The notes under the pieces are model-generated. The model was not told where the DNA came from and did not search any database. It worked only from the letters and a program-made list of their open reading frames with translations. From Verrucomicrobia bacterium S94 (lineage in GTDB: Bacteria > Verrucomicrobiota > Kiritimatiellia > Kiritimatiellales > Pontiellaceae), in the NCBI GenBank assembly GCA_004299845.1, contig CP036201.1:3534001-3598000 (forward strand): a stretch of DNA of 64,000 nt. Direction: 5' to 3'. Positions 1 through 64,000 of the stretch are shown here, one piece after another (the stretch's first letter is position 1; each line of letters begins with the position of its first letter). The position numbers were made by a program, and so were the translations under genes.

Positions 1-881
1 TTGCCGGGCACATTTTCGACATAGTTAGCGGCATAAAACTGCACGCCGGGTTCGGTGGTCCAGCATTCCATGCGCCGGCCGCTGCGCGGATCGGTGACCT
101 CTGCCGCCAGGGTGAGTGCTCCGGCTTCAGACTGATTGATACAGTAATTGTGGTCGTAACCGCGGCCCTGTACTTCGGCAATTCTTTTCCCGATCGGAGT
201 CGGTACGGTCAGATCCATTTCGGTTCCGGCCACAGGAAGGATTCTTCCGGTGGGCGTGGCGTTGTCGTCCACTTCGGTATAATGATCGGCATGGATTCGG
301 ATCATCTGATCATGAACTGAGCCGCTGTTGTGGCCGCCGAGGTTGAAATAGCTGTGGTTGGTGAGGTTCAGAACGGTTTTTTTGTCGGTGGAAGCCTCAT
401 AGTCGAGCCGGAGTTCTCCGGCTGCGCTCAGGCTGTAGGTCAGATGAACCGTCAGTGTTCCGGGATAACCTTCTTCACCGTCGGGACTGACGAGTGTCAT
501 TCTGACGGCATCGCCGACGATTTCCGCGTCCCAGACTTTTTTATCGAATCCAGCGAGGCCGCCGTGCAGTGCGTTCGGAGGATTATTGACGGTGAGGGCA
601 TATTCTTTGCCGTCCAGCGTGAAACTGCCCTGTGCAATACGGTTTGCATAGCGGCCGCAGCAGGCGCCGAAATAGGGGTTGATATCGCTCTGATATTCGC
701 CCAGCGAATCGAAACCGCATACTACATCCGCCGGATTTCCGTCGCGGTCCGGACATTCAATGGAGAGAATGGTGGCCCCGTAGTTCATGATTCTGGCTTT
801 AACGGAGCCGTGTTCAAGGGTGAATGCAGTGACTTCCTGCCCCTCGCGGGTTGTTCCGAAATGTGCTGTTGTGATTGTCAT
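1..881 (-). CDS. galM: Aldose 1-epimerase (galactose mutarotase), 3' end outside window
   Basis: Interconverts alpha and beta anomers of galactose or glucose, feeding the Leloir pathway. About 293 residues are visible of a family usually near 340; the gene runs off the left edge. The translation starts MTITTAHFGTTREGQEV and shows the family signatures NALHGG and NLTNHSYFNLGG, which carry the two active-site histidines, and a later TTEPGVQFYAAN segment near the window edge. The catalytic glutamate expected near the C-terminus lies outside. The start at 881 is the first ATG in frame and is preceded by an AAGGAA-type ribosome site. No other galactose genes are adjacent, so its operon context is unknown. 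Confidence 0.93.
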   Translation of the reverse strand, partial: MTITTAHFGTTREGQEVTAFTLEHGSVKARIMNYGATILSIECPDRDGNPADVVCGFDSLGEYQSDINPYFGACCGRYANRIAQGSFTLDGKEYALTVNNPPNALHGGLAGFDKKVWDAEIVGDAVRMTLVSPDGEEGYPGTLTVHLTYSLSAAGELRLDYEASTDKKTVLNLTNHSYFNLGGHNSGSVHDQMIRIHADHYTEVDDNATPTGRILPVAGTEMDLTVPTPIGKRIAEVQGRGYDHNYCINQSEAGALTLAAEVTDPRSGRRMECWTTEPGVQFYAANYVENVPG

Positions 882-973
882 GTTTAGATTCCTTTTATAC
901 ACGAAGAGCGCATAATCCTTAAAAAAGGAGCGGCTGAAAAGCCAAAATACGGGATAACGTGCCCGGAATCGTA

Positions 974-1711
974 TTAAATGGGTTGAACCAGTTTCTGCAG
1001 ATTTTTCACCGCACTGTTTTTGATCGGCAGCGGTTCGGCAATGCCCCTGAGCCAGAGCAGAGCTTTGCGTTCTCTGACCTCCAGCCGGTCAAGGCTGTCA
1101 ATATTGATCAACTGCTGGCGGCTTATCCGGGCAAAAAGGTCGGGTGGCAATTGCTGCTCCCATGCGGTCATGGTTTTTTTCATGACAAACCGTTTTTCAA
1201 GGGAGCAGATGATGTGGGTGTAGTTTTCGTCACTCAGAATGGCGCGGATTTCTGAAACGCGGATAAAATAGCGGTATTTATTCCGGCAGATCACCACCAG
1301 ATCATCTTTTTTCAAGGCCGGCAGTTTTTCGGTTTCGTCGGCCGGAGGAGCTTCCAGCCGGTCGAGGGCCAGTCGCAGCCGTTCGATGGAGATGGGTTTC
1401 TGGATATAGTCCAGTGCATTGACTTCGAAAGCGCTCAGGGCATATTTTTCGTGTCCGGTGATAAAGAGCAGTTTCGGAAGCTGATTAAAGCGGCTGATGA
1501 TATCGAAGCAGGTGCCGTCGGCCAGTTCCACATCGAGAATAAGCAGGTCGGCCTCCGGATGGTCGCGGATCAGCTGTACGCCATCCTCGACATCAGCGGC
1601 TTCGCCGATCACTTCGATATTTCCGATCTCCTGGAGGAGCCCTTTGAGCTGAACCAGTGCGACCGCTTCGTCTTCTATCAGTAAACATTTCACAGTCTGA
1701 AGTGATAGCAC
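974..1711 (-). CDS. LytTR-family response regulator
   Basis: Transcription regulator with an N-terminal receiver domain (about residues 8-125; acidic pocket IEDE, phospho-acceptor Asp60 in LLILDVE, conserved Lys in YIQKPIS) and a C-terminal LytTR DNA-binding domain (about 140-245; FIRVSEIRAILSDENYTHI and FARISRQQLINI). 245 residues is normal for the family. Such regulators usually bind paired direct repeats at promoters and are switched by a histidine kinase. No cognate kinase is adjacent on this strand, but kinases encoded from 8.6 kb onward are candidates. The 1711 start is GTG; another GTG at 1693 (VKCLLIEDE) would give a more typical receiver N-terminus, and neither has a strong ribosome site. 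Confidence 0.9.
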   Translation of the reverse strand: MLSLQTVKCLLIEDEAVALVQLKGLLQEIGNIEVIGEAADVEDGVQLIRDHPEADLLILDVELADGTCFDIISRFNQLPKLLFITGHEKYALSAFEVNALDYIQKPISIERLRLALDRLEAPPADETEKLPALKKDDLVVICRNKYRYFIRVSEIRAILSDENYTHIICSLEKRFVMKKTMTAWEQQLPPDLFARISRQQLINIDSLDRLEVRERKALLWLRGIAEPLPIKNSAVKNLQKLVQPI

Positions 1712-1861
1712 GAACAGCGAGGTGGCTGAAACAGGTTAATTGCTTTTAGTTTATCCCCGCCGAACTGCCGTTCATCCACCAAAAAAAGCAGTTCATCATT
1801 CCGGCGTGGCTGAGGGGAGGGTTATTCCGTAGAAAACTACCTGTTATTAAAGGAGCTAAGT

Positions 1862-3127
1862 ATGTGTCCGGAATTAATTAAAAAGCGAATTGTTTCAGGA
1901 CTTATCGGCTGTGCAGCGGTGCTGACTGTTGCCGTTGCCGCATATTTTCATTTCAGTACCGGAGCGGATGCCGCCGAATTCAACAGTGGCTGGCGTGCAG
2001 GAGTGATCGTGGTTGGCGGGCTGTCGGCATTGCTGTTGGTCGGCCTGCTCGGAGCATATTTCTTTGCCTATCGCTGGCTGGGCATCAGCCGGACACATTG
2101 GCGCCGTGGCCGGGCGATGACCCTGCTGGATGGTGCAGCCGGTCATCAGCCGCGTGGCGAATCCTGGTTTTTTCTCAGTGTGAATGAATGCCTGTATCTC
2201 ATCTCTGTTCTGGCGGTGGTGTCTGTAACAGCAGGATTCATTCATCATTTACACACCCCGTCGGCATTTGCCTGTGTCGAACATGGAACGGTGCAGGAGC
2301 TGAAGGATGTACTGGGCCGCTATCCGGAACAGTTGAACGGAAGAAACCGCCGGGGAGCAACACTGCTGATTCAGGCGATCCGTAGCGGGCGGCAGGATAT
2401 GGTGGATTTTCTGCTGATTCGCAGGCCGGATGTAAATACCGCTGATCGTGACGGGAAAAGCGCTCTGATGTATGCCGTCGGAGAACCGGATCTGGTTGAG
2501 CGGTTACTGGAAGCCGGGGCTTCTCCGAATGCGGTGGATAACGCCGGAAATACGCCGCTGCTTTTGGCGGTACAGGAGAGGGCCGAGAGAAGCTGTGCGC
2601 TGCTGCTGTGTTATGGGGCTGATCCGGAATCCGCAGATTCCGCAGGCGATACGCCGCTGCATACAGCGGCCCGCTATAATCATCCGGCTGCAGCCCGGCT
2701 GCTGTTACAGGCCGGAAGTGATCCCGCCAGATTATCTCAGCAGGGCTGGTCTCCTCTTCATCTGGCGGTCCTATGCGGCTCAACCGAAGTCGTGGAATTT
2801 TTTCTGAAAGAAGGTGTCGATGTGAATCTGGTTAATGCGCGGAAACAGACTCCGCTTAACTGCGCGGTTCACAGTAACAATGCCGCTCTGGTTAAACTGC
2901 TGCTGGATCACGGAGCCGACATCGGGGCATTGGATCAGCGGAATAATACGGTGCTGCATGAAGCGCTGCTGGATGATCATCGCGAGCTGGTGGACCTGTT
3001 GATCCAGTACGGGGCGGATCCGGATGCGAGAAACAGCGCGGGGATCAGCCCGAGGCTGCTTTTGGAAGAGCAGTATAATGATGTTGTTGAAAACACGGTT
3101 ACTCTGGTGGAGATGGAAAATGGCTAA
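1862..3127 (+). CDS. Membrane-anchored ankyrin-repeat protein
   Basis: 421-residue protein with three hydrophobic segments near the N-terminus (about residues 12-30, 45-68 and 112-130) followed by tandem ankyrin repeats from about 135 to 410. Repeat signatures such as GATLLIQAI, GNTPLLLAV, GDTPLHTAARY, GWSPLHLAVLCG, KQTPLNCAV and NNTVLHEALLDDH recur at 33-residue spacing, about eight copies. Ankyrin arrays bind protein partners, so this is probably a scaffold at the inner membrane; the partner is unknown. A strong ribosome site AAAGGAG at 1850-1856 fixes the ATG. It is divergent from the LytTR regulator across a 150-bp gap that probably holds promoters for both. Confidence 0.85.
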   Translation: MCPELIKKRIVSGLIGCAAVLTVAVAAYFHFSTGADAAEFNSGWRAGVIVVGGLSALLLVGLLGAYFFAYRWLGISRTHWRRGRAMTLLDGAAGHQPRGESWFFLSVNECLYLISVLAVVSVTAGFIHHLHTPSAFACVEHGTVQELKDVLGRYPEQLNGRNRRGATLLIQAIRSGRQDMVDFLLIRRPDVNTADRDGKSALMYAVGEPDLVERLLEAGASPNAVDNAGNTPLLLAVQERAERSCALLLCYGADPESADSAGDTPLHTAARYNHPAAARLLLQAGSDPARLSQQGWSPLHLAVLCGSTEVVEFFLKEGVDVNLVNARKQTPLNCAVHSNNAALVKLLLDHGADIGALDQRNNTVLHEALLDDHRELVDLLIQYGADPDARNSAGISPRLLLEEQYNDVVENTVTLVEMENG

Positions 3128-3202
3128 CCGCAGGTTGAATCTGAGACATCCGGCGGCGGCTGTTTTATTTGAAGGTATGTATTTTTATGAAAGGGGCAGA
3201 AC

Positions 3203-3973
3203 ATGAGAGTTAAATCATGGGTTACATCATTGCGGCAACTCGACGCACTCCAACAGGCCAAACTGGCCACCGTACTCATGGCGGTGGTTCCGCCTCTTGC
3301 ATTTTTTTATATCGGTGCGGTGCGGTCGGGAACCGTTGGGCATGAACTGCCGTTTTACGCTGAGATTATTGCCGTTGTCTGTACGTTGATTATTGCGTTC
3401 AGCGGATATCGCATTCTGAGTAAGTTTCCGCGGAATATTCTAAAAATCCGATCGCATATTCGTTCGGCGGCTACCGGGGTTCTTCCAGAGAAGTTTATTC
3501 TGGAGCAGAGCACGCACAGCGACGATCTCCTGTATATTGAGAATAATCTCAATGCTATGCTCTATGAAATGAATCACCGTCTTTCCATTATTAAAGGGCA
3601 GCTGGCCGCTGAATCGAAATTGCGGGAGGAGCTGGAAAAGCAGAGAGAACGTGAGCTGAAAAACAGTTCCTGTCCTCCGGCCTTTCAGCGGATGTTCAGA
3701 GTCTGGCAGAAACTGTCGCGCCTGACGTGTTCGCTGAAAACACATCTGTTCCATCTCAGTGAAAATGCGGCTTCGCTGAATGAACTACGTAAAATCAATG
3801 TGATGGTTCAGGAAGTCAGAGAAATCAGTATTGTACTTGAGAATTTCAAGGAATTCAGCGAGCTTAAAAATGACAACCGAACAAAGGCCGAAGCGACGAA
3901 GCCGCAGACTGACCCGGTGCCGCAGAACGGGGCGCCGAGTTCAGTTGAGAAGCAGCAGTATCAGGCAGGATAA
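3203..3973 (+). CDS. Two-TM coiled-coil signalling-type protein without kinase domain
   Basis: 256 residues. Two membrane segments (about 22-40 and 50-70) flank a short periplasmic loop. They are followed by a HAMP-like helical stretch (about 71-130, SGYRILSKFPRNILKIRSHI onward) and a charged coiled coil (about 130-155, EELEKQRERELK). A second helical region (160-225) ends in a low-complexity polar tail. The outline is that of a sensor kinase or chemoreceptor membrane module, but no HisKA, HATPase or methyl-accepting signature is present. It ends three bases before the HPt gene, so the two are very likely co-transcribed and may act together. I do not recognise a named family. Confidence 0.6.
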   Translation: MRVKSWVTSLRQLDALQQAKLATVLMAVVPPLAFFYIGAVRSGTVGHELPFYAEIIAVVCTLIIAFSGYRILSKFPRNILKIRSHIRSAATGVLPEKFILEQSTHSDDLLYIENNLNAMLYEMNHRLSIIKGQLAAESKLREELEKQRERELKNSSCPPAFQRMFRVWQKLSRLTCSLKTHLFHLSENAASLNELRKINVMVQEVREISIVLENFKEFSELKNDNRTKAEATKPQTDPVPQNGAPSSVEKQQYQAG

Positions 3974-3976
3974 TCG

Positions 3977-4411
3977 GTGAAGGCTCCGGTGGATGTGCAC
4001 ACTATGATGAATCAGCCGTTTAATGAAAACTCCAACAGTACCGGAAACCGGATGACTGATGATCCGCTGTCCCGGATTGAAGGTCTGGATTTTACCCGGG
4101 GGCTTTATCTGGCCGCAGGCAAACGGGAACTCTATGCGGCGATTCTTACGGCATTTCTGAAAAACAACGCTGATGTGGTCGAGCGGGTGCGTGAGGCATG
4201 TGCTGTCCATGATATGAAAACCGCAACCCGGCTGGTCCATTCGCTGAAAGGTGCCGCCGGAACGATCGGTGCGGTCCGTTTGCAGGAGACGTCGCTGGCT
4301 GCAGAACGGGCATTATCCGAGGGGGAAGCGCAGGCCGCTGAAACGGAAATCCGGGAAATTGAACGACAGATGATGCCTCTGCTTTCCCAGCTGCGTGAAG
4401 CGTTGCTCTGA
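3977..4411 (+). CDS. Histidine phosphotransfer (HPt) domain protein
   Basis: 144-residue single-domain phosphorelay protein. The HPt motif LVHSLKGAAGTIGA (residues 86-99) places the phospho-accepting histidine at residue 88, with the usual following Lys and Gly residues. The helices around it (50-80 and 100-140) match a four-helix HPt bundle. It would shuttle phosphate between a hybrid-kinase receiver and a downstream receiver; candidates in the window are the hybrid kinase at 13.3-17.3 kb and the stand-alone receivers. The start is a GTG closely following the upstream gene; an internal ATG at residue 10 is an alternative that keeps the domain intact. No kinase is fused or adjacent. Confidence 0.85.
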   Translation: MKAPVDVHTMMNQPFNENSNSTGNRMTDDPLSRIEGLDFTRGLYLAAGKRELYAAILTAFLKNNADVVERVREACAVHDMKTATRLVHSLKGAAGTIGAVRLQETSLAAERALSEGEAQAAETEIREIERQMMPLLSQLREALL

Positions 4412-4495
4412 CTGTACTCGAAACTTGGCCGTGCAGTCGAACGCGTTGTCGGAACAGCGCAGAAATCACTTTGTATGAATCTATGGTGAAAAAAA

Positions 4496-4524
4496 TTGAT
4501 TTATTAAATTCTTTTCGGTACAAT
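4496..4524 (+). promoter_or_regulatory. Sigma70-type promoter of the PAS/kinase operon
   Basis: TTGATT (4496-4501) and TACAAT (4519-4524) are separated by exactly 17 bases in an AT-rich stretch. This predicts a start near 4531, giving a leader of only about a dozen bases before the ribosome site GAGAGG. It sits in the 132-bp gap after the HPt gene and is the best promoter match seen in the window. Confidence 0.65.
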
Positions 4525-4543
4525 ATAAAAATCAGAGAGGATA

Positions 4544-7000
4544 ATGATGCCGTCAGGCAGAAGCATAATGCAATTACCGTTGATACACGGACGTTCGGTC
4601 GATTCGATCCTTTCCGGTATGGCGACGAGTGAACGGGAAAAGCGTGAAAATTTTCGATTCCTCTGTCCGTCCACCCGCCTTTTCCCGGCACTCCTGCTTT
4701 CGGGGTTATGCGTTTGTTATCCCCTCGGGGCAAAAGCGTACAGCATTCAGAAACACACGATTAGTCAGGCGGGTTATCACGAAGCAAATAAATTTCTGGA
4801 TGAATGGTTTTCTGTTCCGTTGTATCTTCAGATCAGTGCGGCGGAACCGTTTGAATCCCATGCGGAGACTACGTTCGGCGAATATATTTCGGGACACCGG
4901 TTATGGCTGCCGCTCCTGTCCGCAATTATACTGCTGCTTTCAACGTCAATCCTGATTGTATTTTACCTGAATCGACGGCTGCGGATCAACAGAGCTCGTC
5001 TTGATCTTGCGCTGTCGGCCGGCGGCATCGGGGTGTGGGACCTTGATCTGGAAAAAGACCGATTGATCTGGGATGACCGGATGTTTGAGATTTTCGGTGT
5101 GGATCGCAAGGATTTTGATGAAACCTATTCATCCGGGTTGAAATATCTCCATCCTGCCGACCTTGAAAAGTCTTCCAGGGAATTTATTGATCGTTGTAAT
5201 TCCAATGAATCATTTAAAACTTCATACCGTATCAAGCGTCCGGACGGGCAGGTTCGTCATATTGCGGTATATGGTAAGGTGGTCGAATCGGCCCGGGGAA
5301 AAGCGCAGCGTGTGATCGGTTGCAATCAGGACATTACGGACCGGTTGCGGAATGAACAGGCACTGGACAGTTTTTTCGAGCAGTCGACCAATCTGCATCT
5401 GATTGCCGGTTTGGACGGTACGATTCAGCGGATGAATACCGGCTGGGAAGCTGTGCTGGGTCAAACGACGGAAGAACTGGAAGGAAGTAGATTTTTCGAT
5501 CTGGTGCATCCTGATGATCTGGATGCAACCGTGCACGAAATGATACGGTTGTCGGCCGGAGAAAGCGTGGATCGTTTTGAAAACCGTTACCGGCATAGTA
5601 ACGGGGAGTACCGGACCATAGAGTGGGCTTCGGTGGCTACGGCAGAAGACGGTCTGGTTTTTGCCGCCGCGAAGGATATCACCGATCGTAAAAGAGCGGA
5701 ACAGCTGGCGCAGGCCGCTCTGGATGCGCTGTCGGCAAATATCGCGATTCTGGACCACGAAGGACGATTTCTTGCAGTAAACCGTATGTGGAAAAGTTTT
5801 GCGGAGAAAAACGGTTCCGCGCCGGAAAGCTATGCGGTTGGATCCTCTTATCTTTCATTCTGTAAGGCTGCCGTCGGCGATGATGCTGAAGAGGCGAACC
5901 GTTTTGCTGATGGGCTCCAGTCTGTGCTGTCCGGGGAAACGTCATCCTTTTCAATGGAGTATTCGTTTGTGCTGGAGGAGGAGCTGGTCTGGTTTGTGGT
6001 TAATGTTACGGCTTTTCCGGAAGAGGATGATTCGCGGATCGTTGTGGCTCATACGGATATCACCGCCCGTAAACGCGCGGAATTTGCAGAGAAAGAGAGT
6101 CAGGAACGGTACCGGGCATTGTATGAAAATGCGCCGATCTGTTATCAGTCGCTCCGGGAAGACGGCACGATTCTGGATGTCAACCCGGCCTGGCTGCGGC
6201 ATCTTGGATATGAACATGAGGAAGTGGTTGAAAAATGGTTCGGGGATTTTCTGCATCCGGATTCCCTTCCGGATTTTAAGGCGAATTTTTCAAAATTCAA
6301 AGGGTGCGGTCATATCGACGGAATCGATTATCTGGTCCTTCATAAAGCAGGAAATGTCTGCCGCATCCGGATCGAAGGCTGTATCGGGTATCATCCGGAC
6401 GGCCGTTTCAAACAGACCTATTGTGTGTTTCAGGATATTACCGAACAGTATGAGGCGATCGAGGCGCTGCGGCGCAGTGAGCAGGAGTTCAGAATGCTGG
6501 CGGAAACGTTGCCGCTGGGGATCTATTTTTCGAGAACGGAGGATCAGGTTTGTGATTATCTGAATCCGGCGTTTACCGAGATTACGGGGTATACCATGGC
6601 GGAGGTACCTGCCGTTGATAAGGTTTTTCAGAAGATTTATCCCGATGCTGAGTATCGGGATTCGGTCAGAGATGAATGGCGCCGGCGTGTTGCTGCATCG
6701 GACGAATCGGGGCAGGGGGTTGAACCGTTGGAAACGGAGGTGACCCGGAAAGACGGCAGCAGCCGAACTGTGGAGTGGGGACAGGTTAGAGTCGGGGGAA
6801 AAGAATATATTTTCGGCCGAGATCTGACGGAACAGAAAAAAGCCCGATCCGCGATGGAGGAATACACCCGTTCGCTGGAGCGGTTCAACCGGGCGAGCAC
6901 CGGCCGGGAGCTGCGGATGGTGGAGCTGAAGGAAGAAATCAATTCGCTGCGTAGAAAACTGGGGCAGGATGAGATCTATACGATTTGTAAAAGAAAATAA
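4544..7000 (+). CDS. Membrane multi-PAS sensor protein without output domain
   Basis: 818 residues. Hydrophobic segments lie at about 48-66 and 124-146, then five PAS/PAC units. Each PAC ends in a recognisable DITxR-type tail (near residues 262, 379, 504, 631 and 760), so the PAS units span about 150-770. After the last PAS comes a helical tail at about 779-806 carrying GRELRMVELKEEIN. No HisKA, HATPase, GGDEF, EAL or HTH is present, so it cannot signal by a known catalytic route. PAS domains bind small ligands, haem or flavin, or mediate dimerisation. It heads the operon that includes two histidine kinases and may be an accessory sensor for them. ATG codons at 4544 and 4547 are both possible; ribosome site GAGG is better spaced for 4547. 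Confidence 0.85.
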   Translation: MMPSGRSIMQLPLIHGRSVDSILSGMATSEREKRENFRFLCPSTRLFPALLLSGLCVCYPLGAKAYSIQKHTISQAGYHEANKFLDEWFSVPLYLQISAAEPFESHAETTFGEYISGHRLWLPLLSAIILLLSTSILIVFYLNRRLRINRARLDLALSAGGIGVWDLDLEKDRLIWDDRMFEIFGVDRKDFDETYSSGLKYLHPADLEKSSREFIDRCNSNESFKTSYRIKRPDGQVRHIAVYGKVVESARGKAQRVIGCNQDITDRLRNEQALDSFFEQSTNLHLIAGLDGTIQRMNTGWEAVLGQTTEELEGSRFFDLVHPDDLDATVHEMIRLSAGESVDRFENRYRHSNGEYRTIEWASVATAEDGLVFAAAKDITDRKRAEQLAQAALDALSANIAILDHEGRFLAVNRMWKSFAEKNGSAPESYAVGSSYLSFCKAAVGDDAEEANRFADGLQSVLSGETSSFSMEYSFVLEEELVWFVVNVTAFPEEDDSRIVVAHTDITARKRAEFAEKESQERYRALYENAPICYQSLREDGTILDVNPAWLRHLGYEHEEVVEKWFGDFLHPDSLPDFKANFSKFKGCGHIDGIDYLVLHKAGNVCRIRIEGCIGYHPDGRFKQTYCVFQDITEQYEAIEALRRSEQEFRMLAETLPLGIYFSRTEDQVCDYLNPAFTEITGYTMAEVPAVDKVFQKIYPDAEYRDSVRDEWRRRVAASDESGQGVEPLETEVTRKDGSSRTVEWGQVRVGGKEYIFGRDLTEQKKARSAMEEYTRSLERFNRASTGRELRMVELKEEINSLRRKLGQDEIYTICKRK

Positions 7001-7019
7001 AAGTTAAGCGAAGGTATTG

Positions 7020-8651
7020 ATGGGTAAAGGGAGTTCAATTCATCCGTCTCCGAAAAGTAGAGGGGACCGGTTTTTAATGGCCTGGTTTATCAGCCTGTAT
7101 TATCTGCTGTTCGGGGTGGTATGGATTTCCTGTTCGGACATGATTGCGGCGACGGTTGCTACCTCCGAAGAGCAACTGAAAACCTTTTCTCTTATCAAAG
7201 GCTGGCTTTTTATCGGGATTACAGCGGTGCTGTTATGGATTCTGCTTAAAAAAGAAACCGGCAAAATCAGCGTTCAACAGAAACAGATAGAGGAAACTGC
7301 CGTACATCTGAAAACCGCCCAGTCTATTGCGCATCTCGGCAGCTGGGAACTTTCCGGAGAGGAGAACCGTCTGATCTGGTCCGAGAGTGTGTATGATCTG
7401 TTCGGCCTTCCTTTCGAGGAAGAGCCTACTGTGGAATCGTCTATGGAAGTGGTTCATCCGGATGACCGCGATTCGGTTATCCAGTCTTTTCAGGCGTCGC
7501 TGAAATCCTGCAGTCCCCATGATGTGGTGCATCGGATTATTCGGCCGGATACCGGTGAAACCAGATATATGCACGAATACTGCGAACATGTACTTCGGCC
7601 CGACGGCACGATATTGAAAACGATAGGTACAGTTCGGGATGTGACCGATCAGGAGGTTCAGAAACAGCTGCTGGAAGAGCGTGAGTTGAAATATCGTTCG
7701 CTGGTTGAGGATACTCCGGTAATGCTCTGCAATTTTTCGCCGGATGGAACCATCCTTTTTGTAAACCGGGCCTACGGCGCGTATTTCGGAACAGATGCCC
7801 AGGCGTTGATCGGCTCCTCGTTCATAGATATTCTTCCGGAGGAGCACCGGGAGCAGTTGAGGGATAGAATCCAGTCGCTGACACCGGCGGATCCATTGCT
7901 GGTGAATGAGCATCCTGTACAGTGCCCGTCCGGGGAAGTTGCCTGGCACCGCTGGACCCATCGGGCTCTGTTTGATGATTCCGGAATACTGCAGTCCTGT
8001 CAGTCGTTCGGTGAGGATATTACCGGGCAGAGAAATAATCTGATGGAGCTCAACCTGAACCGGAAACTGCTGAACGATGTGGTCAGCGCGGTTCCCGGCC
8101 TGATGTGGCTTAAGGATGAAAACGGGATCTATCTGTTCTGTAATCCAAGGTTTGAAGAACTGTACGGTCAGGAGAAAGAACAGATTGTGGGTCGGACCGA
8201 TTATGATTTTGTTGATAAGGAGACGGCTGACCTGTTCCGCCACTATGATCAGAAAGTAGTAGAGACGGGGAGTGTATCGGTGAACGAAGAACTGCTGACG
8301 TTTGCCTCGGACGGTCATCAGGAGCTGCTGGAAACGATCAAGACGCCGATGTATGATGACGATGGTCGGCTCATTGGAATTTTAGGCATGAGTCGGGATA
8401 TCACTGACCGCAAGCGGGTGGAGGAGCAGATCGCTAATCATCAGAAGGAACTGGAAGAAGAGGTTCTGGAACGTACGAAAGAACTCCGCACGATCGTTAA
8501 TGCTATGGCCGGCCGGGAAAACCGTATGGCGGAGCTGAAAGCCATTAATAAAACGCTGTGCAGTCAGCTCGAAGCTGCCGGAATTGTTCCGGACGTTACA
8601 GATCCGCTGCAGCAGTTTCGTGCCGATAATCCGGATGAAGGGCAGATATGA
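7020..8651 (+). CDS. Membrane PAS sensor protein without output domain
   Basis: 543 residues. Two N-terminal membrane helices (about 19-42 and 62-82) bracket a short periplasmic loop, in the LLFGVVWISCSD arrangement typical of PAS sensor kinases. Three PAS/PAC units follow (about 100-212, 215-335, 340-460; PAC ends DVTDQEVQ, DITGQRNN, DITDRKRVE). A helical tail then carries GRENRMAELKAINKTL, a variant of the tail on the preceding PAS protein. There is no kinase or other output domain. The ATG at 7020 was preferred to the TTG just before it. Its stop overlaps the next start (ATGA), implying translational coupling to the histidine kinase at 8648. Confidence 0.85.
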   Translation: MGKGSSIHPSPKSRGDRFLMAWFISLYYLLFGVVWISCSDMIAATVATSEEQLKTFSLIKGWLFIGITAVLLWILLKKETGKISVQQKQIEETAVHLKTAQSIAHLGSWELSGEENRLIWSESVYDLFGLPFEEEPTVESSMEVVHPDDRDSVIQSFQASLKSCSPHDVVHRIIRPDTGETRYMHEYCEHVLRPDGTILKTIGTVRDVTDQEVQKQLLEERELKYRSLVEDTPVMLCNFSPDGTILFVNRAYGAYFGTDAQALIGSSFIDILPEEHREQLRDRIQSLTPADPLLVNEHPVQCPSGEVAWHRWTHRALFDDSGILQSCQSFGEDITGQRNNLMELNLNRKLLNDVVSAVPGLMWLKDENGIYLFCNPRFEELYGQEKEQIVGRTDYDFVDKETADLFRHYDQKVVETGSVSVNEELLTFASDGHQELLETIKTPMYDDDGRLIGILGMSRDITDRKRVEEQIANHQKELEEEVLERTKELRTIVNAMAGRENRMAELKAINKTLCSQLEAAGIVPDVTDPLQQFRADNPDEGQI

Positions 8652-11600
8652 AATTTTTTCTGAGCACATACGGATTTCAACGTTTTTTTGATGGGCTGCA
8701 CATACCGCATGTTCGGGGATTCCGCATGTACGGGATGCTTCATCTAGTGGTACAGGTGCTGATGCTGCACCTTTTTGTTCCGCATACAGTAGTCGCGGAG
8801 GAACCGGTTCCGGATACATACCGTATTTTATTTGTGAGTCATAAAACGGAGCTTCCTCCCTGGAACCTCGCTATGTTTTCGGAGTGTCGTTCCGAATTTG
8901 AACGGCTCTCCGGTCGTCCCGTCAGTATGATCATCAAAAGTATGGACCGCAAGGGGCCGGAAACGCCGGCTGCTGCGGGGAATCAGTTGTATCTGAGTGA
9001 CCGGGTGGAGGGGGTCGATTTCATGGTCTATCGCAATCCGCTCAGCAGTCCGCCTCTGCACCTTGCCGCTGAAGAAGGGGTTCCGCTGATTGTGCCGGCC
9101 TGCGATACCGCGAGCCTTACTGAGCCCGGAAAACTTCCGGCGAATGTTTACCTTAAAACGGTTACGCTTTCCCCCGCCCGTACCGCCGGGCTGGTTAAAC
9201 GGCTCTGTCCTGACGTTGGCAAACTGATTGTGATCGGCGGAGATCATGAAACGGATCGCTTTCTGATGCGACGGGCCCGGGAGGAACTCGGGGAGAACTA
9301 CGGCGGTCTTGCCGTTGAGTATTGGGAGGGTCTCAGGCCGGCAGATCTGAAAAAACGGGCGGCGGCTCTTTCCCGCGATACCGCTATTCTTTTTCTTAAA
9401 ATGACCCTTGATCCGAATGGGGCCATCCATATCTCCAGCGATATTGTGCGCGATTTGCTGGCGTATACTCCGGTTCCGGTGTTCGGTATTTCCGACACCT
9501 TTGTTGAAGAAGGTATTCTGGGGGGTTATGTGGCCTCGTCCCGGATGGAAGGGCGTCGGGCAGCGCAGATGCTCGCCCTGCTGGCAGACGGGAACAGTGT
9601 GCCGCCGATTGAACATGTGGAGGACTATGGCGAATATCAGTTCAATTGGCATCAGCTTAAGCGCTGGGGGATTCGGGAAAGTCAGCTGCCCGTCGGTTCC
9701 AGAATTCTGTACCGTCCGGACAGCCTTTTTGAACGCCATCCCTGGTTGCTGCAGGCGATCTGGAGCAGTTTTATCGGGCTGGTTCTGATTCTGTGCGTCA
9801 CTCTGCTGTTCCTGCTCAGCCGCCGGAAGACGCTCAGGGTGCTTCGGGAAAATGAGGAATGGCTTCGGCTCAGCACGGGAACGGCCGGAGTGGTGGCCTG
9901 GGAATATGATTGGGTCAACGATCGAATGGCCTGTTCGCAGCATCATGAACTGCTCTATGGACTGAAGCCGCAGTCACCCTGGACGAAAGTCGATTTTCTA
10001 AATGCCATTCATCCGGATGACCGTGAATTTGTCGACGGAGCCATTGCTCAATCCATCGCGCCCGGAAGCTCCGGGGAGTTTCGTTTTGATTGCCGTACGC
10101 TCTGGCCGGACGGGAGTGTGCACTGGCTTTTGATGACCGGTGAGGCTACAGCGCGGAATGCAGAGGGCGGTGCAGTCCTGATGCGCGGCTGTATGATGGA
10201 TATCACTGAACGCAAAATGATGGAAATGGCTTTGCGGGCCAGTAAGGAAAAAGAACGGCTGATGGCAAAACTGGTGATGGATTCCAATCAGCCGGTTGCG
10301 ATCGGTTTTGCCGACGGCCGTCTGGGAAGGTTTAATCCTGCATTCTGCGAATTGACCGGGTATACTGAAGAGGAGTTGAAACACATCGACTGGGCGACTG
10401 AGCTGACACCGCCGGAATGGCTGGAGGCCGAGCGCCGGGCATTGGCCGTACTCGTACGTACCGGTGAGCCGGTTCGTTACGAAAAAGAGTACATCCGGAA
10501 GGATGGTTCTCGCGTATCGGTTTCGTTGTTTACTCATCTGAGTCGCTCCGTCGACGGAATACCCGATTATTTTTATGCTTTTATCTCCGATATCACTGAA
10601 CTGAAACGGGTACGGGAAGAGGTACTGAAAGAAAAAAACCGGCTCCAGTTCGCTTTGGAAGTCAGTCATATGGGGGCATGGGATCTGAATTTGTCTGATT
10701 TAAGTTCTCATCGGACGAAAACACACGATGAGGTGTTCGGGTATAAAACTCCGGTGCCTGAATGGACGTATGAAATGTTTCTGGAACATGTCCTTCCGGA
10801 AGAACGGGAAGAGGTGAACCGGAAGTTTCAGACCGCGATTACGACCGGTGAGGACTGGAGTTTCGAGTGCCGGATTCGCCGGGCAGACGGGAAAGTACGC
10901 TGGATCTGGGCGGTTGGTCGTCCGGCTGGTGGAAATCAAGGGCTGATGGGGGGAGTGGTTCAGGACATAACAGAACGGAAACAGACTGAACTGGCCTTGA
11001 AGGAGTCGCATGACCTCCTCGAAGTACGGGTTGAAGAGAGAACGGCAGAACTGAAAGAGCGCCGGGATGAAGCGGAGCAGTTGAACCGGGCCATGATCAA
11101 CCTGCTGCAGGATCTGAAGCAGACCAACCGGGGACTGAAAGCGGCGGAAGAGTCGTTGCGCACGACGAATAAAGAGCTGGAGGCTTTCTCCTATTCGGTA
11201 TCACATGACCTGCGTGCACCGTTGCGTCATATTGCCGGTTTTGTGGAGCTGTTGCTTAAAAGAGAAAAGGGGCGTTTGGATGAGCGATCGGAGCATTACC
11301 TCTTGACGATTGACCAATCGGTTAAACGGATGGGGCAACTGATCGATGACCTGCTGGCCCTGTCCCGGATGAGCCGGTCGGATATGCATTTTTGCGATGT
11401 CGATATGAATGAGGTGGTTAGAAATGCCTTAAAAGAACTTGCTCATATGAAAAAAGAACGAAGTATAGTGTGGAATATCGTGCCGATGCCTTCGGTGACG
11501 GCCGATCCGCGGCTTTTGCTGCAGGTGTGGATCAATCTGATTGGGAATGCCTTGAAATTTACAGCCCGGAAGAAGGAAGCGGTCATTGAGATCGGGATCC

Positions 11601-11866
11601 TGGATAAAGAAGAAGTGAAAGAGGAGAATCAGGCGGTATTTTATATCCGCGATAACGGCGCCGGATTTGAGCCGGAATATGCCCATAAGCTGTTCGGCGT
11701 GTTCCAACGGCTGCACCGGGAGGATGAATTTGAGGGGACCGGCATTGGACTGGCTACGGTGAGAAGGATTATCCATCGCCATGGCGGTAAGGTCTGGGCT
11801 GAAGGGGCGGTTGACCGGGGGGCCGCATTTTATTTTACCCTGGGGAAAAACAAAGGGGAAAAATGA
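8648..11866 (+). CDS. Sensor histidine kinase with periplasmic ABC_sub_bind domain and PAS domains
   Basis: 1072 residues. An N-terminal signal-anchor (about 28-50) precedes a periplasmic substrate-binding-like domain (about 57-350, ABC_sub_bind type). A membrane helix follows (about 370-392), then three PAS units (about 400-525, 540-660, 670-785) and a coiled coil (790-850). The kinase core has H-box FSYSVSHDLRAPLRHI with His853, N-box NLIGNALKFT, and G-boxes DNGAGFEPEY and GTGIGLATVRRI. This H-box subtype is that of phytochrome-like kinases, which commonly pair with Rcp1-type receivers; exactly such a gene follows with an ATGA overlap. The ligand is unknown; ABC_sub_bind domains bind small organic solutes. 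Translationally coupled to the PAS gene upstream. Confidence 0.93.
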   Translation: MKFFLSTYGFQRFFDGLHIPHVRGFRMYGMLHLVVQVLMLHLFVPHTVVAEEPVPDTYRILFVSHKTELPPWNLAMFSECRSEFERLSGRPVSMIIKSMDRKGPETPAAAGNQLYLSDRVEGVDFMVYRNPLSSPPLHLAAEEGVPLIVPACDTASLTEPGKLPANVYLKTVTLSPARTAGLVKRLCPDVGKLIVIGGDHETDRFLMRRAREELGENYGGLAVEYWEGLRPADLKKRAAALSRDTAILFLKMTLDPNGAIHISSDIVRDLLAYTPVPVFGISDTFVEEGILGGYVASSRMEGRRAAQMLALLADGNSVPPIEHVEDYGEYQFNWHQLKRWGIRESQLPVGSRILYRPDSLFERHPWLLQAIWSSFIGLVLILCVTLLFLLSRRKTLRVLRENEEWLRLSTGTAGVVAWEYDWVNDRMACSQHHELLYGLKPQSPWTKVDFLNAIHPDDREFVDGAIAQSIAPGSSGEFRFDCRTLWPDGSVHWLLMTGEATARNAEGGAVLMRGCMMDITERKMMEMALRASKEKERLMAKLVMDSNQPVAIGFADGRLGRFNPAFCELTGYTEEELKHIDWATELTPPEWLEAERRALAVLVRTGEPVRYEKEYIRKDGSRVSVSLFTHLSRSVDGIPDYFYAFISDITELKRVREEVLKEKNRLQFALEVSHMGAWDLNLSDLSSHRTKTHDEVFGYKTPVPEWTYEMFLEHVLPEEREEVNRKFQTAITTGEDWSFECRIRRADGKVRWIWAVGRPAGGNQGLMGGVVQDITERKQTELALKESHDLLEVRVEERTAELKERRDEAEQLNRAMINLLQDLKQTNRGLKAAEESLRTTNKELEAFSYSVSHDLRAPLRHIAGFVELLLKREKGRLDERSEHYLLTIDQSVKRMGQLIDDLLALSRMSRSDMHFCDVDMNEVVRNALKELAHMKKERSIVWNIVPMPSVTADPRLLLQVWINLIGNALKFTARKKEAVIEIGILDKEEVKEENQAVFYIRDNGAGFEPEYAHKLFGVFQRLHREDEFEGTGIGLATVRRIIHRHGGKVWAEGAVDRGAAFYFTLGKNKGEK

Positions 11867-12309
11867 TGGAAATGAAAAAAATATTGCTGGTAGAGGATGA
11901 TATTCGGGATGTCGAACTGGCGATCTCTTCGCTGGATGAGCATAACCTTTCCAATGAAGTGGCGGTTGCGCGCGATGGGGCGGAGGCGCTGGACTATCTG
12001 TATCGGCGGGGTGCCTTTTCGGATCGTCCGCCGGGAAACCCGGTTGTGGTTTTTCTTGATCTTAAAATGCCGAAGGTGGATGGGCATGAGGTATTGCAGC
12101 AGATCAAAAATGATCCTGAGCTCTGTACGATACCGGTTGTGATTCTGACCTCTTCGCGTGAAGAGCAGGATCTGGCACAAAGCTATGAGGCGCATGCAAA
12201 TGCCTATGTGGTCAAACCGGTGCTCTTTGAGGCGTTTACCAAAGCGGTGCAGGATCTGGGATTATTCTGGGTGCTGACCAATGAGCCTCCGCCTCAGGTC
12301 CGGAAATAA
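11863..12309 (+). CDS. Rcp1-like receiver-only response regulator
   Basis: 148-residue single receiver domain with acidic pocket LLVEDDIRD, phospho-acceptor Asp66 in VVFLDLKMPKVDG, conserved Thr/Ser in VILTSSREEQD and Lys in YVVKPV. Sequence style and size match the Rcp1 group that is phosphorylated by phytochrome-type kinases such as the one just upstream, with which it shares an ATGA overlap. It lacks an output domain, so it must act by protein contact or pass phosphate onward. Ribosome site AAAGGGG lies within the kinase 3' end. Confidence 0.93.
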   Translation: MMEMKKILLVEDDIRDVELAISSLDEHNLSNEVAVARDGAEALDYLYRRGAFSDRPPGNPVVVFLDLKMPKVDGHEVLQQIKNDPELCTIPVVILTSSREEQDLAQSYEAHANAYVVKPVLFEAFTKAVQDLGLFWVLTNEPPPQVRK

Positions 12310-12335
12310 GACTGTGATTGCCAAAGGAGGAAACC

Positions 12336-13265
12336 ATGAACAAGCCGATTGATTTACGATTGCTCATTGTTGAAGACGATCCGAATGATGCCGAACTTGA
12401 AATTGCAGAGTTGGAGGCGAATGGATTTCATTGTCAGTGGGATCGGGTGGAAACCCGAGAGGCTTATCTGGAGGGGCTTACCCGTACCGATTATGATCTG
12501 ATTCTTTCTGATTATACACTGCCTGCGTTTGATGGTCTGACTGCCCTCGGTCTGCTGTCACAGCAGAAACAGGAGATCCCGTTCATTCTGGTTTCGGGAA
12601 CCGTCGGGGAAGAGTTTGCTATTAACAGTCTTAAAGCCGGCGCAACCGATTATGTACTCAAGGAGCGGATTTCCCGCCTGGCTCCCGTTGTACACCGTGC
12701 TTTGGAGGAGCACCGGGAACGTCAGGAACGAAAGCAGGCGCAGCAACAGCTGCTGTCCGTGAATGCCCGTTTCCGGGCCATTGTGGAAACTGCGAATGAT
12801 GCGATCATTACAACCGACAGCATGGGGATTGTTCAGGATTGGAATCCGGCAGCCAAACAGGTATTCGGTTATTCCGCAAAGGAAATGGAAGGTCGGACGG
12901 TGACCTGTATTCTTCCGGAGCGCTATCGCAATGACCGGTACCATAATCTGCGCGAACTGATTTCGGACTGTGAGCAGGAGAGAGTTGGAAATACGATGGA
13001 ACTGACCGGGATCCGGAAGGACGGTACGGAATTTCCCATGGACCTCTCTCTGGCTTCGTGGACCGATTCCGAGGAGATTTATTATACGGCGATCATTCGG
13101 GATATTACCGAGCGGAAACAGGTGGAGGAATCGCTGCGGCAGCATAATCTGGAACTGGAGCAGTTCAATAAAATGGCTACCGGTCGGGAACTGCGGATGA
13201 TCGAACTGAAGCAGGAAATTAACGCGCTGTGCCGTGAACTCGGTCGGGAAGCGCCCTACGCCTGA
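12336..13265 (+). CDS. Receiver-PAS fusion protein with shared helical tail
   Basis: 309 residues. Receiver domain (about 5-125; VEDDPNDAE, Asp59 in LILSDYTLPAFDG, Lys in YVLKER), then a linker helix (130-150) and one PAS/PAC unit (about 150-265, ending DITERKQVEES). The tail (276-308) contains GRELRMIELKQEINALCREL and is nearly the same as that on the 4544 gene product. No enzymatic or DNA-binding output. It may receive phosphate from a kinase in the operon and relay it conformationally. An ideal AAAGGAGG at 12323-12330 places the start at the ATG 12336 rather than an upstream TTG. Confidence 0.88.
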   Translation: MNKPIDLRLLIVEDDPNDAELEIAELEANGFHCQWDRVETREAYLEGLTRTDYDLILSDYTLPAFDGLTALGLLSQQKQEIPFILVSGTVGEEFAINSLKAGATDYVLKERISRLAPVVHRALEEHRERQERKQAQQQLLSVNARFRAIVETANDAIITTDSMGIVQDWNPAAKQVFGYSAKEMEGRTVTCILPERYRNDRYHNLRELISDCEQERVGNTMELTGIRKDGTEFPMDLSLASWTDSEEIYYTAIIRDITERKQVEESLRQHNLELEQFNKMATGRELRMIELKQEINALCRELGREAPYA

Positions 13266-13289
13266 TCGGGAAAAGGGAAACGGGATTTC

Positions 13290-16200
13290 ATGGTCGATGT
13301 TTTACAGAAAACCGGATCGGCACTCGCGTGCCGATGGATGCGTTCAGCTTTAATCACGGAGCTGCCGGAATTCAGCCGGCTCGAAGAGCTGGCGAGTCAC
13401 ATGTGTGAACACCTCTATGCGCTGACGGGTACAACGGCAGTTGCCTTTTATCTTCATTCGAACAATGACTCCGACTGTCGGCCGGTTTCGGTATATCCGC
13501 CGCAGAGCAGCTCGCAGGTTGAGCTGGACCGCCTGTCGGGTCTGTGTCCGGTGTGCCGCCCGGCTCCGCTTCCCTTTCTGGTGAAAGATCTGGCGCCGGA
13601 GGACCCCCTGTATGATCCGCTGAAGAAGGGAGGAATTGAAAATCTGCTGCGCGTTCCTGTTCACAGTGCACATATGCTTGCCGGACAGTTTGTGCTGTTC
13701 AATGTACAGGATAAAAACTGTGCCGTCGCATTTGAAGCTGCACTGAATCAGCTGGAACCGACTATCGGTCTTGCATTGCAGTATTGCGCGGCACGCCGGG
13801 AAATCAAGCAGCAGAAAAGTATGCTCGAAGAGCTGGTTGAGTTGCGTACGGCGGAGCTTCAGCGTGTGAATGCTGAGCTGGCCGATTCGCGTCTCGCGGC
13901 ATTGAATATGATGGAGGATGCCATTTTATCGGGCGAAAAAATGGCGTATCAGAATAATCTGTTCAATTCCTTCATGGACTCGTTGCCTTCACTGGTTTTA
14001 TTCAAAGATACAGAGGGCCGGTTGCTCACGGTGAATAAGGCATTTGCTGAGTGGAAAAAGGAAGATCCGGAAAACCTGCTCGGAAAAACCGTATATGATT
14101 TTCTTCCGCAGGATGAGGCGGAACAGATTGAAAAAGATGATCGTTATGTCATGGAAACCGGTGAAACTCTCCAGAAGGAGCAGTTTATCGGTCGGCGCTG
14201 GTGGATGGTTATCAAGGTTCCGCGTTACAATGAAGCCGGAGCTGTGGTCGGTAGTTACGAAGTGATCTGGGATATTACCGATCGTAAAGAGGCGGAAAAA
14301 CAGCTGGAGCTGAGTCGTTTTGCCATGGATCACTCCAGTCTGGCTATTTTTCTGGCGGATGAAAACGGGCGGTTTCACTATACCAACAAACGGGCAACCG
14401 AACTGCTGGGCTATTCACCGGAGGAATTTCTGAATATGTCCGTTGCGGATATTGAGAGGGAGAACGTCTCGTCTTCCGGGGGGTGGGAGGCAATCTGGAA
14501 TTCGGTGAAACAGAAAAGCCGGTCGAATTTTGAAGCATTGCACCGGGCTAAAAACGGTACTGTAATTCCTGTGGAAGTCGCGGCCAACTATCTGACCTGG
14601 GGAGATCGGGAATATGTGATCGGCTTTACCGCAGACATCACTGAACGCAAAGCCGCCAGGGAGCAGCTTGAGGCCAGCGAGGCTCAGTTCCGCAGTTATA
14701 TCGAACATGCTCCGCACGGTATTTTTATCAGCGATGAAACCGGAAACTATCTTGATGTCAACGGCGCGGCGGCGACCATGACCGGTTATCCTGTTGAGGA
14801 ATTGCGGCAGATGCATCTGCTGGATTTTTATGAAGATGTAAAGGTGCGGACAAAGGCGGAAAAGAGCTTTCGGTCCGTGCTGGAAGGTGAAAATGTGCAG
14901 GTGGAACTGCCGTTCCGGACCAAAAGCGGGGATGAACGATGGTGGTCGATTTCAACAGCACCGTTACCGAACCATCGTTTTATCGGATTTGCCGAGGATA
15001 TTACCTCGCGGGTTCGAATAACTGCAGCGCTGAAAGCATCGCGGGAGCAGTATTCCACATTGCTCTCAAACCTGCCCGGTATGGCCTATCTGTGCAGTGA
15101 TGATGAGAGCTGGACCATGCGGTTTATCAGTAGCGGGTGCCTGGATATTACAGGATATGCGCCGCAGGCTATTATCGGAAACCGGCTGGTATCTTTTGCG
15201 GATCTGATGCATCCCGAAGATCGTGAACGGGTGAACGAGGCTGTGAAAACGAGCCTGCGGATTCAGGCGCATTTCGAACAGGAATACCGGATTCATACGC
15301 GTACCGGCGAGGAAAAATGGGTTTGGGAACGGGGTATCGGGCGGAAGGATTCCGAAGGAAATACGGTTATTGAAGGATTCATTTCAGATATCACCGAACG
15401 AAAAAAAGCCGAAGAGCAGCTGCGTAAAGTCAGCGAAGAACAGAACATGATTCTCAGCAACAGTACGCTGGGTATTGCGTTGGTGCGGAACCGGATGTTT
15501 GAGTGGGTGAATCCCCGGATGTCCGAAATTCTGGGGATTCCTATTGAGGAAATTCAGGACCACTCCACCCGGCTGCTGTATATGTCGGATGAGGATTACA
15601 GCAGAAAGTCTGCAGAAGCATATGAGACGTTGTCCAGAAATAAACTTTATGACCGGACGGTGCAGTTTAAACACGCTAAGGGTCATAGTTTCTGGGGACG
15701 CCTGACCGGAAAGGCGCTGAACCCTGAAAATCCTGATGACGGATCGATCTGGATGCTCGAAGACATTACCGTTCGCCGGGAAAGCGAAGAGGAGCTGCTG
15801 CGTCTTTCGACTGCCCTGGAGCAGACTCCCGATTCTATTGTGATTACCGATATTGACGGTACCATACAGTATGTTAACCCGGCTTTTGAAATAAGTACCG
15901 GGTATACACGTAATGAGGTGATAGGCACGAATCCGAGGCTGCTGAAGAGCGGGGAGCATCGGGACAGAATTTATGAAACGCTGTGGAAAACGGTTGCCGG
16001 CGGAAGGATCTGGGAGGGTCGGCTGATCAACCGGAGAAAAGACGGGTCGCTCATTACCGAAGAAGTCTCTATTGCACCGGTTAAGGATGATACCGGCCAA
16101 ATCATTAATTATGTAGCCATCCAACGGGATATTACGGCAGACCTGGCGCGCGAAGAGGAATTGCGGCAGAGCCAGAAAATGGAGGCCATCGGTCTGCTGG

Positions 16201-17327
16201 CCGGCGGGGTGGCTCACGACTTTAACAACATTCTTCAGGCCATTCAGGGATTCTGCGAACTGTTGCTCTACGATCTCGCACCGGAATCGCAGCAGTATCA
16301 GAATGCACTGGAAATCAAACAGTCTGCAGCAAAAGCGGTTGGTCTGACCAGACAGCTTCTGGCGTTCGGCCGTAAGCAGCCGCTGGATGCCCGTCTGCTG
16401 GATGTGCAGACGGTGCTGCAGGAAAACGAGGCCCTGCTGCATATCCTGCTGGGAGAACACTATGCGTTGCAGATGGATTGCAAACCCGCACTTCCCCGGA
16501 TACGCATGGATGCCGGACAGTTGACTCAGATCATCATGAATCTGGCGGTTAATGCGCGCGATGCCATGCCGGAAGGCGGACTTTTTTCTGTTTCAGCGGA
16601 ACAGATTGTTCTGGAGCAGCAGGAAACAGGGATGCCCGGAAGCCGGCCGGGGTCATTCATCCGGTTGTCATTTTCCGATACCGGCAGTGGGATTGAACCC
16701 CGGATTCTTTCGCGTCTGTTCGAGCCGTTTTTCACGACGAAGGATGTAGGTAAAGGCACCGGCCTCGGTCTTTCTGTGGTTTACGGAATTATGCAGCAGA
16801 ATAACGGATGGGTGAATGTAAGCAGTGAAAAGGGGAGCGGAACCACTTTCTCGCTCTATTTTCCCGTGGCGGAAACACATGGAGGTGATGATCCGGACCG
16901 GGCCGGATCGCAGGAAAGCGATTTCCTTCGGATTCTGGTGGTGGAGGACGACCCCCAGCTTCAGCCCCTGTTTAAGGAGGTTCTTGAAGCCGCAGAGTTT
17001 TCAGTATACATAGCCGGCTCGATCAAGGAGGCCATGCGTTGGCTCCAGCGTCTGGAAAACAGAATCGATCTTTTATTGACCGATATGCAGCTTTCGGATG
17101 GGTACGGTATCGATCTGGCAGACCGGTTGCGAAAAGATTACCCGCATCTTCCGGTGCTGCTCTGCAGCGGCTATCCGGAGCAGGAGCAACGCTGGGAGAA
17201 TCTTGAACAAAGCAGTTACGTTTTTTTGCATAAACCTTTCACTGCAGTCGGGTTGATGAATTCGATCCAGAAGGCGGTGATTAAAATTGAACAGGAGAAC
17301 AGGGATGGCGACCATTATCGTTATTGA
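13290..17327 (+). CDS. Hybrid sensor histidine kinase (GAF, six PAS, HisKA, HATPase, receiver)
   Basis: 1345-residue, apparently cytoplasmic kinase with no clear membrane segment. A GAF-like domain (about 20-165) and a short coiled coil precede six PAS/PAC units whose DITxR tails fall near residues 327, 448, 569, 699, 824 and 946. Then HisKA with His976 in LLAGGVAHDFNNILQAI, and an HATPase with NLAVNARDAMPEGG, DTGSGI and GKGTGLGLSVVYGI. A C-terminal receiver (1209-1335) has Asp1265 in LLLTDMQLSDG. The internal receiver implies a phosphorelay needing an HPt protein; the orphan HPt at 3977 fits. The 3' end overlaps the start of the next receiver gene by 23 bases. Confidence 0.93.
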   Translation: MVDVLQKTGSALACRWMRSALITELPEFSRLEELASHMCEHLYALTGTTAVAFYLHSNNDSDCRPVSVYPPQSSSQVELDRLSGLCPVCRPAPLPFLVKDLAPEDPLYDPLKKGGIENLLRVPVHSAHMLAGQFVLFNVQDKNCAVAFEAALNQLEPTIGLALQYCAARREIKQQKSMLEELVELRTAELQRVNAELADSRLAALNMMEDAILSGEKMAYQNNLFNSFMDSLPSLVLFKDTEGRLLTVNKAFAEWKKEDPENLLGKTVYDFLPQDEAEQIEKDDRYVMETGETLQKEQFIGRRWWMVIKVPRYNEAGAVVGSYEVIWDITDRKEAEKQLELSRFAMDHSSLAIFLADENGRFHYTNKRATELLGYSPEEFLNMSVADIERENVSSSGGWEAIWNSVKQKSRSNFEALHRAKNGTVIPVEVAANYLTWGDREYVIGFTADITERKAAREQLEASEAQFRSYIEHAPHGIFISDETGNYLDVNGAAATMTGYPVEELRQMHLLDFYEDVKVRTKAEKSFRSVLEGENVQVELPFRTKSGDERWWSISTAPLPNHRFIGFAEDITSRVRITAALKASREQYSTLLSNLPGMAYLCSDDESWTMRFISSGCLDITGYAPQAIIGNRLVSFADLMHPEDRERVNEAVKTSLRIQAHFEQEYRIHTRTGEEKWVWERGIGRKDSEGNTVIEGFISDITERKKAEEQLRKVSEEQNMILSNSTLGIALVRNRMFEWVNPRMSEILGIPIEEIQDHSTRLLYMSDEDYSRKSAEAYETLSRNKLYDRTVQFKHAKGHSFWGRLTGKALNPENPDDGSIWMLEDITVRRESEEELLRLSTALEQTPDSIVITDIDGTIQYVNPAFEISTGYTRNEVIGTNPRLLKSGEHRDRIYETLWKTVAGGRIWEGRLINRRKDGSLITEEVSIAPVKDDTGQIINYVAIQRDITADLAREEELRQSQKMEAIGLLAGGVAHDFNNILQAIQGFCELLLYDLAPESQQYQNALEIKQSAAKAVGLTRQLLAFGRKQPLDARLLDVQTVLQENEALLHILLGEHYALQMDCKPALPRIRMDAGQLTQIIMNLAVNARDAMPEGGLFSVSAEQIVLEQQETGMPGSRPGSFIRLSFSDTGSGIEPRILSRLFEPFFTTKDVGKGTGLGLSVVYGIMQQNNGWVNVSSEKGSGTTFSLYFPVAETHGGDDPDRAGSQESDFLRILVVEDDPQLQPLFKEVLEAAEFSVYIAGSIKEAMRWLQRLENRIDLLLTDMQLSDGYGIDLADRLRKDYPHLPVLLCSGYPEQEQRWENLEQSSYVFLHKPFTAVGLMNSIQKAVIKIEQENRDGDHYRY

Positions 17328-17694
17328 TGACGACAAAACTATTCAGACGGTTTTTGAACAGTTTTTAGTCCGTAAAGGCCATGAGGTCATGTTGGCGGAT
17401 GACGGCCGAAAAGGGATGAAGATGATCGAAGAGGGGGCTCCGGATCTGGTCATCACGGATATTATGATGCCGGAGATGGATGGACTGGAAATTCTGCTGA
17501 AGATCCGGGGAGCCGACCGGAACCTTCCGATTATTGCCATATCAGGCGGTATGCGGGATCTTCCGATCAATTTTCTGCGGCAGGCCAAGCTGTTTGGAGC
17601 GCAGGAAGTCTTTGAAAAACCGGTTCCGCTGGACGTACTGGGGGAAGCTGTAGACCGGGCGCTGACGGCTGAAGTGGATACTGTGGCAGAATAG
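17305..17694 (+). CDS. Receiver-only response regulator
   Basis: 129-residue CheY-like receiver: acidic pocket IVIDDDK, phospho-acceptor Asp52 in LVITDIMMPEMDG, Ser in IIAISGG and Lys in FEKPVPLDVLG. No output domain. The ATG at 17305 has ribosome site ACAGGAG (17291-17297), lying inside the hybrid kinase gene, so the two are probably coupled. It is the last gene of the sensory operon and is followed by a terminator hairpin. It is a plausible end point or phosphate sink of the relay. Confidence 0.9.
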   Translation: MATIIVIDDDKTIQTVFEQFLVRKGHEVMLADDGRKGMKMIEEGAPDLVITDIMMPEMDGLEILLKIRGADRNLPIIAISGGMRDLPINFLRQAKLFGAQEVFEKPVPLDVLGEAVDRALTAEVDTVAE

Positions 17695-17718
17695 GCGTTT
17701 TCTCCGCCCGTCACACGG

Positions 17719-17744
17719 AAAAGGCCGGATTCATCCGGCCTTTT
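17719..17744. terminator. Bidirectional intrinsic terminator
   Basis: AAAAGGCCGGAT and ATCCGGCCTTTT form a near-perfect 12-bp stem with a two-base loop. A-run and T-run on either side make it function on both strands, serving the sensory operon (plus) and rng (minus), which converge here. Confidence 0.85.
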
Positions 17745-17773
17745 CACAGGGTGTGCGGGACCAGCAGGGCCGA

Positions 17774-19360
17774 TCAGTTTTCCGCACTGCTGAAAAGCAC
17801 TTTACCGTTATCATCGTTTGTAATGGTGAATTCCTCGATGTGGAAATGGGCGTCTGAAACAAACGTCAGGTGACCGTGGAATTCCTGTTCCATATCAATC
17901 AGTGCCTGTTCATCCTCTTTACGAAGCCGGTCCAGCACCTGCGGATTCACTGTCACACGCATGGAATGCGTACCGTTCCGGTCTTTACGCATGCACTCGC
18001 TCACCCGACGCTGAATTTCCACACTCATCGAGAGCGGGGATTTCACACGGCCGCGGCCCCGGCAGTAATGGCAGTCCACATAGCCCGAGGTGAAAATCGA
18101 TTCCTCCACCCGCTGGCGGGTCATTTCCAGCAGACCAAGCTGAGAAATCTGCAGCACATTGGTCCGTGCCCGGTCCTTTTTCAGCGCCTCTTTCAGTGCC
18201 CGGTAAACCGCGTTCTGATCCTTCTTCGATTTCATATCGATGAAGTCGACAATCACCAGTCCGCCGACATTCCGCAGCCGCAGCTGACGGGCGACCTCTT
18301 CGGCCGATTCGAGGTTGACCTGGAGAATGGATTCATCCTGTGATTTGCTGCCTTTATGACGGCCGGTATTCACATCGATCGCCACCAGAGCTTCGGTTTC
18401 ATCGAAGATCAGGTAGGCCCCGGACTTCATCCAGACCTTTCGGCGGTAGGCGGATTCAATCTGTTTCTCCACATCAAAATAATCGAAGATGGGTTCTTCT
18501 CCGCCATACATCTGCACCCAGTTCCGCGAGCGGCGCGAAAACTTGGCAATGATCTGGCGGGTCTTTTCAAACAGCTCGCGGTTGTCGATGTAGATGCGGT
18601 CGATATCTTCGGTCAGGTAATCCCGGACTACGCGCTCCGCCAGTTTCGGTTCGGAATAGAGTTCGCACGGAGCCGGCTTGTTTTTGATGCCGTCTTCGAT
18701 ATCGTTCCAGATTTCGAACAGCGTGCGGGCATCACGTGCGAAGCTGACTTTGCGCGTGCCGGAACCGGCGGTGCGCACAATCAGGCCGATATTATCCGGA
18801 ACCGGCAGGCGGCTCAGGATTTTTTTCAGGCGGTTGCGTTCCTTTACATCATCGATTTTACGGGAAATCCCTTTCAGGTGGGTGCCCGGCATCATCACCA
18901 GATAACGTCCCGGAATACTCAGGTTGGCGGTAACACGCGGCCCTTTGGTGCCGATGGCATCCTTGGTGACCTGCACAATAATTTCCGAACCGATCGGGAA
19001 GATTTTCTGCATCTCACCGGGTTTGTATTTTTTCCGCCGGCGCGTCGAGCTTTTGGCCCGGACTCCCTCTTCGCGCTCAAGCCGGGCGGCATCTTCCGGA
19101 ATCATATCCCAGTAGTGAATAAAGGCGTTTTTCTTCAGGCCGATATCCACAAAAGCCGCCTGCAGACCGTCTTCCAGATTCTGGATTTTGCCTTTAAAAA
19201 TACTGCCGACGATACGGTTGTCTTCCTGTCGTTCAATGTGGAAATTATCCAGTTTTCCATCTTCAAGCACCGCCACCCGGGTTTCGAGTTTTTCGATGTT
19301 GATGATGATCTCCTTTTTTTCCCGCTTATTGCCTCCAAAGGCTTTCAGTTTTTTAAGCAT
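17774..19360 (-). CDS. rng: Ribonuclease E/G family endoribonuclease
   Basis: 528 residues, the size of RNase G rather than full RNase E. An S1 RNA-binding domain occupies about 38-130 (VGSIFKGKIQNLEDGLQAAFVDIG). The DNase I-like catalytic region has two metal-binding aspartates, Asp329 in LVAIDVNTG and Asp372 in LVIVDFIDMK. Their 43-residue spacing equals that of E. coli RNase E D303/D346. The zinc-link region reads CHYCRGRGRVKSP near residue 430. It cleaves single-stranded RNA in rRNA maturation and mRNA decay. It is the last gene of the mre-mrd operon, a common arrangement. Ribosome site AGGAGA is six bases upstream of the ATG. Confidence 0.95.
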   Translation of the reverse strand: MLKKLKAFGGNKREKKEIIINIEKLETRVAVLEDGKLDNFHIERQEDNRIVGSIFKGKIQNLEDGLQAAFVDIGLKKNAFIHYWDMIPEDAARLEREEGVRAKSSTRRRKKYKPGEMQKIFPIGSEIIVQVTKDAIGTKGPRVTANLSIPGRYLVMMPGTHLKGISRKIDDVKERNRLKKILSRLPVPDNIGLIVRTAGSGTRKVSFARDARTLFEIWNDIEDGIKNKPAPCELYSEPKLAERVVRDYLTEDIDRIYIDNRELFEKTRQIIAKFSRRSRNWVQMYGGEEPIFDYFDVEKQIESAYRRKVWMKSGAYLIFDETEALVAIDVNTGRHKGSKSQDESILQVNLESAEEVARQLRLRNVGGLVIVDFIDMKSKKDQNAVYRALKEALKKDRARTNVLQISQLGLLEMTRQRVEESIFTSGYVDCHYCRGRGRVKSPLSMSVEIQRRVSECMRKDRNGTHSMRVTVNPQVLDRLRKEDEQALIDMEQEFHGHLTFVSDAHFHIEEFTITNDDNGKVLFSSAEN

Positions 19361-19375
19361 GGTTGTTCTCCTATT

Positions 19376-20557
19376 CTAATTTCTTATTCTCCGCCGTTGG
19401 TACACACTTTGCACCAGGCCGAGTGCGATAAGGGTGCTCACCATGAAAGACCCGCCATAGCTCATCAGCGGCAGCGGCAGTCCGGTGATCGGCAGAACAC
19501 CAATCGTCATCGCAATGTTTACAAACACATGGCAGAACAGCATGACGCCGATTCCCAGCGCCATGAGTCGCCCAAACTCATCACGGGATCGTAACGATAC
19601 CCGCATACAACGTCCTAACAGCACGGCATAGAGCGTCAGAATAAACGCACTGCCAATAAATCCGGTCTCTTCCGAGATGACACAGAAAATAAAATCCGAC
19701 TGCGCAACCGCCGAGGGCAGGAACCCGAGAATATTCTGGGTACCGTGCAAATAGCCCTTTCCGTGCAGTCCGCCCGATCCCACCGCAATCTGCGACTGCA
19801 GTTTATTCCAGCCGGCGTCGGCGATGTCGTGGCCGTCGCGCACAAAAACGCGGATGCGGTCTTTCTGATAATCCTGCAGAATCGGCATACGCGGCAGGAT
19901 TTCGGTTTTGTCGGGGACATAGCCGTTATCGAGCTGCTCCTGCGTGGGCCGCTCATATTTAATCCATAGGCAGGCCGTCGCCCCGGCCAGCACAACCACT
20001 GCGAGGCCGATCAGCAGCAGCTTCCGTTTAACCCCTGCATAAAGCATGATGGCCAGTGTGATCGGTGCAAGGGTCAGCGAGGTGCTCAGATCCGGCTCAA
20101 TGGCAATCAGTACAAACGGCAGCCCCGCAATCGCTGCACAGACAAAAAACGTTTTCCATTCATCCACATCACGATCCGGAGCGGAAAGGTAGGCTCCGAG
20201 TTTAATCGCCACCGCAATTTTTCCCAGTTCCGAAGGTTGCAGCGTGAAACCGGGCAGCGGAATCCACCGTTGCGCACCGTTGTTCGGCGGAAAGAGGAAA
20301 ACCGCCAGCAGCAGGATAATCGCCCCCGCATAAATCCACCACGAGAGTGTGGAAATCACTTTATAATCAAACCAGACCAGCGCCGCATACACGCCCATAC
20401 CGAGCAGGGCAAACAGCAGCTGCTTTTCCCAGGTGTCACCATAGAGATCCGCCGATTTAAACCGTGCACTGAACACAAAAGCCACGCTCATGGTGATCAG
20501 CAGGAAGATGGTGCTCAGCATAGTCCAGTCCAGACGTCTGGCTTCAATGCCGTTCAT
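19376..20557 (-). CDS. rodA: Rod-shape peptidoglycan glycosyltransferase RodA
   Basis: SEDS-family polymerase that extends glycan strands during side-wall growth, partnered with PBP2. 393 residues with about ten membrane helices. Conserved SEDS features include the LQPSELGKIAVA segment near residue 125, the IEPDLST region near 180, and the C-terminal GLPLPLMSYGGSFM loop. The start abuts the end of the PBP2 gene (one shared base), as expected for a complex whose subunits are made together. Normal length, no defects seen. Confidence 0.95.
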   Translation of the reverse strand: MNGIEARRLDWTMLSTIFLLITMSVAFVFSARFKSADLYGDTWEKQLLFALLGMGVYAALVWFDYKVISTLSWWIYAGAIILLLAVFLFPPNNGAQRWIPLPGFTLQPSELGKIAVAIKLGAYLSAPDRDVDEWKTFFVCAAIAGLPFVLIAIEPDLSTSLTLAPITLAIMLYAGVKRKLLLIGLAVVVLAGATACLWIKYERPTQEQLDNGYVPDKTEILPRMPILQDYQKDRIRVFVRDGHDIADAGWNKLQSQIAVGSGGLHGKGYLHGTQNILGFLPSAVAQSDFIFCVISEETGFIGSAFILTLYAVLLGRCMRVSLRSRDEFGRLMALGIGVMLFCHVFVNIAMTIGVLPITGLPLPLMSYGGSFMVSTLIALGLVQSVYQRRRIRN

Positions 20558-22710
20558 CAGCTCTCCTCCTTTCCGAGCGTTCCATCGTACTCAAATATTT
20601 TTGTATACAGATCATGCAGACGCGGGCCGATGGAGCGGCCGCCGGAAACGCCGTCTTCAACCAGCATGGCGACGGCATATTTCGGAAAATGGTAGGGAGC
20701 ATAGGAAATCATCCAGGTGTGCACACTGCTGACCACTTCGCCGTCGACCAGCTTTTTATACTGCGCCGACCCGGTCTTGCCCGCAATCAGAACCCCGTCA
20801 ACCGCCGCCGCTTTGGCGGAGCCTTCAGGATGGTTGACCACATCGTGCATGCCGCCGCGCACCACTTCGAGGGCTTCAATCGGAACGTCGAGCTGCCGGT
20901 AGGCCCAGGTGGGATTGGTGTTATAGGGGTCATCCGGGCTGTTGCGCCACTTTTTGACCAGGCGCGGACGGTAGACCCGGCCGCCGTTGGCGATGGTGGC
21001 GGCTACCATGGCCATCTGCAGCGGGCTTGCCAGAATGGCTCCCTGGCCGATTGACATATTGCATGCATCAACCGTATTGATCGCATGGTCCGGCAGGTTG
21101 CCGTATTTGACATTCTTCTGTTCCGGCGGGTCATCCAGGTTCGGGAAGAGACCGGCATACTGGCCGATGCCGAATTCGTGCGCCATCTCGCGAATGGGTT
21201 CATACCCCACGTCCTGTACCATTTCAAACATATACACATTGCACGAAACCATCAGGGCCTGGCGTGCATTGATCACGCCGTGTTCGCCATAGCGCGAATG
21301 GATCCAGCATTTCATACGGCGTTTACCCACATAGTAGGGATTATGACAGTCGTGATAGACTTCGGCATAATCCGGATTTTCCCGCAGCGCACCGAGTACA
21401 GCAATCGGTTTAAAGGTCGAACCCGGCGGATACTGGCCGAATACCGCCCGGTGGAACGTCCGCGAAAAAGGATCCTTATTCAGAGCCATCCGGTATTTTG
21501 CCGAAGCCATATAGGCATTGGGATCGAATGAAGGCGCGCTGACCATGGCCAGCACATCGCCGTTATTGGGATCAAGCACCACGCACGCGCCCTTCACCGG
21601 AAGATGCGGATCCTCACCGTCCTGTTTGGTCAGCAGGGCCTCCATGGCAAACTGCTGGATATTCTGATCGATGGTCAGCTGCAGGTCACCGCCGGCCTTC
21701 GGGCGCCGGGTCTGAAGGTCGGAGTGGTGGTATCCGGAGGCATCAATACGCACGAGTTTATACCCCGGTTCTCCTTCCAGCAGATCATTATACGTGCCTT
21801 CGAGCCCTTTGCGGCCCTCAATGCCGCGCATATCATAGTGGATCTTTTCGCCGGTATCCTCCGCTTCGTTGATGGCATCCGCCGCCAGGGTGAATCCGAT
21901 GAGATGGGCATTGGTTTCCCCGAAGGGATAGGTACGCGCCGGCTGATAATAGATATCCGTTCCGGGCAGCATTGAGCAGGTGTCGGCCCATTTGGCGATG
22001 GTGGCATCGTTCAGGTGCTGCCAGGCCAGCAGCGGCAGCGGTTTCTGCAGGATGATGTGGTCCACGATCTGCTGATAACGCACCTTGCGCGGAATGCCGA
22101 TACGTTCCGAAATTTCATACACCAGCTCCAGCGTATTGGCTGCCGTCGACGTCGGCGTTTTAATCAACTCCTTTGTATTAAAGACAATCCGGTCCGTGCT
22201 CAGCGGATCATGTTTTTTCAGGCCGGGGATTTTCCGCTCATCATTCCAGCGTCCGAAAACGCCCTGCCAGACGCCCAGCGTTTTATCATCCAGTTTATTC
22301 CACACCACCAGCGGTTCATTCGGCGTCAGCGCAAAATGGCGTTTGATATCGCGGTAGCTGATGTCCGGTTTCACGCCGATCGACTGCCAGATGCGGTGCA
22401 TCAGTTCAAGGGTGTTGGCAACAGCCGAACGCGGTGCGCGCATTTCTTCGGTATAGATCGCAATGCAATAGTTCGGAACGCTGTCGGCCAGCACCTCGCC
22501 GTTGGTATCGAAAATCTTGCCGCGTACTGCCGGAAGCCGGACGCGCCGAACCGACTGGTCATGGAAAACCTCATCAAATCCGCTTTTGCCGCGCACCTGC
22601 AGATTCCAGAGTCTGGTACCCAGAAAGAACAGAGACGCCATCATGATACCGAACACCGCCCAGATCACCACCGGGCTCGACTCCTGTTTCTGTTTCACTT
22701 TTATTGCCAT
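20557..22710 (-). CDS. mrdA: Penicillin-binding protein 2 (transpeptidase)
   Basis: 717 residues. One N-terminal membrane anchor (about 13-32), a dimerisation/pedestal region (about 45-340) and a transpeptidase domain. The catalytic Ser431 lies in PPGSTFKP, with a later SIGQG segment and KTGSAQ near residue 670. It cross-links side-wall peptidoglycan with RodA. About 80 residues longer than E. coli PBP2, the extra lying in the pedestal where a motif (PNEPLVVWNKLDD / KPLPLLAWQHLND) appears twice, about 90 residues apart. It overlaps the mreD 3' end by ten bases. Confidence 0.95.
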   Translation of the reverse strand: MAIKVKQKQESSPVVIWAVFGIMMASLFFLGTRLWNLQVRGKSGFDEVFHDQSVRRVRLPAVRGKIFDTNGEVLADSVPNYCIAIYTEEMRAPRSAVANTLELMHRIWQSIGVKPDISYRDIKRHFALTPNEPLVVWNKLDDKTLGVWQGVFGRWNDERKIPGLKKHDPLSTDRIVFNTKELIKTPTSTAANTLELVYEISERIGIPRKVRYQQIVDHIILQKPLPLLAWQHLNDATIAKWADTCSMLPGTDIYYQPARTYPFGETNAHLIGFTLAADAINEAEDTGEKIHYDMRGIEGRKGLEGTYNDLLEGEPGYKLVRIDASGYHHSDLQTRRPKAGGDLQLTIDQNIQQFAMEALLTKQDGEDPHLPVKGACVVLDPNNGDVLAMVSAPSFDPNAYMASAKYRMALNKDPFSRTFHRAVFGQYPPGSTFKPIAVLGALRENPDYAEVYHDCHNPYYVGKRRMKCWIHSRYGEHGVINARQALMVSCNVYMFEMVQDVGYEPIREMAHEFGIGQYAGLFPNLDDPPEQKNVKYGNLPDHAINTVDACNMSIGQGAILASPLQMAMVAATIANGGRVYRPRLVKKWRNSPDDPYNTNPTWAYRQLDVPIEALEVVRGGMHDVVNHPEGSAKAAAVDGVLIAGKTGSAQYKKLVDGEVVSSVHTWMISYAPYHFPKYAVAMLVEDGVSGGRSIGPRLHDLYTKIFEYDGTLGKEES

Positions 22711-23210
22711 CCGTAATCCCTCCGTTGGGGCAGCAGGGCTTCAAGCCGGATAATGGCATGGGAAACAGGCGGCAGGGTAACCATGCCGAGCAGAAAAGCG
22801 CCGATCAACCGGTGCAGGGTCTGCCCGAAATGGAACGGACGCTGGCCGGAGGCCGTAAAAATAAGCAGCGCGACAACGGTACAGAAAACCCCGATCACCG
22901 CACCGAGAAAAAGCTGCGTAAACAGGCCGTCCACAAAGATTTCATTACGGATGCGGTTTGCAAGTATTCCAATAGCAGGAAAGGCCAGCAGTGCCGGGCC
23001 GAACGATCCCGGTTCCAGACCGTCCTGCATAATGGCCGCGGCAAAAACCGCCAGCCACATATCGCGGTTGTCCCGCCGCAGCGCATAATGCAGCACCAGC
23101 GCCGCAAGAATCGGGGGTTTCATTCCGCCGAAAAGCGGCCACGAAGGCAGCACCATCTGCAGCAGCGCGCCAAACAGAATAATGAACAGCATCAGCACCC
23201 GGCGTTTCAT
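22701..23210 (-). CDS. mreD: Rod-shape determining protein MreD-like
   Basis: 169-residue, strongly hydrophobic protein with about five membrane helices and a short charged C-terminus. Sequence similarity to MreD is weak, as usual for this family; the call rests on size, topology and position between mreC and mrdA. It links MreC to the PBP2-RodA machinery in the inner membrane. Ribosome site GGAGG six bases before the ATG. Confidence 0.82.
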   Translation of the reverse strand: MKRRVLMLFIILFGALLQMVLPSWPLFGGMKPPILAALVLHYALRRDNRDMWLAVFAAAIMQDGLEPGSFGPALLAFPAIGILANRIRNEIFVDGLFTQLFLGAVIGVFCTVVALLIFTASGQRPFHFGQTLHRLIGAFLLGMVTLPPVSHAIIRLEALLPQRRDYGWQ

Positions 23211-23238
23211 CGCTTACCTCCGGAGAGGTGGGGGATTT

Positions 23239-23312
23239 CCGATTGCTGATTGCCGGTTTTTGATGGGGTTCCAATGCATACACCTGCGTGGTCCCGTGCA
23301 ATCGGCAATCGG
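23239..23312. repeat. Inverted heptad-type intergenic repeat between mreC and mreD
   Basis: CCGATTGCTGATTGCC (23239-23254) faces GCAATCGGCAATCGG (23298-23312). The arms pair over 15 positions with one G-T type mismatch and a loop of about 43 bases. Each arm is itself built of ATTGCYG-like seven-base units. It fills most of a 139-bp gap inside an otherwise tightly packed operon. Confidence 0.6.
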
Positions 23313-23349
23313 CAGTCAGTCATCAGAAACCGAAGGTCACAGAGGAACA

Positions 23350-24183
23350 TCATTTTTCCTCCTGTCCGGTTTCGGAAACGACAAAAACGTAGTCCAGCAG
23401 GCCGACAGTTGCGCGCGGGACGATTTCCGCATATTGAAAAAGGCCGGAATCATCCGTGTAGATTTTCTCAATATAGCCGATATGCACGCCCTTCGGAAAC
23501 CGGCCGTCGCCACTGGACAGGCCTGATGTCACCACTTCATCGCCGATTCGGATTTCGGCATCTTTATTGATAAATTCCATGCGGGCCTGCGGTTCGCCGC
23601 GCAGATTACTGCCCGTTCCGCGAACGAGCCCGAACACGTTTGCACGTGCCAGTTTGGCGGAAACCCGGCAGGCAGGGTCGGAAACCAGCAGAACATCGCT
23701 GGTCAGCGGGGTGACTTCGGTGGTCCGGCCGACCAGCCCGTCGGGGCTGATCACCGCACGGTTTTCCCGAATGCCGTTTTTATAGCCCTTGCCCAGCCGG
23801 ACCGTATTCCACCATCCGGAAATATTGCGGCTTACCACATCGCAGGGAATCATCCGGTGGGGGCTGGCCTGGTGAAATTCGAGGGCTCGGCGCAGGCGCA
23901 GATTATCCGCCTCGATATCACGGAGCCGGTTGAGTTCGGCCTGTACGCGCACAAGTTCATGCGACAGTTCGCGGTTTTTTTCCACCGCGCCGCCTATGCC
24001 CCGTATCGCTGCAGCTGTTTCTGTCAGGCGCTGCCAGATTCTGGAAGCCCCTTTTTCAGCCGGTGCCATAGCACCGCGTACCGCCCCTTTACCCTTAAGG
24101 GTCAATGAAGGAAGCGGAACAAACACCACAATCAGCACAAAGCCGATTGCTGCGGCATACATCAATTTTCTGTTCCTCAACAC
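23350..24183 (-). CDS. mreC: Rod-shape determining protein MreC
   Basis: 277 residues. N-terminal membrane helix (about 8-26), periplasmic coiled coil (about 55-95) and the MreC beta-barrel domain (about 110-270; VISPDGLVGRTTEV, LLVSDPACRVSA, VVTSGLSSGDGRFPKGVHIGY). It scaffolds PBP2 and MreB at the inner membrane. The 24183 start is GTG with a weak ribosome site; an ATG at 24162 (MYAAAIGF) is an alternative that shortens the cytoplasmic tail. Confidence 0.93.
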   Translation of the reverse strand: MLRNRKLMYAAAIGFVLIVVFVPLPSLTLKGKGAVRGAMAPAEKGASRIWQRLTETAAAIRGIGGAVEKNRELSHELVRVQAELNRLRDIEADNLRLRRALEFHQASPHRMIPCDVVSRNISGWWNTVRLGKGYKNGIRENRAVISPDGLVGRTTEVTPLTSDVLLVSDPACRVSAKLARANVFGLVRGTGSNLRGEPQARMEFINKDAEIRIGDEVVTSGLSSGDGRFPKGVHIGYIEKIYTDDSGLFQYAEIVPRATVGLLDYVFVVSETGQEEK

Positions 24184-24248
24184 GTTCCGTCCCTACCGGG
24201 AGGACGAGCGCATCAGCCGATGCAGGGAACGGGTCTTATCGATCCGTA

Positions 24249-25355
<1,107 letters not shown>

Positions 25356-25685
25356 CTAAACGTTAGCATCGGATGTGCCAGCTGCATATTTTTTAAAAAC
25401 TTTAACCCGATGTGGTGTCCGTATCCCCGCCGCCGCGTTTGCCGGACTGCGGAAGCGAGGCGTCTTAACTGCGAAAAGGCACAAAGATATACCGGGATCC
25501 ATTGCGTGAAAACTGCAGCGGCAAGCAAATGCCCGGAATAACCGGCAACGCACCGAAACAGGGAGGCCGCTCATGCTCAAAAAACCGGGGTGCATAAGCC
25601 CGCCCGGCGGTCGGGCGCTACCTGAACGGCACTGAACGGGGTGTAATACCAAACGTTAAAACTATCCGGTATAAATTTGATCCCT

Positions 25686-25741
25686 CGCAGAGGACGCAGA
25701 AAAATTCAGTCATAAAGGGCTCCGCGTTCTGCGTCTCTGCG
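25686..25741. repeat. CTCTGCG-type palindromic intergenic repeat
   Basis: CGCAGAGGACGCAGA (25686-25700) is the reverse complement of TCTGCGTCTCTGCG (25728-25741) apart from one inserted base, with a 27-base loop. Elements of this look (tandem 'TCTGCGTCTCTGCG') are familiar from intergenic regions of many environmental bacteria. Transcribed, it would form a stable hairpin. Confidence 0.65.
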
Positions 25742-25884
25742 CGGAAAAACGCTGTCGTTAAGACCGGAATGTTGTAGTAAAGGGTATAAATCATTCTCTT
25801 TCCGAAGCAGATCGGTGGTCTGCGACCCCCGCCGTTTTGGTTGATTCGGGTACCGCAGGAAGCGGGTGATGCGGCAGCTGTACC

Positions 25885-25901
25885 GCAGGCGGCCCGCCTG
25901 C
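25885..25901. repeat. 17-bp perfect palindrome
   Basis: GCAGGCGG, a single C, then CCGCCTGC. It lies in the gene-free interval, away from any start codon, so a hairpin or repeat remnant is more likely than an operator. Confidence 0.5.
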
Positions 25902-26224
25902 TCTCCCAGAGATGAAGCACATTCAAATATCCTTAACGCAGTGCGACTCGGGCACTGCCACGAAATCTGCGAACGGCCCATGTATTACAATATTGTAGCC
26001 TTTTGACTCCGCCGAACCGCCGGCGATAAATCCGGATTATTTCGGTCTCGTATATCGGCACGCAGGAAATTCCGGGCAGCCCCGGAAAGGCCGGCCGCTA
26101 TTCGGGCCTTTCCGCGCTGTCTTGGTAACGCCGCTCCGGAAATTGTCCCCAGAATAAGTAACAGCAAAATCAGGATGACGATTAATAACTCTAAAATCTA
26201 AACTTCTGCGGCTAAGTGAGTAGT

Positions 26225-29200
26225 CTATATTGCTCCGCCCACGCCTTTAAACTTCTCCACGAAAGCGGAAATCTTCTCGAACACGGTCTGCTTCTTAGTT
26301 CTGTATTCCGGATTGAGAGGACTCATTTTGGGCAGTGTGGCGTTGAGTGCGGTGCCGTTTTCGGTCGCGAATTCGCGCTTTAACGAGGCCGTGATATAAC
26401 GCCGCGTCTCTTCCGGATTCAGTCCCTCCGACTGGATCAGTTTCTCGGCTTCGCGTTTTTGTTCTGCCTGAGCAAATTGGAAGAAGGCGTCGATCACACT
26501 GGCCTTGTCGCCGAGATCGTCAAGATTGGTTTGATTAATGAAGTCCACAATCAGGCTCTCTTTGGCCCGGTTCCCGATGCTGGCCCGAATGACCCGTCTT
26601 ACCTCATCAATAAGATGATCCTTGTTGTCGGTGTTCTTGTGGTGCTCAAAAATAAGCTCCAGAATATAATCGAGATTAATTTCCTGGGATTTCAGCAAAT
26701 CCACCTCAAAGATCACATCGTCCCAATCTACGGAGGATTTTTCTTTTTGGTCCCCTTGTTTCCGCTGCCGCAACCAGTCGCGGGTGTCGTTGTAGGTGGA
26801 CCGGTAATCCTGGACCAGTCGTTCGGAAGGAACATCTATTTTTTGCATCGCCTTGATGTCATCATCGCTCAGGTAATGTTTCGCTTTAAATTCCTCGACC
26901 GCTTCGGGATCTTTCAGATCGACCGACTGCAGGGCTGTGAGTCCGGTAAATTCATCGAAGTTTCGCAGAATGTTCTCCACCCGCAGGTATTCTCCAAACA
27001 GTTTTACGAACTCCTTTTTATCCTTTTCTTTGATGATTGCGCTCGGGTCAGGAAAACGGCTTTGCAGTTCTTTCACCACCTCCGCATAGCCCCGGCAGGC
27101 CCTGCCGGTGACGATGTCGGTAAAGCCCTCCATGTATTCTTTGTAGCTCTTTTCCAATACCACGTTTTTGGTGTTTGCATCGCCAAAGAGGGTGATGGTG
27201 TCGATGGTGTTTTTCTCTAAATCGCGGAAGGTGACAATGTTGCCGAAGGTTTTGGTGGCATCATAAATCCGGTTGGTGCGCGAAAACGCCTGCAGCAGTC
27301 CGTGGTAGCGCAGGTTCTTATCGACAAAGAGGGTGTTAAGGGCCGGCGCATCGAAGCCGGTCAGGAACATTCCCACTACAATCAGTAGGTCCACCTCCTG
27401 TTTCTGTACTCTCAGTGCCAAATCGCGGTAATAGTTCTGGAAGCCTTTGCTGTCGACCCCGTAGTTCGTTTTGAACGCGGCGTTGTAGTCGGCGATGGCG
27501 GCGCCGAGAAATTCCTTGGCGCTGCTGTTCATGGCCGACACCTCGAAACTTTCGTCGGGAATGTCACCAATGGCATCCTGTTCCTCGTTGGCCGCGAAAG
27601 AGAAAATGGTGGCCACTTTGAGGCGTTTCTGCTCTTCAACATCTTCCTGCAGCTCGCGGAAGGCCTCATAATACGCTTTAGCCGCATCCACACTGCTCAC
27701 GGCAAACATGGCATTGAAGCCTTTCGCTCCCCGATGGACGCGATGCGTCTTCTGGGAGAAATTTTTCAGAATGTAGCCGGTGATCTCGCGAATCCGATCC
27801 GGATGGAGCAGAGCCTGTTTATTCTCGGCAGCGCTGAGTTTTTTCTCATCCTGCTCGGTTTCGATGGCTTTGAATCTCGGGCGCACATCATTGTAGTCCA
27901 CCTTGAACTTCAACACCTTCTCATCGCGAATGGCATCGGTAATCACGTAGGAATGCAGCTCTTGTCCAAAAACGCTTCCGGTGGTTTCGGCCCCCAGAGC
28001 GTTCTGGGGAAAGATCGGCGTACCGGTGAACCCGAATTGATAATAGCGTTTGAACTTCTTCTGCAGATTTTTCTGCGCCTCGCCGAACTGGCTGCGGTGG
28101 CACTCATCAAAGATGAAAACCACTTGTTTACGGTAGACGGGCAGATCTTTTTCTCCCCGCATCAGATTGTTGAGCTTCTGGATGGTGGTGACGATGATCT
28201 TGTTATCGTCCTTCTCCAGATTCCGTTTCAGTCCGGCGGTGTTTTCAGAACCGTTGACGCTATCGGGAGAGAAACGCTGGTATTCCTTCATCGTCTGGTA
28301 ATCGAGATCCTTGCGGTCGACGACGAAGAGGACTTTGTCGATGAATTCCAGCTCGGTGGCCAAGCGTGCGGCCTTGAAGCTGGTGAGGGTTTTGCCGGAT
28401 CCGGTGGTGTGCCAGATGAAACCGCCGCCTTCGGGCCTGCTCCAGTTCTTGGCCTGATAAGCACTCTTGATTTTCCAGAGAATGCGTTCCGCGGCGGCAA
28501 TCTGATAAGGGCGCATGACCAGCAGGGTGTGGTCCACACTCAGAACGGAATATTTCAGAAGCACTTCCAGCAGGGTGTTCTTCTGGAAAAAAGTGGTCGT
28601 AAAGTCTTTCAGATCTCGGATCGGCGAGTTGTCGGCCAGCGCCCAGTTCATGGTGAAATCGAAGCTGTTCTTATCCCGTTTCGTCGTATTGGCGAAGTAG
28701 CGGGTGTCGGTGCCGTTGGAGATGACGAAAAGCTGCAGGAACTTATAGAGGGAGTTCTCCGAATTGAAGCTCTCCTTGCTGTAGCGGTGCACCTGGTTAA
28801 AGGCTTCCCGAATGGCGACCCCGCGTTTTTTGAGCTCAACCTGCACCAGCGGCAGCCCGTTCACCAGAATGGTGACATCGTAGCGGTTGGCCTGAGTGCC
28901 GCTTTGCTCAAACTGCCTGATTACCTGCAGCTTGTTTTTGAGCACGTTTTTCTTATCCAGCAGGTAGATGTTTTCGATGTGTCCATCATCAAAGACAAAG
29001 TCATGAATGTAGTCTTCATGGATTTTACGGGCTTTGTCTGTGCTGTTCTCGCTGGCCGGGTCGAGATAGCTGTCCGTAAAACGTTTCCATTCTTCGTCGG
29101 TGAACTGAACATCATTCAGTTTCTCAAGCTGGACACGGACATTGGCCCGCATGGCTTCAGGACTGCGGATTTCCGGAGCATAGCTGTAGCCCTGGGCTTC

Positions 29201-29329
29201 CAGATCACGGACAAATTCCTGTTCCAGCGCGTCTTCGCTCTGATAGCCTTCGTTGACCGCGCTGTCCCGCTGATAACGGTCGAGGACGATGAAGTTTTTA
29301 GTTTCGGCGATAGTGTTGTAATTGATCAT
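26225..29329 (-). CDS. hsdR: Type I restriction endonuclease subunit R
   Basis: 1034 residues. The N-terminal nuclease domain shows the PD-(D/E)xK pattern with Asp151 and Glu165-Leu-Lys167 ([21 protein letters not shown] region). The SF2 translocase follows, with Walker [14 protein letters not shown] near residue 310 and the DEAD-like box [10 protein letters not shown] near 410. Later come FTGTPIF and the [14 protein letters not shown] and [16 protein letters not shown] motifs. The C-terminal helical region would dock on the methylase core. With HsdM and HsdS it cuts unmethylated DNA at a distance after translocation. It is the last gene of the operon and overlaps the ATPase gene by four bases (ATGA). 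All motifs intact. Confidence 0.95.
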
Positions 29330-30504
29330 GAAGCGCTTTCTTCCTGCCAGTAGCTGTAGTTTTCGATTAAGTGATTAAATAAAACTCCGACTGTGTTTTT
29401 TTCCGGATCGCTTGGCTGTGCGACGGCTTCGTTGGATAACGTATTGTGGTTGGCGAATTGAACCACCCGCCTATAATACGTTTCCTTATCATCGGGCAGG
29501 AGCTCAGACCATCTTGGGTAACCCAGAAAGCTAGCGGTTTTTTCATAGAGATTACGCAGCAATGTAAAATGGTACCGTTCCACTTTGTTTGCCTCTATCG
29601 CCGCTTTAATCGTTTCTTTCAGATAGAGATGATAGGAAAAACTCTTGTTAGAATCCCCGTATTTCACCTCAAGGTTAAAAGTCCCGTCTTCGAGGCTTTC
29701 TAACAGGTAGCACCCTTCTTTTTTAGTCCCTTTTTTTAGTCCCAGCTCATTGTAGAGAACATTGTAAAATAGAGGGTTGTGGGTCGTTATGATAAACTTC
29801 AGGCCTGACTCACTGGATTTAATCAGCTCGGCGATGTTAACGGTCAATTCGATCAAATGATTATCGTCGAGGGAGCTCACGGGATCATCGATGAATACGT
29901 ATTGTAATTCATTATAACTGTCAGTGTCCCGTTCGCTCTCTTCGGGAATATTCAGAATGCCGATGACTTGCTCAATGAGGTTGTAAAATATGCTCCAGAT
30001 AAAAACACTCTCTTCCCCTTTTGATATTTTGACGTATTCTCTTGGCTCTTCATTTCCGCGTTCGTAGGAGAAGGTAACTTCGGAAAATGCTTTTACCATA
30101 ATCTGATTACCTTGTTGGTCTTGCGTGGTATATTCCTGATTAAAGTGAGGCGTTAGTTTGTTGCCGGTATGCAACTGAAAGTAAGCGATGATATTTTGAT
30201 CAAGTCCCTGATCCTGTAGAATCCAAAAGGTGTAGGCGTTGGGCTGTATTTTCAGTTTTCGTTTAGTGTCTTTTTCTAGGTCGTTGTCCCAGTAGTACAG
30301 ATCTTCAGTGAAGGCATTGTAATAGAGTATTTTTGATTTGTGATCCTCATCGTTGTCTGTTTCCGCTGCGGACTTGGGTGATACCAGCTCCTTGAATTCG
30401 CGTGACAAGCGGGTCTTTCCGCTTCCATTGAATGCATAAATCAGCTGCACCTTCTTGTCGCTCGCCCGAAGTTGCTCGGCGATTTCTCTTAAAGTCTGGC
30501 TCAT
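29326..30504 (-). CDS. ABC/AAA-type ATPase embedded in type I R-M operon
   Basis: 392 residues. Walker [12 protein letters not shown] (residues 24-34), a reduced ABC-like signature SKGEES (161-166), Walker B YVFIDDP (202-208), D-loop SSLDD and switch histidine in ITTHNP (His242). This arrangement matches the AAA_13/SMC-like ATPases that include the anticodon nucleases PrrC and RloC, which also live in type I R-M loci. However, this protein lacks the long coiled-coil insertion of RloC, and its C-terminal 120 residues show no nuclease motif that I can identify with confidence. It starts one base after the hsdS stop and overlaps hsdR by four bases, so it is made in step with the R-M subunits. 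Function: defence effector or regulator, unproven. Confidence 0.8.
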
Positions 30505-30505
30505 T

Positions 30506-31711
30506 TCAGGCCATCACCTCCGTTTTTTCTTCGGGTTTGGGGAAGTTCAGCAGCAGGTCGCGGTAATACTCGTATTGCTTTCGGCGCAGTTCAATTTCCC
30601 GCGGGAGCCCTTCGCTGATGGAATGGGTCAGGGTGTCGAATTTGTCGAGGATGGCGACGATGCGTTTTTTCTCTTCCAAAGGAGGGGAGGGAATGCCGAT
30701 GCTGTTTAGATTCTTTTTATTAAGCTTGGGCTGCGCGGCGCCTGATATGTATGGAGTCAGATCAATACTGTTTAGATAATATTCTACGTATTTTCGTTCA
30801 GCGTAAGTATTAAACTCAAGCACATGGGCGTGATTATTAACCCAAGATTTGCCATGAATGCTAAATGCAATCGGAGTGTTTCGTGCAATTAAGTTTGCCC
30901 CATCTTCCGACACGAGTAGGTAGTCGCCATCAAAGATGAAGCCCTTAACGTAATCAACAATTCCAGAGGCTCCGTAATACGGAATTTCGCCAGGCTCTCT
31001 AGATCCACTAGTGATTGGCTTCCTCTTTGAATCACGGTTTTCTGCGATCTCCCCCAGCGTCTTCCACTCCACGTCTCCGTCTTTGAAGGAGAGGAGCTGG
31101 TCGCGGTAGTAGTTGTATTGCTTTTTGCGGGCATTAAGCTCGGTTGTCAGCTCGGTTGTCAGCTCGGTTGTCAGCTCGGTGAAGCGGTCCAGGATGCGCA
31201 CGATTTCCCCCTGGATGGCCAGCGATTTCTCCGGATTCTCCGGACAGGGAATGGGGATGGGGATTTTGGAAAAACTAGTCTTTGATAATCTTGGAATACT
31301 TGCTCTGCGGACTCTCGAAAGGAGTATATGCTGTTGTGTTAGAAGGAAGTGATAGAGGTATTTGCTACTAAGCCTTCGGTTCTTTTTGAAATAATAAACA
31401 TCATCAGCCGCCCAAAAATTGACATCACTATAGCCGATTTCTCCTGCAGCACCTGCACAGATAATAAATGCTGTATCGTAATCAACATTACTTTCGTGGT
31501 AATATCCTAACGGGGTCATACAATTTTGATAAACCGCATATTTCCCAGTTGCTTCGAGTTGGCTTTTTGTTAGCCTTTTCCCTCGTTTAATCTCTGCGAC
31601 CTCCCCCAGCGGCACCCACTCGACCTTCGCACCATCAAGCAGTTTTTTCAGGAAAGCGGATTCGTGTTGATTCGTGTCCATTGGTGGTTTCGTTAGTGTG
31701 CTCCCGTTCAC
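30506..31711 (-). CDS. hsdS: Type I restriction-modification specificity subunit S
   Basis: 401 residues. Two target-recognition domains (about 30-170 and 215-350), each followed by a conserved helical region ([27 protein letters not shown]-like near 185-215; [17 protein letters not shown] near the C-terminus). Each domain reads one half of a split DNA site, and the spacer sets the distance. The central spacer has the tetrapeptide TELT in tandem. The GTG start at 31711 overlaps the hsdM stop (GTGA). An ATG at 31681 gives [10 protein letters not shown] and may be the original start; the residues around it are encoded by a sequence resembling a dispersed intergenic repeat. Confidence 0.93.
31138..31180. 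repeat. 12-bp tandem repeat in hsdS spacer (TELT repeats)
   Basis: GCTCGGTTGTCA is present three times in perfect tandem (31138-31173), followed by a partial fourth copy (GCTCGGT). On the coding strand it specifies [12 protein letters not shown] between the two recognition halves. In the EcoR124 family, two versus three copies of a 12-bp unit encoding TAEL change the recognised spacer by one base. Confidence 0.9.
31659..31690. repeat. ATTCGTGT-type dispersed repeat at the hsdS 5' end
   Basis: The plus strand reads GATTCGTGTTGATTCGTGTC and continues CATTGGTGGTTT, a pair of ATTCGTGT units. Sequences of this look are common between genes in environmental bacteria. Here it is inside the hsdS frame and encodes the peptide around [11 protein letters not shown]. 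Confidence 0.55.
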
Positions 31712-33267
31712 GCGTCAGCCCCTTCGATTTCCGCCACGATGGCGTCAATGTCTGCACGCAGCCCGTCGATTTTGCTTACGGTCGTTTTAATTTCCTGATT
31801 CAGTTCAGTGATGTCGATCACCTCGCGGGTGTCCCTGGCCTCCACGTAGGAACTGACCGAAAGGTTGTAGTCGTTTTCGGCGATCTTTTCCGTGGGCACG
31901 CACTTCGCGACATGGGGCACGTCCTCCTTGCGATCGAAAAGCTTTACGATTTCGGCCACGTGGTCATCGGTTAAGAAGTTGTTGTTGGTGCCTTTTTTGA
32001 AGAAATCCTCGCCGGAGGCATCGATGAACTGAACCCGAGTGTCGGGCTTATGTTTGGAGAGGACGAGGATGTTCACGGCAATGGTGGTGCCGTAGAAGAG
32101 GTTGGGCGCCAACGAAATGACGGTTTCCACGAAATTATTTTCCACCAGGTAGCGGCGGATTTTCTGCTCTGCGCCGCCCCGGTAGAAAATCCCCGGAAAG
32201 CAGACGATGGCCGCCCGTCCCCTGGCGGAGAGATAATTGAGGCTGTGGAGCACGAAGGCGAAGTCGGCCTTGGACTTGGGAGCCAGCACGCTGGCCGGAG
32301 CAAAGCGCTCGTCATTGATGAGAGTGGGATCATCACTGCCGATCCATTTTACCGAATAGGGGGGATTGGAGACGATGGCGTCAAAGGGCTTGTCCTCGCG
32401 GAAATGGGGTTCGGTGAGGGTGCTGCCCAGCTGGATGTTGAATTTGTCGTAGTTCACATTGTGCAGGAACATGTTCATCCGTGCCAGGTTGTACGTGGTG
32501 TGGTTGATTTCCTGACCGAAGAAACCCTCTTCGATGAAGTAGTCATTTCCCGTGATCTTTTTTGCCTGGAGCAGCAGGGAACCGGAACCGCAGGCGGGGT
32601 CGTAAATTTTGTTCACGCTCTGCTGCCCGTGAATGGCCAGCCGGGCAATGAGCTTGGAAACATGCTGGGGGGTGAAGAATTCGCCGCCCGACTTGCCGGC
32701 GTTGGCCGCGTAGTTGCCGATCAGGTATTCATAGGCATCGCCGAAGAGGTCGATCTGGCTGTCCTCAAAATGGCCGAAGTCGAGTTCGTTCACGCCCTTC
32801 AGCACGGCGGCGAGGCGGCTGTTCTTGTCTTTCACCGTCCGACCCAGACGATTGCTGGTGGTGTCGAAATCGTCAAAGAGGCCTTTGATGTCCTCCTCCG
32901 AGGCATAACCGGAGGCCGAAGCTTCAATGGCAGTGAAGATGGCTTTCAGGTCGGTGTTGAGATTTTCATTTTCATGGGCCCGGGCCACAACGTTTTCAAA
33001 GAGCTGACTGGGGTAGATGAAGTAGCCCTTGGTTTTCACTGCATCGTCGATGATGTCATCGGTGAGCACATCGTCTTCAAGCGCGGCGTAGCGGATACTC
33101 TCATCCCCGCCCTCAATGTAGCGGGAAAAATTTTCGCTGATGAAGCGGTAGAACAGGGCGCCAAGCACATACTGCTTGAAGTCCCATCCGTCCACGGTGC
33201 CGCGTACATCATTGGCAATCTGCCAGATACGCCGTTTCAGTTCGTCAAATTGCTGGATGCTTGTCAT
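31708..33267 (-). CDS. hsdM: Type I restriction-modification DNA methyltransferase subunit M
   Basis: 519 residues. N-terminal helical HsdM domain (about 5-150), then the N6-adenine methyltransferase fold with SAM-binding motif DPACGSG (223-229) and catalytic NPPY (301-304), followed by a C-terminal helical tail. It methylates adenine in the site chosen by HsdS. First gene of the hsdM-hsdS-ATPase-hsdR operon; its promoter should be in the gap 33268-33564. Normal length with intact motifs. Confidence 0.96.
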
Positions 33268-33564
33268 TCAGTTTACCTTTTCCAATTCAAATAAAACAGA
33301 TCGGTTTAGTGAGCGCATAACATTAAGGGGACTTTCAGAGAAAATAAACCTCAACTTAATGAACCGGACATTTTTCAGCTGGTGCCGCCCTTTGGAGAAA
33401 TCCAGCCTCCGGTTGTTTAAGCGCTTTCATGCGGTCGAACAGTAACTAAAGCATCCGGTTATATCAATGCCGGCTCCGTGGGAAGTCGTGGAAACGATGA
33501 TGAAGATCATTACGGTTAGCCGGAGGGCAGTGCAGCCATCCTAAGGGAAACAGGTGATTTGCTG
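33268..33564. other. Intergenic region upstream of the hsd operon
   Basis: Nearly 300 bases without a gene. Contains an inverted repeat CATTAAG (33321-33327) / CTTAATG (33355-33361) about 55-95 bases before hsdM, a position suited to an operator, and the hairpin arms AGGTGA (33552-33557) / TCACCT (33565-33570) at the end of the upstream minus-strand gene. I could not assign a clear promoter. Confidence 0.45.
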
Positions 33565-34194
33565 TCACCTTCGGTTTCTGCGTTCGATGCGCATACGGGT
33601 CATTTTTTCGCGCATGCCGCCGTTTTCCAGAAACTCTTTTTCGAGGGCTTTGAGCTGACGGTAGAGGAGATAGTCTGTTTGTTTGATGAGGATGATGACC
33701 ATATTGGCGATGGTTTCGGGCGGGCGCGTTTTTACCATTTTCATAAAAAAAGCGGAGTCGTTGTGTTGGCGTCCCAGCTTGCGCATGGCATTCCATTCCC
33801 TGGAATTTTCTGCCCACTGCTGATGTTCGCGGGTGCGTAGATAATCTTCATAATCGACCAGCAGTTCATGCAGGCTGGCCTTGGCTACGCTGACGAGTTT
33901 GATCTCTGTTTCGCTGGAGGTGGCGGAGGCTGCGGAACCTTCTACAATATTCTGTTTTCCAGAGCGCGCGGCCTGAATCATCTGGTCGACGGTACGGTCG
34001 CCTCGCTGCAGGAAGCGGGAGCAAAAATAATAGGTCATGTCATAAATGGCTTCGGCCTTTTGGTAGGTAATCAGTGCTTTGTAGTTTCCTTTGCGGGGAA
34101 TGAGCTCCTCAGGCGAATGCGGGTCCGCGGCATTATAGGCTTTAGTGACTTTAGCGCCATTCATGCCGCCCGTTGTGTTTTTGTCCTTATTCAT
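33565..34194 (-). CDS. Four-helix-bundle protein (23S intervening-sequence/suffix type)
   Basis: 209 residues from the ATG at 34194; an upstream in-frame ATG at 34233 would add 13. The core MTYYFCSRFL..GDRTVDQMIQAARSGKQNIVEGSAA...KASLHELLVDYEDYL is the S23-type four-helix bundle. This one has a long C-terminal extension, as in the 'four helix bundle suffix domain' subgroup. Molecular function is unknown; relatives encoded in rRNA intervening sequences or next to diversity-generating retroelements bind nucleic acid or partners, but neither context is present here. It sits between the R-M operon and an HNH nuclease, all on one strand. Confidence 0.8.
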   Translation of the reverse strand: MNKDKNTTGGMNGAKVTKAYNAADPHSPEELIPRKGNYKALITYQKAEAIYDMTYYFCSRFLQRGDRTVDQMIQAARSGKQNIVEGSAASATSSETEIKLVSVAKASLHELLVDYEDYLRTREHQQWAENSREWNAMRKLGRQHNDSAFFMKMVKTRPPETIANMVIILIKQTDYLLYRQLKALEKEFLENGGMREKMTRMRIERRNRR

Positions 34195-34415
34195 GGGTCC
34201 TTTAATGCCGGTTGATCGGTGTAATGTGTCCATTCATCCGCAACACGGATTTTGTGTTTATACTATTTTCAAACAAGGAGATGGATCAAGCTATGGTTCT
34301 TGGAAAGATGGCCGAGTTTGTAGAAAGAGGAAAGATGCTGTCTGTACCGAAAAGGAGGGGGCCGGTATTTTAATATTTCGGGGATTATACTGCGGAAGTT
34401 AATAACCCGAGACCC

Positions 34416-35387
34416 TCAAAAATTATCCGCAAACCGCTCCAGATGTTCAGCGAGGTTTTGCGGGCTGGGACGGTGGTTTCTATTCCGGGGTAGCTTTATT
34501 TCCTGACCGTTGAATTGTTGGATGGAGTAGGTGCTGGTGACGGGTTCGGTCATGCGGGTGGAGACGAGGACTCGGTAATTTTCGGGTTCAATGGCGATAA
34601 GGCCGCGGTCGAAGGCGCGGTGCAGGGTGGGGCAGAGGGCAAGGCCGTTGGTGACGGTGTCGTCGTGCGACTGGCTGAACGGCACGATATGGCAGGCGTC
34701 GATGAGCGAGGCACTGATGCTGGTTTCGATTTTGAGCCCGGAGATGCAGCAGGTATTATCATAGATCATCGGTATCTGTTTTTTGAAAATGCCGCTGCGA
34801 ACGAAGACCTCTTCTTCGTAGGAATCTGAATCGAGTGTTTTCTGAAGGGTTCTTATTTCGGCCTGATAATCGGCAGATGATCCGGTGAGGATCTGCCCTT
34901 CAACTTCAGTCAAATAGTTCATTCCGTCCGACAGTTCGGCACCTGGAAAGTAGTGTTTGAGTATCGTCTGCCGCAAAACTTCCCGCTCCACAGGGGAGGC
35001 CATTAAAGCAAACAGCTCGGGATCGAGTTGAGCATGGCTGATCGCACGATGCAGCACACTGATCGTTTGACAGCTGCGCGTGATTTTCACCCATGTTTCG
35101 AATCCGGGGTTGGGAATGTGGTGCCAGAATTTCTCATTGCGCAGATGGAAAAACGGCTGGGCAATCAGGGGTGAATGCGCGGTGGATACCACCTGCTGCC
35201 AGATCGATTTAAAAGCGCCGGCGAGTTCCGGTGTGAGCGCAATGCGGTTTTCAGAAATCCAGCCTTCCTCCAGACCGCGCATGACCGCCAGCAGCAGAAC
35301 CGGCTTGTGCGGTGCGGGGCCGTATTGCGTTGTGCCCTGCCGCAAGTGCGTCAGTTTATGTTCAAATTTACGGAGTGTCTTTTTCAT
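34416..35387 (-). CDS. HNH endonuclease with sulfur-binding-like N-terminal domain
   Basis: 323 residues from the ATG at 35387 (MKKTLRKFEHK); the in-frame hydrophobic extension upstream is unlikely. N-terminal region (about 15-130) has YGPAPHKPVLLLAVMRGL, NRIALTPELAGAF and FKSIW, a pattern I associate with the phosphorothioate-DNA-binding domain of ScoMcrA-like type IV enzymes. The C-terminal HNH_2-type nuclease has paired Cys (DNTCCISGL), the HNH-type ACHIVPFSQSHDD, NGLALCPTLHRAFDRG and LIAIE. Probable role: modification-dependent restriction, cutting foreign DNA. Family assignment of the N-terminus is from memory of the motif and needs a profile search. No dnd/ssp genes nearby. Confidence 0.78.
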   Translation of the reverse strand: MKKTLRKFEHKLTHLRQGTTQYGPAPHKPVLLLAVMRGLEEGWISENRIALTPELAGAFKSIWQQVVSTAHSPLIAQPFFHLRNEKFWHHIPNPGFETWVKITRSCQTISVLHRAISHAQLDPELFALMASPVEREVLRQTILKHYFPGAELSDGMNYLTEVEGQILTGSSADYQAEIRTLQKTLDSDSYEEEVFVRSGIFKKQIPMIYDNTCCISGLKIETSISASLIDACHIVPFSQSHDDTVTNGLALCPTLHRAFDRGLIAIEPENYRVLVSTRMTEPVTSTYSIQQFNGQEIKLPRNRNHRPSPQNLAEHLERFADNF

Positions 35388-35845
35388 TGCGATAACAATA
35401 AATAAAATTACCGAAAGCATATGGATCAGCTTAAGGTTAAACAAGTGCAGCGTAAGGTAAACTGCTCCCCGTGAAACCGTTGAATCTTTATGTTGTTAAC
35501 GACGGCTCGGATCGCGGAAATTTTTATTCCGGTCATTGGAAAGTAGGAGGGTCGGCTCGTTTCCGGAATGACTAACATTTTATAGGGGAGCGGGTTTTGT
35601 GAGTTAAAGTGATTAAAGGGAGGAAAAAAGTTGTGACTAAAATTGCGCTGAGTTGGCAATACTGAGTAGACCGTTCTCAACGTTTATGTGTTGGTTTGCA
35701 GGATACATCTGTTTTAGCGCTGAAATAAAAATGAAAAGCGTTGAAAGGCGGATGAAATACGAATCAATCATCATGTTTCCGGTCTCCGTGGAGGGTAATC
35801 CGGCCGGCGGCCGGGTGGGTAAAAAAGATTAAGAGGAGAGAGACT
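35388..35845. other. Divergent intergenic region before the giant secreted protein
   Basis: About 460 AT-richer bases between the divergent HNH nuclease and the 35846 gene. No gene seen. It must contain promoters in both directions, but no -35/-10 pair stands out. A GC palindrome (CCGGCCGGCGGCCGG) at about 35800-35815 precedes the ribosome site. Confidence 0.5.
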
Positions 35846-38800
35846 ATGAAGAAGTATCTTGTGGTATCCGTCTGCGCGCTTGCGGCGGCGTTCAGTGCAG
35901 GATCGGCCCGGGCAGCGTCGTACAGTTATGATGCGACGACCGATTTCACCAACCTCAGTTCGGGTGAGGTTCCTTATTATGTGCACGGCGCTGAAAATGC
36001 GCTGGCGATTAATGCGGCCAACGCATCTTATCGCGGTAAGTTTGCCAAGGCGCAGCTGACGTTTAACGGTACGGCGGGAACGTATGATATTGCGATTACG
36101 GCGCTGCGTGAACTGGACGGGGAGTGTTCGTATCGGTTGTCGGTGAACGGTGTGCTGATCGGTGAACGGCAGAACGGAACGACGGCCACGGATTATAATC
36201 CGCAGGATCATGTCTTTAAAAATGTAACGGTTCCGGCGGGGGCGTTGATTGAGGTCGAGTCGAACACGCACTCCAACGGGCAGATTCCGGAAAACGACGG
36301 GTTTGCCTGGGCGCGGGGGCGCTGGACGACGCTGAAGCTGGAAACGCCGCCGGCGGTATCAGTGAGCGGGGAACTGAAACGCTGGCATAAGGTGACGCTT
36401 ACGCTGGATGGACCGACGGCCTCCGAAGTGGCGTCGACGTTTACTGACTACCGGATGAATGTTGAGTTTACGCATCGCGATTCCGGTAAGAGCTATCTGG
36501 TTCCGGGCTATTTTGCGGCCGACGGGAATGCGGCCAACACCAGTGCTTCGTCGGGCAATAAATGGCGTGCCCACCTGGCACCGGATCTGATCGGGGAATG
36601 GGATTATGAAATCAAATTCCGCACCGGATCGAACGTTGCCGTGGATCTGGGCGAATGGGCCGGCTCGGCATTGTTCCCGTATAATGCAACCACCGGCAGT
36701 TTTTTCGTGGCTGAAACCGACAAGTCTGCCGATGACTTCCGTTTTAAAGGCCGTCTGGTTTATGACGGGTCCCGTTATCTGAAACATGCGGCCACAGGGG
36801 GCGCATTCATTAAAACCGGTGCAGACGCGCCTGAAAATTTTCTGAACTACAAAGATTTCGATAACACATACACCCATGCCGGAACGGATTACCGCCGCGA
36901 CTGGGCGGCTCATATGGCCGACTGGCAGAGTGGCGATCCGACCTGGGGCGCGGATAAAGGCAAAGGAATGATCGGCGCGATCAACTATCTCGCTTCCGAG
37001 GGCCAGAATGTATTTTCCTTCCTGACCTATAACGCCGGCGGTGACTCGAAGGATGTCTGGCCGTTTGTCAGTCACGACGATCCCTATGTGTATGATTGCT
37101 CCAAACTCGACCAGTGGGAAATTGTATTCGACCATGGCCAGAATAAAGGCATGTATCTGCACTTTAAATTGCAGGAGCGCGAAAACGATGACCTCAGCGG
37201 TCCGGGCTCCGCTTTTGCTCTGGATGACGGTAACACGGGTACCGAACGCAAACTCTATCTGCGAGAACTGGTGGCCCGGTTCGGACACCATCTGGCACTG
37301 AACTGGAATCTGGGCGAGGAAAACTCGCAGTCCACTTCGCAGCAGATGGATATGTTCCAGTATATAGCCGATCTTGATCCCTACAATAATCATCGTGTAC
37401 TGCATACGTATCCGAACGAATGGGAGGATGTCTATCGTCCGCTGCTCGGCAGCAATTCCGAAATGCTCGGGGTTTCTCTGCAGTGCCGCTATGACCAGGT
37501 TCATTCCAGAACGATTCAGTGGATCAATGAATCCAAAAATGCCGGCAAACCTTGGGTGGTTGCCAATGATGAGCAGGGGCCGTCCGACAAAGCCAATCCG
37601 CCGGATTCCGTTTCGCAGACCAACCCTTCGCAGGAACAGATGCGTGAAAATGCAGTGTGGGGCAACCTGATGGCCGGCGGGGCCGGTGTTGAGCTGTATG
37701 CGGGGTATCAGAATCCGCACAGCGACCTAAACCTGACTGACTTCCGTTCCCGTGACCGCATGTGGGATTACTGCCGTTTTGCGAAACAGTTTTTTTATGA
37801 TCACCTCATGTTTTCCGAAATGTGGAATATGAATGGAAAGATCGGAAACAGCGGGAACAGCAACAGTAAATATGCCTTCGGTAAAACGAACAGTAAGTAT
37901 GCAATCTATCTGGCGAGCGGCGGCTCCACCACCATTGATCTGACCGATGCCACGGGTACCTTTGAAGTCTGGTGGTTCGATCCGCGTAACGGCGGTGAAC
38001 TGCAGCGCGGTACCGTTACTCAGGTCAATGGCGGCGGTTCGCCTTCTGTCGGCAACGCCCCGAACAACACCGGCCAGGACTGGGCGGTGCTGCTCTGCCG
38101 GGCCGGCGAAGAGTACATCGGTGAAGGTAATGTGAGTATTATTCCTGCTGTAAATGCCGGTCAGGACACGTTCATTCATCTGCCGAATGATTCGATTATG
38201 CTGAACGGTATTGCAACTGACCAGGACGGCACCATTGTTTCCTATCTCTGGACGCAGGAGTCCGGCCCGAATACGGCCGATCTCTACGGGGCGGAAACAG
38301 CCGACCTTACGGTGTCCAATCTGGTTGAAGGCATCTATGAATTCAGCCTGACAGCGATTGACAATGACGGCGGTGAAGGCAGCGATTCAATACAGGTTGT
38401 GGTGCTCGACCCGAACAACACGGTTGATCCGACGGCGGATGCCGGAACGGATAAAACCATCCAGCTGCCGGTGAACTCCGTTGTGATTAACGGTCTGGCC
38501 GGCGATGACAGTCTGTTCTCGGTGGAATGGACCCAGACCTCCGGCCCTTCCTCTGCCGTTCTGAGCGGAGCGGATACGGCTGCGCTGACTGCGTCCGGAT
38601 TGATTGAAGGTATTTATATCTTCCAAATGAAGGTGACCGATATTGAGGGGAACACAGCGTCTGATGCCGTACAGGTTACCGTATTCCCGCTGGGGGAAGA
38701 AGGAGCCTGGATTGAGCAGGGCGGTGTTGTGGTGGTTGAGGCTGAGCATGGCGATCTGGTTTCCGACTGGGTGGCGCGTCCGAGCACGTATACCTCGGAT

Positions 38801-41800
38801 CCGACGATGGCGGGAAGCCTCGGCAGCGGCTGGCTGGAGTGGACCGGGGCCCAGTATTCGGGGAACACCAAAACGGAAGCACAGGTCAACGCCGTTATTA
38901 CCTATAAGATCAAAATCAATACGGCGGGGGACTACATTTTCCGCTGCCGTCAGAAGCAGTATAACGATGTGGCTTCGTTTGATGCCGGTAATGATTCCTT
39001 TATCGCACTGGCCAGCGGAACCACGCCGGCCGGAAAGACGGACTTCACGAACTTCACCAAGTCATGGGTGCAGAGTAAACCTTCGTGGTCGTGGATTACT
39101 TCGTTTGAGCCGGTGCATGGCACACACGTTAAAAACGACAATGTGCAGCGGCACTATGAGCCCGGGATTCACACCGTCAAGATTGCGGCCCGTTCTCCGG
39201 GGCACGCTATTGACCGGTTTGTGCTGGTTAAAACCACCGTCGGATTCAATGAATCGGCTATGAATGCAGCCGTGGAATCGCCGCGCGAAGGCGGCGGTCC
39301 GCTGGTGGAAGCCGGTCCGGATCAGATTATCTATGTTCCGGAAAGTACCGCAACGCTGGAAGGCTCTGCCGTGCCGATGGAGGAAACCGCACTGACCGGA
39401 TTTGAATGGAATCAGATTTCCGGTCCGAACACGGCAGTGATGTCGAGCTACACCTCTGCGACGCAGGACCTGAGCGGACTGATTGAAGGCACCTATGTCT
39501 TTGAACTGACGGCGTTCGACAGCGAAACCAACAGCGGAACGGACCGCGTGACCATTGATGTGGTGGATGCGCGTTTCCCGAACATCATCACCACTTCGCT
39601 GCCGAACGGTGAAGTGAACAGTGCCTACGACCAGACGATCCAGACGCAGTATGGACAGGAGCCGTTTACCTGGGAAATCATCAGCGGAACCCTGCCGCCG
39701 GGGCTGACCTTCAGTAACGGCCGGATTTTCGGTACCCCGCTGCTGGATGCCACCTACACCTTCACGGTAGAGGTAACCGATGTGGATGGTGACAGCCGTT
39801 CGCAGGCCTATGCCCTGGTGATTGATGAGGAGTCGTTCGAGGAAACCAAAGAGTTCACCGTGCTGCACGATGCCTATATTCAGGGCACCGCACCATTCAA
39901 TACCTCGGAGCTGAAAATCGAAGCGGGTAACCGGGTGGCGTATTTCATGTTCGATGTTTCCGGTATTACGGATGATGTACTCAGTGCGAAACTGGCTCTG
40001 CGCTGCGCCGGCGATGCCGGCAGCGGAACGATCCGGCTGTATTCGGGGTCCCACAATAACTGGACTGAAACGACGCTTACCGATGCCAACAAACCGGGAA
40101 CGGTGGCAGAGGTTGGAAATCAGAACGGCAGCTATGCCACCGGAACCACCTATGAGTTTGAGGTCAAAGACCTGCTCGACGGTGTGGGTGACGGAACGTA
40201 TACGCTGATTGCCCAGATGGACAGCGGCGGTAACGATGCCTGGTTCAGTTCCAAGGAAGGGGCTGTGGCACCGAAACTGATCGTGACCTATAATCTGGCT
40301 GGCGGCGGTTCGACCCCGCGTCCGGCGGACATCATCTTTGAAGATGATTTCAGCAATGCGGCCTACAGCAATACGCTGACCGGTGCGGATTGGAACCCGA
40401 AACGGGAGGAACTGACCGATCAGCAGGATCTGCTGACCGGCAACGGGCAGTATGCGGTGCTTGATACCTCCGTAGCCACCCGCAATTACCATGCCCCGAT
40501 ATCGCACGGTTTTGCGCTGACCGAAGAGGGCGACAAAGCGGTAATCCGTTCCGACTTCCGTTATTATCATGAAGCCGGCGGAGCCATCACAAACGTCCTG
40601 AATAAAGCGGCTTTCGGTCTGCTGCTCGGTGTGTCCTCCAACTGGTGGGAAAACGGCGGCGATGCCTTCACGATGTGCAACCGCGGCGCGGCTATGGGCA
40701 ATAACGGGAATGGAGAGAGTAACATCTGGGTCGAAGGCTGGGTGCCGCATTCCGAATTCGGTGTGGATACCGTCGCCGGCGGTTTCAGCGACTGGTTCAC
40801 CATTGAGCTGTCGGTTGAACGCGGCGTTTCCAACTATGTGCGCTATGCGGACATCCTGATCGACGGTGCCGTGAAGTACAGCACAGTAACGCAGGAGCTG
40901 AGCCATATCCCGAACGGGGAAACCATCTATGCCGGCTATACCACCGGCTGGCAGGGTTCCACCAACAGCGTGGCTTCGTTCAGTAAAATCGCTGAAGTGA
41001 ACATGGATAATTTCCGCGTGGAATTTATTCCGGCCAACGCTGCGCCGTGGTTTATCTCGGATCCGGTTGACGGCGGTACGGTGGCGGCGGAATCGGCGTA
41101 TACCGCATCGTTGACCAACTACACATTTGAGTCGGAAGGCGAAATAATGACCTTCGATCTTTCCGGACCGGTCTGGCTGAGCTGGACGACCAACGGTGCG
41201 CTCAGTGGCGTCCCGGCCATTGAAGACATGGGCACGAATGTATTCGATGTCACGGTTTGGGATGAATCGGGTAATACCAACAACGCGATGCTGCAGATTG
41301 TGGTGACCGATCCGAATCCGCCGCTTCCGCTGACCACGCTGTGGGAAGAGGACTTCGACAGTGTTTCCGCCGGGACGTCGTCGGGCGTTAACGAGGCCCT
41401 GCCGGGTGCGGAGTTCTATACCGCAAACGGAATCACTGCTGAGGTGGTCACCGCACCGGCGGAATTTACGACGGCTTCCGGAAATGCGGTACGCCTGAGT
41501 ACGCTTGAAAATCTCTGGGGCGGTGTGGAGCAGTCCGCCAGTGCGATCAGCCTGAGCGGATACAATATTCAGCCCGGCGATACATTCAGCCTGACCTTCG
41601 ATGTTTATATTCCGTCCAATCTGACGGCAGGAGTCGGCGGAGTTTTTCTCCGCTGGAGGGATGATGCATCCGGCAACGGGCCGTTCGACTGGTCGCAGGA
41701 AGCAACAGCTGCCGGGGTGCATCATTTCGAGTACACCGGTACGTTCCCGATGAATTATGGCGCGGGCGACTTTATTCCGACTGAAGTCTGGCCGATCATC

Positions 41801-42292
41801 TACTTCCATCAGGATGGTGCTGTGGCAGACGGCCATGCCTTCATGGATAATATCCTGCTGACGATTGGTCCCGGAGCGGTACCGGATTCCGGTTTCGGGG
41901 AATATGAAAACGAGGTCGGCCTGGTCGGCGGACGTGAGGGCGACGACGACGGCGACGGCGAAAGCAACTTCGCGGAGTTTGTTTTCGGCGGCGATGCCAC
42001 GAACAATGCCGTGACCGCCGTGAAGCCGTATCTGCAGCTTGATGGCGACGGTAACGCCCGCTACATTGCACAGGAGCGGATTGACCGTGATGCCGCAGGT
42101 CTGGTCTACACGGTGGAATGGTGCGACAACCTTGTGTCCAATATCTGGAACACGATGACCGTCGATACGGTGGTCACCAACGACATTCCGGAATCCGATG
42201 TGATGGAAGAACTCGAGCACCATTTCCGGGTAGGTGAGGGTTCTGCCGAAGGCCGCTACATCCGGCTGCGCGCGGAAGAGTCCGCCGAGTAA
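35846..42292 (+). CDS. Giant secreted DUF5060/glycosidase-like protein with PKD and binding domains
   Basis: 2148 residues. Signal peptide (1-24, cut after ARA), an accessory beta domain (25-160), DUF5060 (about 166-260) and an apparent TIM-barrel glycosidase region (about 290-650; NWNLGEEN with candidate acid/base Glu491 or Glu492). A collagen-binding-like beta domain follows (678-746), then PKD domains (768-852, 863-946, 1154-1241) with a carbohydrate-binding-like module between (951-1131). Next are an Ig-like domain (1245-1328), a DNRLRE-like module (1335-1486), two concanavalin-like stretches (1495-1730, 1831-2008) flanking another Ig, and a C-terminal region with calcium loop DDDGDGESNFAEF (about 2031). 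Likely degrades a polysaccharide outside the cell; substrate unknown. Ribosome site AGAGGAGAG. Confidence 0.85.
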   Translation: MKKYLVVSVCALAAAFSAGSARAASYSYDATTDFTNLSSGEVPYYVHGAENALAINAANASYRGKFAKAQLTFNGTAGTYDIAITALRELDGECSYRLSVNGVLIGERQNGTTATDYNPQDHVFKNVTVPAGALIEVESNTHSNGQIPENDGFAWARGRWTTLKLETPPAVSVSGELKRWHKVTLTLDGPTASEVASTFTDYRMNVEFTHRDSGKSYLVPGYFAADGNAANTSASSGNKWRAHLAPDLIGEWDYEIKFRTGSNVAVDLGEWAGSALFPYNATTGSFFVAETDKSADDFRFKGRLVYDGSRYLKHAATGGAFIKTGADAPENFLNYKDFDNTYTHAGTDYRRDWAAHMADWQSGDPTWGADKGKGMIGAINYLASEGQNVFSFLTYNAGGDSKDVWPFVSHDDPYVYDCSKLDQWEIVFDHGQNKGMYLHFKLQERENDDLSGPGSAFALDDGNTGTERKLYLRELVARFGHHLALNWNLGEENSQSTSQQMDMFQYIADLDPYNNHRVLHTYPNEWEDVYRPLLGSNSEMLGVSLQCRYDQVHSRTIQWINESKNAGKPWVVANDEQGPSDKANPPDSVSQTNPSQEQMRENAVWGNLMAGGAGVELYAGYQNPHSDLNLTDFRSRDRMWDYCRFAKQFFYDHLMFSEMWNMNGKIGNSGNSNSKYAFGKTNSKYAIYLASGGSTTIDLTDATGTFEVWWFDPRNGGELQRGTVTQVNGGGSPSVGNAPNNTGQDWAVLLCRAGEEYIGEGNVSIIPAVNAGQDTFIHLPNDSIMLNGIATDQDGTIVSYLWTQESGPNTADLYGAETADLTVSNLVEGIYEFSLTAIDNDGGEGSDSIQVVVLDPNNTVDPTADAGTDKTIQLPVNSVVINGLAGDDSLFSVEWTQTSGPSSAVLSGADTAALTASGLIEGIYIFQMKVTDIEGNTASDAVQVTVFPLGEEGAWIEQGGVVVVEAEHGDLVSDWVARPSTYTSDPTMAGSLGSGWLEWTGAQYSGNTKTEAQVNAVITYKIKINTAGDYIFRCRQKQYNDVASFDAGNDSFIALASGTTPAGKTDFTNFTKSWVQSKPSWSWITSFEPVHGTHVKNDNVQRHYEPGIHTVKIAARSPGHAIDRFVLVKTTVGFNESAMNAAVESPREGGGPLVEAGPDQIIYVPESTATLEGSAVPMEETALTGFEWNQISGPNTAVMSSYTSATQDLSGLIEGTYVFELTAFDSETNSGTDRVTIDVVDARFPNIITTSLPNGEVNSAYDQTIQTQYGQEPFTWEIISGTLPPGLTFSNGRIFGTPLLDATYTFTVEVTDVDGDSRSQAYALVIDEESFEETKEFTVLHDAYIQGTAPFNTSELKIEAGNRVAYFMFDVSGITDDVLSAKLALRCAGDAGSGTIRLYSGSHNNWTETTLTDANKPGTVAEVGNQNGSYATGTTYEFEVKDLLDGVGDGTYTLIAQMDSGGNDAWFSSKEGAVAPKLIVTYNLAGGGSTPRPADIIFEDDFSNAAYSNTLTGADWNPKREELTDQQDLLTGNGQYAVLDTSVATRNYHAPISHGFALTEEGDKAVIRSDFRYYHEAGGAITNVLNKAAFGLLLGVSSNWWENGGDAFTMCNRGAAMGNNGNGESNIWVEGWVPHSEFGVDTVAGGFSDWFTIELSVERGVSNYVRYADILIDGAVKYSTVTQELSHIPNGETIYAGYTTGWQGSTNSVASFSKIAEVNMDNFRVEFIPANAAPWFISDPVDGGTVAAESAYTASLTNYTFESEGEIMTFDLSGPVWLSWTTNGALSGVPAIEDMGTNVFDVTVWDESGNTNNAMLQIVVTDPNPPLPLTTLWEEDFDSVSAGTSSGVNEALPGAEFYTANGITAEVVTAPAEFTTASGNAVRLSTLENLWGGVEQSASAISLSGYNIQPGDTFSLTFDVYIPSNLTAGVGGVFLRWRDDASGNGPFDWSQEATAAGVHHFEYTGTFPMNYGAGDFIPTEVWPIIYFHQDGAVADGHAFMDNILLTIGPGAVPDSGFGEYENEVGLVGGREGDDDGDGESNFAEFVFGGDATNNAVTAVKPYLQLDGDGNARYIAQERIDRDAAGLVYTVEWCDNLVSNIWNTMTVDTVVTNDIPESDVMEELEHHFRVGEGSAEGRYIRLRAEESAE

Positions 42293-42320
42293 ATTGAAAG
42301 CGGTTTAATAAGCAGTAATG

Positions 42321-42350
42321 AAAGGGAGAGCAGTTCTGCTCTCCCTTTTC
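42321..42350 (+). terminator. Intrinsic terminator after the giant secreted protein
   Basis: AAAGGGAGAGCAG and CTGCTCTCCCTTT form a long stem closed by a few-base loop and end in TTTTC, 29 bases after the stop codon. Confidence 0.85.
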
Positions 42351-42472
42351 ATGTTTAAAAGCCGGAGTCCTTGACCTCCTTTTGGAGAATCATCTACCCT
42401 CAGTGCGTTTTTTCGAGTCGGCACACGGGGTGCTGCCGGGCGGGCAATAACTGGATAATACCGGAGGATGAG

Positions 42473-43717
42473 ATGGGCGATTATGCAACGTATATGAAAC
42501 ACTTCCCGAACGATGAGGGTTTTTTCGGGGCGTATGGCGGCTCCTTTATTCCTCCGCAGCTCGAAGAGCCGTTTAAGGAGATCACGGAGGCGTATCTGCG
42601 GATCAGCCGTTCGCACGATTTTATTTCCGAACTGCGGCGCATCCGTAAGCACTATCAGGGTCGTCCGACGCCGGTTTATCATGCTAAGCGGATTTCTGAT
42701 CTGGTCGGAACCGGCTGCCAGATTTATCTGAAGCGTGAAGATCTCAACCATACCGGGGCGCATAAACTGAACCATTGCATGGGTGAGGCACTGCTGGCGA
42801 AATTTATGGGCAAGAAGAAGCTGATTGCCGAAACCGGTGCGGGACAGCACGGCGTGGCGCTGGCGACGGCGGCGGCTTATTTCGGGCTGGAGTGCGAAAT
42901 TCATATGGGCGAGGTCGATATTGCCAAGGAGGCGCCGAATGTGACCCGTATGAAACTGCTGGGCTGCAAGGTGGTTCCGGTGACACACGGCCTGAAAACG
43001 TTGAAAGAGGCGGTCGATTCCGCTTTCGAAGCCTATCTGGAGGATCCGGTCAACTCGATCTACTGTATCGGTTCCGTGGTCGGTCCTCATCCGTTTCCGG
43101 TAATGGTGCGCGATTTCCAGTTTGCGGTGGGTGCGGAAGCGCGTGACCAGATGGTCGAAATGACCGGAGATCTGCCGGATACCGTGATGGCCTGTGTCGG
43201 CGGCGGTTCCAATGCGATGGGTATGTTTGCGCCGTTTATCGATGATCCGGTGGAGCTGATCGGTGTGGAGCCGGGCGGTCGCGGTAAAGAGATGGGTGAC
43301 CACGCGGCGACCATGTCCTACGGTTCAGAAGGAATTATTCACGGTTTCAAATGTTATCTGCTTCAGGATAAAGACGGTGAGCCGGGACCGGTATATTCCA
43401 TTGCCAGCGGGCTGGATTATCCGGGGGTCGGTCCGGAACACAGCTATCTGCACGATATTGAGCGCGTGAAATATACGACTGCCGACGATAAGGCGTGTCT
43501 TGAATCCTTCTATCTGCTCTGTCGCGCCGAAGGCATTATTCCGGCGCTGGAAAGTGCACATGCTGTGGCCGGAGCCATACGCGAAGCGAAGGAGCGTGAT
43601 CGTGGTACGATTCTGGTGAATCTCAGCGGACGTGGCGATAAAGACCTCGATTTTGTGACTGAAAACTTCGGCTACGGCGATGAATATCTGCAGGACTGGC
43701 CGTCGCTGCTCGGCTGA
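42473..43717 (+). CDS. trpB: Tryptophan synthase beta chain
   Basis: 414 residues, canonical TrpB length. It joins indole and serine with pyridoxal phosphate. The PLP lysine is Lys98 in [10 protein letters not shown]; the phosphate-binding loop [10 protein letters not shown] lies near 240 and [13 protein letters not shown] near 120, and the C-terminal HAVAGA and NLSGRGDKD are also intact. The ATG at 42473 follows CCGGAGGATGAG; the 34-codon upstream extension is not family-like. No trpA or other trp gene is adjacent, so it is an orphan here. Flanked upstream by a terminator, so it has its own promoter. Confidence 0.95.
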
Positions 43718-43748
43718 ACTTCGATATTTATAAGTACTGCTCTAAATC

Positions 43749-43776
43749 TTGTGTGGTAAGGCTGATATGCTACACT
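43749..43776 (+). promoter_or_regulatory. Possible promoter of the RND efflux operon
   Basis: TTGTGT (43749-43754) and TACACT (43771-43776) are separated by 16 bases, about 86 bases before the membrane-fusion protein start. Moderate match; the transcript would begin just before the hairpin at 43786. Confidence 0.4.
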
Positions 43777-43785
43777 CCCGCGTCT

Positions 43786-43835
43786 AAAGCGGACGGATGT
43801 AGTTCTATTTTGAACAGTTCGTCCGTTTTGTTGTT
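43786..43835 (+). terminator. Hairpin with T-rich tail between trpB and the efflux operon
   Basis: AAAGCGGACG (43786-43795) pairs with CGTCCGTTTT (43820-43829), including one G-T pair. An inner stem GTTC/GAAC closes on TATTTT. Followed by TTTTGTTGTTG. It can terminate trpB, but it also lies downstream of the possible efflux promoter, so it may act as an attenuator. Confidence 0.55.
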
Positions 43836-43861
43836 GAATAGATTTCAATCCGGGGAGTGTC

Positions 43862-45040
43862 ATGCGCATATATTTATTGTTTTCTACATATTTTCTAAGT
43901 TTTATGATTCTTATCGGGGTGACCGCCTGTTCGGACAACACCGAAACGGAGGGCGGAGCCCGTCCGCCTGCGCCGGTTGAAACCGCTCCGATAGAAACCG
44001 GAACCCTGCGTGCGGTGCGTACGTTTGGCGGGGCGCTGGAACCGCGTGCTGCATTTATGGTTTCTCCGAAGATCGGCGGCCGGCTGGAAGAGGTGCTGGT
44101 GGATATCGGAGATTCGGTGGATCGGGGTGCGGTTGTGGCCCGGCTGGATGACGATGAATACCGGCAGGCGCTGGCGCAGGCCGAAGCTGAACTTCTGGTG
44201 GCCCGGGCTAATCTGGCAGAGGCCGAGAGTGCGCTCGAAATTGCACTGCGCGCAATGGAACGTACCCAAACGCTGAGTTCACGTGGGGTTGCTTCGGATG
44301 CAGAGCTGGATGCAGCGCGCAGTGAACTGCTCGCCCGGGAGGCCGGTGTCGAGGTGCAGAAGGCCCAGATCACCCGGGCCGAAGCTGCCGTTGAGGCGGC
44401 ACGGATCCGTCTGGGTTATGCTGAAGTGGTTGCACAATGGGCGGATGACGATCCGAGCCGGGTGGTGGCAGAACGGTTTATCGATGAGGGCCAGACTGTT
44501 GGTGCGAATACGCCGTTGCTGGAGATTGTGGATCTCGATCCGCTACTCGGCGTTTTTTATGTGACGGAAAAGGATTATCCCAACCTGCAGACCGGGCAGC
44601 GGGTACAGGTGTTTGCGGATGCTTATCCCGATGAAACCTTTGGCGGCCGGATTGAACGTATTGCACCGGTTTTTCATCAGAACTCGCGGCAGGCACGTGT
44701 GGAAATCACCGTGCCGAACAGCGATCTGCGGCTTAAGCCGGGGATGTTTATTCGTGCGGATGTTGAGGTGCGGCGGGTTGAGGATGCGGTGATCGTTCCG
44801 GCGGAATCAATTGTGACACGTTCCGACTCACAGGGGGTTTTCATGGTTTCTCCCGACGGTAAACACGCATTGTGGCGGACGGTTAAGACGGGCATCCGTG
44901 AGGGGAAACGGGTTCAGGTGATTGACGGTGACGGTCTGAGCGGACGGGTTATTACGCTGGGGCAGCAGTTGATTGAAGATGGGTCCGCCATCAATATCGC
45001 CGATACCGGATCGGTTGAATCTACAGGAGGAACGCTATGA
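43862..45040 (+). CDS. RND efflux membrane-fusion lipoprotein (HlyD/AcrA family)
   Basis: 392 residues. Lipoprotein signal with lipobox VTAC (Cys23), then the adaptor fold: first half-lipoyl [23 protein letters not shown] (about 62-84), a coiled-coil hairpin (about 95-180), second half-lipoyl around 185-215 ([22 protein letters not shown]), a beta-barrel and membrane-proximal domain. It bridges the inner-membrane pump to TolC. Overlaps the permease start by four bases (ATGA). The tandem MFP-permease-TolC order makes this a full tripartite pump; no TetR or two-component regulator is adjacent. Ribosome site GGGGAG. Confidence 0.93.
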
Positions 45041-48000
45041 ATCTGCCCCGGTTCAGTGTCCGCCGTCCCGTCTTTACGACGATGGTTGCTCTGATTCTGA
45101 TTGTGCTCGGTGCGGTTTCGCTGAGTCGCCTGCAGATTGACCTGCTGCCGAGCATTGAGCTGCCGACGGCGTCTGTTCGTACAGAATATGAAGGTGCCAG
45201 TCCGGAGGTGATGGAGCGGCTCATCACACAGATTATCGAAGAGATCGTTGCGACGGTTCCCGGTGTTGAGGAGATCCGTTCCACTTCCGAGGAGGGGCGC
45301 AGTTCGGTGAATGTCACCTTTGTCTGGGGCACCGATCTGGATGCCGCGGCCATCGATTTACGAGCTACGATTGAGGATGAAATCAATGAACTGCCCGATG
45401 ACATAACGCGTCCGCGCATTAATAAATTCAACATAGACAGCTTTCCGGTAGTGCTGATTGGCATCTCCAGTCCGCTGGATCCGGTGGAGCTGACGCAGCT
45501 GATTGAAGATAGCATCCGGCACCGTTTCACGCAGATTTCCGGTGTGGCGCAGGTGGATTTGTGGGGCGGGTTTCCTCGCGAAATCCGCGTGGAGATTGAT
45601 CCGGATAAAATCAATGCGCTGGGTCTTTCTCTCAACCACATACTCGATACACTGCGCGATGCCAACCTGGATCTGCCGGCCGGACAGATTGAAGAAGGGC
45701 GTTATGAGGTGACGCTGCGTGCACCGGCGCAGTTCAGCAGTGTACAGGAGATTCGTGATACCGTGCTGGAAATGCGCGGCGGCGCGGCGGTGACCGTTGG
45801 CGATGTGGCGGAAGTGGTCGATACCTATGAAAAACTGACACGTATAATCCGGGTGAACAACGAACGCGGGATACGCATTGCGATCCGGAAGCAGTCGGGA
45901 GCCAATACGGTCGAAGTGTCGCGGCAGATCCTGCAGGAGATTGACCGGCTTAACGCCGAGTTCCCGCAGATCAGCATTGTGCCGGTGATTAATCAGGGCA
46001 ACTTCATAGAGCGCTCCATTCAGAATGTGGCGCGTTCGGTGCTGTATGGCGGCGGGCTGGCGATTCTGATTCTGCTCTTTTTCCTGCGCAACATCCGCAG
46101 TACGCTGGTGATTTCGCTGTCAATACCGATCTCGATTATTGCGACATTTTCGCTGATTTATTTTGCAGGGTTCACCATCAACCTGATGACGCTCGGCGGT
46201 TTGGCGCTGGGGGTGGGCATGATGGTGGACAGCTCGATTGTCGTGCTTGAAAATATATTCCGTATCCGTGATGAGGGCGGGGAGCCGCCGGCCGAGGCGG
46301 CAGCGGTCGGAGCCTGGGAAGTGGCGTCGGCGATTACGGCGAGTACGATTACCACACTGGTGATTTTTCTGCCTGTGGTGTTTGTGAAGGGGGTGTCGGG
46401 CCTGCTGTTTCGCGAGCTGGCTTATGTGATTGCATTTTCTCTGGTCTGTTCGCTGCTGCTGTCGCTGAGTCTTGTGCCGATGCTCTCCTCGCGCCTGCTG
46501 AAAAGAAAAGGGGAGGACCGGATCGGTCCAGACTGGCTTGAACGCCTGAAGCGGGATGCCGAGAGACGATTCGATAAACTGAATGCGGGATACCTGAATC
46601 TGCTGAATGCTGCGTTGCGGCATAAAACACGGGTGGTGTTCGGTGCTGTAGCGCTGCTCGGTCTCAGTCTGTTTACCGTGCCGATGATCGGAACTGAATT
46701 TCTGCCGCCGAGCGATGAGGGAGAGGTGCGCGTTACCGGTGAAATGGAAGTGGGTACGCGGCTGGATCTGCTGGATCGACAGACGCGGCGGATGGAATCG
46801 ATTGTTTATGACGCTGTGCCGGAAGCGGTATCGACCGTGGCCTCGGTGCGTGAGAATGAAGGCGAGATCCGGATGTCGCTGGTGAAGGCGTCGGAGCGTT
46901 CCCGTTCGAATGTGGAAATTGCAGCCGATTTGCGTGAACGGCTGGAGGGCCGGATTCCCGGTATGAAAATCCGGACCCGTGCGCCGCAGGGACAGTTCCT
47001 GCTGGAGCGTATCATTGGCGGTGATGAGGGAGTCACGGTGGAGATCCGCGGTTTTGAACTGGAGGTGCTCAAGGCGCTGTCTGACAAAGTGGCGGAGGCC
47101 ATTGAAGGTATCGAAGGCATTACTGATGTGGACCAGAGTTTTGATGACGGAACGCCGCAGGTGGAATTTATCCTGGACCGGCGTAAGATTGCCGACCTCG
47201 GGTTTACGCCGCGCGATGTGACCGAAGTGATTGAAACGGCGATTGCGGGATCGCGTGCCGGAAATTATCATAGTAAGGGGAATTCCTACCGTATTCTGGT
47301 GCAGCTGAAGGATGCGGAAAAGCGATCGCTCGACGAAGTGCTGAATCTCACGTTGCGTACTGCCGGCGGTGAGACCGTGGCTCTGCGCAACCTGGTCACC
47401 ACGATCAGCAGCCGGGCTCCGCTGGAAATCACCCGGAAGGATCAGCAGCGGCAGGTGACGGTTACTGCTAACGTAACGGGCCGGGATCTGGGTTCTGTGG
47501 CTGCAGATATTAAAGAAAAGCTTCGTCAGATTCCCCGGCCTGACAGTTATGAGCTGATGGTGGCCGGAAATTTTGAAGAGCAGCAGAAGGCGATGCGGGA
47601 ACTGACAGTGGCTTTGCTGCTGTCGCTGCTGCTGGTGTATATGGTGCTGGCGTGTCAGTATGAAAGTCTGCTCGATCCGCTGGTGGTGATGTTGTCGACC
47701 CCGATGGCCGCGATCGGTGTGCTGCTGGTGCTGTGGCTTACGGATACAACCATGAATCTGCAGTCGGCCATCGGCTGTATTATGCTCGGCGGGATTGTGG
47801 TGAACAACGCGATTCTGCTGGTGGATCAGGCCGGGCGGCTGCATGAAGAGGGGCGTTCGCTGAACGAGGCGGTTGCCGAAGCCGGCCGCCGGCGTTTCCG
47901 GCCTATTCTGATGACGACAATGACGACTATTCTCGGTCTCCTCCCTCTGGCTCTGGGGATCGGTGAAGGGGCCGATGCCCAGGCACCGCTGGCCCGGGCG

Positions 48001-48102
48001 GTGGTTGGAGGGCTGGCGGGATCGACGCTGATTACGCTGGTCTTGATTCCGGTCGTTTACACGCTGGTTCACGGGGTACGCAACAGGAAGGTGAAAGTAT
48101 GA
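45037..48102 (+). CDS. RND multidrug efflux permease (AcrB/HAE1 family)
   Basis: 1021 residues with the RND layout: TM1 after [10 protein letters not shown], first periplasmic loop, TM2-6 with [17 protein letters not shown] around residue 390 and [12 protein letters not shown], second loop, TM8-12 ending [13 protein letters not shown]. The acidic pair in [18 protein letters not shown] is the TM4 proton-relay region. It exports hydrophobic or amphiphilic compounds using the proton gradient; substrate cannot be deduced. Four-base overlaps on both sides (ATGA) couple it to its partner genes. Confidence 0.95.
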
Positions 48103-49601
48103 GTAAATCCGTGTTTGGACCTTTGCTGGGTATTTTCGTTGCTTCTTTAAACCTGCATGCAGACACAAACAGTCCGGCCCCTCTGATGCTTTCTCTGGAG
48201 CAGGCGGTGCTGATGGGGCTGCAGAATAACCGGGGCCTGCGCGTGCAGCAGTTAAGTCCGGTGATTGCCGGAGCCTTTGAGCAGCTGGAGCGCGGTGTTT
48301 ACGACCCTGAACTGTTTGCTGAATTTTCGGATACAGAGGAAAATGTGGTTGAGACTTCGCGGTCTACGGCTTCGCAGTTTCAGGACGAAGGTTCGGATAC
48401 GGAAGGAGCCGTCGGCATCCGTCAGCAGCTTCCGACGGGGACGGAAGTGGAGGCATCGGTCAGCGCGGAGCGGTCGGTTTCCACCCGCTCGCCGGAACAG
48501 CAGACCGCACGTCTGGGCTTAACCGTAACCCAGCAGCTTTTGCGCGGCTTCGGGCCGGCAGTGAACCTGGCATCGATTCGGCAGGCGGAGCTGGAGACCG
48601 AGGCCAGCCGGTATGAACTGCGGGGATATACAGAAGCGGTGATTGCGGATATTGAAATAGCGTATTGGCGCTATGTGGCTGCCCGGGAGGCCATCCGCGT
48701 GGTTGAAACATCGCTGGAAATTGCGCAGAGCCAGCTGGAGGAGGTTGAATCCCGTATCGAGGTTGGGGACCTTCCGGAAAATGAAGCGGCAGCGGCTCGG
48801 GCTGAAGTGGCGCTGAGTAAACAGAATCTTATTGATGCGCAAAGCGCCATGGAAAAACAGCGCTATACTCTGTTGCGGCTCGTGCAGCCGGATCTGCCGG
48901 TGACCGAGATGCAGGCACTGGAGGCCGTCAGTTCGCCGGATGTGGATGTGTCTGATGAACCCGATGCCGAAGATTCGATTCTGCTGGCCCTGCAGTCCCG
49001 GCCGGAAATCAAGGAGGCCGAACTGCAGCTGCAGCGCGGCGAACTGGAAACGGTGGTGACACGCAACGGCCGGCTTCCGAAGCTGGAACTGTTCATTAAT
49101 CTGGGTAAAACCGGCTATGCCGACACGTTTGACGGCAGTTTTAAAGATCTTGACGGGCCGGGCTATGATGTAACGGTTGGTCTGGAGTTCAGTCAGGCCC
49201 TTGGAAACCGGCAGGCGCGGGCGCGGGATATCATTGCACGTACCGAATTGGAACAGGGAAAAGAGGCATTGGCCAATCTGCGGGATCTGGTGCGCTTCGA
49301 TGTCCTGCTGGCCCTGAATGAGCTGAAACGGGCCCGCCGGCAGGTTTCGGCTTCGACAGAGACGCGGGGCTATCGCGAACAGACGCTGAGGGCGGAACGT
49401 GACCGGTTTGAAGTGGGTGCATCCACGGCGCTGGATGTGGCAATGACCCAGCGCGATCTGGTACAAAGCCGCCTTGCTGAAATTGAGGCGCGTGTGGCTT
49501 TTATGATTGCACGCATCCGTCTTTTTCAGGCTGAGGGAACTCTGATTGAACGCCGCGGTCTTGCCATAGATTCCGCCGACAGGGAAATTACCGATTGGTA
49601 G
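48099..49601 (+). CDS. TolC-family outer-membrane efflux protein
   Basis: 500 residues with an N-terminal signal peptide (about 1-22) and two repeats of the outer-membrane efflux fold (about 35-240 and 270-480), each with long amphipathic helices (for example [36 protein letters not shown]-type heptads) and [26 protein letters not shown] near the C-terminus. It forms the trimeric exit duct for the RND pump encoded just upstream, with which it overlaps by four bases. Confidence 0.93.
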
Positions 49602-50169
49602 GGGGGAAGCTTCTGTAGTCGAAGATCCTGATGGCACCGGAAAAGAGCTGTCGGGCAGGGTGCGGACTGGGGAGAAAATAGGCGGTCTGCACGTCGGATA
49701 TATGGATCCGGCCGATTTTTTTCATAAAATTCGGCCAAAAATGCCGCCGGGCGACGTATTGATATATGAAACTCGGGTTTGGGTTTCACTTGGGCTGCGT
49801 GAGGTTTCTCCTCCTCTTTTCCTCGCGCAGTCTCTTTTTTTGTCCAAATTGGGAATCGCCTTTCTGTTGCCCGGAAATAAACCGAAAAATTTTTTGCGTG
49901 GCTCATGCTGTCCGGATAAAGGTGATTTATTTGTGCGCATATTAAACCTGACTAAAGTGCTATGGTATTATGTGTTTTAAAAATGTGCCCTGTTTAAAGG
50001 GGCTGCATTTTAATCCTTAAAAAAGGGGGAGGGTTTCCGGCTCTTGAAACGGTTGAAATGGGCTTAAAAGAGCTAGTAAAAAATACTAATTCAGACCGCG
50101 TATGTACCGTTAGCTTCTGGTTCGTGTTGTGCTAAGGGTGACGCCTTGATTCTCCATATGTGGAGCAGA
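49602..50169. other. Intergenic region after the efflux operon
   Basis: About 570 bases. Holds an imperfect hairpin GGCCGATTTT / AAAATTCGGCC at 49710-49736, possibly ending the efflux operon, and a weaker one (AAAATGTGCCC / GGGGCTGCATTTT) at 49980-50012. An open frame of about 106 codons at 49660-49980 has no ribosome site, no family resemblance and biased composition, so I do not call it a gene. AT content rises toward the 50170 gene, consistent with a promoter I cannot place. Confidence 0.5.
49710..49736 (+). terminator. Possible terminator hairpin of the efflux operon
   Basis: GGCCGA (49710-49715) pairs with TCGGCC (49731-49736), extended by TTTT/AAAA inside. There is no T-run after the stem on the plus strand, so termination is uncertain. 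Confidence 0.35.
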
Positions 50170-50550
50170 ATGAAGGATAAATGGCATATGAAAGCGATCG
50201 TTGTATTTTTGGGAATTTTTGTTGCGTTGTATTGGCAGCCGACGGTTTCGCGGGCGAACGGCACGATTACTGAGGTAAAGCCGGTGCAGGCCGGACTGGA
50301 GCTGAAAACCTGGACGGTGATTGGGAATAGATATCAGCTGCAGTGCTCGACCAATCTGGTTGAAGGAGGCTGGACGGATCTAGGCAGTCAGATCACTGCA
50401 GTTAAGACCGCTACGAATCTGTCTGTAAACGCGGAGGCCGATCATTGCTGGTTCCGTGTGGTGGAAGAGCAGGCGGATGCGGCGGGGCCCACCAGCCCGC
50501 CAAAGCCGCCGGCCCGTGTTCCCTCAGGGCGCCCGGTTCGGGAATCCTGA
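50170..50550 (+). CDS. Small secreted hypothetical protein
   Basis: 126 residues. Signal peptide (positive MKDKWHMK, hydrophobic core, cleavage near SRANG), then a short beta domain with YQLQCSTNLVEGGWTDLGSQI. This resembles the terminal segment found on many secreted proteins of Verrucomicrobia/Kiritimatiellota relatives, where text of the form 'Y.LQ.STNL...W' recurs. Ends in a proline-rich tail. Start codons at 50170 and 50188 are both plausible. Function unknown; it may be a free-standing copy of a C-terminal module. Confidence 0.6.
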   Translation: MKDKWHMKAIVVFLGIFVALYWQPTVSRANGTITEVKPVQAGLELKTWTVIGNRYQLQCSTNLVEGGWTDLGSQITAVKTATNLSVNAEADHCWFRVVEEQADAAGPTSPPKPPARVPSGRPVRES

Positions 50551-50615
50551 TCACATATTTCAGTTGTTTAACGGGCATGCTTGCGTAGAGTGGTTTTCTT
50601 TTTTACGGAGGATGT

Positions 50616-51350
50616 ATGGCCGAGCAACGAAAACCCGAGAATCCGCTGATCAGTATTGCGGTGAATGTCGTCATTCCCGTGGCGATTCTGAGTCTGCTGA
50701 GCAAAGAGAAATATCTGGGCCCGGTCTGGGCGCTCGTTGTCGGACTGGCGTTTCCGATTGCCTACGGGCTGCGGACGCTGATTCGTGACCGCAAGGCGGA
50801 TTTTATGTCGATCCTCGGTGTCATCAGTGTAACGCTGACCGGCGTGTTCGGGATTCTGAAACTGCCGCCGGAGTATATTGCCATCAAGGAAGCGGTGATT
50901 CCGCTGATTATCGGGCTGGCCATTGTGATTTCGCTTTGGACCCCGTTTCCGCTGATTAAAAAAATTCTCATGACCGAATCGCTGTTTGATGTGGAGCGGC
51001 TTACTTCAGCGCTCAGGGAGAAGGGGACAACGGATGAATTTGAAAAAAGACTGAAAGGGCTGACGGTGGGGTTTTCGTCCTCCTTTTTCCTTTCTGCGGT
51101 GCTGAACTATGGTCTGGCCATTGTCATGCTTAAGAGTGAGCCGGGGACGGAAGCCTATACGGCGGAGCTTGGAAAAATGACGGGAATGAGTCACATCGTG
51201 GTGTTGATTCTCTGTATGGTGGTGATGTTTCTGGTCATGAATAAACTGTTCGATACCCTGACCGAGCTCACCGGATGCAAACTTGATGATCTCCTCGCGG
51301 CGCACCATCGTGAGAAAGCCGCCGGAAAGGCGGAACCGGATACCGATTAG
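50616..51350 (+). CDS. VC0807-type integral membrane protein
   Basis: 244 residues with about six or seven membrane helices. N-terminal NPLISIAVNVVIPVAILSLLS, GPVWALVVGLAFPIAYGL and SILGVISVTLTGVFGILKL, followed by a mid-protein IKEAVIPLIIG, match the VC0807 family. No biochemical role is established for it. Ribosome site ACGGAGG eight bases before the ATG. The stop codon overlaps that of the convergent gene at 51347 (tetranucleotide TTAG). Confidence 0.78.
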   Translation: MAEQRKPENPLISIAVNVVIPVAILSLLSKEKYLGPVWALVVGLAFPIAYGLRTLIRDRKADFMSILGVISVTLTGVFGILKLPPEYIAIKEAVIPLIIGLAIVISLWTPFPLIKKILMTESLFDVERLTSALREKGTTDEFEKRLKGLTVGFSSSFFLSAVLNYGLAIVMLKSEPGTEAYTAELGKMTGMSHIVVLILCMVVMFLVMNKLFDTLTELTGCKLDDLLAAHHREKAAGKAEPDTD

Positions 51351-51799
51351 GCTTCCTGCAGGGTCACCATCAGTTTACTCAGCGCGAGCTGCTCGCGCTG
51401 TTCCAACTGCCGGAGGTTTTCCAGCATTTCTCTCACATGAGCCGAAGCTGCTCGCTTTGTCATGACGTCGTAGAACCGCGTCAGATGTTCATCAAAATCG
51501 CGTGCGGCTTTAATGACATAATCGACATCAACCCGTTCGGGAATGAAATAGTTTTCAAAGGTCTGATCGGTGGTGGCGATCATATATTTGAAAAACGTAT
51601 CCATGGTGTCCGAAGTCGCGTCGTCTTCATAATCTGCAAGACGATGCTCCAGCTGTTTTTCATGTTCCACGAGGTCGTCAATGAGCTTCAGCGTAATCTC
51701 ATCCGTCGCGGAATCTCTGAGCGAAAGATAAAAACGAATTAATCGGCGGTGAAAGTTCTGTGCATGATCCAGAATTTCTCTGGTTTGATTGAATGACAT
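51347..51799 (-). CDS. Ferritin-like/rubrerythrin-like helical protein
   Basis: 150 residues, entirely helical in appearance. Four amphipathic helices include HAQNFHRRLIRFYLSL, IDDLVEHEKQLEHRL, AARDFDEHLTRFYDVM and LRQLEQREQLALSKL. The spacing of His and Glu (EHEKQLEH, EQRE) is that of a ferritin-like bundle, but the first-helix carboxylate ligand is not evident, so metal binding is doubtful. The ATG at 51799 is chosen because AAGGAG lies eight bases before it. Role unknown, possibly stress-related. Confidence 0.55.
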   Translation of the reverse strand: MSFNQTREILDHAQNFHRRLIRFYLSLRDSATDEITLKLIDDLVEHEKQLEHRLADYEDDATSDTMDTFFKYMIATTDQTFENYFIPERVDVDYVIKAARDFDEHLTRFYDVMTKRAASAHVREMLENLRQLEQREQLALSKLMVTLQEA

Positions 51800-51908
51800 A
51801 TTAATCATCTCCTTCATTCATATTCTACGCTCCGCGGCAGATCTGTCAACGAGCGGATTGCAGCGGAATCGGCTTGCGGAAACGGGCCGGAAAACAAAGA
51901 CTGTTCGG

Positions 51909-53702
51909 ATGGGTTATCAAAGTACAAACGAATGTATTCAGGCCCTGGAAAACGCAGGGCAGCTTTTCCGGATTAAAGACGAGGTGGATCCTTATCTTGA
52001 AATGGCGGAAATTCAGCGCCGCGTTTATGCCGAAAAGGGGCCGGCCATCCTCTTTGAAAAGGTGAAGGGCTGCAGATTTCCCTGTGTCTCCAATCTGTTC
52101 GGAACGCCGGAACGCGCGCGGCTTATTTTTAAAGATACCTATGATAATGTGGCCGCCATGGTTGCGGCCAAAGCGGATCCCGCTTCGCTGTTGAAACATC
52201 CGGGAAAGGCGCTCAAGGCCGGACTCTCCGGACTTAATGCGCTGCCGAAAAAGGTCTCTCCGAGCGCTGCCCCGGTTTTTGAATGCCGGGCGAAAATCAG
52301 CGATCTGCCGCCGATTGTCAGCTGGCCGGACGACGGGGGACCGTTCATCACATTGCCGCAGGTCTATTCCGAGCATCCGGACCATCCCGGAAAACCGCTG
52401 AAGAGCAATCTCGGCATGTACCGCATTCAGCTGAGCGGTAATGTATTTGAAATCGACAAAGAGATCGGTCTGCACTACCAGATTCATCGCGGTATCGGCG
52501 TTCATCAGAAACTGCATCTGGATCAGAATAAGCCGTTCCGTGTGGCCATCTTTATCGGCGGCCCGCCGGCCATGACTTTTTCCGCAGTAATGCCGCTGCC
52601 CGAAGGCATGCCCGAAGTGGCGTTTGCGGGATTGCTGGCCGGGCGCCGTTATCGGTATACGCGCTATAAAGACTGGACCGTTTCGGCCGACGCTGATTTC
52701 TGCATTATCGGCACCATCAACGGCACAAAACCTGAAGGTCCGTTCGGCGATCATCTGGGCTATTACAGTCTGAAGCACGATTTTCCCTGTCTGGAAGTGG
52801 AAGAGGTTTTTCACCGCAAAGATGCTGTCTGGCCGTTCACGGTGGTCGGCCGCCCGCCGCAGGAGGATACGACGTTCGGAGAGGTGATTCATGATATGAC
52901 CGGCGTTGCGATTCCTTCCGAACTTCCGGGACTCAAGGCCGTGCATGCGGTCGATGCCGCCGGCGTGCACCCGCTGCTGCTGGCGATCGGAGAGGAGCGT
53001 TACACGCCCTACATGAAAACCATCCGTCCATCTGAACTGCTGACCATTTCCAATGCGATACTGGGCAAAGGTCAGTTGTCGCTCGCCAAATATCTTTTCA
53101 TCGTAAACGAAGCGGACAACCCGCAATTGGATATCCACGATATTCCGGCTTATTTCGGGCATCTGCTCGAACGGATTAAATGGGAGCGGGATGTTCATTT
53201 CCATACGGAAACCAGTATTGATACGCTCGATTATTCCGGGGATGCTTTGAATCACGGATCCAAAGTGGTTTTTGCGGCCAGCGGCACTGCGTTCCGGAGC
53301 CTTGCCACGGAGAAACCGGATCTGGAAAACTGCGCGGTCGTTGCGCCCGGTATTCTGGCTGCGGCTTCAACATTCGAGCCGGAGACCTTTGTCAAACATC
53401 TGGATGGCCGTATTTCTGTTCATGATTTTCCGCTGGTGGTGCTTTGCGACGATCCGGAATTTGTGGCGAAGGACTTCGGTAATTTTCTGTGGGTCACGTT
53501 TACGCGGTCGAATCCGGCCCGGGATATTTACGGCGTCGGTGCGGAAACGCGTTATAAACACTGGGGCTGCACCGGACCGCTGATTATCGACGCACGCCTC
53601 AAGCCGCACCATGCTCCGCCGCTGATTGAAAATCCGGAGATTACTGCGAAGGTTGATGTGATGTTTGCCGACGGCGGCGTCCTCGCCGGGATCAGGCGCT
53701 AA
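51909..53702 (+). CDS. UbiD-family prenyl-FMN-dependent decarboxylase
   Basis: 597 residues, in the long UbiD subgroup (E. coli UbiD is about 497). N-terminal ECIQALENAGQLFRIKDEVDPYLEMAEIQRR and KGPAILFEKVKG, middle KEIGLHYQIHRGIGVHQ, and catalytic-region GRPPQEDTTFGEVIHDMTG are all present, with the WVTFTRSNPARDIYG segment near the C-terminus. Members decarboxylate aromatic or unsaturated acids, for example in ubiquinone or menaquinone synthesis, and need prenylated FMN from UbiX, which is not in this window. The ATG at 51909 (MGYQSTNE) gives the family N-terminus; upstream extension is not conserved-looking. Confidence 0.9.
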   Translation: MGYQSTNECIQALENAGQLFRIKDEVDPYLEMAEIQRRVYAEKGPAILFEKVKGCRFPCVSNLFGTPERARLIFKDTYDNVAAMVAAKADPASLLKHPGKALKAGLSGLNALPKKVSPSAAPVFECRAKISDLPPIVSWPDDGGPFITLPQVYSEHPDHPGKPLKSNLGMYRIQLSGNVFEIDKEIGLHYQIHRGIGVHQKLHLDQNKPFRVAIFIGGPPAMTFSAVMPLPEGMPEVAFAGLLAGRRYRYTRYKDWTVSADADFCIIGTINGTKPEGPFGDHLGYYSLKHDFPCLEVEEVFHRKDAVWPFTVVGRPPQEDTTFGEVIHDMTGVAIPSELPGLKAVHAVDAAGVHPLLLAIGEERYTPYMKTIRPSELLTISNAILGKGQLSLAKYLFIVNEADNPQLDIHDIPAYFGHLLERIKWERDVHFHTETSIDTLDYSGDALNHGSKVVFAASGTAFRSLATEKPDLENCAVVAPGILAAASTFEPETFVKHLDGRISVHDFPLVVLCDDPEFVAKDFGNFLWVTFTRSNPARDIYGVGAETRYKHWGCTGPLIIDARLKPHHAPPLIENPEITAKVDVMFADGGVLAGIRR

Positions 53703-54067
53703 TGATCCGCCTGCAGCCAGGCGATGGCTTCGGCGCGGGTTTTAAAAAGTTTCACATTCTGGCCGTGGGTCATGCTGATGGATTCGTAAAGTTCATAGCC
53801 GCTCATCCCCGGTTTGGTCAGTACCGCGCGTTTCAGGTTTTCCGTCAGCGGCGAGGCTTTCGCTATTTTCGGGAAATTCAGGATATCGATGGAGGAAAGT
53901 TTGAGCTCTCCGTTCCGGGAGTCGCTCAGGAGTTTTCGGCACCGGGTTTCTTCAAGAACAGGCAGTAGCGCGGCAAGGTATTCTTTGACTACTGTCATGG
54001 TGATCTCGCCGATGAATGTGGATACAATGATATCTTCATCGGTATCGTATTCGATATTAAAAGGCAT
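53699..54067 (-). CDS. SpoIIAA/STAS-like domain protein
   Basis: 122 residues: MPFNIEYDTDEDIIVSTFIGEIT, then KEYLAALLPVLEETRCRKLLSDSRNGELKLSSIDI and a final helix. The alternating strand-helix pattern fits a SpoIIAA-like (STAS) fold, which usually senses nucleotides or binds partners. No regulated sigma or anti-sigma factor is adjacent. The ATG at 54067 follows GGGAGAGAA; the longer frame upstream is not convincing. The stop overlaps the UbiD-family stop on the opposite strand (tetranucleotide CTAA). Confidence 0.6.
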   Translation of the reverse strand: MPFNIEYDTDEDIIVSTFIGEITMTVVKEYLAALLPVLEETRCRKLLSDSRNGELKLSSIDILNFPKIAKASPLTENLKRAVLTKPGMSGYELYESISMTHGQNVKLFKTRAEAIAWLQADH

Positions 54068-54155
54068 TTCTCTCTCCCGGTTGAACACTCGGAATTGTAT
54101 GCCTGTTTTCAAGGATTGGAAGAACGATCTGAAAGAATACGAATCCGGGTTCAGC

Positions 54156-55394
54156 CTATGCATTTTCGCCGGCTACGAATCCGGTGGTCCAGCAGAGCTG
54201 AAGTGAGAAGCCGCCGGAGGGGCGGCTGATATTGAGCATATCGCCGGTAATGAAAACGTTGGGATGCAGGCGGGAGGCCATGGTCCGGGTGTCAACCTCT
54301 TCCAGCGGAATTCCGCCGTCGCAGACGACGGCCCAGTCGTATCCCATGGTGGCGGTGATGGTGAGCGGTAGCCCTTTAATGGTGCGGGCCAGGTGTTTAC
54401 GTTCCTCCTGCGTGACAATATTCACCTTTTTTTCGAGAAGTTCAACGGGCAGATGGGTATTCAGCGTTTTGGCCATCCCGGTCGGGACCAGCAGTTTGGT
54501 GACATTGCGGATGATTTTGTTTTTGTTATTGTCGAAGACTTCGAGAATCAGCCGATCGATTTCATGAATCTCCCGTTTCGGGAAAAGATCGATGGTGGCG
54601 GCGACGGGGCCTTGTTTCAGCAGTTTTTTGACGTTGTGGGCACTGTTGAGAATCAGCGGGCCGGAGAGACCGAAATGGGTGAAGAGGAGTTTCCCTTCAC
54701 GGAAAAAAGCGGTTCCGTCTCTGGCGGTAAACGTGATGCGCATGGGTTCGAGGGCCGTTCCGGAGAGATCTTTCACCCATTGTTCCTTCACTTTGAGCGG
54801 AACGATATCGGGTGTGGCTTTGATGATGGTGTGTCCGATATTTTTCAGCCATTGAAACGCTTCGCCGGTGGAGCCGGTTTCGGGATACGCCGTTCCTCCG
54901 GTGGCGAGAATGATACTTTCGCTGCGGATCGGACCTTCGTGGGTCTGAACGCCGCAGACCTTTTCGTTTTCGGTCAGCAGACCTTTTACGGTGCTGCTGA
55001 AGCGGCATTCCACGCCAAATTCCGCCATGTATTTCCGCAGCGCTCGTGTAACGTCGGCGGCATTGTCGGTTTCCGGAAAGGCGCGTTTGCGATCTTCGGA
55101 AATATAGAGCGGCAGGCCGAGGTTTTCAAAAAATTCAAAGGTGTCGTGTGCGGAAAAGCGGGAGAAGGGGGAGAATAGAAATTTGGCGTATTCGCCGTAG
55201 TTGGCGAGAAATTCGCGGTGGTCGAATTCGCCGTTGGTGATGTTGCAGCGTCCGCCGCCGCTGAGTTCGAGTTTTTTTCCGGGAGCCGGGTTCTTTTCCA
55301 GCAGCAGGACATTTCTGCCGTATTCCGCGGCATGCCCGGCCGCGATCATTCCGGCGGGTCCGCCGCCCACCACGATTACATCATAATTTTTCAT
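54156..55394 (-). CDS. HI0933/BaiN-family FAD-dependent oxidoreductase
   Basis: 412 residues. N-terminal dinucleotide-binding VIVVGGGPAGMIAAGHAAE, then the family signature LEKNPAPGKKLELSGGGRCNITN, an internal substrate domain, ILATGGTAYPETGSTG near 165, and C-terminal TMGYDWAVVCDGGIPLEEV and NVFITGDMLNISRPSGGFSLQLCWTTG-type FAD-contact region. Members are flavoproteins of mostly unknown substrate; BaiN acts in bile-acid dehydroxylation in clostridia. Normal length. It is followed downstream by the STAS-like gene on the same strand. Confidence 0.93.
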   Translation of the reverse strand: MKNYDVIVVGGGPAGMIAAGHAAEYGRNVLLLEKNPAPGKKLELSGGGRCNITNGEFDHREFLANYGEYAKFLFSPFSRFSAHDTFEFFENLGLPLYISEDRKRAFPETDNAADVTRALRKYMAEFGVECRFSSTVKGLLTENEKVCGVQTHEGPIRSESIILATGGTAYPETGSTGEAFQWLKNIGHTIIKATPDIVPLKVKEQWVKDLSGTALEPMRITFTARDGTAFFREGKLLFTHFGLSGPLILNSAHNVKKLLKQGPVAATIDLFPKREIHEIDRLILEVFDNNKNKIIRNVTKLLVPTGMAKTLNTHLPVELLEKKVNIVTQEERKHLARTIKGLPLTITATMGYDWAVVCDGGIPLEEVDTRTMASRLHPNVFITGDMLNISRPSGGFSLQLCWTTGFVAGENA

Positions 55395-55413
55395 GGCGGG
55401 AACTTACTGGTGC

Positions 55414-55431
55414 GTTGGATTGAATTCCAAC
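55414..55431. promoter_or_regulatory. Perfect inverted repeat in a divergent gap
   Basis: GTTGGA (55414-55419) and TCCAAC (55426-55431) with a six-base spacer, centred between the divergent starts of the flavoprotein and the 55472 gene. Possible operator; half-sites resemble, in opposite orientation, the TTTCCA element near 56536. Confidence 0.35.
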
Positions 55432-55471
55432 TGAAAGTCGCTAGGATGTTGCCCCAACCAGGGGGATGAAT

Positions 55472-56461
55472 ATGAAATGGACGTTTCTTTTGGCCGGGCT
55501 GCTTTTTTCACCTGGCGTTTGGGCCGGTGCGGTTTTTGTTGATTTCGATAAAGAGCTGATTTTCCCGCAGCAGATCGCCGGGATGTCCTATGCCGCGTTT
55601 GCGAAATATGAAAACGATAATCTCGGGTATTCGGTGGTGTATACAAACGGATCATTCCGCTGTGCGGTTTCATTGCTTAATATGGGCCGGTCAGCGATTC
55701 CCGATGGCTACCGGAGTGACGGGGTGAGCATGATGTTGGAAGCCGTGGAGACCGACCTGCAGCGCCAGGTTGAAGAAGGCCGGATTTCCAAGGTGAGGAA
55801 TCGGGGAGGAACCGTGGTGCCGAAAAAATCGCCGCTGCAGTTTGCTAATCGAGTCTTCCAGTTTATGGAAAACCGGGATGCCGGAATCGGCAGGGAAACG
55901 GTTCCGCGTATTCAGTCGGTTTATATTACGGGCAGTCACAACCATTTTGTGAAGGTGGAATTCGGTTTCGATGTGGCGGAAAATCAACGGGCACGGGTTA
56001 CGGCGGACCAACTGCTGAAAGAGCTGGTTCTGCTGCTGATTGCAGAGCCTGCGGAAAAGGAGCTGCTGCTGGCGGCCTGCGAAATTGCGATTGATGATCC
56101 GGCGGGTTATCCGGGGCAGACGGCGGCACAGCGGGTTTATGAAAAAATCCAGACCATGGACGAATTATGTTTTTATGATGCTTTTTTTGTCTGGCCGCAG
56201 GAGCGTTACCGGAAACCGAAGAATGCCGATTTCCTGACGACGGCGTATTTTGCGGGAATGCTTCGGGCGGTGCTGCCGGAGGATCTGGAGAGCGGCGGGG
56301 AAGTGGAGGCATTCGAGGCGATGCTGGAGGCCTATGAAAATATGCGTGCGCGGGAGCAGATTACGGAGATTCCACAGCTCGAAGAATGGATCAGGGCTGC
56401 AGACCGTCGGGCACTGTACCGGAAACTGCTGGTGGAGTTTGGTTATGCGGTGGCGGAATAG
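55472..56461 (+). CDS. Secreted hypothetical protein
   Basis: 329 residues with a clear signal peptide (MKWTFLLAGLLFSPGVWAG), so it is exported. The mature part has no motif I can place: an N-terminal beta-like region (VFVDFDKELIFP, AFAKYENDNLGYSVVY), then mostly helical segments (KELVLLLIAEPAEKELLLAACE; EVEAFEAMLEAYENMRAREQI). No catalytic signature, no repeats, no C-terminal anchor. The second of two in-frame ATGs was chosen because the GGGGG ribosome site is spaced eight bases from it. A soluble periplasmic protein is most likely. Confidence 0.7.
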   Translation: MKWTFLLAGLLFSPGVWAGAVFVDFDKELIFPQQIAGMSYAAFAKYENDNLGYSVVYTNGSFRCAVSLLNMGRSAIPDGYRSDGVSMMLEAVETDLQRQVEEGRISKVRNRGGTVVPKKSPLQFANRVFQFMENRDAGIGRETVPRIQSVYITGSHNHFVKVEFGFDVAENQRARVTADQLLKELVLLLIAEPAEKELLLAACEIAIDDPAGYPGQTAAQRVYEKIQTMDELCFYDAFFVWPQERYRKPKNADFLTTAYFAGMLRAVLPEDLESGGEVEAFEAMLEAYENMRAREQITEIPQLEEWIRAADRRALYRKLLVEFGYAVAE

Positions 56462-56531
56462 AGGGCTGGCGGGGTGAATCTCCTTTTCTAAATCCTTTCG
56501 GCAAAAGGTGCTTTCCTGTAATCTTTGCGCC

Positions 56532-56552
56532 TATTTTTCCAACCATTGGAAA
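56532..56552 (+). promoter_or_regulatory. TTTCCA-N5-TGGAAA operator-like palindrome upstream of autotransporter
   Basis: TTTCCA (56536-56541), ACCAT, TGGAAA (56547-56552), overlapping a TATTTT element at 56532-56537. The sequence around it (TATTTTTCCAA) recurs before grpE. Lies 13 bases before the start codon, partly over the ribosome site region. Confidence 0.6.
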
Positions 56553-56565
56553 CAGGAGTTTTTGA

Positions 56566-59500
56566 ATGATGCGCGTTTTGAAGATTTTGGGTCTGTCAGT
56601 AATTTGCAGCGGGGTTGTGCTGGCGCAGTACACCAATGTCATTGAAGATGGCCAGACCATACAGGTGGTCAGCGACTGGGATAACGGAGGTGCTGATCTG
56701 ATCGTTGGCGGTACTTCGGGCGGAAATACTCTGTACATCAATACGGGTTATGTGGTGTCGAACAGCAGCGAAGTGGTGATCGGTCGTGATGCCGGAGCCG
56801 ATGAAAACAGGGTCGATCTCGACGGTTCGGGCCTGCTGGTGAATGGCGATATGATTGTGGGCGGTGAAGGGGACGGTAATCTGCTGCTGATTGATAATGA
56901 TTCCTATGTGGAGAACTCCAATGCCTATGTCGGAGTGAATTCGGAGGATAATGCAGTCGCGGTAACCGACGACAGTGTCTGGAATAATAACGGGACGCTG
57001 TATCTGGATTCGGGTTCCGGCAATGCCGTATCGGTCAGTAGCGGCGGACAGGTACTCGCCGACAGCCTGCAGCTGAGTGGGGATAATGTTTTTAACCTGA
57101 ACAATTCCGGCGTGCTTTTGCTGCGTTCCGATTTTAATGTTTCGACCAGTGGATTCAATTGGAATACGGGGGGACATCTTTATCTGACCAATGGAACGCT
57201 GACCGGACTTACCGACACCAATGGGGCCACCTATCTTCACGATGAGCGGGATCTGACGCTGAATGATGCCGATATGGATGTCTCCGGTACGGATCTGACG
57301 GTCGGTGACTTCGGCTCCAACAGCGATCTGCAGATTCTGAACGGCGGCACCGTGCTGGCGGATAACGGGGTGATCGGTTCGGGCAGTGATGCGGAGGATA
57401 ACTCCATTATTGTTTCCGGCGAAGGCTCTTCACTGAGCTTCAGCGAGGGCGGCCTGCAGATCGGGGTCAATGCAGGAACCGGCAATGCGCTGGGGGTTTT
57501 TGACGGGGCCTGGACATTTGTCGGGGATGCGGGCACGAACGATGTTGCCGGCACGACCAACGGCGGTCTGATTGTTGCGCATTCCTCCGGAGCGACGCTG
57601 GAGCTGGATAACAGTGCTGTGGTCAGTGTTGACGGTGGGCTGTTTGTAGGAACCGCCGGAGGGGGAACCGGTGCGGTGACTATTGCAAACGGAAGTTCGG
57701 TCGGCGTAGGAACGGTTGAAATTGAAGACGGCAGTCAGATTGAACTTCAGGAATACGGCGCTTTTCTGGTGGAAGGCGATTTTATTTACGGCAACGACAG
57801 TTCAAAGTTTGTCTGGGAGGACTATACGACGCTCGGTGTCGGTGGGACCCTGAGTAAAACGAACGGTCTGGACGGTACGCAGCGGACGCTGAATCTCAAC
57901 GGCGGTGACTGGGCCCTGGCGGACAGCACGGTGATTTCGGGCATAAGCAATACGGTGCAGGTGCTGGATGGCGGTACGCTGACGACGACGAACGGATTGC
58001 TTTCCGGAACAAACAATGCCGTGGTGATTTCCGGTACTGATTCGCATTGGGAAAATGCAGGGTCTCTTTATGCGGAAGGAACAAACAACAGTGTTTCCGT
58101 GGCTTCCGGAGGGAAGGTTTCGGCAACCGGTGTAGATTTTGAAGATGGTAATGCATTTAATATCAATTCCGGCGGTACGCTGGCACTGACCACGAATCTT
58201 TTTGATTGGTCGGCTGTTGAAAACATCAACTGGAACAGCGGCGGTAATCTGGCGCTGATCGATGGTGAAATTACGGGACTGGATAGCACAAACCTGGTGT
58301 TCAACGGCTCCACGAACAGTGCGGTTTCTGTAGGCGGCGGGCGCAGTCTTACGCTTGAAAACGGGACCTGGGATGACAACAGCGCTGACCATCTGGTGGT
58401 GGGGTTGAATCAGAGCGGAGAAACAGTCGCTATTTCCAACAAAACAACCATGGTGCATAACGATGCCTATATCGGCTGGGGCAGTGGGTCCGAAGGAAAC
58501 AGTGTCGTGGTTTCCGATGCCGATACGCTGTGGGAGGTGCAGGGCGGTGATCTGTATATCGGAGCCTATTGGGTCGACGGAACCAATCTGACCGCAACCG
58601 GCGGGAATGATAATTATCTCTATGTCCGTGACGGTGCCCAGGTGTTCGTCGGGGATACCACGACCAACGAAGCCGGTGTTCTGGTGGCCTCAAGTGACGG
58701 AGCGACCATGACGCTGGGGGATGGCCGGGTGGAGATTGACGATACGCTCTTTATCGGTCAGGGAGTGAATACCGGTATCGTTACGATTATGGACGGCGGC
58801 GATATGCGGGTCGGTGATCTGAAGATTGCGGCCGGCAGTGAACTGGACCTGCAGGAGAACGGAATCTTCCGGATCAGCACTAACCTGAATATGGATGTTT
58901 TGGCAGGAAACGGATTTGACTGGTATTCCACCAACTCCACCGTTCAGGTGGACGGAACGCTGACGCGTTCGGATTATTTTCTGGATAAAGAACAGAACCT
59001 GATTCTCGGAACCAACGGGCTTTGGGATACCGGCGGGGCGGATCTGATTGTGGGTGTGGACGGAAACAGTAAACTGACCGTACGGGATACCGGTGAGCTG
59101 AATGCGGGAAATATCACCATCGGGGGATCGGTCAGCAACGGCGGATCCAGTGCGGTTATCGTGGATGGCGGCGTTCTGAATGGAACAGATGTTATTATCG
59201 GTGCGGATACCGATGAGAACTATATGGAAATTTCTGATCAGGGTTCCGTGAACCTGCTCGGTTCGGTTTATCTCGGAGGGACCAATTCGACGGGGAACTA
59301 TGTGCTGCTCGACGGCTCCAATACCACGATGAACATCGGAGGGGACCTTTGGGTCGGTGCTGCGGATACCAACAGCTCAGGCAATATTTTCTATCTTCAG
59401 AATCAGGCGGAGCTGACGGTGGACGGCGATGTTTTCGTTTTCGGTGGAAACCGGATGGTCTTGAGCGATGGGACCAATTTTGTCGGCGGAGACTTTACGG

Positions 59501-61230
59501 TTTACAGCAATGCCGCCCTTACCGGAACCGGAGAGATTGAACTTACGGATGCCAATGCCCTGCTCACACTGGAGAATGGTAATATGGCCATTGATGAGGA
59601 TGGATCACTGGGTTATACGGTTTCGTCCGGAGTATCGTTTGCCGGTACCGGATCGAATCAGGTAAAGGTGGATGGCGGCATTTTCGGTCTGCTTGGGTCT
59701 TCGACGGCGGATCAGTATTCCGGGTTTGACTCGCTGACGCTTAGTGGTACTGAGTTCTATGGTTACGGAACGAATGACTTTAATTCGTTCAGTATGACCA
59801 ACGGCACCATCCGCCCAAGTTCGAATCTGGGCACCACAGCATTGTCTGGTGGGGAATACCGTCTGATTGATACGGCCGGAACGCTGGTGATGAATGGCAG
59901 CTTCAGTGCATCCAATACCACGTATAAAGCGGATATTCTCGGAGTATATGGTCACGACCTGCTTCATTTTGCACAGAATGTGACGCTCGACGGCCTGATT
60001 GCGGATATTACCGTGGCGAGTGTAACGAATTCTGAGATGGTAATTCTTTCGTCTGACGTTGGACTGAGTGGTGATTTTGCGGAAACCAACCTCACGAACC
60101 ACATGCTGCTGTTTGATGCATCGCTGGTAAAAGTCGGGAATGATGTTGTCGTGCAGATGACAAATACGGCGGATTCGTTCAGTTCATCGCTCGACTATGC
60201 CGGAAGCGAATCAATCCGCGCCGGATTCAACGGCATGAAAAACGCGGTGTTCACCCGTACAAAGCAGCTGCGCCGCAACCTGGTTTCGACGGCGCACGCC
60301 ATACCGCACGATGCATTTCTGATGACGAATACGAATGCCCCGGCTGGTCCGCAGGGGCCCGGGGCGGATAATACAATTTTTGATATGCACGTGTGGGCGC
60401 AGTATTTCAACGGTCAGGGTGATTATGATGCCCATGGGCTGTCCGACGGTTACACGCTGAATCAGAGCGGTACCACGCTGGGGGCTGATCGGCTGGTGGG
60501 CGAGGATCTCACCGTAGGCTTCAACTACACCTATGCGCGCGGTGATGCGGAGACCACGAATACGGATTATCTCGATACGGAAACCTACTGGTTCGGCGCC
60601 TACGGAGAATGGGTAGGTAAAAGCGGGCTTTATGTCGATACACTGCTGGCCTACGGCCGATCCAACTATGACTCCATTCGGGTTGAAAACGACGACGACC
60701 GTGACTACCGGGGAACGGCATCCTATCGGGGTGACAACTTCGGCGGTTATGTGGATGTAGGGCAGTACATGTATTATAAAAATCTGGCGATTGCACCGTA
60801 CATTGGGCTGCACGCCCTGTTCATGGATACGGACGACCACACTGAAACCAGCACGGTTGATAATAACGAACAGCTGAAGGTCGACGGAATGAGCCGCACC
60901 CTGGTTGAATCAGCGCTTGGGCTTAAAGCGCGTCACCGGTTCGACACCTCCATCGGCCGCTTTCAGACCACCGGTTATGCTGAATGGACGCATGATTTTG
61001 TACAGGATGAAATCGCAACGGAGATGCAGCAGGTCAACGATGTCCTCGGTCTGAATACCGCCCCGGTTACCCAGGCGGCCATCAAACCGGAAGAGGATCT
61101 GTTCAATATCGGGCTGGGCCTGAGCTGGCGCAGTACAGAATATATGGAAATCGGCATCGGTTACAACGGCCGCTTCAGCGATGACTATGAGGAGCATATG
61201 GGTTCGCTGATGCTCGACGTAATGTTCTAA
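56566..61230 (+). CDS. Autotransporter adhesin-type protein (type Va)
   Basis: 1554 residues. Signal peptide (1-21, ending VVLAQ), a long passenger (22 to about 1240) rich in Gly, Asn, Asp, Ser and Thr. It is built of loosely repeated units such as LTVGDFGSNSDLQILNGG, NSVVVSDADTLW and GGDLYIGA, typical of a right-handed beta-helix with autotransporter-associated strand repeats. The C-terminal beta-barrel translocator (about 1273-1554) starts at MHVWAQYFNGQGDYDAHGLS and ends in aromatic VMF as outer-membrane proteins do. Function probably adhesion or surface display. No cysteine is seen in the passenger. A palindrome overlaps its likely promoter. Confidence 0.9.
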   Translation: MMRVLKILGLSVICSGVVLAQYTNVIEDGQTIQVVSDWDNGGADLIVGGTSGGNTLYINTGYVVSNSSEVVIGRDAGADENRVDLDGSGLLVNGDMIVGGEGDGNLLLIDNDSYVENSNAYVGVNSEDNAVAVTDDSVWNNNGTLYLDSGSGNAVSVSSGGQVLADSLQLSGDNVFNLNNSGVLLLRSDFNVSTSGFNWNTGGHLYLTNGTLTGLTDTNGATYLHDERDLTLNDADMDVSGTDLTVGDFGSNSDLQILNGGTVLADNGVIGSGSDAEDNSIIVSGEGSSLSFSEGGLQIGVNAGTGNALGVFDGAWTFVGDAGTNDVAGTTNGGLIVAHSSGATLELDNSAVVSVDGGLFVGTAGGGTGAVTIANGSSVGVGTVEIEDGSQIELQEYGAFLVEGDFIYGNDSSKFVWEDYTTLGVGGTLSKTNGLDGTQRTLNLNGGDWALADSTVISGISNTVQVLDGGTLTTTNGLLSGTNNAVVISGTDSHWENAGSLYAEGTNNSVSVASGGKVSATGVDFEDGNAFNINSGGTLALTTNLFDWSAVENINWNSGGNLALIDGEITGLDSTNLVFNGSTNSAVSVGGGRSLTLENGTWDDNSADHLVVGLNQSGETVAISNKTTMVHNDAYIGWGSGSEGNSVVVSDADTLWEVQGGDLYIGAYWVDGTNLTATGGNDNYLYVRDGAQVFVGDTTTNEAGVLVASSDGATMTLGDGRVEIDDTLFIGQGVNTGIVTIMDGGDMRVGDLKIAAGSELDLQENGIFRISTNLNMDVLAGNGFDWYSTNSTVQVDGTLTRSDYFLDKEQNLILGTNGLWDTGGADLIVGVDGNSKLTVRDTGELNAGNITIGGSVSNGGSSAVIVDGGVLNGTDVIIGADTDENYMEISDQGSVNLLGSVYLGGTNSTGNYVLLDGSNTTMNIGGDLWVGAADTNSSGNIFYLQNQAELTVDGDVFVFGGNRMVLSDGTNFVGGDFTVYSNAALTGTGEIELTDANALLTLENGNMAIDEDGSLGYTVSSGVSFAGTGSNQVKVDGGIFGLLGSSTADQYSGFDSLTLSGTEFYGYGTNDFNSFSMTNGTIRPSSNLGTTALSGGEYRLIDTAGTLVMNGSFSASNTTYKADILGVYGHDLLHFAQNVTLDGLIADITVASVTNSEMVILSSDVGLSGDFAETNLTNHMLLFDASLVKVGNDVVVQMTNTADSFSSSLDYAGSESIRAGFNGMKNAVFTRTKQLRRNLVSTAHAIPHDAFLMTNTNAPAGPQGPGADNTIFDMHVWAQYFNGQGDYDAHGLSDGYTLNQSGTTLGADRLVGEDLTVGFNYTYARGDAETTNTDYLDTETYWFGAYGEWVGKSGLYVDTLLAYGRSNYDSIRVENDDDRDYRGTASYRGDNFGGYVDVGQYMYYKNLAIAPYIGLHALFMDTDDHTETSTVDNNEQLKVDGMSRTLVESALGLKARHRFDTSIGRFQTTGYAEWTHDFVQDEIATEMQQVNDVLGLNTAPVTQAAIKPEEDLFNIGLGLSWRSTEYMEIGIGYNGRFSDDYEEHMGSLMLDVMF

Positions 61231-61285
61231 ATTTGCTGTGAGCTGACAGCGGTAAGCTTGCAGCCTGGAAGACCGGAGATTTGCT

Positions 61286-62617
61286 TTGTTATCATTTGGA
61301 TGTTTATGCCTGCTCCTCGGTCTGGGGTACTGGATCCGCCGCCGGATTGTGCTGCTGCAGAAGCTTTATCTGCCGGCCAGCGTCATTGCCGGGCTGCTGG
61401 GGCTGCTTATTTTTCAGACGCTGGACGTGCCTGCCGAGGTTTCAGCGGGCTGGAATAAACTGCCCGGCCAGCTGATCAATATTGTATTTGCCTGTCTTTT
61501 TCTAGGCACTGCACTGCCGCCGGTTGCGAGAGTCTGGAAAAGTTCCAGCCGGCAGCTGGCCTACGGTCAGATTGTGGCGTGGGGACAGTATGCCGTCGGG
61601 TGCTTTTTTGTTCTGCTGCTGTTTAAACCGTTTTTTAATCTTCCGGATATTTTTGCCGGGATTATGCCGGTCGGTTTTGAGGGCGGTCACGGAACCGCCG
61701 GCGGTATGGGGCCGGTTTTCGATGAACTCGGTTTTCCGGAAATGAAGGATTATGCGCTTGCCGCCGCTACCGGCGGAATTATGGGGGCTATTATTGTCGG
61801 AATGGGTCTGGTGAACTGGGCGGTGCGCAAAGGCTATGTGGAGCGTAAAGTGCGGCCGGGTGTCGATATTGAAGATTATTCCGGTCTGATTCCGCATGAA
61901 CATCGACCGGCTGCCGGAAAAATCAGTGTTTCCTCTGATGTTATCGGCTCGCTTTCGCTGCATCTTGTGTTTGTGGGGGCGGCGATTCTGCTGGGCTGGC
62001 TGATGAAGGAAGGCATGATTCTGGCTTCGCGGGGGCTTCCGGATACCGGGAAAAAGATTTTTGAGAGTTTCCCGCTTTTTCCGCTCTGTATGCTCGGCGG
62101 CGTGGTGGTTCAGTTGCTCGCGGACCGGCTGGATCCGCACGAACATATGGACGAGGGACTGATGCTGCGCATTCAGAACTGTGCGCTCGATTTTCTGGTG
62201 GTTGCGGCAATTGCGACGATCCGTATTGAGGTGGTGGCTCAGCAGTGGGTTCCGATTGTGGTTTTAATTCTGGCGGGCATCGGCTGGAACGTACTGATGC
62301 TCACGGTTGTTGCGCGCCGGGCGTTTAAGGATGCCTGGTTTGAGCGCGGAATTGCCGAAATGGGGCAGTCGATGGGGGTGACCGCGACCGGTCTGCTGTT
62401 ACTGCGCGTGGTGGATCCGGATTATGAAACCGAAGCTGCGGAGGCGTTTGCCGCCAAACAGCTGCTGCATGAACCGTTTATGGGCGGCGGGCTCTGGACG
62501 GGGACCGCTATTCCGCTGCTGGCGCTATGGGGCGGATGGCCGGTTTTCGGCATTGCGGTCGGGGCCATTGCAATCTGGACCGCAGTCCTGTTTATTCTCA
62601 ACCGGTGCGCAGTGTGA
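61286..62617 (+). CDS. gltS: Sodium/glutamate symporter
   Basis: 443 residues with about ten to twelve membrane helices. Signature GFEGGHGTAGGMGPVFDELGF (about 130-150) is the GltS reentrant-loop motif; the matching C-terminal repeat is MGVTATGLLLLRVVDPD. It imports glutamate with sodium. The start is TTG: ribosome site GGAG (61274-61277) is spaced eight bases from it and no in-frame ATG exists before the first helix. It follows the autotransporter by 55 bases with no terminator seen, so read-through is possible. Confidence 0.92.
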   Translation: MLSFGCLCLLLGLGYWIRRRIVLLQKLYLPASVIAGLLGLLIFQTLDVPAEVSAGWNKLPGQLINIVFACLFLGTALPPVARVWKSSSRQLAYGQIVAWGQYAVGCFFVLLLFKPFFNLPDIFAGIMPVGFEGGHGTAGGMGPVFDELGFPEMKDYALAAATGGIMGAIIVGMGLVNWAVRKGYVERKVRPGVDIEDYSGLIPHEHRPAAGKISVSSDVIGSLSLHLVFVGAAILLGWLMKEGMILASRGLPDTGKKIFESFPLFPLCMLGGVVVQLLADRLDPHEHMDEGLMLRIQNCALDFLVVAAIATIRIEVVAQQWVPIVVLILAGIGWNVLMLTVVARRAFKDAWFERGIAEMGQSMGVTATGLLLLRVVDPDYETEAAEAFAAKQLLHEPFMGGGLWTGTAIPLLALWGGWPVFGIAVGAIAIWTAVLFILNRCAV

Positions 62618-62654
62618 TATATTTTCGAAGCGATAACGCAGAAGGATGGTAAAT

Positions 62655-63374
62655 ATGTATAAGATGAAGTTTTTTCTCGCAGCTCTCACGGGTTTGGCTC
62701 TCTGTTCTGCAAAAGCAGTGAAGAACGATGAATCGATGGATCTGACGCTGTCCGGATGGGCCGGCTGGATGCGGGGTGCGGTGATGGTGGATGGTCAGAA
62801 AGCAAAGATTCATCGGGATTCCATGAACTATTTTGACGATCTGGATTTTGGTTATTCGGGAGAACTTACGCTGCGCGACAGCTCGATAGTGCTGCTGGGT
62901 TCTTACGAATATTATGACGGGATTGTATCGGATGTCACTGTAGGCGGGACTCCGGGGTCGCTGGAATCCAGCGAAAATACGTGGTGTCTCGCCATCGGAT
63001 ATCCGCTGGGAAGCGGTAGTTCGACTTTTGACCTGCTGGTCGGGCTTCAGTCGCTGGATATGGATAATACGCTGACCATTGGCGGCACCAAATCCAGTGA
63101 CAGTGAAACACTTTACGATGCAGTGGTGATGTTACGGATGAAGCAGGAGCTGTTCAGTAATTTCTATCTCTATATTCCGTTGATGATGGGAGGAACTTAT
63201 CTGAGCGATTCTGAATTTATCTATGATGCCGGCCTGCAGCTGATGTATCAGTTCGGTCAGTCGTTTGATCTGCGGGTCGGGTATCGGATTACCGGGTATG
63301 ATTTCAGCGATTCCTCGAAGGCAACGGATTTCTATCAGCAGGGCTATACGGTGTCTATCGGGATGACATTTTAG
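62655..63374 (+). CDS. Small outer-membrane beta-barrel protein
   Basis: 239 residues with a signal peptide (cleaved near CSAKA) and alternating amphipathic strands throughout (for example LTLSGWAGWMRGAVMV, FDLRVGYRITGYDF), ending GYTVSIGMTF with a C-terminal Phe, the hallmark of outer-membrane barrels inserted by BAM. Length suits an eight- to ten-stranded barrel. Ligand or role unknown. The ATG at 62655 is preferred over 62646 because AAGGA lies nine bases before it. Confidence 0.75.
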   Translation: MYKMKFFLAALTGLALCSAKAVKNDESMDLTLSGWAGWMRGAVMVDGQKAKIHRDSMNYFDDLDFGYSGELTLRDSSIVLLGSYEYYDGIVSDVTVGGTPGSLESSENTWCLAIGYPLGSGSSTFDLLVGLQSLDMDNTLTIGGTKSSDSETLYDAVVMLRMKQELFSNFYLYIPLMMGGTYLSDSEFIYDAGLQLMYQFGQSFDLRVGYRITGYDFSDSSKATDFYQQGYTVSIGMTF

Positions 63375-63464
63375 TAAGGGGCAGTATGTGCAGCCGGTTC
63401 CGATCTGTTCCGGCATAGGCTTGAAAGGTGTTCGAAACAGCCCGATTTGTCCTGCATTGACCTG

Positions 63465-63507
63465 TTGACAGTTCTTGGGTTTCGCGTATTTTTCCAAGCT
63501 CTGGAAA
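63465..63507 (+). promoter_or_regulatory. grpE promoter with TTTCCA-N5-TGGAAA palindrome
   Basis: TTGACA (63465-63470) and TATTTT (63487-63492) are 16 bases apart. The palindrome TTTCCA (63491-63496), AGCTC, TGGAAA (63502-63507) overlaps the -10 and the expected start point, where a bound protein would block transcription. No CIRCE-type element is seen. Confidence 0.65.
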
Positions 63508-63546
63508 TCAAACAGACCCCGCCTTCTGCGGGAAAGGATTTTGACT

Positions 63547-64000
63547 ATGGCTAAAAAAGAAAAGATTCAGGAAGAAGAGCTTAAGGCAGAAGAAGCGATT
63601 GCTGAAGAGGCGGTTGAAGAAACTGCTGAAGAGGCGGTTGAAGAGACGGCTGAAGAAGTGGAAGAGCTTCCGGATACTGAAGTTATTGAAGACGAGGAAA
63701 CGGCTCCTGAGGTCGAGGAAGAGGAGGACGAATCCCTACGCGACCAGTTTGTGCGTCTTCAGGCTGATTTTGCCAATTTCCGGAACCGGACGCAGCGCGA
63801 ACGGGTCGAACTTTATCAGCGTGCCAACGAAGATCTGCTGCTGGAAATTCTGCCGGTACTCGACCATTACGAAATGGGCCTGAAGACGGCTGAAAAGCAC
63901 GATGCCGACAAGGCGGTGGTGGATGGATTTAAAATGGTCTATGACCAGTTCCGGAACGTTCTGAAAAAATTTAATCTCGAGCCGATTGATGCGGTAGGGC
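63547..64000 (+). CDS. grpE: Nucleotide exchange factor GrpE (5' part)
   Basis: The first 151 residues are visible; the gene leaves the window. After a very acidic, repeat-like N-terminus (EEAVEETAEEAVEETAEE, about residues 20-37) come the long helix and bundle of GrpE: SLRDQFVRLQADFANFRNRTQRERVELYQRANEDLLLEILPVLDHYEMGL. GrpE releases ADP from DnaK. The acidic leader is longer than in E. coli GrpE. Ribosome site AAAGGA. Next genes outside are probably dnaJ or dnaK. Confidence 0.93.
   Translation, partial: MAKKEKIQEEELKAEEAIAEEAVEETAEEAVEETAEEVEELPDTEVIEDEETAPEVEEEEDESLRDQFVRLQADFANFRNRTQRERVELYQRANEDLLLEILPVLDHYEMGLKTAEKHDADKAVVDGFKMVYDQFRNVLKKFNLEPIDAVG

Follow-up and report, generated by a model that had tools for sequence, protein, structure and literature searches.

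A palindrome before an autotransporter gene and grpE as one of a genome-wide family of sites for a putative chromosome-wide DNA-binding protein

The palindrome TTTCCA-N5-TGGAAA that precedes an autotransporter gene in Verrucomicrobia bacterium S94 is probably one site of a genome-wide family that serves a putative dimeric, lineage-specific and chromosome-wide DNA-binding protein, either a nucleoid-associated protein or a global regulator. The sites number in the hundreds or more, are selected at the level of the DNA and lie both inside genes and between them, as do the sites of a sequence-specific nucleoid-associated protein. The original prediction had offered two other readings, a single regulator for an adhesin gene and a chaperone cofactor gene, or a lineage-wide core-promoter element, and neither survived the analysis.

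Two copies in the window

The window analysed here is a stretch of 64,000 nucleotides, and it holds two exact copies of the palindrome with the same arms and the same 5-base spacer, as had been predicted, one with the centre ACCAT and one with the centre AGCTC (Table 1). The interval first assigned to the autotransporter copy, 56532-56552, contains the palindrome and also four extra bases, TATT. The core of the pattern, TTCCARNSNYTGGAA, occurs twice in the window, compared to 0.01 occurrences expected from dinucleotide shuffles.

The left arm of the autotransporter copy shares bases with a TATTTT hexamer, in agreement with the original prediction, and the grpE copy has the same overlap; at both positions it is conserved in the genus. 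Upstream of the autotransporter copy we recognised no −35 element, the best hexamers matching at 2 of 6 positions. Because only 2 of the 117 exact sites in the S94 genome overlap a TATTTT (a few per genome do so elsewhere), the two promoter sites are special among the sites, and from their conservation they look functional. As a separate observation, the grpE promoter combines a perfect TTGACA with a TATTTT −10 element inside a genus-conserved string, GTTT(C/A)GCGTATTTTT.

Table 1. Palindromic sites of the window and the elements and genes beside them, in window coordinates
Feature	Position	Strand	Details
Palindromic site, copy 1, TTTCCA-ACCAT-TGGAAA	56536..56552		core TTCCARNSNYTGGAA at 56537-56551
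TATTTT, possible −10 sharing bases with the left arm of copy 1	56532..56537	+	predicted from sequence
AGGAG, probable ribosome-binding site right after the copy 1 palindrome	56554..56558	+	read from sequence
Autotransporter gene, 1554 aa	56566..61230	+	ATG at 56566; PF03797 beta-domain, residues 1276-1534
Palindromic site, copy 2, TTTCCA-AGCTC-TGGAAA	63491..63507		exact; before grpE
grpE promoter, TTGACA-N16-TATTTT	63465..63492	+	−35 TTGACA at 63465-63470, then 16 bp, then TATTTT at 63487-63492; kept across the genus whether or not the palindrome is there
grpE (PF01025), 5′ part within the window	63547..63999	+	ATG at 63547

Abundance, consensus and helical phasing

We counted the pattern across the whole S94 genome (4.1 Mb, one contig) and found 117 exact copies, well over chance, while the reversed control pattern with the same spacer was absent. 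An excess of this size is consistent with the operator-like character first proposed, that of a selected site of the type bound by a sequence-specific protein. When all spacers from 0 to 25 were searched together, 164 matches were obtained, and only 47 of them had a spacer other than 5 (about 1.9 per length). Because the other spacers add so few, it is the bipartite 17-bp palindrome that is in excess, rather than its half-site.

The core TTCCARNSNYTGGAA has 243 copies in the S94 genome (control, 0-4), between 923 and 2005 copies in four congeners (923, 1309, 1977 and 2005), 1731 in G012 and 837 in G081. It is nearly absent from three other congeners, G050 (8), G087 (9) and G300 (0). In a scan of the phylum, several families of this class proved rich in the exact pattern, which reached 1363 copies in G012 (with 1 in G015) and numbered 0-8 elsewhere, close to its control. 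Site-rich families include f2, f4, f8, f10, f21 and f22. Related genomes differ in this respect: the palindrome is frequent in some congeners and class relatives, and nearly absent from the three congeners with 0-9 cores.

Exact copies from four genomes gave the full consensus TTTCCA-R-N-S-N-Y-TGGAAA, in which 84-100% of sites have C or G as the middle base of the centre. Of the arm positions, the outermost is the least strict, and mismatches favour it. Fixed arms around a variable centre had been predicted; the arms are indeed fixed and the centre is looser, but it follows the pattern R-N-S-N-Y genome-wide, and at the autotransporter gene ACCAT is identical in three species. Some families (those of G068 and G242) use the dialect CCA-Y...R-TGG, which is a drift of specificity between families. 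Three sequences from families f10 and f16 (L064, L065 and L074) carry the dialect, as in TTTCCATAGCGTGGAAA, TTTCCACACTGTGGAAA and TTTCCATTGAGTGGAAA, and there again in 30-31 bp arrays.

Neighbouring sites are phased with the DNA helix. The two half-sites of one palindrome are 11 bp apart, which is one turn, and neighbouring palindromes in relatives are separated by 21-23, 30-32, 42, 53, 62-63, 84-85, 94 or 106 bp (31-32, 62-63 and 94 bp within the G012 arrays). Fifteen pairs of neighbours in G081 have a phase coherence of 0.92 at 10.5 bp. With the 30-32 bp pairs removed, the nine remaining G081 pairs have a coherence of 0.91, and none of 5000 random sets reached as high a value. Tandem duplication could explain a spacing of 31 bp alone, but not this mixture of spacings. 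The S94 genome rarely has arrays, its 2 pairs being too few for a phasing test.

We also scanned prokaryote genomes for site pairs 30-32 bp apart. Among the matches listed, all those that bear a name were Lentisphaerae, Kiritimatiellae and other Verrucomicrobia, including two metagenome-assembled genomes that are labelled 'Spartobacteria' and 'Opitutia', and we infer that the lineage carrying the arrays is the class Kiritimatiellia. Three of 2.9 million viral contigs in IMG/VR (L303, L304 and L305) have a 31-bp array with 2-6 exact sites each. Samples of 20-73 kb from site-poor genomes yielded no other iterated palindromes, save GC-rich motifs. The literature searched returned no match to the sequences tried and, by topic, nothing on a TTTCCA-N5-TGGAAA motif.

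Gene positions, conservation and alternative explanations

Positions relative to genes were scored with a simple in-house caller, whose gene borders are approximate, and the S94 sample includes stretches picked for having a site and was used for positions only. Of the 102 core sites in that sample, 67 are genic and 34% are intergenic, compared to 14% of bases. Genic sites fall in all three reading frames (30/9/28 in the S94 genome and 19/20/16 in G035), and the constraint therefore acts on the DNA. The 100 bp after stop codons are enriched 4- to 11-fold in four genomes, and the 3′ flanks of genes in relatives are enriched as strongly as the 5′ flanks. Intergenic sites make up 86% of those in G012, where they are often arrayed and also occur between convergent genes. 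The 117 exact S94 sites divide into 65 in the ori half of the chromosome and 52 in the ter half, with ori placed at about 3.3 Mb and ter at about 1.27 Mb by approximate estimates from skew, and no macrodomain role is visible from so even a spread.

Two further observations concern individual copies. The intergenic copies at L053:3879 and L028:5733 lie inside longer stems followed by T runs, forming hairpins that resemble intrinsic terminators. At L141:6237-6290 and on the minus strand of L016 near 5310, a dispersed element carries a palindrome copy, right after which come GTAG and a GGCCACGTC...GACGTGGC hairpin; it resembles a GTAG-tagged REP and occurs twice in some 0.8 Mb of S94 sequence.

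These positions bear on the reading of the palindrome as a classical regulon operator, bound by one transcription factor at the autotransporter gene, grpE and other promoters, with the genic sites as tolerated by-products. The enrichment predicted at 20-60 bp before start codons was found in the S94 genome (12 sites observed and 2.0 expected, or 6-fold over the genome average), and the grpE and autotransporter sites are conserved between species in position and centre, over the predicted transcription start. However, about two thirds of the sites are genic and these are conserved as well, the 3′ flanks equal the 5′ flanks in relatives, and some arrays separate convergent genes. In the S94 and G081 genomes together, divergent intergenic regions have fewer exact sites than the rest of the intergenic DNA (p = 0.004), although the core sites of G012 show no depletion in divergent regions. 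By eye, the genes that follow sites in the syntenic region have no common function (ABC-F, OsmC, IMPase, ExbB/TolQ, PheS, PilC and SppA). We therefore consider a regulon operator unlikely; its narrower form, a small regulon or the two-gene regulator of adhesin and chaperone cofactor, is contradicted by the 117 exact and 243 core copies, by their positions across the genome and by the enrichment of 3′ flanks.

We compared 404 kb of S94 sequence with G035 (83% identity where aligned), a small sample in which 14 S94 sites aligned without gaps. All 12 arm bases are kept in 9 of these 14 sites, while 18% would be expected from all windows and about 24% from the product of single half-sites (p = 0.0016). 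Differences between the two genomes number 7 in 168 arm bases and 17 in 70 centre bases (p about 1e-5); in orthologous sites the arms stay and the centre drifts, and genic sites are conserved too, rather than only those at promoters. Where a site is present in one genome only, the other has ungapped sequence that is one to four arm bases away. Consequently, substitution is what creates and maintains the sites, and an inserted element is excluded.

The two promoter sites have been followed through the genus. The grpE −35 and −10 elements, TTGAC-N16/17-TATTTT, are conserved, with the palindrome over their downstream edge. The palindrome is exact in G227, G247, G127 and G303 and has one mismatch in G035 and G159; in G050, G087 and G300, which keep the −35 and −10 elements, it has decayed or is missing. 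Its decay in genomes that are nearly free of sites points to a trans-acting factor that would have been lost from them. Before the orthologous autotransporter genes of G035 and G227 the site is unchanged, down to its ACCAT centre; in the N-terminal part, the proteins of these two share 80% and 49% identity with that of S94.

Gain by point substitution, together with very high counts in genic and intergenic DNA, would also fit an iterated palindrome of the HIP1 type that arises from DNA methylation and repair, in the absence of an architectural protein. PflMI is a type II enzyme with the site CCA-N5-TGG, which is the inner part of the palindrome. Unselected S94 sequence contains 162 occurrences of CCA-N5-TGG, 77 of them as TCCA...TGGA, and 37-142 occurrences for other spacers, so that CCA-N5-TGG with other flanks does not clearly exceed other spacers. 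Mismatches fall preferentially on the outermost base, as is reported for HIP1 (PMC4390886). Nevertheless, an extent of 15-17 bp and helical phasing are unexpected from methylation, and this origin is quite unlikely.

The same high count, substitution gain and genic and 3′ positions, as well as the occasional use of copies as terminator stems and the lineage dialects of the centre, are compatible with a DNA uptake sequence, a motif that builds up as competent cells prefer DNA bearing it. Such preference leaves the whole-turn phasing of neighbours unexplained, and the uptake sequences known to us are short and never dimeric palindromes, which makes this explanation very improbable. A mobile extragenic palindrome spread by copying, as in REP/RAYT systems, is extremely improbable: the sites are palindromic and form tandem arrays in intergenic DNA, and Y1_Tnp genes (PF01797) are common, yet genomes lacking a site have ungapped, partly matching sequence at orthologous genic positions, the number of Y1_Tnp genes is untied to that of sites (2 weak matches with 1363 sites in G012, and 21 with 1 site in G015), no GTAG tag is present and sites lie within coding frames. 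Finally, the lineage-wide core-promoter element, suggested by the TATTTT overlap that is conserved at both window copies, is scarcely credible and as a general role is refuted, because the overlap is confined to 2 of 117 sites, most sites lie away from promoters and the grpE −35 and −10 elements outlive the palindrome in congeners.

Putative protein and comparison with known systems

A chromosome-wide architectural or global protein is favoured over an operator, and over marks of the Noc or MatP kind, because of the numbers of sites, their genic positions and their even spread over the replichore halves. What we infer from these regularities is a protein that would bind cooperatively as a dimer, have an architectural role and may act at both promoters. 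Each half-site, TTTCCAR, would be read on one face of the helix; two half-sites of 6-7 bp set one turn apart, a constrained centre and neighbours at whole turns are what a dimeric protein of the helix-turn-helix type would need to sit on one DNA face. Neighbouring dimers, placed near multiples of 10.5 bp, would lie on the same face, probably bind cooperatively and bend, wrap or loop the DNA. At grpE and the autotransporter gene, the bound protein would cover the predicted −10 and start region and may affect transcription; regulation of both genes is plausible, probably as repression or timing.

Several candidates were compared with this pattern. A Noc-like ParB paralogue was rejected, as site-rich and site-poor genomes nearly all have a single HTH_ParB match, and so was HU/IHF, which is alike in both kinds of genome. 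Lrp/AsnC, a candidate prompted by the 31-bp spacing, has one copy in site-rich and site-poor congeners alike. An RNA hairpin as the main function was also rejected: the hairpin region of the window transcripts folds no better than shuffles, the sites ignore reading frame, and phasing is a property of DNA.

More broadly, and as a tentative proposal that we hold possible but do not favour, part of the Kiritimatiellia would have its own chromatin system, in which a putative dimeric protein on up to about 2,000 palindromes of 15-17 bp per genome, in some lineages in one-face arrays, packages the chromosome and regulates a few promoters such as that of grpE, its specificity having shifted from CCA-R to CCA-Y between families and the system having been lost in some congeners. 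To our knowledge, only a few organisers of bacterial chromosomes are strictly sequence-specific, and tens of sites are usual for them; the features that stand out here are copy numbers of up to about 2,000, helical phasing, lineage dialects and loss in some congeners. If the proposal is true, site-rich and site-poor congeners are a natural experiment, a comparison of their proteomes should name the protein, and the sites would account for a large fraction of the constrained synonymous positions in these genomes.

Known systems share some of these features. Lrp/AsnC and Fis bind dimer sites of about 15-17 bp that are helically phased, and they can wrap or bend DNA. The present sites are alike in size and helical register, but their specificity is much stricter, and site-poor genomes also have one Lrp-family gene. 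REP/BIME extragenic palindromes, which are GTAG-tagged (PMC3733652), are likewise palindromic, repeated and in tandem in intergenic DNA, whereas the sites described here are not inserted, are untagged and also lie inside genes. HIP1 of cyanobacteria (PMC4390886) has thousands of copies in genic and intergenic DNA and is lost or variant in some lineages; HIP1 itself is linked to methyltransferases. By comparison, our site is longer and bipartite, its N5 centre follows a fixed pattern and its neighbours are phased by whole turns.

The binding sites of Noc in B. subtilis are palindromes scattered around the chromosome (PMC4331003). Noc, and SlmA of E. coli, share with the present family chromosome-scattered palindromes that have a sequence-specific reader (here a candidate) and are not ordinary operators. 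Here, however, the sites are far more numerous and form phased arrays in relatives, a second ParB-type protein is absent, and the 65 and 52 sites of the ori and ter halves have no bias to or away from Ter of the Noc or MatP type. While it departs from the definition of each in the features tested, the family appears to resemble Noc and SlmA in function, and HIP1 in number and scatter.
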